Below the pieces are notes generated by a model that worked only from the letters and a program-made list of their open reading frames with translations, did no database searches and was not told where the DNA came from. The position numbers and the translations under genes are program-made. From contig SHZF01000048.1 in assembly GCA_009692425.1 (NCBI GenBank), positions 1 to 33,829 on the forward strand: a stretch of DNA of 33,829 bases, written 5' to 3'. Positions 1-33,829 of the stretch are shown in pieces. This stretch comes from Myxococcales bacterium. Its GTDB lineage: Bacteria; Myxococcota_A; UBA9042. The stretch's first letter is position 1. Every line of letters starts with the position of its first letter.

Positions 1-1
1 C

Positions 2-832
2 TTCCAAGTCTACGATGGCGGCATGGTCGTGGCGCGCATGGCCCGGTTGGGGCCGCAGCGGTTCGATGTGCTGGTGGGGCTCGACGCGCTGGTGCGGCCG
101 CGGCCGGGATTCTCGGATCGCAGGCTGCGGGCGCGCGCCGAAGTGGGGCGGCTGTTCGACGGCGATCGGCTGCGTGTGGCCATGCGCGGCGAAGTGTTTG
201 CAGACCAGTTCATCGCATCGATCCAGGGGCCCGACGACCGCCCGCCCGACGCCCGCGGGGCCCTGCTCGAAGCGAGCCTGCGCTTGGGCCGGGTCGACGT
301 GGAGCGCATGCGCCATGTGGGTGTCGCCCTCGAACTGCGTCAGGCCATCGGCGCCCACTCGGACCGGGATGGCGCACGGCCGTGGTCCTCGCTTGTGGTC
401 GAAATGCAGGCATTCGCGGCCCCAGGCGTGCGCTGGAACGTGGCGCTGCGGACCCAGGCCGCCGTGCAGAACGCCACGCCGGTGCACCTGCGCGGTTTTC
501 TCGGCGGGCTCGACCGCGTGCGCGGCTACGTGGACAACCGGTTGCGGGCCGATGCCTACGCATTTGCCAACCTCGAAGTGCGCCACGTGACTTTTGATTC
601 GACCTGGCTCGCCGTGCTGCCAGTGGCGTTTCTCGATGCCGCTCTCGCCAACGACGACCGGCCGGGGCGCGGCTCGACGGGGCTGGTGGCGACGGGCGCG
701 GGGGTGCGCCTGCTGGTGCCCCGCTTCGTGCGGACGGGCCTGCGCATCGACGTCGCGGTGCCGCTGCGCGAGGCGACGTGCCGCACAGTGGCGTGTCCCG
801 GGCTCGCGGTCGGGGTGTACCAGTTCTTCTGA
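2..832 (+). CDS. Omp85/BamA-family outer membrane barrel, C-terminal part (5' cut by window edge)
   Basis: The frame is open to the left edge (reading FQVYDGGM before the first internal ATG at 23), so the gene starts outside the window. The visible 277 residues alternate polar and hydrophobic residues as beta-strands do. Around residues 160-190 they carry GGLDRVRGY followed by FANLEVR. A VRGY/VRGF motif is the signature of the loop that folds back into the barrel in Omp85 proteins (BamA, TamA, D15 surface antigen family), and it is normally followed by a strand of the ANLELR type. The protein ends in YQFF; a terminal aromatic is the usual outer-membrane sorting signal. POTRA domains would lie upstream and cannot be seen, so BamA, TamA and a patatin- or lipid-linked Omp85 cannot be told apart. 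The aminotransferase gene follows after 18 bp on the same strand. Confidence 0.72.
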   Translation, partial: FQVYDGGMVVARMARLGPQRFDVLVGLDALVRPRPGFSDRRLRARAEVGRLFDGDRLRVAMRGEVFADQFIASIQGPDDRPPDARGALLEASLRLGRVDVERMRHVGVALELRQAIGAHSDRDGARPWSSLVVEMQAFAAPGVRWNVALRTQAAVQNATPVHLRGFLGGLDRVRGYVDNRLRADAYAFANLEVRHVTFDSTWLAVLPVAFLDAALANDDRPGRGSTGLVATGAGVRLLVPRFVRTGLRIDVAVPLREATCRTVACPGLAVGVYQFF

Positions 833-850
833 ACCGGCTACCGTGCCGCC

Positions 851-1789
851 ATGCCGCCCATCCCGCACCGAGCCGTCGTCGCACTGCAGAATCCCGGCAC
901 CGAAGATTTCTGCATCGTGCCACCCCAAGAGGCGACGGTGTCGGCGTTCGACCGCAGCTTCCACTTCGGCGATTCGTTGTACGAGGTGGTGCGGACCTAC
1001 GCTGGCATCCCGTTCGCGCTCGCCGATCACCTGGCACGGCTGAAGGCGTCGGCACGCCATGCCGACTTTGGAGCGCTGCCCGCCGACGACCTGCTGCTCG
1101 ACATGGTGCGGCGGTCGGCGCGGGCCTTCTTTGCCCAGTTCGGCAATGTCGATGTGTACATCCGTGTCACGGTCAGCCGCGGCGTGGGCGATGTCTCGAT
1201 CGACCGACGCGATAGCGGGCCCGCGTATGCGGTCGTCGTCGTCAAGGACGTGCCGCAGCGACCCGACGGCATCGGCGGGCCTGGCGTGCATTGGGCCTTG
1301 GTGGCACGGCGGCGCAACGCGCCCGAGGCGTTGGACCCGGCGATGAAGTCAGGCAACTACCTCAACAACGTGCTCGCGCTGGCCGAAGCGCAGGCCGCGG
1401 GTGCCGAAGACGCGCTCCTGCTCGACGTACACGGCTTTGCGACCGAGGGGACCACGAGCAACTTCTTCGCGGTGGTCGATGGGCGCGTCCAGACGGCGCC
1501 GTCCGACGCGGGCATCCTGATCGGCGTGACGCGGGCGTTCGTGCTGCGCGCGTGCGTGGCGCTCGGCGTTCCCGTCGACGAGAGGCGATTTGGTCCGGAC
1601 GTGCTGTGGTCCGCCGACGAACTTTTCCTGTCGTCGTCCACGCGCGAGGTGCAGGCGATCACGCGGCTGTCGGGGCGCGCGATCGGCACTGGCGAACCCG
1701 GCCCCGTGACGTGTCGGGTCCACGGCGAGGTCCGGGCGGCCATCGCACGGTGGATGGCACAGCAACACAACGCATCGCTGTTCGGGTAG
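851..1789 (+). CDS. Class IV PLP-dependent aminotransferase (branched-chain or D-amino-acid aminotransferase / aminodeoxychorismate lyase fold)
   Basis: A 312-residue protein of normal length for PLP fold type IV. It has FDRSFHFGDSLYEVVRTY near residues 33-50, typical of the family's N-terminal lobe. The PLP-binding lysine is K166 in MKSGNYLNNVLA. E199 with TTSNFF follows and contacts the cofactor, and GITR-like GVTR near 225 binds phosphate. These residues are conserved in branched-chain aminotransferase (IlvE), D-amino acid aminotransferase (Dat) and aminodeoxychorismate lyase (PabC). Substrate cannot be assigned from sequence alone, although KSGNYLNN is most like IlvE/Dat. The ATG at 851 lacks a strong ribosome site. 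The gene is cytoplasmic and ends just before an interspersed repeat. Confidence 0.85.
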   Translation: MPPIPHRAVVALQNPGTEDFCIVPPQEATVSAFDRSFHFGDSLYEVVRTYAGIPFALADHLARLKASARHADFGALPADDLLLDMVRRSARAFFAQFGNVDVYIRVTVSRGVGDVSIDRRDSGPAYAVVVVKDVPQRPDGIGGPGVHWALVARRRNAPEALDPAMKSGNYLNNVLALAEAQAAGAEDALLLDVHGFATEGTTSNFFAVVDGRVQTAPSDAGILIGVTRAFVLRACVALGVPVDERRFGPDVLWSADELFLSSSTREVQAITRLSGRAIGTGEPGPVTCRVHGEVRAAIARWMAQQHNASLFG

Positions 1790-1790
1790 C

Positions 1791-1873
1791 TCATCCCAAA
1801 GCCCGCCGAATCGGATCGAGGGCTCGCGGCGAGCGAGCACTGAGCCGTATTCAAGGGATTTGGTATCACTCCG
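1791..1873. repeat. Short palindromic interspersed repeat, copy 1
   Basis: This 83-bp segment fills most of the gap between two convergent genes. Its right end (GAGCCG, ATTCAAGGGATTTGGTAT, AC) is nearly identical to the right end of the longer element at 13814-14104. Its two ends are imperfect inverted copies of each other. In the centre GCTCGC (1822-1827) and GCGAGC (1829-1834) form a perfect stem with one unpaired base, flanked by GAATCGG/GCCGTATTC pairing. The structure could act as a bidirectional terminator; that role is inferred from position and fold only. Confidence 0.7.
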
Positions 1874-1918
1874 TACCGTCGCGCGCCCGCAGGCAGGCGG
1901 GGCCGCCGTCGAGTGGGG

Positions 1919-3583
1919 CTACTTGGGCGCCAGCTTTGCCTCTTCCTTGCAGCCGAGGTCGACGCCGCCCTCGCACGCCGCGTGGAATTGGGCGCGCGCC
2001 TTCGCCGCGTCCTTCGGCGAACCGCGGCCCAACGCGTGCGCCCGGCCCGCTTGGAAGCAGGCGCCGGCCAGGCCATCGCGGCAATCCACTTCGTACAGGA
2101 GCAGCGCGCGGTTCCACATCTGGCCCGCGCGGTCGGGGTCCGGCTTCTGCCCGGCGCCCTGCTGATAGATGTTGCCCGCCGCTTCGCAACTGCGGGCCTC
2201 GCCGGCGTCGCAGGCCTTCTCGTGCAGTTCAGCGAGTCGCGCGCGCTCGAGTTGCACGCCCGCCCCGGGCGCATCGACGAGGTTGGCGAGCCCCGCGCAC
2301 GCCGTTCCGTCGCCGGCCTCGCACGCCGTTTCGTGCAGCGCGCGTGCGCGGGCCAGCGCGGCCTTGGCACGGTCGGGAGCCGGCGGCCCTCCGCGACCTT
2401 GGCCGACCAGGAAGGCGACCTGCGCGCAGCCGCCGGCATCGCCGCGGTCACATGCCGTCTGGAACGATGCCAGGGCCTTGGCGTCATCCTTTGCGACTCC
2501 GCGGCCATCGGCGAGCAGCAATCCGACGACCCGACATGACACGGCATCGCCGACCGCGCAGCCGCGATCGCCCGCGCGCGCGCCCGCTTCGGGGTCCGGC
2601 TTGCCGCCGCGCCCGCTGACGAGCAAGCCCGCGCTGCGCCCGCACGCGAACCCGTCGCCCGCCTGGCACGCCTTGTCGAGCGTTTCTCGGGCCGCCGCCA
2701 AACTGCGCGCCGTGCCGTGGCCGATTTCTTGCAGGTAGCCGAGCACGCCACAGCCCGCCGCGTTGCCTTCGGCGCAGGTGCGCTGGGCAGCGGCGACCGC
2801 GGCTGCGGGGTTGGCCGGGACACCCAGACCGCGCGCCTGCAACCGGGCCAGCCCCGCGCACCCGTCGCTGGCCTGCACCTTACACCCGCGCTCGTAGAAC
2901 TCGGCGGCCCGGGCGAAGTCGCGCGCGCCTCCCACGCCGCTCTCGCACATGCGCGCGGTCCGGACGCACGCGTCGGAATGCCCAGCCAAGCAAGATCTTC
3001 TGTAGAAATCCAGTGCATTCGAAGTGTTGGGCGCAGCGCCCTGCCCGGCCTCGGCCATCGCACCCAACCGGTTGCACGCCACGCCGCTGCCGCCTTCGCA
3101 CGCCTTGCCCAGCAGGTCGAGCGCGCGGACAAACCACTCGACGGCGCGTGCGGCACCGCCACCCGACTCCAGCATCGCACCCGCCTCGGTGCACGCGCCG
3201 CCGTCGCCACCCTTGCACGCGCTCTCGTAGAGTCCCTGGGCGCGTACCGGGTCGGCCGCTGCGCCCCGGCCCGCTTTGAGGGCGCCAGCCAGCAGGATGC
3301 AGCCCTCCGGGTCCTGCTTGCCGCACGCAGTCTCGAACGCGCGGGCTGCCGCCGCGGGATCCTTCGCCACACCTTGGCCGGCGTCGAGCTTGCGGCCCCA
3401 CATCGTGCACGCCGGGCCGCGGCCTTCGTTGCACGCGTTCTCGACAGGATCGCCAGCGTCGGCGGTCGCCTCCGACCCAGGCGCAGTCGGTTCAACCGGC
3501 GGCGCACCACAAGCGGCAACGCCGACCCAAACGGCAAGCGCCATGACGTGCAGGATCGGAGTCCAAGTCGGCAGCAGACGCAT
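1919..3583 (-). CDS. Sel1-like repeat lipoprotein with paired cysteines
   Basis: A 554-residue exported lipoprotein made almost wholly of Sel1-like (TPR-related) helical repeats. The signal peptide ends in VGVAAC, giving lipidation at C25. From about residue 50 to the end there are about 14 units with two cysteines spaced C-x7-C (for example ACEGGSGVAC, ACQAGDGFAC), each followed by a G-x-G turn. This pairing is like the Helicobacter Hcp proteins, where each repeat is locked by a disulfide, which fits an oxidising periplasm or cell surface. Such solenoids bind other proteins; the partner is unknown. ATG at 3583 is chosen because GAGGTG lies five bases upstream and it starts the signal peptide cleanly; a TTG ten codons earlier has less support. 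It is the last gene of a minus-strand group of four. Confidence 0.9.
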   Translation of the reverse strand: MRLLPTWTPILHVMALAVWVGVAACGAPPVEPTAPGSEATADAGDPVENACNEGRGPACTMWGRKLDAGQGVAKDPAAAARAFETACGKQDPEGCILLAGALKAGRGAAADPVRAQGLYESACKGGDGGACTEAGAMLESGGGAARAVEWFVRALDLLGKACEGGSGVACNRLGAMAEAGQGAAPNTSNALDFYRRSCLAGHSDACVRTARMCESGVGGARDFARAAEFYERGCKVQASDGCAGLARLQARGLGVPANPAAAVAAAQRTCAEGNAAGCGVLGYLQEIGHGTARSLAAARETLDKACQAGDGFACGRSAGLLVSGRGGKPDPEAGARAGDRGCAVGDAVSCRVVGLLLADGRGVAKDDAKALASFQTACDRGDAGGCAQVAFLVGQGRGGPPAPDRAKAALARARALHETACEAGDGTACAGLANLVDAPGAGVQLERARLAELHEKACDAGEARSCEAAGNIYQQGAGQKPDPDRAGQMWNRALLLYEVDCRDGLAGACFQAGRAHALGRGSPKDAAKARAQFHAACEGGVDLGCKEEAKLAPK

Positions 3584-3664
3584 GGCACACCTCGCGAGAA
3601 ACGGAGGCGGCAAGCCTAGACGCCCGCGGCCCGGAAGTCGACTCGGGACGCGCGCCGCAGACGC

Positions 3665-4624
3665 CTACTTCGCCTTGCCCGGCACCGGCAAGACCTGGCC
3701 GAGCGATGTCACGACCGGCTCGGTCGTCGCGATGCCTTCAAGCACGGCATCAACCCGCGTGCCCAGAACCGCCTTGACCTTGCCGGGGTACATCATGCCC
3801 ACCCAAGGCGCCTGCACGGCTTGCCCCACCTTGAGCTTGGGCGCCAGCGGAATCGGGGTCAGGTCCTTCGTCGCGAACGCCGACGCCCGCCAGTTGAAGC
3901 GCAGCGCCAGCCACTGGTCGCCCGACTCCGCCACCAAGAGCACGAGGATCGGCCTGCCATCGTCCTGCGCGACGGCAAAGTTGCCCGGCGCGAGTCCTTC
4001 GGTCTGCCTGGTCACCTCGGACAGGGTCTTGACCGCCACGAGCTTGTCATCGCCCCACGTGTGCGGCAGGTCCGTGTAGCGAACGTGCACCTTGTCGGGC
4101 GCCTCGAGCTTGACGACCGTCGCGTGCTTCAGGCTCGACGCCCACTCGGCCAGCACCATGTCGCCGGGCTTGACGCTGTCGATTTTGGCGATGCCGCCGG
4201 GGATCACGAAGAGTCCCGTGCTCTTGAACGACCCGCCGCCCAGTTCGCGGATGGTCAGGTCGTCGCCGCGCACATTGCCCATTTCATGCGCGAAGAGGTG
4301 GTAGACCGCCGAGGCGTTCGTGTAGCTGCGGTCCTTGCCCTGGGTCAGCACGTAGACGCGGTCGCCTTCCTTCGCCGCCGTACCGCGCAGAGGCAGGCCC
4401 CAGCCGTTCTTCGCGGGGTCGGGAGCGGGAGGTTCCGCGGCAGACTCGGTGGCCCCGGCCGCAGGCTCGACGGGCGTGGCAGTCGTCGGTTCGGGCACGG
4501 GCGCCGGCGCAGCCACAGCCGGCGGTGCGACGGGCAACGCGGCGACCGGGGCGGCTTTCTTGCAGCCGGATGCCATCACAGCCACCACGCCAGAGCACAG
4601 GAAGAGCAAGCGGAGAGCGGGCAT
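3665..4624 (-). CDS. Lipoprotein with Tudor/SH3-like small barrels
   Basis: A 319-residue lipoprotein. The signal peptide ends VMASGC, lipidated at C21. A Pro/Ala-rich linker runs to about residue 70, which may span the periplasm. The folded part has at least two stretches with the pattern of Tudor/agenet-like barrels: residues about 150-196 (KPGDMVLAEW, then ATVVKLEAPDKVHVRYTD) and about 263-300 (KVGQAVQAPW, then YPGKVKAV). A third, less clear one lies at about 209-258. The domain call is by eye. The ATG at 4624 sits seven bases after GAGGAC, so it is preferred over the ATG at 4630. The gene lies 80 bp upstream of the Sel1 lipoprotein and 69 bp downstream of another lipoprotein, which suggests one transcript for envelope proteins. 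Confidence 0.8.
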   Translation of the reverse strand: MPALRLLFLCSGVVAVMASGCKKAAPVAALPVAPPAVAAPAPVPEPTTATPVEPAAGATESAAEPPAPDPAKNGWGLPLRGTAAKEGDRVYVLTQGKDRSYTNASAVYHLFAHEMGNVRGDDLTIRELGGGSFKSTGLFVIPGGIAKIDSVKPGDMVLAEWASSLKHATVVKLEAPDKVHVRYTDLPHTWGDDKLVAVKTLSEVTRQTEGLAPGNFAVAQDDGRPILVLLVAESGDQWLALRFNWRASAFATKDLTPIPLAPKLKVGQAVQAPWVGMMYPGKVKAVLGTRVDAVLEGIATTEPVVTSLGQVLPVPGKAK

Positions 4625-4693
4625 CGGCATGTCCTCGGCAGGGGCACCGCGCTGCGGGGGCAAGGGCGGGCGCGGAAAATCGCACGGCAGGCG

Positions 4694-5338
4694 TCAGAAG
4701 CGGTCGAACTTCCAGCCCTGTTCCGTGCGCCGCACGATGGGCTTGAGTTGTCCGCCGCCGGGCAACTGGGCTTCGACCTGGCGCGTGCCGGTCGCGTCGC
4801 CGGGGCGGACGTCGAGCGCCACCCCTGCTTCGGCGGCGCGCTCGAACCGATCGAGGTGGCGCCACAAGCGGTCGCCGTGCTTGGCGACCGTGTCGAGCAG
4901 GCGTTCGTGGAACGCATCGGTGACGAAGGGGCGCAGGGCCTCCACATCATGCCGTTTCGCCGCGACGCCGAAGCGACGGAACAGCACCTTGAGCTGCACG
5001 CCTTCGGCAGCCTCGGCCGTCGCATCGTCTCCCACGCGCAGACCCGGCAGGCGGCCATCGCCGAGGTCAAGTTCGCGTTGGGCCAGGCCGACCGGCGGCG
5101 GGTCGCGCCGCACAGGGTAGGCAGCGGGTGCAACAGGCACGGCGACTTCGGCAGGCGCAACCAGGGCAGGATGGGCGGGTGGTGCCGTCGCGTGACTGCC
5201 GCGGGCGACGTGACCCGTTCCCGCACAACGCTCCGGCTCGACACGGCAATCGACCGGCTCGCTGCACGCGACGGCAGCCATCGCGACGCCCATGGCCCAA
5301 CTCGACACGCGAAGAACCTGCATCGAAAACATCATCAT
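4694..5338 (-). CDS. Lipoprotein with possible NTF2-like C-terminal domain
   Basis: A 214-residue protein with a signal peptide ending AAVAC (lipid site C25), then a Pro/Ala-rich, low-complexity stretch to about residue 90. The C-terminal 100 residues hold a helical part (VLFRRFGVAAKRHDVEALRPF) followed by strands and an ending GWKFDRF. A helix containing a D-x-x-x-L-x-P-F step and a terminal GWK-[IF]-D-R strand are common in NTF2-like/SnoaL-type folds, so that family is a guess rather than a firm call. The start codon directly follows the stop of the PPIase gene (TAG then ATGATGATG), so translation is probably coupled. ATG at 5338 is taken; 5335, 5332 or 5323 are possible. Confidence 0.75.
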   Translation of the reverse strand: MMMFSMQVLRVSSWAMGVAMAAVACSEPVDCRVEPERCAGTGHVARGSHATAPPAHPALVAPAEVAVPVAPAAYPVRRDPPPVGLAQRELDLGDGRLPGLRVGDDATAEAAEGVQLKVLFRRFGVAAKRHDVEALRPFVTDAFHERLLDTVAKHGDRLWRHLDRFERAAEAGVALDVRPGDATGTRQVEAQLPGGGQLKPIVRRTEQGWKFDRF

Positions 5339-5914
5339 CTACTCGCGCACCACCCGCACGCTTCGAATCGTCACGGGCTGGTGCGGCCGGTCCTCGCGGT
5401 TGCGCCCGACCGCGGCGATCGCCAGCACGACGTCGAGGCTGGCCTGGTTGGCGACTTCGCCGAACACGGTGTGCTTGTTGTCGAGGAAGGGCGTGGGCGC
5501 GCACGTGACAAAAAACTGGCTGCCGTTGGTATTCGGGCCCGCGTTGGCCATCGACAGGGTGCCGGCCTTGTCGTGGCGCAGCGTCGGGTGGAATTCGTCG
5601 GTGAATTCCCAGCCCGGCCCGCCGGTGCCGTCGCCCTTGGGGCAGCCGCCTTGGATCATGAACCCCGGAATCACGCGGTGGAAAAGCAGCCCGTCGAAGT
5701 ACGGCCGACTCTCCTGCTGCTTGGTGATCGGGTTCGTCGAGGGCGTGGCTCCCTCGGCGAGCTGCAGAAAATTCGTCACGGTTTTAGGAGCTTTGTCGAC
5801 ATGCAGCCGCAACTCGATTGCACCCATCGAGGTTTCGAGCGTGGCGCGCACGGTTCGCGCAGCCTCCAAGGGCTGGATCGTCTTGAGCACTTTCTTGTTG
5901 CTGAACAGGGCCAT
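5339..5914 (-). CDS. Cyclophilin-type peptidyl-prolyl cis-trans isomerase
   Basis: A 191-residue cyclophilin that speeds proline isomerisation during folding. The core is complete: [18 protein letters not shown] (catalytic Arg in FHR), a [10 protein letters not shown] loop, [16 protein letters not shown], and [12 protein letters not shown]. The Trp that binds cyclosporin in human cyclophilin A (WLDGKH) is Phe here, as in many bacterial enzymes. There is no signal peptide; the N-terminus [20 protein letters not shown] is a 25-residue charged extension, so the protein is probably cytoplasmic. The start at 5914 has AGGA eight to ten bases upstream. The frame stays open for another 770 bp upstream, but that part is antisense to the glycosyltransferase and is not coding. 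It is the first gene of a minus-strand group that continues with three lipoproteins. Confidence 0.93.
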
Positions 5915-5955
5915 GGCAAAGTTCCTGCGCGGGCCGACGCGGCGGCGGGCGGCGG

Positions 5956-5984
5956 AATGTAGGGGAATTCGTGCCGACAGGCAA
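5956..5984 (-). promoter_or_regulatory. Candidate sigma-70 promoter for the PPIase-lipoprotein group
   Basis: On the minus strand TTGCCT (5984-5979) is followed after 17 bases by TACATT (5961-5956). Transcription would begin near 5949, leaving a leader of about 35 bases before the ATG at 5914. The spacing is ideal and the -10 keeps TA...T. No experimental support. Confidence 0.45.
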
Positions 5985-6041
5985 TTGCCGCGTGCTGGGC
6001 TCGGACCCTCCTTGGACTTCGCGATAGCAACGATGAACCCC

Positions 6042-6069
6042 TTGACCCCGCGCAACGCGCCGCTATCGT
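6042..6069 (+). promoter_or_regulatory. Candidate sigma-70 promoter for the glycosyltransferase
   Basis: TTGACC (6042-6047) and TATCGT (6064-6069) are separated by 16 bases and lie about 55 bp before the GTG start at 6122. The pair has the same layout as the rplC promoter at 7158. It is divergent from the PPIase promoter candidate in the same 207-bp gap. Confidence 0.4.
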
Positions 6070-6121
6070 CCGCCCGCCGCGCCCCGCGCTCCCCAGCACG
6101 CCAAGCGTCGGCGGAGGCCGC

Positions 6122-6835
6122 GTGAAGCTGTCGGTTGTCATCCCCTGCTACAACGAGCGTGCGACGATTCGCGATATCGTGGCGCGCGTGCTGGAGCAGC
6201 CCTATGAGTTCGAACTCATCATCGTCGATGACGGCTCGACCGACGGGACCCGCGACCTGTTGCCGAGTCTCGAGCGCGACCACGAATGCGTGCGCGTCCT
6301 GCTGCAGCCACAGAACTGCGGCAAGGGTGCGGCGCTGCGGCGCGGATTCGAGGTGGCCACGGGCGACATCGTGATCGTGCAAGACGCTGACCTCGAGTAC
6401 GACCCGGCGGAGTACGCGCGCCTCATCCAGCCCATCCTCGACGGCAATGCCGACGTGGTGTACGGCTCGCGTTTCGCCGGCACGACGCGGCGCGTGCTGT
6501 ATTTCTGGCACTCGGTCGGCAACCAGATGCTGACGATGCTGTCGAACATGGCCACCGACCTGAACCTGACCGACATGGAGACCTGCTACAAGGTGTTCCG
6601 GCGCGAGGTCATCCAGTCCGTGCGGCTTGAAGAGGATCGCTTTGGCATCGAACCTGAGATCACGGCGAAACTCGCCGCAGTCCACGGCCTGCGCATCTAT
6701 GAAGTGCCGATCGGGTACAACGGGCGCACGTACGACGAAGGCAAGAAGATTGGGCTGAAGGATGCGTTTCGTGCGGTTTATGTCATCGGCAAGTATGCGA
6801 TGCTGACCCGTGTCCGGCGCCCCACTGGCCGATAA
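6122..6835 (+). CDS. Family 2 glycosyltransferase, dolichol-phosphate-mannose-synthase-like
   Basis: A 237-residue GT-A fold enzyme that transfers a sugar from a nucleotide sugar, probably to a polyprenyl phosphate lipid at the inner membrane face. Motifs run in order: [10 protein letters not shown] (residues 4-13), [11 protein letters not shown] with D36-D37, [12 protein letters not shown] (65-76), the metal-binding DAD at 88-90, and VVYGSRF. The later [11 protein letters not shown] and [12 protein letters not shown] stretches match the DPM1/GtrB-type subgroup. No transmembrane segments follow the catalytic domain, unlike GtrB, so it resembles the soluble DPM1-like form. The start is GTG with GGAGG six bases upstream. 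The gene appears to stand alone, with its own promoter candidate at 6042. Confidence 0.88.
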
Positions 6836-7157
6836 GGTATCGTGCGGTGGCGACCGGCCTGGGCGATTGCCGCAGCGTACCCACCTGCACCATCGAAACG
6901 AATCAGGGTGCGGTCACGCAACGTAGGAGACGAACAGCACCTCGGCGAGGATGCGTTGGCGCCCGCGCCGGCTGCGAGGATTGCGGGCGGTGGAGAAAAG
7001 CTTGAAAAGTCGATGATATCCGCTCATGACCCGGCACTTTCTTTTCGCCGGATCACGGCCGCACGGGATGTGCCTGATCGCACAACGTATTATCTGTCAA
7101 TCACTTTCGCTAGTTTGCGGTTCTTGCGGTCGCCCTGTGTGCGAGCGCGACCCACAG
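6836..7157 (+). other. Intergenic region without a recognisable gene
   Basis: This stretch between the glycosyltransferase and the rplC promoter has no frame with convincing coding character. It contains an AT-richer patch at about 6995-7125, which could hold additional regulatory sites, but I see no RNA gene, repeat or clear second promoter. Confidence 0.5.
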
Positions 7158-7185
7158 TTGACACTCGCAGCCTTGCCGCTACACT
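7158..7185 (+). promoter_or_regulatory. Strong sigma-70-type promoter for rplC
   Basis: A perfect TTGACA at 7158-7163 is followed, after 16 bases, by TACACT at 7180-7185. This is the best promoter match I found in the window. Transcription would start near 7192 and leave an untranslated leader of about 165 bases before the rplC ATG. Such a leader is long enough for translational control, but I see no known ribosomal-protein leader structure in it. Confidence 0.6.
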
Positions 7186-7357
7186 CCGCGCCCCTTCTGC
7201 CTCCCGCAGGCAAGGGCCGCCGACGCTTGGAGCCAACACGCCCAAGCCTCTCGCGCGGATTAGCGGGCGCCGCGGCAAAGGCCGACCCAGCGCGCCCCGA
7301 CCCACCGCGCTTCGCCCCGCCGCTTGCGGGCTCCGACCAGCGCAGGAGAAGCCAGCC

Positions 7358-8005
7358 ATGCACAAGGGACTTTTCGGCCGCAAGATCGGCATGACTCAGA
7401 CGTTCGACTCCGAAGGCAACAAGGTTGCCGTCACGGTGCTCGAAGTCGGCCCCTGCCCCGTCGTCCGCGTGAAGACGACGAACGGCAAGGACGGCTACGA
7501 CGCGATCGTCATCGGCTTCGGCGCGCGCAAGCCCAAACACACGACCAAGCCCTACGGCGGGCAATTCAAGGCGGCCGGCATCGAGCCGACCCTGCACCTG
7601 CGCGAAATGCGGGTCACGGCCAACGACGTGGACGGCGTCGAAGCGGGGCTCGTGCTCGATGCGGCGGCCTTCAGCGTCGGCCAGAAGGTCGATGTGGTCG
7701 CGCGCACGAAGGGCCGCGGTTTCACCGGCGTGATCAAGCGCCACAACTTCCACATGCCCAAGGCGAGCCACGGTACGCACGAGGTGTTCCGCCACGGCGG
7801 CTCGCTCGGCACGCGCACGACGCCCGGTCGCGTGTTCCTCGGCAAGAAGATGGCGGGCCGCTACGGTTTCGAGCGCGTCACGGCGCAGAACTTGACGGTG
7901 ACGCAGGTCGATGTCACGCAGAACCTCGTCGTGGTCAGGGGCTCCGTGCCCGGGCCGAACGGCGCGGTGGTTTGGATTCAAGAAGCGGTGCGGACGGTCA
8001 AGTAG
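7358..8005 (+). CDS. rplC: 50S ribosomal protein L3 (uL3)
   Basis: A 215-residue L3, an early assembly protein of the large subunit that binds the 3' end of 23S rRNA and reaches toward the peptidyl transferase centre. The start GLFGRKIGMTQTF, the central KGRGFTGVIKRHNF, and GGSLGTRTTPGRVFLGKKMAG are diagnostic. Both glutamines of the E. coli GQNQTPG segment, which includes the site methylated by PrmB, are threonine here, as in other bacteria lacking that site. The ATG at 7358 has AGGAGA eight bases upstream; the frame is open further upstream, but that part lacks L3 character. L3 is normally the second gene of the S10 operon, yet neither rpsJ upstream nor rplD downstream is present. The next genes are two unknowns and hemC. 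Confidence 0.96.
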   Translation: MHKGLFGRKIGMTQTFDSEGNKVAVTVLEVGPCPVVRVKTTNGKDGYDAIVIGFGARKPKHTTKPYGGQFKAAGIEPTLHLREMRVTANDVDGVEAGLVLDAAAFSVGQKVDVVARTKGRGFTGVIKRHNFHMPKASHGTHEVFRHGGSLGTRTTPGRVFLGKKMAGRYGFERVTAQNLTVTQVDVTQNLVVVRGSVPGPNGAVVWIQEAVRTVK

Positions 8006-8026
8006 CCGCGGCACAGGCGGCGCGAG

Positions 8027-8461
8027 ATGACCAGCCACCCCTTGATTCGTGTCCGCTCCGGCACGGGGCAGCTGTACGCCGACAACCGGCGCCGGTTGCC
8101 CCGCAGCGCAGTGCGACGCATGCCGCGCGGGACCTCGGCATTTCCGCGCGGCGACAACCAGACCCGCCCGTGGCTGGCCGAGACGGCCGACGAGCCGGTG
8201 CCGCTGGCGCGCGTGACGCTGCCCGAAATCGTCTCCGCCGCGCGCCAGGCCGCCCACCTGCTGATCGACCTGTTGCATGATGTCGGCAGCTACGTGCAGC
8301 GCTGTCGGCGCCGACGCGAGCCGATGCCGCGCGAAATCGTCGACGACATGGGCGATCTGCTCGACTGGTATCTGGTGTTGCACGCAGTCGGGGTGGTCGA
8401 CAGCCGCGGCGTGTGGCTGGCTGACAGCTGGTGGAATCGAACCGAACGCGGGGGGTCCTGA
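8027..8461 (+). CDS. Hypothetical protein, 144 residues
   Basis: I do not recognise this family. The first 45 residues are basic and probably disordered (many Arg, Pro and Ser). Residues about 60-140 are helical, with a hydrophobic LPEIVSAARQAAHLLIDLL and a DDMGDLLDWYLVLHAVGVVD segment. There is no signal peptide or membrane span. It lies 21 bp after rplC and its stop codon TGA directly precedes the GTG start of the next gene, so the two are probably co-translated. The tight packing with rplC and the hem genes argues that it is real. Confidence 0.6.
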   Translation: MTSHPLIRVRSGTGQLYADNRRRLPRSAVRRMPRGTSAFPRGDNQTRPWLAETADEPVPLARVTLPEIVSAARQAAHLLIDLLHDVGSYVQRCRRRREPMPREIVDDMGDLLDWYLVLHAVGVVDSRGVWLADSWWNRTERGGS

Positions 8462-9559
8462 GTGCGTGTTGTTTTTCCGGCGGCGATGGACACCTTTGCG
8501 TGCGTCGATCCCGATTGTGCGTGCCGGTTGGCCTTGCGCGCTGCGCCCCGTGCCGTGACCGCCGCCAAGCCCAAGCTGCCTGCACGCGACGCGGTCGCTG
8601 CCGTAGTGGATGGTGCGGCGTGGATTGCGGGCAGCGCAGGCGAGGCAGGGGTCGCCGGTGCCGCAGAGCATGGATATGGTGATTTTCCGATCGGCGCCGT
8701 CGGGACCCCACACCAGGTGGAACTGACGTTTGACACGCTGTGTCCCGAAGTGCGGCGACTGCTGGCCGCCGTCGAAGAGCCGACCGGCATCGCGGGGTCC
8801 GACGGCGGGTGGCGCCAGGGCCTGCGGGTGTTCCAGCCCGACCACAAGAATGCCCAGGTACGCCTGACGCCGCGCAAGTCGGTGCGGTGGGTCGAGTTCG
8901 AGGCGCTGCGCGAGGCGCTGCTCGACGTGGCGGCAGAGCCGACGGAAACGCTGCTGGCCCAGTTGACGCGGGTGGCCGTCGCCGTCGATGCGGCCGTGAC
9001 CGACCAGGTGCTGTCGACCACCGTCGCCCCGCTCACGCCGCGAACTTTTGTCGCGTTTCGCGCGTTCGTCGAGACCCGGGCGCACGCAGCAGGGGCAGAG
9101 GCGCTCGCCGAATTCGCCGGCAAGACGTTGCCGCTGTGGGGAGCCGACGTGGGCCTCAAGCCCGGCCACCTGCCGACGCTGCTCGATGCGCTCCACGGCG
9201 ATTGGCGGGCGCAGTTGCGGGCGCGCGTGGTGCCCCATGAGCGCGAACTCCTGGCGCCGCTCGACGCGTGGCTCGGAATGCGGCTTTTCGCGATCCCGAT
9301 CGACCGCGACCAGTCGCTCGTGCGCGGCCACACCGAGTTGCTGGAGGGGTTCGCCGTCGGCCTGCGCTACCTCGCCGCGCTGGGCGAAACGCTGGATTGC
9401 GATGCGGACGCGCTGCTGGCCGTGACCGCGCTCGCGCTCGGCGAGCACTTCGTGTTGGACACCGCGCTGCCGTTGCCCGCGTTCGAGGTGCCGCGCGATG
9501 CCCACGACCGCGGTCCGCGCATGGCCGACCTGGACCTGACGTTGGAGAGCCTGTGCTGA
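8462..9559 (+). CDS. Hypothetical protein, 365 residues, N-terminal Cys cluster
   Basis: I do not recognise this protein. It opens with FACVDPDCACRLALR, giving three cysteines in the pattern C-x4-C-x-C that could bind metal. The rest has a mixed composition with long helices: residues about 150-220, a TLPLWGADVGLKPGHLPTLLDAL stretch, and a hydrophobic helical C-terminus ending in DLDLTLESLC. No signal peptide or transmembrane segment is evident. The GTG at 8462 directly follows the previous stop; an ATG at 8486 is the alternative and would still keep the cysteines. Its TGA overlaps the hemC ATG (TGATG), so it is translationally coupled to tetrapyrrole synthesis. A role in haem metabolism is possible but only by position. 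Confidence 0.65.
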   Translation: MRVVFPAAMDTFACVDPDCACRLALRAAPRAVTAAKPKLPARDAVAAVVDGAAWIAGSAGEAGVAGAAEHGYGDFPIGAVGTPHQVELTFDTLCPEVRRLLAAVEEPTGIAGSDGGWRQGLRVFQPDHKNAQVRLTPRKSVRWVEFEALREALLDVAAEPTETLLAQLTRVAVAVDAAVTDQVLSTTVAPLTPRTFVAFRAFVETRAHAAGAEALAEFAGKTLPLWGADVGLKPGHLPTLLDALHGDWRAQLRARVVPHERELLAPLDAWLGMRLFAIPIDRDQSLVRGHTELLEGFAVGLRYLAALGETLDCDADALLAVTALALGEHFVLDTALPLPAFEVPRDAHDRGPRMADLDLTLESLC

Positions 9560-10527
9560 TGGGTGCCAATGGGACCTTGAGGCTGGGCACGCGTGGCAGC
9601 GACCTTGCGCTGTGGCAGGCGCACCACATCGCCGGGCGGCTGGGCGGCGCGGCGGCCGGCGTGGAACTGGAGGTCATCAAGACGACGGGCGACCGCATTC
9701 TCGACGTTCCGTTGCAGGGCCGACTCGACAAAGGGTTCTTTACCCGCGAACTGGAGCACGCGCTGCTCGATGGGCGGGTCGATTTTGCCGTTCATTCGCT
9801 GAAGGACCTGCCGACGGACATGCCGGCCGGTCTTGTTCTGGCCGCCGTGCCGCTCCGGGCCGACGTCTCGGACCTCTTGCTGGTCCACCCGGACTCCCTC
9901 GACCCGACGGCGCCGGGCCTGCCCGTGCGCGAAGGTGCAACCGTCGGCTCCGCGTCGCTGCGGCGCCAGGCCCTGCTCGCCCACGTTCGGCCTGATCTGC
10001 GCGCAACGCTGCTGCGCGGCAACGTGCCAACCCGGCTGCGCAAGTGCCGCGCAGGTGCCTACGGGGCGATCGTTGTCGCCCGGGCTGGCGTCGCCCGGCT
10101 CGGTCTGGCGGCAGACGGTCTGGTCGCGTTCGACCTCGACCCGCACCGCTGGCTGCCGGCGGCGGCGCAAGGGGCGCTGGGCATCCAGGCACGCAGCGAC
10201 GCCGTGACCACGCTCGCCCGGCTCGCCGAACTGGGCGATGCGGCGACGACGCGGGCGGTCACGGCGGAGCGTGGGCTGCTCAAGCGCATCGAAGGCGGCT
10301 GCCATTCTGCGTTCGGCGCGCTGTGCGAGGCCCAAGTTGGTGGATTCGTGCTGCGGGCGGGGACGGCGCTCGCCGACGGGCGTTGGGTGCAAGTCGAAGT
10401 GAACGGTCCGGTCGACACGCTGGTGACGGCCGCGTTCGAGGCCCTGGGGCGCACGGCGACCGAGCCAGCCCATTCGCGGGCCCACCATGCCGAGACCTGG
10501 TATCTACCGGCCCAGGCGTGGGCGTGA
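9559..10527 (+). CDS. hemC: Hydroxymethylbilane synthase (porphobilinogen deaminase)
   Basis: A 322-residue cytoplasmic enzyme that joins four porphobilinogen molecules into hydroxymethylbilane. The N-terminus RLGTRGSDLALWQA, DKGFFTRELEHALL, AVHSLKDLPTDMPAGL, GSASLRRQALL and LRGNVPTRLRK are all family hallmarks. The dipyrromethane cofactor is bound by C248 in EGGCHSAFGA. The ATG at 9559 overlaps the upstream stop by one base. hemD follows after 9 bp, forming the usual hemCD pair. Confidence 0.96.
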   Translation: MGANGTLRLGTRGSDLALWQAHHIAGRLGGAAAGVELEVIKTTGDRILDVPLQGRLDKGFFTRELEHALLDGRVDFAVHSLKDLPTDMPAGLVLAAVPLRADVSDLLLVHPDSLDPTAPGLPVREGATVGSASLRRQALLAHVRPDLRATLLRGNVPTRLRKCRAGAYGAIVVARAGVARLGLAADGLVAFDLDPHRWLPAAAQGALGIQARSDAVTTLARLAELGDAATTRAVTAERGLLKRIEGGCHSAFGALCEAQVGGFVLRAGTALADGRWVQVEVNGPVDTLVTAAFEALGRTATEPAHSRAHHAETWYLPAQAWA

Positions 10528-10536
10528 CGGAGCACG

Positions 10537-11379
10537 ATGGTACACGCACGCGGCCTCGTCGTGTTGACGCGGGCGTCGACCGACAACGCCGCCCTGCGCG
10601 CCCGGTTGCAGGCTGCGGGGTTTGATGTGGCGGAGCTCCCGACGGCTGCGGTGGTGATGCTGGAGCCACCGCCGGACCTGACCACATGGAACCGGCAGCG
10701 GGCCCGCGCCGATGGGGTCGCGCTGACGAGTCGCCATGCTGTCGTCGGGTGGCTGCGCTGGCAGTCCGACACAGGCCCATCGGCCGCTTGCGACCGTGAG
10801 GCGGGGAGTCAGGGCGCCACGCGCGATCCCAGTGGACACCGGCCCCTTGTCGGTTGCGTGGGTGCCGCAACGGCGGCGGCGGCGCGCGCGGCGGGCTTGC
10901 AGGTGGACGTGGTGGCCAGCGAACCCGGCGCGGCCAGTGCCCTGGCACTGGCGCTGCTTGACGCGATCGAGGCGAGGGCGCGGCGTTTATCCCGGCCGTG
11001 CTCGCGGGTTGTGCTGTGGCCACGCGGGCGCGATGCCCGACCCGAGTTGCGTGCAGCGTTGGTCGCGCGTGGGTGCGAGGTCGAAGAGGTCATCGTCTAC
11101 GCCAACACGGAGCCCGTCGCGCCCGCCGCGGCCGACGTGCTGCGCTGTGCGGGTGCCGCGGCGGTCCTGGTCGCGGCGCCTTCGGCATGCGCCCGGCTGC
11201 TCGCCTGGGCACCGCAGTTGGCCGATCGTCGTTTCGTGGCGATCGGTCACACGACCGCCGCCGCCTTGCGCGATCGCCACGGCATCGAACCCGCCGCCAT
11301 CGCGGCCGCGCCCACCGACGACGCCTGTTTTGAAGCGCTGGTTGCGGCCGTCGCCGCCCCGGTTGCCCGCCCTGCTTGA
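10537..11379 (+). CDS. hemD: Uroporphyrinogen-III synthase
   Basis: A 280-residue protein directly after hemC. HemD closes hydroxymethylbilane to uroporphyrinogen III and is poorly conserved, so position is important evidence. The protein has the two-lobe pattern: an N-terminal GLVVLTRASTDNAALRARLQAAGFDV, then a middle VALTSRHAV, VGCVGAATAAAARAAGLQVDV, and a second-lobe VVLWPRGRDARPELRAALVARGCEVEEVIVY, which is typical of the enzyme. FVAIGHTTAAALRDRHGI near residue 230-250 matches the conserved T-A-x-A-L motif. A low-complexity insertion at about residues 80-100 is unusual. GGAG lies four bases before the ATG. Confidence 0.88.
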   Translation: MVHARGLVVLTRASTDNAALRARLQAAGFDVAELPTAAVVMLEPPPDLTTWNRQRARADGVALTSRHAVVGWLRWQSDTGPSAACDREAGSQGATRDPSGHRPLVGCVGAATAAAARAAGLQVDVVASEPGAASALALALLDAIEARARRLSRPCSRVVLWPRGRDARPELRAALVARGCEVEEVIVYANTEPVAPAAADVLRCAGAAAVLVAAPSACARLLAWAPQLADRRFVAIGHTTAAALRDRHGIEPAAIAAAPTDDACFEALVAAVAAPVARPA

Positions 11380-11395
11380 CCATCCGGAGGTTCCC

Positions 11396-12712
11396 ATGTC
11401 GTTGCGCTCTCCAGACCCGACCCCGTGGACCCGCGCTGGCTCGGACGCCTGGGTCGCGCGGGCCACCCGTGCCATCCCGGGCGGCGTCCACAGCCCAGTG
11501 CGGGCGTGCAAGTCGGTCGGCGGGCAGCCGCTCTACTTCTCCCACGGCGCCGGGGCCCACCTGTGGGACGTCGATGGCCAACGCTATGTCGATTGGTGCC
11601 AGTCCTGGGGCCCGCTGCTGTTGGGCCATGCGCACGCGGACGTGGTACGTGCCGTGTGCGACGCCGCCCCGCGCGGTCTGTCGTACGGCGCCTGCCACCC
11701 GGCCGAGGTCGAGTTGGCGGAACTGATCGCGTCGGCGTTCCCCGGCGCGGAGATGACGCGGCTCATGTCGTCGGGCACCGAAGCCGTGATGACCGCGCTG
11801 CGCCTGGCCCGCGGTGCGACGGGGCGCCCGCTCCTCGTCAAGTTCGAGGGCGGCTACCACGGCCACTCCGACGGCCTGCTGGTCAAGGCAGGGTCGGGGC
11901 TCGTGACCGGCGCGCAGCCGGGTGCCGATGCGTCCAGTGCCGGCATTCCCGCTGAAATCGCGGCGCTCACCGTGTCGCTGCCGTTCGCCGACCTGGGCGC
12001 CGTGGACGCGCTGTTCGCAGCGCACGGCGAGCGCATCGCGGCCGTCATCATCGAGCCCCTGCCCGCCAACAACGGCCTGCTCGTGCAGACGCCGGCGTTC
12101 CTGCACGGCCTGCGCAGCGTGTGCGACCGCTTTGGCACGCTGCTCGTGCTCGACGAGGTCATCTCGGGTTTTCGCCTGCACTTCGGCGGCTATGGCGCGC
12201 TACACGGGGTGCGGGCCGACCTGACGACGCTGGGCAAGATCGTAGGCGGCGGCATGCCGATCGGCGCGCTCACCGGCCCGGCCCGCCTGCTCGAGCTGCT
12301 GGCACCGGCGGGTCCGGTCTACCAGGCCGGGACGCTGTCGGGGAACCCCGTGTCCGTCGCCGCCGGCCTCGCCACGCTGCGCATCTTGCGCGACCAGCCC
12401 GACGTGTACGCGCGCGCCACCGAGGTCGCCGCGCGCCTGTGCGACCGGCTCGACGCCGGCGGCCTGCCCTGGCTGCGGGCCACGCGGGTGGGGTCCATCG
12501 TGTGGCCGTATTTCGCCGAGGGACCGTTGCCCGATCGCGCCGACACCATCGCGCCGCCGGCCGTCGAGCGCTACAACCGCATGTACGCCGCCGTGTTGCG
12601 CGCAGGCCACTACTTGCCACCGTCCGCCTACGAAGTGATGTTCGCGTCGGCCGCCCACGAACTGGCCCATGCCGACGACCTGGCCCGCACGCTGCTCGAC
12701 GCGGCCAGCTGA
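11396..12712 (+). CDS. hemL: Glutamate-1-semialdehyde 2,1-aminomutase
   Basis: A 438-residue PLP enzyme that makes 5-aminolevulinate in the C5 pathway. It has IPGGVHSPVRACKSVGG at the N-terminus, MSSGTEAVMTALRLARG, KFEGGYHGHSDGLLVKAGSG, VIIEPLPAN, LLVLDEVISGFRLHFGG, and the PLP lysine K281 in TTLGKIVGGGMPIGA. The C-terminal YLPPSAYEVMFASAAH is also typical. GGAGG lies five bases before the ATG; the frame is open further upstream only as an overlap with hemD. With hemC and hemD it gives three steps of uroporphyrinogen synthesis; hemA and hemB are not in the window. Confidence 0.96.
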   Translation: MSLRSPDPTPWTRAGSDAWVARATRAIPGGVHSPVRACKSVGGQPLYFSHGAGAHLWDVDGQRYVDWCQSWGPLLLGHAHADVVRAVCDAAPRGLSYGACHPAEVELAELIASAFPGAEMTRLMSSGTEAVMTALRLARGATGRPLLVKFEGGYHGHSDGLLVKAGSGLVTGAQPGADASSAGIPAEIAALTVSLPFADLGAVDALFAAHGERIAAVIIEPLPANNGLLVQTPAFLHGLRSVCDRFGTLLVLDEVISGFRLHFGGYGALHGVRADLTTLGKIVGGGMPIGALTGPARLLELLAPAGPVYQAGTLSGNPVSVAAGLATLRILRDQPDVYARATEVAARLCDRLDAGGLPWLRATRVGSIVWPYFAEGPLPDRADTIAPPAVERYNRMYAAVLRAGHYLPPSAYEVMFASAAHELAHADDLARTLLDAAS

Positions 12713-12722
12713 GCGACCTGCG

Positions 12723-13813
12723 ATGGACCGCACCACCCTGCGCGCGCTCACCCACCGCCACGGTGCCGTTGCCTTGTTTGCGTTCGCCGTGGCGCTGCTG
12801 GTTGCACTCGGCGTGTGGTGGTTCGTGTTGTTGCACGGCCGCACGGTCTACACGCGTGACCTGCACGTTGCGCTCCTGGCAACCGAGGCGGAACTGCATG
12901 CTGCGCGCCTGGGCGCCCACCTCGGCCACCTGCCGCCCGGCGCGTTGCCCGGAGACGCGCGCTTCGAGGTGGTGCAGCGGGCGGGACGGCCGCCCGTCGT
13001 GCGCGTGGCGGCCGGCACGCTGCGGCGAGTGGAGGACTCGTTCGAGCGGCGGCGCGGCATGGTGCTGGGCGAGGGCCTGCTGCTGTCGTCTCTGCTCGTC
13101 GCCGTCATTGCGATGCTCTTTCGGCTGGTGCGTGCGGAACAGCGCTTTCGCGACGAGATGCAGCAGTTCCTCGGCCGCGTGACCCACGAGATGAAGACGC
13201 CGCTCGCCGGCATCCGCGCCGTGCTCGAATCGCTGCAGGCGGGACGCATCCCGGCCGACCAGCAGGGCCCCCTCGTGGCGCTGGCGCTGCAGCAGGCGGA
13301 GCGCGAGGAGCACCTGATCCAGAACCTGCTCCTGGCACAGCGGTTGCGCCTGCCGGATCAGCGACTGGCGCGCGAGCCCGTCGATCTGGCGCCCCTACTC
13401 GAGCGCTTCGCAGCCCAGCGCCGCGCCACATTGCCGGTCGGTGCGTCGATCGAGGCGACCTGCCCGGCCGATGCGCGCGTCGTCGCAGACCCGACGGCCG
13501 TGTGGACGGTCCTCGACAACCTCGCCGACAACGCCCTCAAGTATGGCGGCAGCACGCTCCGGCTCGCCGCGAGCCCCGACGCCACGCATCTGGCGGTGGC
13601 GTTCACCGACGACGGCAGCGGCTTCGAGGCCGCCGATGCCGAGGGGCTGTTTGCCCCGTTTGCCCGCGGCAAGGGCGCCGTCGCCGCTGGACACGGTACG
13701 GGTCTCGGCCTACACCTGTCGCGGGCGCTGGCCGTCCGCATGGGCGGCTCATTGCGCGCCGAGAGCCTGGGCCCCGGCCGCGGGGCGACGTTCACGCTCG
13801 AACTGCCCATGAC

Positions 13814-13817
<4 letters not shown>
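12723..13817 (+). CDS. Sensor histidine kinase
   Basis: A 364-residue inner-membrane kinase. It has two transmembrane helices (about 14-37 and 114-136) around a short periplasmic sensor domain of about 75 residues. The HisKA H-box RVTHEMKTPLAGIRAVLESL has the phosphorylated H155. The ATPase domain has an N-box (DNLADNALKYGG), G1 (TDDGSGF) and G2 (GHGTGLGLHLSRAL). It starts 10 bp after hemL, so it may share that transcript. The partner regulator begins 319 bp downstream; a MITE-like element whose left terminus overlaps this gene's stop codon separates them. Confidence 0.92.
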
Positions 13818-14812
<995 letters not shown>

Positions 14813-14823
<11 letters not shown>

Positions 14824-16357
14824 GCGCTTTCACCGCATCTTGATGACGGTCGCCATGGCCTGCGCGTGCGCATGTGGCGGCGGGTCTGGGCCGACGCACA
14901 CGGGAGCCGACGCCGCCTCCGCCGCGGCAACCGATGCGCTCGACGCAGTGGCCCAAGGCCGCGCGGACACCGCTGCGCCGCCGGACTCCGGGGCAACCGA
15001 TGCTGTTGGCGCGGGCGGCCTGGATGCAGACGCCATTCCAGGCAACGACAGCGGACCAGCAGGCAACGACGGGCTCGCTACCCCCGACGCAGGCACGCCA
15101 TCACTGGACGCGGCACCCCAGGTCGCGGCCGATGCGAGCCCGGACACACCCGCCAAGGCCGACGCCGCGTGCGCGCCGGGTCCGTGCGACGATGGCGACC
15201 CGTGTACGGTCGGCGCGGCTTGCACGGGTGGAACCTGCAAGGGCGGCGCGCCGCTCTACTGGCAGGCTGTCGTCGGCGGCCCCAAGGACGACGTCGCCCA
15301 CGCCGTCGTGGCCCTCGGCAATGACGTGGTCGTCGCCGGGCGCACGGAATCGGCGGGTGCGGGCGGCCGCGACGGCTGGCTGGCGCGTCTCGGGCCCGGT
15401 GGCGCCGTGCAGTGGCAGGTGACGGCGGGAGGCGCCAAGGCGGACGAAGTGCTGGCGTTGGTGCCGGACGGGACGGGCTTCGTTGCGGCGGGCTCGACCC
15501 AATCGGCCGGCAAGGGTGCGCGCGATGCGTGGCTCGTCCACGTCGACGCCGACGGCAAGGTGGCGAGCGAGGCGACGCTGGGCGGCACCGCCAACGAAGA
15601 AGTGTACGGTCTGGCCGCGCTCGATGGCGGGTTCGTGTTGGCGGGCAACCAGGAACTGGCGGTGGGCGGCGCTGTGCGCATGTGGGTGGCGCGCACCGGA
15701 CCCGGCGGCAAGGAGGTGTGGTCGCACACGCTCGGCAGTTCGGAACTCGACACGGCGTGGGACGTCGCCGCGCTCCCCGACGGCACGCTCCTCGTGGTCG
15801 GCGAGACGTGGACGGGCGGCAACCAGCACCTGTGGCTCGTGCGGCTCGGCGGCGATGGCAAGGAGTTGTGGCAAAAGGTCCTGCATTCCGATGGCGTCGA
15901 CACGGGCTGGGCCGTGCGGCCGGCGGCGCAGGCGGCGGGGCTGGCGGCCGGCTTTGCCATCGCTGGCTACCGCGAGTTGCCCGGTCCGGGCGGCAGACAG
16001 ATGTGGGCCGCTCGCCTCGATGGCGAAGGCCAGATGCTGTGGGAGCAGTTGTACGGCACGCCGGGTGCCGACGAGGCGAAGGGCCTTGCCGTCGGTGCGG
16101 ACGGCGGCGTGGTGCTGGCGGGCGCCTGGAACGGCAAGGGTGCGACCTCGCAGTTCGGGGTGGTGCGGACGGACGCCGCCGGCAAGGCACTCGGCACTCA
16201 CGTGTGGGGTGGTGGTGGCGCGGAAATGGCGCACGCGGTGGCGGCGGCTCCGGGCGGCTGGGCGGTGGCGGGGCAGATCGGCAATGCGGGCGCGGCGTTG
16301 GACGCGTGGGTGTTTCGGCTGACCACGACCGGAACGACCGCGTGCGGCGCGAAATAG
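14813..16357 (+). CDS. Large lipoprotein with Cys-rich linker and repeated propeller-like blades
   Basis: A 514-residue exported protein. The short signal peptide ends in a Cys-Ala run (MACACACGGG), with lipidation possible at C17, C19 or C21. Residues about 25-120 are Ala/Asp/Gly/Pro-rich spacer. A CAPGPCDDGDPCT segment with more cysteines (about 120-144) is of a kind frequent in myxobacterial secreted proteins. The remainder has about seven to eight units of about 50 residues with the pattern GG-x-x-x-DE-x-x-x-L, G-[FG]-[VF]-[LV]-AG-x-T, then DAWL-x-[RH]-[LV]-x-x-[DG]-G. This pattern is common in beta-propeller or delta-60 repeat-like lipoproteins. It overlaps the regulator by 11 bp, so its expression is probably tied to the two-component system. 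No enzyme motif is visible. Confidence 0.85.
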
Positions 16358-16411
16358 CACACCCAGAATCCAGCAACCAACCTTCCCCGAACGCCGAATT
16401 CTGTTGCAGTT

Positions 16412-16423
16412 CTAGGCGCCTAG
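16412..16423. promoter_or_regulatory. Perfect 12-bp palindrome, possible operator
   Basis: CTAGGCGCCTAG is a perfect dyad in the 242-bp gap before the GFA-family gene. CTAG is usually scarce in bacterial DNA. The site could bind a dimeric regulator, but no regulator gene lies beside it and only one copy was seen. Confidence 0.25.
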
Positions 16424-16599
16424 GAGGTTGGCGGTCAACGCGTACACCGGGCACGTCGAAGCGCCAACCGACGACAGCAACGACGAAATGCGCCGAAGGC
16501 GGCGGATCGGGGACACGCGGTCGATCTTGCATGGCGCTCCCCACGGTGCCACCATCTGCGCCGCGCCGGGTCCGTCTTCGCCGCGGCCGGAGGTTTGTC

Positions 16600-17004
16600 A
16601 TGGTCAAGGGAGGCTGGCACTGCGGTGCCGTCCACTACGAAGCGGATGGACTGCTCCCTACGGTCTACAAGTGCTACTGTCAGTTTTGCTGCAAGATTTC
16701 GGGTGGCGCGTTTCAGGCCGTCTTCGGTGCCAGCGGCTTCCGCGTGACGGCGGGCGCCGACGCGGTGGTAAAGTTCAACGTCACACCGACGTACGACCGC
16801 CACCACTGCTCGAAGTGCCACACGTTCCTGTATGGCCAGGTCACGGTCGCCCCGGGCATTCTGCCGTACGTCGCGGTCGGCTCCCTCGACGAGGGCGCGC
16901 CGGGCGAGGCTCCGACTGAGCACCTGTTCGTGCGCTCCAAGGTCGCCTGGCACGAGATCGGCGAAGGCGGCACGCGCCACGCCAGCTATCCGACGATGGG
17001 CTAG
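16600..17004 (+). CDS. GFA-domain (CENP-V/glutathione-dependent formaldehyde-activating-like) zinc protein
   Basis: A 134-residue single-domain protein of normal length for this family. Zinc ligands are arranged as expected: C8 in WHCGAVHYEA, C25-x-C27-x2-C30 in CYCQFCCKISGGAF, and C70-x2-C73 in HHCSKCHTFLYG. The domain binds two zinc ions in Gfa; most homologues have unknown substrates and are often called aldehyde-activating. GGAGG lies seven bases before the ATG. guaB begins 12 bp downstream on the same strand; the link between them is unclear. Confidence 0.9.
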   Translation: MVKGGWHCGAVHYEADGLLPTVYKCYCQFCCKISGGAFQAVFGASGFRVTAGADAVVKFNVTPTYDRHHCSKCHTFLYGQVTVAPGILPYVAVGSLDEGAPGEAPTEHLFVRSKVAWHEIGEGGTRHASYPTMG

Positions 17005-18510
<1,506 letters not shown>

Positions 18511-18845
18511 GAGGCTGATTGCTCTCCAGCCAGTGACATGGATCAGCGGCTTGCGGCAAACCGGGAAATTGATGGGTTCGCATGTTTCCCCGCGCGCCCG
18601 TGGCTGTGCGACGATTACGATTTCCCATACCGTCCAACGGGTTGGACCCGCCAGTAGCGAGTCGGACTGTGGCATCGTGAGCGTGGCTTGTGGTGCCGAA
18701 GCTTCACCGAAGCCCCGTCGTGACCCATTCACCCCCCGGCTGCGACGGCAAGGGTCTGGTCCTACTCAAGCCCGGCGCAAGCGCGGTCAGGGTCGAAGTG
18801 CCCACAGCGACCTGGGCGGCGTGGTAGACGTCGGCGGCTGTGCAG
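18511..18845. other. Convergent intergenic region, no gene recognised
   Basis: The 335 bp between the convergent guaB and TULIP lipoprotein genes has no convincing coding frame. About 18530-18660 is less GC-rich than the flanks. It contains one clear dyad at 18632-18647, listed separately. I see no RNA gene and no copy of the repeat found at 1791 and 13814. Confidence 0.5.
18632..18647. repeat. 16-bp inverted repeat GTCCAAC-GG-GTTGGAC
   Basis: Two seven-base arms pair perfectly around GG. It lies between convergent genes, about 120 bp after guaB. The small loop and lack of a T-run make it a poor intrinsic terminator; a protein-binding dyad is equally possible. Confidence 0.35.
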
Positions 18846-21800
18846 CTACTTCACCTTCCCCGCACCCACCACATACGCCGGCACGCTGCTCGCCGACTGC
18901 ACTTCCAACGCCAGCGTCGTCCCCTTGGGGATGCTCGTGGCAATCAGGCTCAAGTCCAGTTCTGGCAACGGAAAACTCGCCAGCGTGCCACCCAGGGATT
19001 GCGTCAACTGACCCGCCACGACCGGCAGCAGCAATTCGATGAACGCGGTCGTCGCCTCGGTGGACGCCTTGCCTGAGATGAGCACCGTGTCGACGTCGGT
19101 CTTTACCAGGTGCGGCTTGGCGAGGTCCAACGCGATTTCCGGCCCCGTCGCCATCTGCACCACCTTGACGCCAACCTTGGCGGCGATCGCGGCAAAGGCC
19201 TTCACGGTCACGGACACGCCGCCCAGCTTCATCGTCACGTCGATGGACAGATCGCCGATTTGCATCTCCGGCTTGCCGTCGGGCGTACAGTCGTGCACGA
19301 GCGGCGGCAGCAGCAGGTGGGTGGTGGCCTTGAGGTCGGTGACGCCATACTTGCCGAGGTCCAACTGGCCCTGCAAAAGCGCGGGACTGATGGGGATGTC
19401 GAGCGCGCCGGTCTGCCACATCGACATCAGCAGTTCGCCGACCACGTCGAGGTGGATGGCCATCTCGACGGGCGTCGTCTTCTTGAGCACCGCAGCCGGG
19501 TCCGCGCCGGCCGCCAGACAGCCGTTGCGGGCAAAGGAGCCTTTCGGGTTCTCCGGCACCGTCTTCTTGCTCGCCACCGCCGTCTTGAGCCCGAGCCGCC
19601 CGCCGCCCGGAGTCGTGCCCACCTTGCCCTGAAACACGATGGACTGCAGCACCGACGCCAACTTGATGGTCGAAGGCTTGCCGCCGAGCAGGCCCGGCAC
19701 GTTGAACGACGTGTTGAGCGCGAACGCCTGCAGGGCATTGGCGAGCGGCCCGGCGAGCGAAGTGCCGAGCGCCTTTGTGAACTGCGTTTCGAGCAGGTTC
19801 GTGATCTGCTTGTTGAACAGGTCGAGCAGCCAGTTGACGAGGAATCCCCACCAGTTGTCGACGCTGACGTCGAGGCCGACGAGATTTACGTTGACGCCCT
19901 CGATCGCGACCGTGACCTTGCCGGCCGCATCGACGGTGGGCTTGATCGTGCCCGTGATCGTGACGCTTTTCGCCGTGACCGTGGCGTCGGCCGAGACGTT
20001 GAAGATGCCGAGGTTCGTCGTGTTGAGCGCGACCTTCGAGGTGACGTTCTTGATCGTGCCGTCGAGGTAGAGGCCACCGTTGACGGCCGTCAGCTTCACC
20101 GACGGATAGCCGCCGTTGAAGCTGGGGTCGCCGTATTTGAACGAGTTCACCGTCGCGGTGCCCTTCGCGACGCTCATCTCGAACGGAAAACTGGCGCCCA
20201 CCACCGCAGACAGGTCGATGTTCTTGAGCACGATCTCGACGACCGTGGCGAGGTCCTTCGGCTTGGCGTGGTTGCGCGTGCCCGAGTCGATCGCCGCCTG
20301 ACCCAGCCATGTGTCGAGGCCGTGGGAAACTGCGCCCGCCATCGGGTTCAAATCGCTGATCACGTGCCATTGTTCAGCCGCGTAGAACGACTGCACGGTC
20401 TCCTTCTTGTTGCCCCACTCGTCTTCGGCCTCGATCGCGATGGTGTTGAGCCCAAGTACGACCGGCAGGTTCGCCTTGAGGTCGAGTCCCGCGCCAGGCG
20501 CCACGCTATTGCCGTTGACCTTGACCTTCGCGACCTTGGAGAGTTCGTCGAGCGTGCTGAACGTGATCGTGATGTTGGGGGCGTAGTCGAGCGTCGCGCC
20601 GCGCTTGGGAAACGACACGCTGACCAGCGGCCCGTTCGAGTCGACCTTGAACTTCAGCGTCGCCTTGACGCCCGCGGCACCCTTGGCCGTGGCCGTCAGC
20701 GTGTAGTTGCCGTCTTCGCCGCAGGTGATCTGTTGGTTGACCTTGTCGAGCGCCACGCCGATGGCCGGCGCGATGACGAGGTCGACCGGCACGTCGGCGA
20801 TCGGATTGCCGAAAACGTCTTCGCCCGAGGCCAGCACGTCGATGGGCTGCGAGGTCTTGTAATTCGGCTGGCTGGGGTCGAGCGCGAGTTTGATCTTGAC
20901 GGGCGCCCCGGGCAGGACCAACACCTTGGCGGGCGCCGACTCGGGCAGGTCCTTGTGGATGCATTGCACCTCGTGGCTGCCCACCTTCGTGCACTGCAGC
21001 GTCGCCTTGGCGGGGTCGGACTTGCAATCCGCTGGCGCCTGCAGCGTCCAACCCTGCAACGGCGGCAGGATGGAGTTGCCAAACTTGTCCGCAGCCGCAC
21101 ACGCCCACGTCACGTTGGCGCCCGCCGTGGCCTGGGCCGGCACAGTCACCTTGGAGTACGCGGGCTTGCCCGGCTTTACCGTGAGTGTCGCTGGCGTGGA
21201 GTCTGCCACACCGGCCACGTCGCATTGGACCTTGTGCGGGCCCGCTTTCTGGCCGCTGATCGACTTGCCGTTGACGGTGACGCCCCCGTCCCCGCTGACA
21301 CTCGCTTCGATGGCAGCGGGAGGTGTCGCGCCGGGCTGGGGCGCCGCGGCAAAGGTTGTCGGGTTGCCGTGGGCGTCTTCGGCGCTGCACGTGACCGTCG
21401 CGCTGTCCTCGCCGGCGACGATCGCCTCGGGTTTGACCGCCGCCACGACCTTGGCCGCCGCACCGGGCAGGAACATGGCGTGAGCGGGTGTCGCCTCCAG
21501 CTTTGCGAGGTCCGGTGCGCCCGCGCCCGCCGGCTTGCATGTGACGGGGTGGCCGCCCGCTTTCGTCGTCGTCACGCTGAGCGGGGCGCTGCCCACGGCC
21601 AACGGCGCGGGCGCCACCAGCGTCCAGTCGGTCCACGCGACCGGATTGCCGCCGCCGTCTTCGAGGGCGCACGCCACCGCCGCCTGCCCGCCGACGACGC
21701 CCGCCGCGGCCGCCGTGACCACCTTCGTGGGTCCACCGGTGATCACCTGGAACTTGGCCGGCGTCGCGACCGCCTTGGTGTGCTCCTTCGCGCGACACAC

Positions 21801-22487
21801 GACCTCCGCACTGCCGGGCTTGCGGCCCACGACGGAGCCGCCCGTCGCCGAACTCGTCGCGTCGGCGCGGTCGGTTGGCGCGACTTCGAGGACCCAAGTG
21901 AGCTTGGCGACTGCGTTGCCGAATGCGTCCGAGCCCATGCACGTCACGGTGGCCGACGTTCCGGCCGGCACCTCGGTGGGCGCGATGCTTGCCGACGTCT
22001 TGACTGCTGCACCGGCCCGCACCTGCAACTGCGGAGGCTGGGCATCGACGGCATTCTGACCCGTGTGGCGGCACGCGATGGCGTAGGAGCCCACCTTTGT
22101 CCCGGTCACGCTGAACGTGGCGGCAGACGCGGCGGCCTGCGCGTCGACTCCGCCGCTCGGGGTGGCGAAGACCTCGAAGCCCTCGGCGGGGCCGATGCCA
22201 CCCTCCCACGAGCAGGTCGCCGTCGTCGGTTGGCCCGCGTCGACGATGGCTACGGCGAGTTTCGTGACGAGGCGGCGGGCGCCGGCGCCGCCCAGCCCGC
22301 TCGTGCCGCCGCCACCGGTCACCCCCTGCGTGCCGGCGACGGCAGAACCGGCTGCGCTGTCGTCGGAGCACCCGGCACCGAACGCAACGCAGACCACGGC
22401 CGAGCAAACCCACGCGGCTGGCGCGGACAGGCAACGGCGCTCAAGCACCGCGGCGGGCAAGGACGTAGAAAAAAAGGTCGGTCGCAT
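18846..22487 (-). CDS. Large lipoprotein: Ig-like repeats plus BPI/LBP-like (TULIP) double lipid-binding region
   Basis: A 1213-residue exported protein with lipobox FGAGC (C40). Residues about 75-615 form six Ig-like domains of about 90 residues. Five have a Cys pair, each with a first strand like ATVTC, a D-x-x-GN turn and a last strand like GSHEVQC. A seventh, glucodextranase-B-like domain follows at 620-707 (KVNGN, LGLNTIAIEAEDEWGN). Residues about 735-930 are long alternating beta-strands ending in an amphipathic helix (LLDLFNKQITNLLETQ). Residues about 1005-1210 resemble the BPI/LBP/CETP C-terminal module: GELLMSMWQTGALDI, then ATTHLLLPPLV, VKAFAAI, and LLLPVVAGQLTQ with FPLPEL. TULIP folds hold lipids in a tubular groove, so lipid binding or transport is inferred. 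The ATG at 22487 has GGAGA four bases before it. It lies 61 bp after the zinc-ribbon membrane protein gene. Confidence 0.75.
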   Translation of the reverse strand: MRPTFFSTSLPAAVLERRCLSAPAAWVCSAVVCVAFGAGCSDDSAAGSAVAGTQGVTGGGGTSGLGGAGARRLVTKLAVAIVDAGQPTTATCSWEGGIGPAEGFEVFATPSGGVDAQAAASAATFSVTGTKVGSYAIACRHTGQNAVDAQPPQLQVRAGAAVKTSASIAPTEVPAGTSATVTCMGSDAFGNAVAKLTWVLEVAPTDRADATSSATGGSVVGRKPGSAEVVCRAKEHTKAVATPAKFQVITGGPTKVVTAAAAGVVGGQAAVACALEDGGGNPVAWTDWTLVAPAPLAVGSAPLSVTTTKAGGHPVTCKPAGAGAPDLAKLEATPAHAMFLPGAAAKVVAAVKPEAIVAGEDSATVTCSAEDAHGNPTTFAAAPQPGATPPAAIEASVSGDGGVTVNGKSISGQKAGPHKVQCDVAGVADSTPATLTVKPGKPAYSKVTVPAQATAGANVTWACAAADKFGNSILPPLQGWTLQAPADCKSDPAKATLQCTKVGSHEVQCIHKDLPESAPAKVLVLPGAPVKIKLALDPSQPNYKTSQPIDVLASGEDVFGNPIADVPVDLVIAPAIGVALDKVNQQITCGEDGNYTLTATAKGAAGVKATLKFKVDSNGPLVSVSFPKRGATLDYAPNITITFSTLDELSKVAKVKVNGNSVAPGAGLDLKANLPVVLGLNTIAIEAEDEWGNKKETVQSFYAAEQWHVISDLNPMAGAVSHGLDTWLGQAAIDSGTRNHAKPKDLATVVEIVLKNIDLSAVVGASFPFEMSVAKGTATVNSFKYGDPSFNGGYPSVKLTAVNGGLYLDGTIKNVTSKVALNTTNLGIFNVSADATVTAKSVTITGTIKPTVDAAGKVTVAIEGVNVNLVGLDVSVDNWWGFLVNWLLDLFNKQITNLLETQFTKALGTSLAGPLANALQAFALNTSFNVPGLLGGKPSTIKLASVLQSIVFQGKVGTTPGGGRLGLKTAVASKKTVPENPKGSFARNGCLAAGADPAAVLKKTTPVEMAIHLDVVGELLMSMWQTGALDIPISPALLQGQLDLGKYGVTDLKATTHLLLPPLVHDCTPDGKPEMQIGDLSIDVTMKLGGVSVTVKAFAAIAAKVGVKVVQMATGPEIALDLAKPHLVKTDVDTVLISGKASTEATTAFIELLLPVVAGQLTQSLGGTLASFPLPELDLSLIATSIPKGTTLALEVQSASSVPAYVVGAGKVK

Positions 22488-22548
22488 GAATCTCCCGCGG
22501 CACGGTACACGGCACGGCGTGCGAGCGACAGCGGCGGTTGTGAGTCGG

Positions 22549-23640
22549 CTACGATCCAAGGGGTTGCGGCGCCCCGGCGACAAGGCGCTCGACATCGGCG
22601 ACCGCGTCCAGTTCTGCGCGCAGGCGCTGGGCTTCGTCGGCGGCGGCGCGCAGGGCGGCGCGCAGGCCGAGGCGCCCACCGGTGTCGAGCAGGATGTCGA
22701 TGTCTGCCGTCGCATCGGCGGGGAGGGTGTCGGTGCCGAACGCCTCGCGCACGCCGGGGGCTTCGGCCGTCAGCGCGGCAGCCTGCCGCACCAACAGGGC
22801 CTGGCGCAGCTGTCCGCACGCGCCGAGCAGGCGGCCAAGCCGATCCAGCGCCAGTTGACCAGCGGGTGTCGCGGCGGGCGGGGCTTCGCGCCACCGGGCG
22901 ACCAGCGCGCGACCGTTTGCAATGGCGGCATCGAGCGCGTGCAGGTGGCGCTGGCAGGTGGCCTCGTCGAAGCGACGCCAACCCCGGTGCAGCGGCTGCA
23001 GCCGGTTCTGCCACTCCAAAACGCGCAATTCGAACGCCTCGACGACGCAGCGGTCCCGACGATGCAGGGTCGCCTCTTCGGCTTGTTGCAGGGCATGCAG
23101 CGCGGGCGACCGGTGGTGCGGTGCCACCTCGGTCGCGATGCGGTGGCGCAGGGTGTCGATGCGGCGCAGCGCCTCCTCCAATTCCGCGCGCCTCGCTTCA
23201 CAGCGGTCCCGGCGGGGCCGCACCGCCGCCGTGACGCGATGGTCGAACGCGTGGCGCAGCCGCTGTGACAGCCAGCCGCGGCCGAGCGCAAAGCCCCCCA
23301 AGGGCCCCACCAGCCACAGGGGCCACCATCCGGTCGATACGGCCGCCAACAAGCCCGCACCGAGTCCGGTCGCCGCGCCGACTCCGAGCCAGAACTCCTG
23401 GTTGTCGCGCGCGCGCCCCAACAGACGCGATGCAGGCGCCACGATGCCGCAGACCGGACACGCCTCGGCCCGCGCCAGGACCCACGCGCCACAGTCGCGG
23501 CAGTTTCGCGTGGTTTCGGCCAGCGGTGACTCCCTTCGACGCGGGCAGCCACAGTGGCCCGGCGCGTCAGGCCCGATCGTGCGGACTGGGGCATCCGAAG
23601 GCAAGGGCTTCTTGCCCCGGCTGGTGGCGCGGGTGAGCAT
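22549..23640 (-). CDS. Zinc-ribbon membrane protein with coiled-coil C-terminus
   Basis: A 363-residue protein of unknown function. A zinc ribbon lies at residues 47-64 (CRDCGAW, then ACPVCG). Two transmembrane segments probably lie at about 83-120 (FWLGVGAATGLGAGLLAAV and WWPLWLVGPLGGFALG). The last 240 residues are Arg/Leu/Glu/Ala-rich and helical, likely coiled coil. The start is unsure: the ATG at 23640 lacks a ribosome site and lies only 17 bp from the divergent kinase start. An AAGGGAG at about 23535 suggests that translation might begin just before the zinc ribbon at a non-ATG codon. It is followed by the TULIP lipoprotein on the same strand, so the two may work together. Both this protein and the divergent kinase begin with zinc ribbons. 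Confidence 0.72.
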   Translation of the reverse strand: MLTRATSRGKKPLPSDAPVRTIGPDAPGHCGCPRRRESPLAETTRNCRDCGAWVLARAEACPVCGIVAPASRLLGRARDNQEFWLGVGAATGLGAGLLAAVSTGWWPLWLVGPLGGFALGRGWLSQRLRHAFDHRVTAAVRPRRDRCEARRAELEEALRRIDTLRHRIATEVAPHHRSPALHALQQAEEATLHRRDRCVVEAFELRVLEWQNRLQPLHRGWRRFDEATCQRHLHALDAAIANGRALVARWREAPPAATPAGQLALDRLGRLLGACGQLRQALLVRQAAALTAEAPGVREAFGTDTLPADATADIDILLDTGGRLGLRAALRAAADEAQRLRAELDAVADVERLVAGAPQPLGS

Positions 23641-23657
23641 GGGCGCAGCGAGGGAGC

Positions 23658-24668
23658 GTGAAAGTCTGTCCGCAGTGCAAAGCCGCCTACGAAGACGCGA
23701 TCGCATTCTGTGGGCGCGACGGCTCACCGTTGCGCAGCTTGGGCGCCACGCTGCCTGAAGGCCACCGACTCGACTCGTGGAGCATCGCGGGCGTGCTGCG
23801 CCAGGGCGGATTCGGCACCGTCTATCGTGCGCTGGCCAGCGACGGGTCTGTCTGCGCCATCAAGGTCCTGCACACCGAGCGACTGTGCGACGCCGAGGCC
23901 GTGGCCCGCTTTCGCCAGGAGGTGGCCGTGGGCGGCGTCGTGCGCCATCCGGGGGTTGTCCGCATCTTGCACGCAGGCGCCGACGCGGCAGCGGGTCCGT
24001 TCGTCGTGATGAACCTGCTCGACGGCGAATCGGTCGGGGACCACCTCGCGCGCACCCGCACCCTGCCCTGGCCGCTGTGGGGCACAGTGCTCGAGGACGC
24101 CGCCGCTGCGTTGCTGGCGACGCACGCAGCGGGGGTCGTCCACCGCGATGTGAAGCCTGACAACCTGCTGCTCGCGACCGATGCGACGCGGCCGGGCGGC
24201 GTGCGCGCAACGCTGGTCGATTTCGGCGTGGCCCGCTTCATCGATGTGGCCGCGCACGGCCACGTCGCCCAGGCGGTGCGGACGATGCCGAGCCAGATCG
24301 TCGGCTCGCCGGGTTCGATGGCGCCCGAGCAGATCCTCGGCGGTCGCATCGACGAGCGCACTGACGTCTACGGCCTAGGCTGCACGCTGTACGAGATTGT
24401 GACCGGGCACCCACCGTTCGTGCACAGCAAGGCGGGTCAGGTGCTGCGGGCCCATGTGTACGACGTGCCAGAGCCGCCGTCGACCCAGCCGGGCTGCGAG
24501 GACCTGCCGCCGGCGTTCGACGAACTGGTGATCGCAATGCTGGCAAAGAAGGCGTCGCAGCGGGTGGAGTCGATGGCTGGCGTGCTCAGCCGGTGGGAGC
24601 AGGTCAGAGGTGCTGTGGAGCGGGCGGGCAACGGGTCGGCGCAGAGAGGGACGGGAGGCGCTCAGTGA
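23658..24668 (+). CDS. Soluble Ser/Thr protein kinase with N-terminal zinc ribbon
   Basis: A 336-residue Hanks-type kinase. A zinc ribbon at 4-21 (CPQCKAAYEDAIAFCGRDG) has three Cys plus Asp. The kinase domain has a glycine loop LRQGGFGTVY (47-56) whose first Gly is replaced by Arg, K69 in CAIKVL, the catalytic VVHRDVKPDNLLL with D164, DFG at 188-190, and MAPEQILGGRIDERTDVYGLG. All catalytic residues are present, so it should be active. No transmembrane segment or sensor domain follows, so it is cytoplasmic; the last 35 residues are Gly/Arg-rich. GTG at 23658 has GAGGGA close upstream. Kinases of this zinc-ribbon type are frequent in Myxococcota. Confidence 0.93.
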   Translation: MKVCPQCKAAYEDAIAFCGRDGSPLRSLGATLPEGHRLDSWSIAGVLRQGGFGTVYRALASDGSVCAIKVLHTERLCDAEAVARFRQEVAVGGVVRHPGVVRILHAGADAAAGPFVVMNLLDGESVGDHLARTRTLPWPLWGTVLEDAAAALLATHAAGVVHRDVKPDNLLLATDATRPGGVRATLVDFGVARFIDVAAHGHVAQAVRTMPSQIVGSPGSMAPEQILGGRIDERTDVYGLGCTLYEIVTGHPPFVHSKAGQVLRAHVYDVPEPPSTQPGCEDLPPAFDELVIAMLAKKASQRVESMAGVLSRWEQVRGAVERAGNGSAQRGTGGAQ

Positions 24669-24685
24669 GCACGGCCGTTCCGTGC
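24669..24685 (+). terminator. Hairpin after the kinase stop, possible terminator
   Basis: GCACGG (24669-24674) and CCGTGC (24680-24685) pair perfectly around a five-base loop, immediately after the kinase TGA and 40 bp before the convergent nuoN stop. There is no T-run, so factor-independent termination is uncertain. Confidence 0.35.
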
Positions 24686-24725
24686 GCCATCGCTGTACCG
24701 GTCCTGCGCGCTGCTGGCGACCCGG

Positions 24726-26474
24726 TCACCGCCCCAGGAACACCCGCGCCGCCGCCGTCGCCCACTGCACCCAAGGTGCGGGCCACAGTCCCATGCCCGC
24801 CGTCGCCAGCGCACACAGCGCGATCGCCGTGCCCAACACGCCGCCCGGCCGCACGGGTGCCGTCTCGGTCGCCTGGCCCAGGTACATCGCGCGGGCAACC
24901 CGCAGGTAGTAGAAAAGCCCCAGCACGCTGACAGCCGCCGCGACCACGACGAGCCACGCGAAGCCGGCCTGCCACGCCGCGACCATCACCCACAGCTTGG
25001 CCCAGAAGCCAACCGCAAACGGGATGCCGGCCAGGCTCAGCACGCAAACGAGCGCCGCGAGCGCCAGGCCGGGACTGCGCCGGTGCAGGCCCGCGAGGCT
25101 GGCGAGCGTGTCGCGGTCGTGCGGCGTGTCGGGGTCGGCGGCGGGCAACGGACCCGTCAGCGCTTCGAGCACGAGGAAGACGCCGGTATTGGCGGGCAGG
25201 TAGGCGGCGAAAAAGAAAAGCAGGCTCGCCAGGCCGGACACGGCGGCTTCGGACGGCGCCTGCCCGGCCAGCGACGCGCCGAGGGCCGCGACCCCGAGCA
25301 GCATCGTGCCCATCTGGGCCACACCCGAGAAGCCCATCAGTCGTTTCAGGTTCTGCTGCGGCACGGCGAACACGTTGCCGACGACCAACGCGGCGACCGC
25401 GAGGCCGAGCAGCGGACCGAGCCAGTCGCCCGCACGGGCGCCCAGGCCATCGGCGAGCACCCGCACGAGCGCGGCCAGGCCCAACGCTTTCGGCGCCACG
25501 CTCAGGAACGCCACCACGGGCGTCGGCGCGCCCTGGTACGTATCGGGAATCCAGAAGTGGAACGGCGCGAGCCCCAGCTTGAAGCCGAAGCCCGCCAGCA
25601 CAAACGCGACACCCAAGGCCAACAGTGGCGAGGGCGGCGCATCGGCCAGGCGGGCCACCAGGGTCGAACCGGTCAGCCCGAAAAGCAGCGAGAGCCCGTA
25701 CAGCGTGACGGCTGCAGACACGGCACCGACCAGGTACAGCTTGAGCCCCGCTTCGGCCGGCGCGCGCTGCGGGCGGGCCAGAGTGCCGGGTGCGTGCGGC
25801 AGGCCGGTTTCGGTCTTGGCGTAGCTGGCCAGCACGTAGAGCGGGATGCCCATCAACTCGAACGCCACCGCCAGCAACAGCAGGTCGCGGGCGCCGGCGA
25901 GCAGCGTCATGCCACACAGCGAACTGAGCACGAGCACGTAGAGTTCGACCTGACGGCGGCCGAAGTGGCGCACGGCGTGGGCGCGCAGCCCGAGCACGGC
26001 CAGCAGCCCGGCCGCGAGCACGCCGACCTGGAGGTAGGCGGCAAATGCGTCGTCGATGAAGACCCCGCCCGCGGCGAGTCCATCGGCCGGCGCCAGCAGC
26101 CGAAACGCCAGCGTCACGAGCAACTGGCCGACCGCAATCCACGCCAGCCCAGCGCGCCACGAACCCGGCACAGTCGGGGCCGGCTGTTCGGCTGGCACGG
26201 CGGCATGGGGTGCGTCGGCACTGACAGAGGCTGCACCGGCAGTGGCGGTGGTGGGCGGCGGCAGGCCGGCGATCGACGAACGCAACTCGCGAAACGACAG
26301 CGGACCACGGTTGCGGCGCCCGCCGATGGGCTGCGGGCCGGTGTTGGCAGGGTGAGGGTCTGCGGGCAAGACGAGGTCGGCCAGCAACAACACCACGGCC
26401 GATAAGGCCAGCAAGGTCGGAACAGCCAGCGCCTGCAGCGTCTGGAGCCAATCGAAGGGGGAGGCGCCGCTCAT
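24726..26474 (-). CDS. nuoN: NADH-quinone oxidoreductase subunit N
   Basis: A 582-residue antiporter-like membrane subunit of complex I, one of the proton-pumping chain NuoL-M-N. VLSSLCGMTLLAGARDLLLL, AFELMGIPLYVLASY with the conserved Glu, GFGFKLGLAPFHFWIPDTYQGAPTPV with the key Lys, and QQNLKRLMGFSGVAQMG are typical. NuoN is usually about 480-500 residues. Here about 70 extra Pro/Ala/Gly-rich residues (about 37-106) lie between the first and second transmembrane helices. The ATG overlaps the nuoM stop (ATGA at 26474-26471). It is the last gene of the operon and converges with the kinase. Confidence 0.94.
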   Translation of the reverse strand: MSGASPFDWLQTLQALAVPTLLALSAVVLLLADLVLPADPHPANTGPQPIGGRRNRGPLSFRELRSSIAGLPPPTTATAGAASVSADAPHAAVPAEQPAPTVPGSWRAGLAWIAVGQLLVTLAFRLLAPADGLAAGGVFIDDAFAAYLQVGVLAAGLLAVLGLRAHAVRHFGRRQVELYVLVLSSLCGMTLLAGARDLLLLAVAFELMGIPLYVLASYAKTETGLPHAPGTLARPQRAPAEAGLKLYLVGAVSAAVTLYGLSLLFGLTGSTLVARLADAPPSPLLALGVAFVLAGFGFKLGLAPFHFWIPDTYQGAPTPVVAFLSVAPKALGLAALVRVLADGLGARAGDWLGPLLGLAVAALVVGNVFAVPQQNLKRLMGFSGVAQMGTMLLGVAALGASLAGQAPSEAAVSGLASLLFFFAAYLPANTGVFLVLEALTGPLPAADPDTPHDRDTLASLAGLHRRSPGLALAALVCVLSLAGIPFAVGFWAKLWVMVAAWQAGFAWLVVVAAAVSVLGLFYYLRVARAMYLGQATETAPVRPGGVLGTAIALCALATAGMGLWPAPWVQWATAAARVFLGR

Positions 26475-28054
26475 CGCAGCACCTCGAGCGCGCGACCGGC
26501 CACGGCGGGCAGGTAGTCTGCGGTGCCGACGTCGATCAAGTCGAGGCCGAGCCGGGGCCACACGCCGAGCGCCACGAGCAGGGCCACCAGGACGGCGAGC
26601 GAAAACCACTCGACCCCGCGGGCGTCGGACAAGTCCGGGTAGGGGTCAGGTGCGCCGGGGGGATCCGACGCCGACGCCGCCTGGCCGTAGGGGCCCCAGA
26701 AAATCGCCTTTGCCGCGCGCAACACGTAGACCGCAGTCAGGAACGCGCCGACCAGCCCCGCGACGGCCCACACCGGCTGACCGCCCTGCCAGGCGCCGAG
26801 GAACACAAGAAACTCCGCGCCAAAGCCCGCCAGCCCCGGCAGCCCGAGCGACGACAGCGCGGCGATGGTGAAACACACCGCGATGCCCGGCATCCGCGCG
26901 CCGAAGCCACCCATCTGCGGCACGTCTCGGCTGTGGGCGCGGCCATAGACGAGGCCGACCAGCGCGAAGAAAAGCGCCGTCATCAGGCCGTGGGCGACCA
27001 TTTGGAACACCGCGCCGTTCCAGCCGTTCACCGTGAGCGTCGCTGCGCCGAGCATGACGACGCCCATGTGGCTCACCGAAGAATACGCAATGATGTACTT
27101 GAGGTCCGTCTGCGCCATCGCCGCCAGCGCGCCCCACAAGATGTTCACGGTGGCCACGACGCCGACGAGCCACGCCAGTTCGCGCGCGCCTTCGGGCAGC
27201 AGCACCATGCCGATGCGGATGACGCCGTAGGCCCCCAACTTCATCAGCACGCCCGCGTGCAGCATCGACACCGCCGTCGGTGCCGCAGCGTGACCGTCGG
27301 GCGACCAGGTGTGGAACGGAAAGACGCCGGCCAGCGAGCCGAAGCCGACCCACAGCGCCACGAACGCCCACAGTTGCAGGTTGCGCTCGAACGGCACCTT
27401 GGCGAGGTCGCGGATGTCGAACGACTGCGAGCCCGCCGCCACGTACAGGCCGACCATCGCGAAAAGCACGAGCGCCGAGCCGACGAGCAGCATCAGCGTC
27501 AGCTTCATCGCGGCGTACTCCTTGCCGCCGATGTCGAGCCGAGACCAGACGAAGCCGAGCGGCCCACCCTTGGCAACGCGCTTCGACGTGCCCCAGATGG
27601 CAATCAGCAGGTACATCGGCAGCACGGCGATTTCGTAGCACAGGAAGAACACAAACAAATCGAGCGACGCGAACACCCCTTGCACGCCGCCCGACAGCAG
27701 CAGCAGCAGGGCGAAGAAGTCGCGCGGCCTCTCCTTGACATCCCAACTTGCGAACACGCCGGCCAGCAGGATGACGCCGGTCAAGACGAGCAACGGCAGG
27801 CTCCAGCCATCGACGCCGAACGTCAGCGCGATGCCCAACGACGGCACGAACGGCAGCGACGACACGTGCTGGATGCCGGCAGCGGTGCGATCATACGTCG
27901 CGGCGGCTCCGAGCGCGGCAGCCAGCGAAACGGCGGCGCCGACGACCGACGTCCAGCGCACCAGGCCGACGAGCCGGCCGGGCATCGCGACGAGCACCGC
28001 AAACGCGACGAGCGGGGCGGCGACGGCGATTTGGACGAGGGTGGCGCCTTGCAT
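26471..28054 (-). CDS. nuoM: NADH-quinone oxidoreductase subunit M
   Basis: A 527-residue membrane subunit of complex I with about 14 helices. Typical motifs are FFLCYEIAVLPMYLLIAIWG (conserved Glu in helix 5), GFGSLAGVFPFHTWSPDGHAAAPTAVSMLHAGVLMKLGAYG with the channel Lys and His, and DLKYIIAYSSVSHMGVVMLG. The length is normal. ATG at 28054 follows AGGA by seven bases. The frame is open upstream through a run of 20-bp repeats, but that part has no NuoM character. The stop overlaps the nuoN start. Confidence 0.95.
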   Translation of the reverse strand: MQGATLVQIAVAAPLVAFAVLVAMPGRLVGLVRWTSVVGAAVSLAAALGAAATYDRTAAGIQHVSSLPFVPSLGIALTFGVDGWSLPLLVLTGVILLAGVFASWDVKERPRDFFALLLLLSGGVQGVFASLDLFVFFLCYEIAVLPMYLLIAIWGTSKRVAKGGPLGFVWSRLDIGGKEYAAMKLTLMLLVGSALVLFAMVGLYVAAGSQSFDIRDLAKVPFERNLQLWAFVALWVGFGSLAGVFPFHTWSPDGHAAAPTAVSMLHAGVLMKLGAYGVIRIGMVLLPEGARELAWLVGVVATVNILWGALAAMAQTDLKYIIAYSSVSHMGVVMLGAATLTVNGWNGAVFQMVAHGLMTALFFALVGLVYGRAHSRDVPQMGGFGARMPGIAVCFTIAALSSLGLPGLAGFGAEFLVFLGAWQGGQPVWAVAGLVGAFLTAVYVLRAAKAIFWGPYGQAASASDPPGAPDPYPDLSDARGVEWFSLAVLVALLVALGVWPRLGLDLIDVGTADYLPAVAGRALEVLR

Positions 28055-28071
28055 GAGGTCCTGGTGGAAAG

Positions 28072-28122
28072 GCGGGAAAGGGGAAGTGAAAGCGGGAAAG
28101 GGGAAGTGAAAGCGGGAAAGGG
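28072..28122. repeat. 20-bp tandem repeat between nuoL and nuoM
   Basis: Two perfect 20-bp units (28072-28091 and 28092-28111), starting GCGGGAAAGG and ending AGTGAAA, are followed by a partial third copy. On the transcribed (minus) strand the array is almost all pyrimidine. It fills much of the 85-bp gap, the longest inside this otherwise tightly packed operon. Confidence 0.85.
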
Positions 28123-28139
28123 AGGACGGGGAACAGGGG

Positions 28140-29975
28140 TCAGCGGGCATACACCGAGGCGACCGCAAGCAGCAGCAGGCCGGCGACGACGGCGGTGAGG
28201 TAATCGTAGGTCTTGCCGGTCTGGATGCGGCGGGCCCGCTCGGCCCCAGACTGGCTCGCGAACGCGCTCAGGTTCATGACGCCGTCGATAAGGTAGCGGT
28301 CGACCCACGCGACGCTGCGCGAGAACGCCAGCAGACCCATGCGGTAGGCCGCCTGAAACGCGCGATCGACCGCCGCCGCCCGCACGAACGCCAGCCCCGC
28401 CCGCACCCCGGGTAGGGCGAGCGCGTCGCGGCGACGGGGACCATACAGCGCGAACCCGACCGCGAACCCCGCCAGCGCCAGCCCGTGGGCGATGTGGCCC
28501 AGCCAAGAATGCGGCCGTTCGCGCACGGCCACCAGCACGGGCGCCACGCTGTCGAACAGGGCGAACCCGGCTACCGACAGCAGCGCCAGCAGCAGGACGG
28601 GTGCCAGCATCGACGCAGGCGCCTCATGGGCGTGGTCGGCGTGGGCCGAAGCGGGGCCGAACAGCGCGAGCAGCACGCTGCGGGTCATGTAGAACGCCGT
28701 CAGCCCCGCGGCCGCCAGCAGCAGCACCAGCGGACCCTGCAGGCCGGCGTGGCCGACACCCGCAAGCACGAGTTCCTTCGAGGGATACAACCCCAGCGCC
28801 AAGGCGCCGACGATGAACGCGCCGCCAGAGAACTTCAGCCTGCGCAGCAGACCGCCCATGTCGGCGAGTTCGTTGCTGTGCACGGCGTGGATCAGGCAGC
28901 CGGCACCAAGGAAAAGCAGCGCCTTGAACGCCGCGTGGCCGATTAGATGCGCATACGCCGCGTCGATGGCGCCCGCACCGGCAGCGGCCACCATGTAGCC
29001 CAACTGGGCGCACGTCGAATACGCCAACACCTTCTTGATGTCGGTCTGGGCGCACGCCACGACGGAAGCGAACAGGCCCGTGAAGGCGCCAATCCAGGCC
29101 ATCGCGAGCCGCACGTCGGGCGCCGCATCGAAAATCGGCCACGCGCGCACCAGCAGGTAGACGCCAGCGGCGACCATGGTGGCGGCGTGCAGCAGCGCGC
29201 TGACGGGCGTCGGCCCCTCCATGGCGTCGGGCAGCCAGACGTGGAGCGGAAACTGGGCAGACTTGCCCATCACCGCCACGAAAAGCAGCGCGGCGACCAG
29301 CGTGGCACCCGCGGGGCCGAGGGCCTGTACGGTCGCCGGACTCCAGTCGAGCGCGTGCGTCTGGACATACAGCACGACGATGGCGGCGCCCAGGCCGATG
29401 TCGGCCAGCTTGGTCAGCCAGAACGCCTTGACGGCGGCCCGCGCAGCGCTCGGTTTCTGCCACCAGAAGCCGATCAGCAGGTAGCTCGCGAGGCCGACGA
29501 GTTCCCAGCCGACGAACAACTGGAGCAGGTCCTTGGCGACGACCAGCAACAGCATCGCCACCAGAAAAAGACTGTGGAACGCGTAGTAGCGGCCGAAGCT
29601 CTCTTTCGGTTCGTCGTGCAGGTAGCCGAGCGAGTAGACTTGCACGCACAGCCCGACCAAGGTGACGACCGCCAGCATCGGCACGCTCGTCGCGTCGAGG
29701 TAGACGCCCAGGGTCGCCCAAGTCTGCCCCGCGCTCACGAGCCACGGCACCGTCAAGTCCGCGACCGCTTCACGCGGAGCGCCCGCAAACACCAGGGCGA
29801 ATGCACACGCCGTCGAGACGAGCGCGGCCACGATGGCCACAGCCGCCGCCGGCGTACCCGTCGCGCGCAGCGGCCGCAGCAAACCCAACAGCAGGAACGC
29901 CGCCAGCGGCGCCACGATGGTGGCGAGGCCAACCACGGCGGCCGACATTCCGAAAACGGGCGGGAAGGCGACCAC
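28140..29975 (-). CDS. nuoL: NADH-quinone oxidoreductase subunit L
   Basis: A 611-residue membrane subunit at the distal end of complex I. It has YSLGYLHDEP, FVGWELVGLASYLLIGFWW (conserved Glu), VMGKSAQFPLHVWLPDAMEGPTPVSALLHAATMVAAGVYL (Lys and His of the channel) and DIKKVLAYSTCAQLGYM. The lateral helix region and the last transmembrane segment at the C-terminus (LTAVVAGLLLLAVASVY) are present, so it is NuoL rather than Mrp-type. GTG at 29975 is taken because AAGGGG lies six to seven bases upstream, overlapping the nuoK stop; an ATG at 29948 is less likely. Confidence 0.95.
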   Translation of the reverse strand: MVAFPPVFGMSAAVVGLATIVAPLAAFLLLGLLRPLRATGTPAAAVAIVAALVSTACAFALVFAGAPREAVADLTVPWLVSAGQTWATLGVYLDATSVPMLAVVTLVGLCVQVYSLGYLHDEPKESFGRYYAFHSLFLVAMLLLVVAKDLLQLFVGWELVGLASYLLIGFWWQKPSAARAAVKAFWLTKLADIGLGAAIVVLYVQTHALDWSPATVQALGPAGATLVAALLFVAVMGKSAQFPLHVWLPDAMEGPTPVSALLHAATMVAAGVYLLVRAWPIFDAAPDVRLAMAWIGAFTGLFASVVACAQTDIKKVLAYSTCAQLGYMVAAAGAGAIDAAYAHLIGHAAFKALLFLGAGCLIHAVHSNELADMGGLLRRLKFSGGAFIVGALALGLYPSKELVLAGVGHAGLQGPLVLLLAAAGLTAFYMTRSVLLALFGPASAHADHAHEAPASMLAPVLLLALLSVAGFALFDSVAPVLVAVRERPHSWLGHIAHGLALAGFAVGFALYGPRRRDALALPGVRAGLAFVRAAAVDRAFQAAYRMGLLAFSRSVAWVDRYLIDGVMNLSAFASQSGAERARRIQTGKTYDYLTAVVAGLLLLAVASVYAR

Positions 29976-29978
29976 CGG

Positions 29979-30278
29979 CTACCCCTTCAACTCGGACGCT
30001 GCGCCGACGCGCACGCTGCGGTGCGAACGGTGCAGCAGGATCACGATCGACAGGCCGACCGCCACCTCGGCGACCGTCAGCGCGAGGCCAAACAGCGCGA
30101 ACGCCTGACCGTGCAGATTGCCGTGCAGGCGCGAGAATACGGCGAGGTTCAGGTTGACGGCATTGGCCATGAGTTCGATCGCCACCAGCACGCCGATCGC
30201 ATTGCGCCGCGTCAGCACGCCGTACACGCCGAGCGCAAACAGCGCCGCGCCGAGCAGCAACCAGGGTTGGACGGGCAT
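29979..30278 (-). CDS. nuoK: NADH-quinone oxidoreductase subunit K
   Basis: A 99-residue, three-helix membrane subunit of standard length. RRNAIGVLVAIELMANAVNLNL has the conserved Glu of helix 2, and LTVAEVAVGLSIVILLHR has the conserved Glu of helix 3; both are part of the proton path next to NuoJ. It lies between nuoJ (13 bp upstream) and nuoL (3 bp downstream). Confidence 0.95.
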   Translation of the reverse strand: MPVQPWLLLGAALFALGVYGVLTRRNAIGVLVAIELMANAVNLNLAVFSRLHGNLHGQAFALFGLALTVAEVAVGLSIVILLHRSHRSVRVGAASELKG

Positions 30279-30291
30279 GCGCGGCGTCTCC

Positions 30292-30798
30292 TTATGGGTC
30301 CGTCTTGCGAGCGAGCGCGACCGCGCCGAGCAGGGCGGCCAGCAGCAACACGCTGATGGCCTCGAACGCCACGAGGTGGTCGCCGAGCACGAGTTCGCCG
30401 AGCCGTGCGGTCGAGGCGTCGAGCGCGGCCGCCGGCACCGGCAGGGGCGTCTGGTAGAGTGCCGCCGCCACCACGCCGAAAAGTGCGGCCGCGAAGAACG
30501 CTCCCAGCCACGGCCGCTGCGGTGCGGAGTCGTTCGACAGCCGTCCCGGCGCGCCGCCGTCGTGGCGGTGGTCGGTGAGCATCACCCCAAAAAGCATCAG
30601 CGTGACCACGCCGCCCGTGTACAGCAGGATTTGCATGGCGGCGAGGAACGGCGCGCTGAGCAGCACGTATGCCGCCGCCGTCGCGATGAGGCTGACGGCC
30701 AGCCACAGCACCGCGTGCACGAGGTTGCGGCTGCGCACGGCAAGCAGGCCAGAGCCGAGCATGGCGGCGGCGACGAGGCCGAAGGCGAGCTGGGCCAT
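30292..30798 (-). CDS. nuoJ: NADH-quinone oxidoreductase subunit J
   Basis: A 168-residue membrane subunit with five predicted helices. NLVHAVLWLAVSLIATAAAYVLLSAPFLAAMQILLYTGGVVTLMLF contains the conserved helix 3 region of NuoJ, which bends during turnover. Its ATG overlaps the nuoI stop by one base (TGATG at 30800-30796). Confidence 0.94.
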   Translation of the reverse strand: MAQLAFGLVAAAMLGSGLLAVRSRNLVHAVLWLAVSLIATAAAYVLLSAPFLAAMQILLYTGGVVTLMLFGVMLTDHRHDGGAPGRLSNDSAPQRPWLGAFFAAALFGVVAAALYQTPLPVPAAALDASTARLGELVLGDHLVAFEAISVLLLAALLGAVALARKTDP

Positions 30799-31448
30799 CA
30801 GGGCGCCTCCGAATTCTCGACGGGCGCCGGTGCGACAGGGCGGGCCTGTGCGACGGATTCTGTCGCATTGCCGACAGCTGGCACAACAGATACGACAGCT
30901 TCTGTCGCTACCGGAGCGGGCGGCGTCCGCGTCGGGTCCTGCATGTCCCACAGCTTCGTCGCGTTCGCCCACGACAGCCGGCGTTGCGTCTCGTTGGCGT
31001 AGAGCTTGTCCATCGTCAGTACGAGGTCTTCGCGCGCATAGCTCGGCACTTCGGCGGCCGCGACCATCACGATGGCGTCGACGGGGCACACCTGCACGCA
31101 CAGCTCACAGTAGATGCACGCGTTGGCGTCGAGCGTGAAGTCCGCGAGGTAGCCGCGGTTCTTGCCCGTGGTCGGGCTGACACGCTTCTCGCCGGGCGTC
31201 ACGGTGATGATGTCGCTCGGGCAAATCTGCTGGCACAGCTTGCACGCGATGCAGGCCTCTTCGCCCTGCCCGCCTTCTGTGGCGGGCGAGCCCTCCGGCC
31301 CCGCCGCCTCGTGGACGAGCGCGAAGCTCGCCCGGTAGCGCTCCGTACGCGGCCGCACCACCTGGGGGAACTCGACGGTGACGGTCGCCCGCCGCGTCTG
31401 GCGCAGCGTGACGAGGCTTGCTTTGAACGCATCGAGCAGGTAGCCCAT
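30798..31448 (-). CDS. nuoI: NADH-quinone oxidoreductase subunit I
   Basis: A 216-residue iron-sulfur subunit that carries electrons toward the quinone site. Two [4Fe-4S] motifs are complete: CIACKLCQQICP (C66, C69, C72, C76) and CIYCELCVQVCP (C111, C114, C117, C121). The core ends near residue 170. A Pro/Ala/Val-rich tail of about 45 residues follows that is not usual in this subunit. The ATG is two bases after the nuoH stop (TGA-cc-ATG). Confidence 0.95.
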   Translation of the reverse strand: MGYLLDAFKASLVTLRQTRRATVTVEFPQVVRPRTERYRASFALVHEAAGPEGSPATEGGQGEEACIACKLCQQICPSDIITVTPGEKRVSPTTGKNRGYLADFTLDANACIYCELCVQVCPVDAIVMVAAAEVPSYAREDLVLTMDKLYANETQRRLSWANATKLWDMQDPTRTPPAPVATEAVVSVVPAVGNATESVAQARPVAPAPVENSEAP

Positions 31449-31450
31449 GG

Positions 31451-32464
31451 TCAACCCTGCCCTTGCGTGAGCTTGACCCACACCGCCGCCGCGCCGACCA
31501 GCCCCAACGCGAGCGGCAGCAGCCAGACCCAGCACGCGTACATGAGTTGGTCCGAGCGGAAGCGAACGAGCGACCAGCGCAGCACGTAGATGAACACGAA
31601 CAGCACGCCGGTCTTCAGCACCATCCACACCACGCCGTCGTACCACGTGGCGTCGAAGAAGGGGCCATCCCAGCCGCCGAGGAAAAGCGTCGCGGCGACG
31701 GCCGACGAGATCAACGTGTGCACGTATTCGGCCATCGGGAACAGGCCGAGGTTCATCGCGGTGTATTCGACGCTGATGCCGGCGATCAGTTCGCTCTCGG
31801 CCTCGGGCACGTCAAACGGGATGCGGTTGGCCTCGGCGAGGCTGGTCACGAAAAAAACGACGAATGCGACGAGGCCAATGCCCGGCGGCCACAACACAAA
31901 CCAGCCGTGGTCGTGCTGGAACCGCACGATATCCTTTAGGTTCAGTGAGCCCGCCAGGATCACGGGCACCATCGCCGACAACAGCAGCGGGATTTCGTAG
32001 CTGATGCCCTGAGCGACGGCCCGCATCCCGCCGAAAAGCGCATACTTGTTGTTGCTTGCCCACCCGGCGATCCAGATCGGCAGCAGCATGAGCCCCGCGA
32101 GCGCGAGCACCCACAGGATGCCCACGTCGAGGTCGGCGATGTAGATGGTCTCGGACCACGGCACGACCGCGAGCGCGGCTACGGTGCAGAAAAGCACCAG
32201 CGGCGGCGCGAGCCGGAACAGCCACGGGTCCGCATCGCGCGGAATGAGAATCTCCTTGCGCAGCATCTTCAAGGCATCGGCGAGCGGTTGCAGCAGGCCG
32301 GCGGGTCCGACGATCGTGGGGCCGAGGCGGTTCTGCATGCGCGCCGACAGCTTGCGCTCGAACCAGATCGACCACGCGCAAGTCGTCATCACGGCCGTCA
32401 CCACGAGGACGGACATGAACAGTGGCCGCAACCACACGTGATTCATGACAAAGTCCATACCCAT
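31451..32464 (-). CDS. nuoH: NADH-quinone oxidoreductase subunit H
   Basis: A 337-residue membrane subunit that shapes the quinone chamber. IWFERKLSARMQNRLGPTIVGPAGLLQPLADALKML is diagnostic, as are GWASNNKYALFGGMRAVAQGISYEIPL and ANRIPFDVPEAESELIAGISVEY. Length is normal. Its ATG directly follows the nuoD stop (TAG-ATG); a second ATG two codons later is also possible. Confidence 0.96.
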   Translation of the reverse strand: MGMDFVMNHVWLRPLFMSVLVVTAVMTTCAWSIWFERKLSARMQNRLGPTIVGPAGLLQPLADALKMLRKEILIPRDADPWLFRLAPPLVLFCTVAALAVVPWSETIYIADLDVGILWVLALAGLMLLPIWIAGWASNNKYALFGGMRAVAQGISYEIPLLLSAMVPVILAGSLNLKDIVRFQHDHGWFVLWPPGIGLVAFVVFFVTSLAEANRIPFDVPEAESELIAGISVEYTAMNLGLFPMAEYVHTLISSAVAATLFLGGWDGPFFDATWYDGVVWMVLKTGVLFVFIYVLRWSLVRFRSDQLMYACWVWLLPLALGLVGAAAVWVKLTQGQG

Positions 32465-33655
32465 CTACCGATCCACCTCGCCCATCACGGGGTCGAGCGA
32501 GCCGAGGATCGCGATGGCGTCCGACAGCGTGTTGCCCGGCAGCAGGTAGGGAATCGTGGCGAGCGCGTGCAGGCTCGGCGGGCGAATCTTCAGCCGATAC
32601 GGAGACATCCCCTTGTTCCCGCCGGCGATCAGGTAGGTGCCGAGTTCGCCGCGCGGCGACTCGATGCCGACGTAGGCCTGGCCTTCCTTGATTTTCACGT
32701 GCGTCGGGCCTTTGGTCGGCTTCAAGGCGGCGATCGGGCCCTCTGGAATCCCCTGCACGAGTTGGCGCACCAGGCGGATCGACTCGACGAGTTCGTGGTA
32801 GCGCACCATGAAGCGCGCGTAGCAGTCGCCTTCGGTGAACGTCGGCACGCGCACCTCGACCTCGTCGTAGCAGTGGTAGGGCGCGTCGCGGCGCAGGTCG
32901 AGGTCCACTCCAGACGCCCGGCCGATCGGCCCGCCGAGCCCCAACTCCAGCGCCAGGTCGCGGCCCAGCACGCCCACGCCGACCGTGCGGTCGCGAAAGA
33001 TGGCGTTGGCGGCCGTCAGCGTGACGTAGTCGGGCAGCGCGCTTTCGATGGCGTCCATCTCGGCCAGCACGCGCCGGTCCCAGCCGGGCGGCACGTCGTG
33101 GCGATTGCCGCCGACCTGGTGGGTGTTGTAGTGGAAGCGACAACCGGTCAGTTCTTCGAACAGGTCCAGCACGCGGTCGCGGTCGCGAAAGGCGTACATG
33201 AACACCGACGCGCCGCCTCCAATGGCCCCGCCGACGTCGAGCGCGAACGTGCCCACGGCGATGAGGTGGGACGCAATGCGCTGCATCTCGGCCAGCAGGG
33301 TCCGCAGCCAGCGCGCGCGCCGCGGCACCTCGAGACCGAGCAACTTCTCGAAGGCCATGTTGACGGCCTGCTCGTTAAGCATCGGGGCGATGTAGTCGTT
33401 CTTGTCGAAGATCGGCGTCACGTTGGCGTACGTCAGCTTCTCGCAGAGCTTTTCGACGCCGCGGTGCAAGAAGCCGGGGTAGCTCACCGCCTTGACGATG
33501 ACCTCGCCGTCGAGCACGAGCTTGACGCGGAACACGCCATGCGTAGACGGGTGCTGCGGCCCGAGGTTCAGCACCATCAGGTCGGCTGCGGGGTCGTAGG
33601 CGTCGAGGTCCAGGTAGGGGTCCGGACGCGCAGGTGGGTGCAGGGCGGTAAACAT
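32465..33655 (-). CDS. nuoD: NADH-quinone oxidoreductase subunit D
   Basis: A 396-residue 49-kDa-type subunit that, with NuoH and NuoB, forms the quinone site. LNLGPQHPSTHGVFR has the conserved quinone-pocket His, PGFLHRGVEKLCE, TPIFDKNDYIAPMLNE, and the C-terminal RLKIRPPSLHALATIPYLLPG and DAIAILGSLDPVMGEVDR are all typical. It is a separate protein, not fused to NuoC. The start lies 33 bp after the nuoC stop. The gene passes directly to nuoH, with no nuoE, nuoF or nuoG between. Confidence 0.97.
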   Translation of the reverse strand: MFTALHPPARPDPYLDLDAYDPAADLMVLNLGPQHPSTHGVFRVKLVLDGEVIVKAVSYPGFLHRGVEKLCEKLTYANVTPIFDKNDYIAPMLNEQAVNMAFEKLLGLEVPRRARWLRTLLAEMQRIASHLIAVGTFALDVGGAIGGGASVFMYAFRDRDRVLDLFEELTGCRFHYNTHQVGGNRHDVPPGWDRRVLAEMDAIESALPDYVTLTAANAIFRDRTVGVGVLGRDLALELGLGGPIGRASGVDLDLRRDAPYHCYDEVEVRVPTFTEGDCYARFMVRYHELVESIRLVRQLVQGIPEGPIAALKPTKGPTHVKIKEGQAYVGIESPRGELGTYLIAGGNKGMSPYRLKIRPPSLHALATIPYLLPGNTLSDAIAILGSLDPVMGEVDR

Positions 33656-33688
33656 GACAGGGGGTTGGCGCCAGCGCGCCGACGGGTC

Positions 33689-33829
33689 CTAGCGCCAGGG
33701 CGCGTGCGAGGTCTCGATGGCGTAGTCCTTGCGCAACGGATGGCCGGGCCAGTCCTCGTCCATCATGAGGCGGCGCAAGTCGGGGTGGCCGCCGAAGCGG
33801 ACACCGACGAGGTCGTACTGTTCGCGTTC
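33689..33829 (-). CDS. nuoC: NADH-quinone oxidoreductase subunit C, C-terminal end (cut by window edge)
   Basis: Reading the minus strand from the right edge gives 46 residues: [19 protein letters not shown], then [19 protein letters not shown] and a stop at 33689. The E-R-E-x-Y-D-L-x-G-[IV]-x-F and DW-x-GHPLRKDY motifs identify the 30-kDa-type subunit. The rest, and presumably nuoB and nuoA, lie outside the window. Confidence 0.93.

What the first reader, a model, noticed from the sequence alone, without database searches (positions are those of the whole stretch)
18846..20285. Bacterial lipoprotein with a BPI/LBP-like double TULIP region
Residues about 735-930 and 1005-1210 look like two TULIP modules in the order known from animal BPI, LBP and CETP. 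The C-terminal part shows several collinear similarities to the BPI C-terminal module: a GALDI step after a helix, an ATT-x-L-x-LPPL step where BPI has LTT...LPE, VKAFA where BPI has VQAFA, and a helix followed by FPLP. Seen: these motifs and the alternating strand pattern. Known: BPI-family proteins bind LPS or lipids in two apolar pockets; recognised bacterial TULIP proteins (YceB, P47/OrfX) are mostly not of this two-module BPI type. Inferred: a surface or periplasmic lipid- or LPS-handling protein in a Gram-negative bacterium.
Basis: partly seen in the sequence, partly recalled or inferred. Interest (0 to 1): 0.85.

Follow-up and report, generated by a model that had tools for sequence, protein, structure and literature searches.

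The report
Bacterial BPI-like lipid-carrier lipoprotein on stalk
Bacteria of the phylum Myxococcota carry a family of predicted membrane-anchored proteins whose end piece is built like the human lipid carriers BPI, LBP and CETP; these bacteria appear to lack the endotoxin that BPI and LBP bind, so the protein most likely moves other lipids, and it may help trace where the animal lipid carriers came from.

Summary
The finding is real. The minus-strand gene 18846-22487 encodes a predicted 1213-aa lipoprotein: an Ig-like stalk, then two TULIP modules (residues ~735-921 and ~922-1213). The N-module matches Pfam LBP_BPI_CETP (31 bits; 43 of 47 relatives match). A family profile run against all PDB sequences finds only LBP (7e-16) and BPI (2e-10) significantly. 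An AlphaFold2 model (pLDDT 77) has BPI, LBP and CETP as its five best PDB folds (E 6e-17 to 4e-18, ~530 columns, both modules). The C-module modelled alone also finds TULIPs, but its sequence fails Pfam LBP_BPI_CETP_C.

Homologues occur in 194 of 379 Myxococcota genomes sampled and 52 of the 53 nearest, usually several copies each. They form subfamilies with different stalks and operon partners (membrane thioredoxin; peptidylarginine deiminase; Cys-rich lipoprotein). DUF4403, the known bacterial two-module TULIP, is a separate gene in the same genome.

The LPS part of the reading is weakened: 44 of 45 related genomes, this one included, show no LpxC although all have BamA, and the cationic tip of BPI/LBP is not conserved. 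Most likely it is a tethered carrier of non-LPS envelope lipids. No paper on such bacterial proteins was found in the library.

The parts
18846..22487 (-). Gene of the stalked double-TULIP lipoprotein, 1213 codons plus stop (an in-frame ATG at 22715 would add 76 residues)
   Evidence: Open frame and coding composition
22368..22487 (-). Predicted lipoprotein signal peptide with lipobox-like VAFGAGC; anchor Cys40 at 22368-22370
   Evidence: Read from the sequence; similar lipobox in most full-length relatives. Lipidation is inferred
20388..22274 (-). Ig-like stalk, residues about 72-700, with regularly spaced Cys pairs and six GN motifs
   Evidence: Weak Pfam matches Invasin_D3, Glucodextran_B, Big_7; Cys and GN spacing
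19725..20285 (-). N-terminal TULIP module, residues about 735-921
   Evidence: PF01273; PDB sequence profile hits LBP, BPI, CETP; fold
18849..19724 (-). C-terminal TULIP module, residues about 922-1213
   Evidence: Fold search of the two-module model and of this module alone; sequence test not passed
19518..19520 (-). Cys990, invariant in the family; possible disulfide with Cys1067
19287..19289 (-). Cys1067, invariant in the family; possible disulfide with Cys990
   Evidence: Invariant column in 47 relatives; pairing is inferred

Best explanation
A bacterial branch of the BPI/LBP/CETP type of TULIP protein. A predicted lipoprotein is held in an envelope membrane by its N-terminal lipid; a long Ig-like stalk carries a head of two TULIP modules in BPI order. 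By analogy with BPI and CETP each module would take the acyl chains of one lipid into an apolar pocket, and the stalk would let the head reach a second membrane or the cell surroundings, to deliver or collect lipid. As the lineage is diderm but shows no LpxC, the cargo is most likely a non-LPS lipid of its own envelope (phospholipid, sphingolipid or similar). Shown: family membership of the N-module, predicted fold of both modules, spread in the phylum, no detectable LpxC. Inferred: the lipid anchor, lipid binding, shuttling on the stalk, the cargo. Confidence in the two-module TULIP fold alone is about 0.95; in lipid handling about 0.75; the number given is for the whole mechanism.
For: PF01273 match; LBP and BPI as the only significant PDB sequence hits; BPI/LBP/CETP as best folds over both modules and TULIPs for the C-module alone; lipobox in most relatives; conserved C-terminal position of the head behind a long stalk; family nearly universal in the nearest genomes with several paralogues, as expected of an envelope function; BamA in 45 of 45 genomes and LpxC in 1 of 45; no excess of basic residues at the N-module tip.
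Against: No ligand, pocket volume or localisation was measured. Model confidence is moderate (pLDDT 77). The window gene has no conserved lipid-transport partner next to it; it converges with an IMP dehydrogenase gene. Only LpxC was tested for lipid A.
Confidence: 0.5

Rival explanations
1. The head faces outwards and binds foreign lipid, such as LPS or phospholipid of other bacteria, so the protein serves predation or feeding, nearer to what BPI and LBP do in animals.
For: The best sequence and fold matches are the LPS-binding members LBP and BPI. The phylum is known for predators (PMC9919749 title and abstract). Own LPS seems absent, so LPS binding would not harm the carrier.
Against: The basic tip segment of BPI/LBP (+4 each) has a family median of 0 and +2 here; N-module net charge has a family median of -7. 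No sign in the sequence that the head is outside the cell.
Confidence: 0.2
2. The TULIP head is a structural or adhesive scaffold that no longer carries lipid; the stalk and the partner proteins (Cys-rich lipoprotein, thioredoxin, deiminase) define its job at the cell surface.
For: Different subfamilies keep the head but change stalk and partner; Ig-like and Cys-rich stalks are common in surface proteins.
Against: Both modules are kept in all subfamilies with full-length profile matches; two-module BPI-type TULIPs with known function carry lipid (PMC5507252).
Confidence: 0.2
3. The TULIP assignment is an artefact of structure prediction; the region is another beta-rich domain.
For: Model confidence is moderate (pLDDT 77) and rmsd to BPI is large, 8 A.
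Against: Sequence profiles, which use no structure, find the same family, and the C-module modelled without the N-module also finds TULIPs.
Confidence: 0.03

Closest known systems
LBP/BPI/CETP/PLTP family of eukaryotes (Pfam PF01273 + PF02886)
   Same: Two TULIP modules in the same order, N-module related in sequence (E 7e-16 to LBP), best fold match over both modules, extracytoplasmic
   Different: Predicted lipid-anchored on a 700-residue stalk instead of secreted; C-module not recognised by PF02886; no Cys in the N-module, so no counterpart of the BPI disulfide; invariant Cys pair in the C-module instead; no basic tip
DUF4403 (PF14356), bacterial two-module TULIP (PMC6791001)
   Same: Bacterial, two modules, predicted BPI-like layout
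   Different: Separate gene in the same genome (G000:C44); only 2 of 47 relatives match PF14356, best 0.0057; no long stalk (open frames of about 470-510 aa); its own four-sequence profile finds nothing in PDB
YceB / DUF1439
   Same: Bacterial TULIP lipoprotein; matches the C-module fold
   Different: Single module (PMC5507252); no sequence match in Pfam scans
P47 / OrfX proteins
   Same: Bacterial TULIP folds; fold hits from 7e-11
   Different: No sequence hit and fold scores at least six orders of magnitude weaker than BPI
LmeA (PF11209) and JHBP/Takeout (PF06585)
   Same: TULIP families that a few relatives match weakly
   Different: Single-module proteins by my general knowledge; matches in only 1 and 3 of 47 relatives

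Membership tests
LBP/BPI/CETP family (PF01273 + PF02886) | N-terminal domain PF01273 above Pfam's cut-off | tested here: met
   31.1 bits against 28.8 for residues 729-1213; 28.1 in the whole protein, just under; 43 of 47 relatives match; 17 genomes over the cut-off
LBP/BPI/CETP family (PF01273 + PF02886) | C-terminal domain PF02886 above Pfam's cut-off | tested here: not met
   0 of 53 genomes over the cut-off; best weak match at the right place 0.0147 and 0.035 in a divergent relative
LBP/BPI/CETP family (PF01273 + PF02886) | Two TULIP modules in head-to-head order | tested here: met
   Predicted model; BPI, LBP, CETP over about 530 columns; C-module alone
LBP/BPI/CETP family (PF01273 + PF02886) | Conserved disulfide of the N-module (BPI; recalled, not tested as such) | tested here: not met
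   No Cys between residues 735 and 921 of this protein
LBP/BPI/CETP family (PF01273 + PF02886) | Binds lipid in two apolar pockets | not testable with these tools
   No coordinates or ligands available
LPS-binding members (LBP, BPI) | Basic tip of the N-module | tested here: not met
   Aligned tip segment: BPI +4, LBP +4, this protein +2, family median 0
DUF4403 | PF14356 match | tested here: not met
   None for this protein; 2 of 47 relatives, best 0.0057; true DUF4403 is another gene
YceB / DUF1439 | Single-module TULIP lipoprotein with DUF1439 sequence | tested here: not met
   Two modules; no DUF1439 match; fold similarity only

The most novel reading that the evidence does not exclude
Myxococcota hold an old, phylum-wide family of BPI-type double-TULIP lipoproteins that shares a direct ancestor with the eukaryotic BPI/LBP/CETP family (as its bacterial sister or source, or by a very early transfer), and uses the BPI scaffold for tethered transport of lipids in an outer membrane without lipid A.
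Probability: 0.3. Interest if true: 0.88.

Novelty: new variant of a known kind. Interest (0 to 1): 0.7.

Why it matters
A survey of bacterial TULIPs found homology to eukaryotic TULIPs low, the best bacterial-eukaryotic link being DUF4403 to BPI at an HHsearch probability of 63% (PMC6791001). Here plain profile HMMs link a bacterial family to LBP and BPI with E down to 7e-16, with the two-module layout kept. That makes the origin of the BPI/CETP family testable with a tree, in a phylum already discussed as a source of eukaryotic sterol genes (PMC12004948, abstract). It also puts a BPI-type protein in diderm bacteria that show no LpxC, which separates the scaffold from its famous ligand, LPS.

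Tried and rejected
The first genome-contig scan with the single protein found nothing; the wide alignment A1 was too diverse for a pattern scan; a closer subset worked. The viral fold library gave no match at E <= 0.001. The C-module profile alone found no BPI/LBP among PDB sequences, so C-module homology is not claimed on sequence. Profile comparisons of the family with DUF4403 and of the N-module with the C-module were uninformative. Sterol as general cargo: no squalene/oxidosqualene cyclase match in this genome, over cut-off in 4 of 45 relatives. Own-LPS handling: rejected on LpxC. No paper on bacterial PF01273 proteins was found, but the library lacks most subscription journals. Other phyla and eukaryotes could not be searched with these tools.

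Full report
Check of the observation. The protein is encoded on the minus strand, 18846-22487, 1213 codons without a stop and with coding composition. All four C-terminal motifs are present, and in alignments of relatives the Gly of GALDI, the LPP step and the Pro of FPLP fall on conserved columns.

N-module, sequence. Pfam LBP_BPI_CETP matches residues 814-907 with E 1.9e-6 (28.1 bits, cut-off 28.8) in the whole protein and 2.3e-7 (31.1 bits) when residues 729-1213 are scanned alone. Of 47 relatives 43 match PF01273, best E 2.2e-11; most of the other families that appear are TULIP families too (Grp7_allergen, JHBP, DUF4403, LmeA; that they are TULIPs is general knowledge), the rest are single weak matches. 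None of 14 control genomes has a PF01273 match. A single-sequence search of all PDB sequences returns one hit only, lipopolysaccharide-binding protein, E 0.012. A family profile returns LBP 7.4e-16 and BPI 1.8e-10 and nothing else significant; the N-module profile alone returns LBP 2.1e-14, BPI 2.6e-10, CETP 0.0099.

C-module. Its profile alone finds no BPI or LBP, and PF02886 stays below cut-off in all 53 genomes searched, with weak matches at the right place (0.0147; 0.035). In the full profile hit to LBP it is collinear, including the GAL and FPLP steps. The fold decides: a model of residues 705-1213 (19 sequences, pLDDT 76.6, pTM 0.73) has BPI 3.5e-18, LBP 8.1e-18 and CETP 2.2e-17 over about 530 columns as best PDB matches, then OrfX3/P47, SPLUNC1 and, weakly, YceB. 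The C-module modelled alone (pLDDT 79.8) finds CETP 1.0e-4, BPI 1.1e-4, BPIFA1 and YceB.

Architecture. A hydrophobic segment with a lipobox-like Cys40 (VAFGAGC) starts the protein; similar starts are seen in most full-length relatives. Residues about 72-700 are Ig-like, with regularly spaced Cys and GN motifs. The double TULIP is at the C-terminus of every full-length relative examined, behind a long stretch. Two cysteines of the C-module are invariant.

Distribution. Four copies lie in this genome (C97, C136, C55, C132). Of the 53 nearest genomes 52 have the family; 194 of 379 sampled genomes of the phylum have a match at 1e-5, with near full-length members at about 1e-80 to 1e-110 in several families outside the class. 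Named records are mostly Myxococcota, Myxococcales or Deltaproteobacteria MAGs, a few with other labels. L064 is the same contig as G040:C75, a genome of the window's class, which ties the window to Myxococcota. Other phyla and eukaryotes were not searchable.

Subfamilies and neighbours. A maximum-likelihood tree of 54 heads gives a window clade (8 rows, 100/100), a second clade (9 rows, 100/100) and others. Context follows the tree. In four genomes the window-clade gene is followed by a membrane thioredoxin/AhpC-TSA-like gene. In the second clade it is followed by a peptidylarginine deiminase gene, PF03068 in this genome and three others examined, PF04371 in one more. A phylum-wide subfamily is followed, often with overlapping stop and start, by a lipoprotein with Cys-rich repeats and a conserved C-terminal domain, in 22 loci. 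Stalks differ too: 43-49 Cys per 420 residues in that subfamily against 4-9 in the others. The window gene itself has no such partner and converges with an IMP dehydrogenase gene, 17011-18510.

Cargo. The genomes are diderm (BamA-type match in 45 of 45), but LpxC, the committed enzyme of lipid A synthesis, is found in 1 of 45 and not in this one; the same search finds it in E. coli, Caulobacter, Synechococcus and Bacteroides. The N-module tip is not basic. Handling of its own LPS is therefore unlikely. Squalene/oxidosqualene cyclase is not general either. A non-LPS envelope lipid is the most likely cargo; foreign lipid is the main rival. That some Myxococcota such as Sorangium have sphingolipids in place of LPS is general knowledge, not tested here.

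Relation to what is known. Levine 2019 (PMC6791001) lists YceB, P47/OrfX2, DUF4403, DUF2140 and DUF2993 as bacterial TULIPs, with low homology to eukaryotic ones. DUF4403 is the two-module one; it is a different gene in this genome, and its profile, of four sequences only and so a weak control, finds nothing in PDB. This family works like the LBP/BPI/CETP branch and its N-module belongs there, but it fails the C-module and disulfide criteria of the eukaryotic family, so it is filed as a new variant, not as a plain member.

Noticed in passing
L095:3402-5519 and 6572-9379 (G000:C136); also L103, L107, L108, L109: Paralogues of the second clade sit directly upstream of peptidylarginine deiminase genes (PF03068, E about 1e-60 to 1e-69; or Porphyromonas-type PF04371), with a HEAT-repeat-like gene in between in some genomes. 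A conserved pairing of a BPI-like lipoprotein with protein citrullination enzymes.
   Followed up: partly
L096:8694-10733, L064:12771-14927, L085:367-2280, L087:3594-5525, L089:4291-6267: Conserved operon partner of the phylum-wide subfamily: lipoprotein with Dicty_CTDC-type Cys repeats and an undescribed C-terminal domain ending in NDIDxDGDGxxDAKSIGLK; found in 22 loci.
   Followed up: partly
L098, L099, L100, L102: Window-clade relatives are followed by a small membrane thioredoxin/AhpC-TSA-like gene; the window copy has lost or never had it.
   Followed up: partly
G000-G044: LpxC found in only 1 of 45 genomes of the class although all have BamA: an apparently lipid A-free diderm lineage.
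   Followed up: partly
relatives in L003-L062: The stalk is swapped between subfamilies: 43-49 Cys per 420 residues in one, 4-9 (Ig-like) in the others, with the same TULIP head.
   Followed up: partly
window 14813-16357 (+): Lipoprotein-like protein of 514 aa after a response regulator gene, with a Cys-rich unit and repeats of propeller-like look; no Pfam match.
   Followed up: no
G000:C44:5453-6565 (-): A true DUF4403 two-module TULIP gene in the same genome, so two independent two-module TULIP families coexist.
   Followed up: partly
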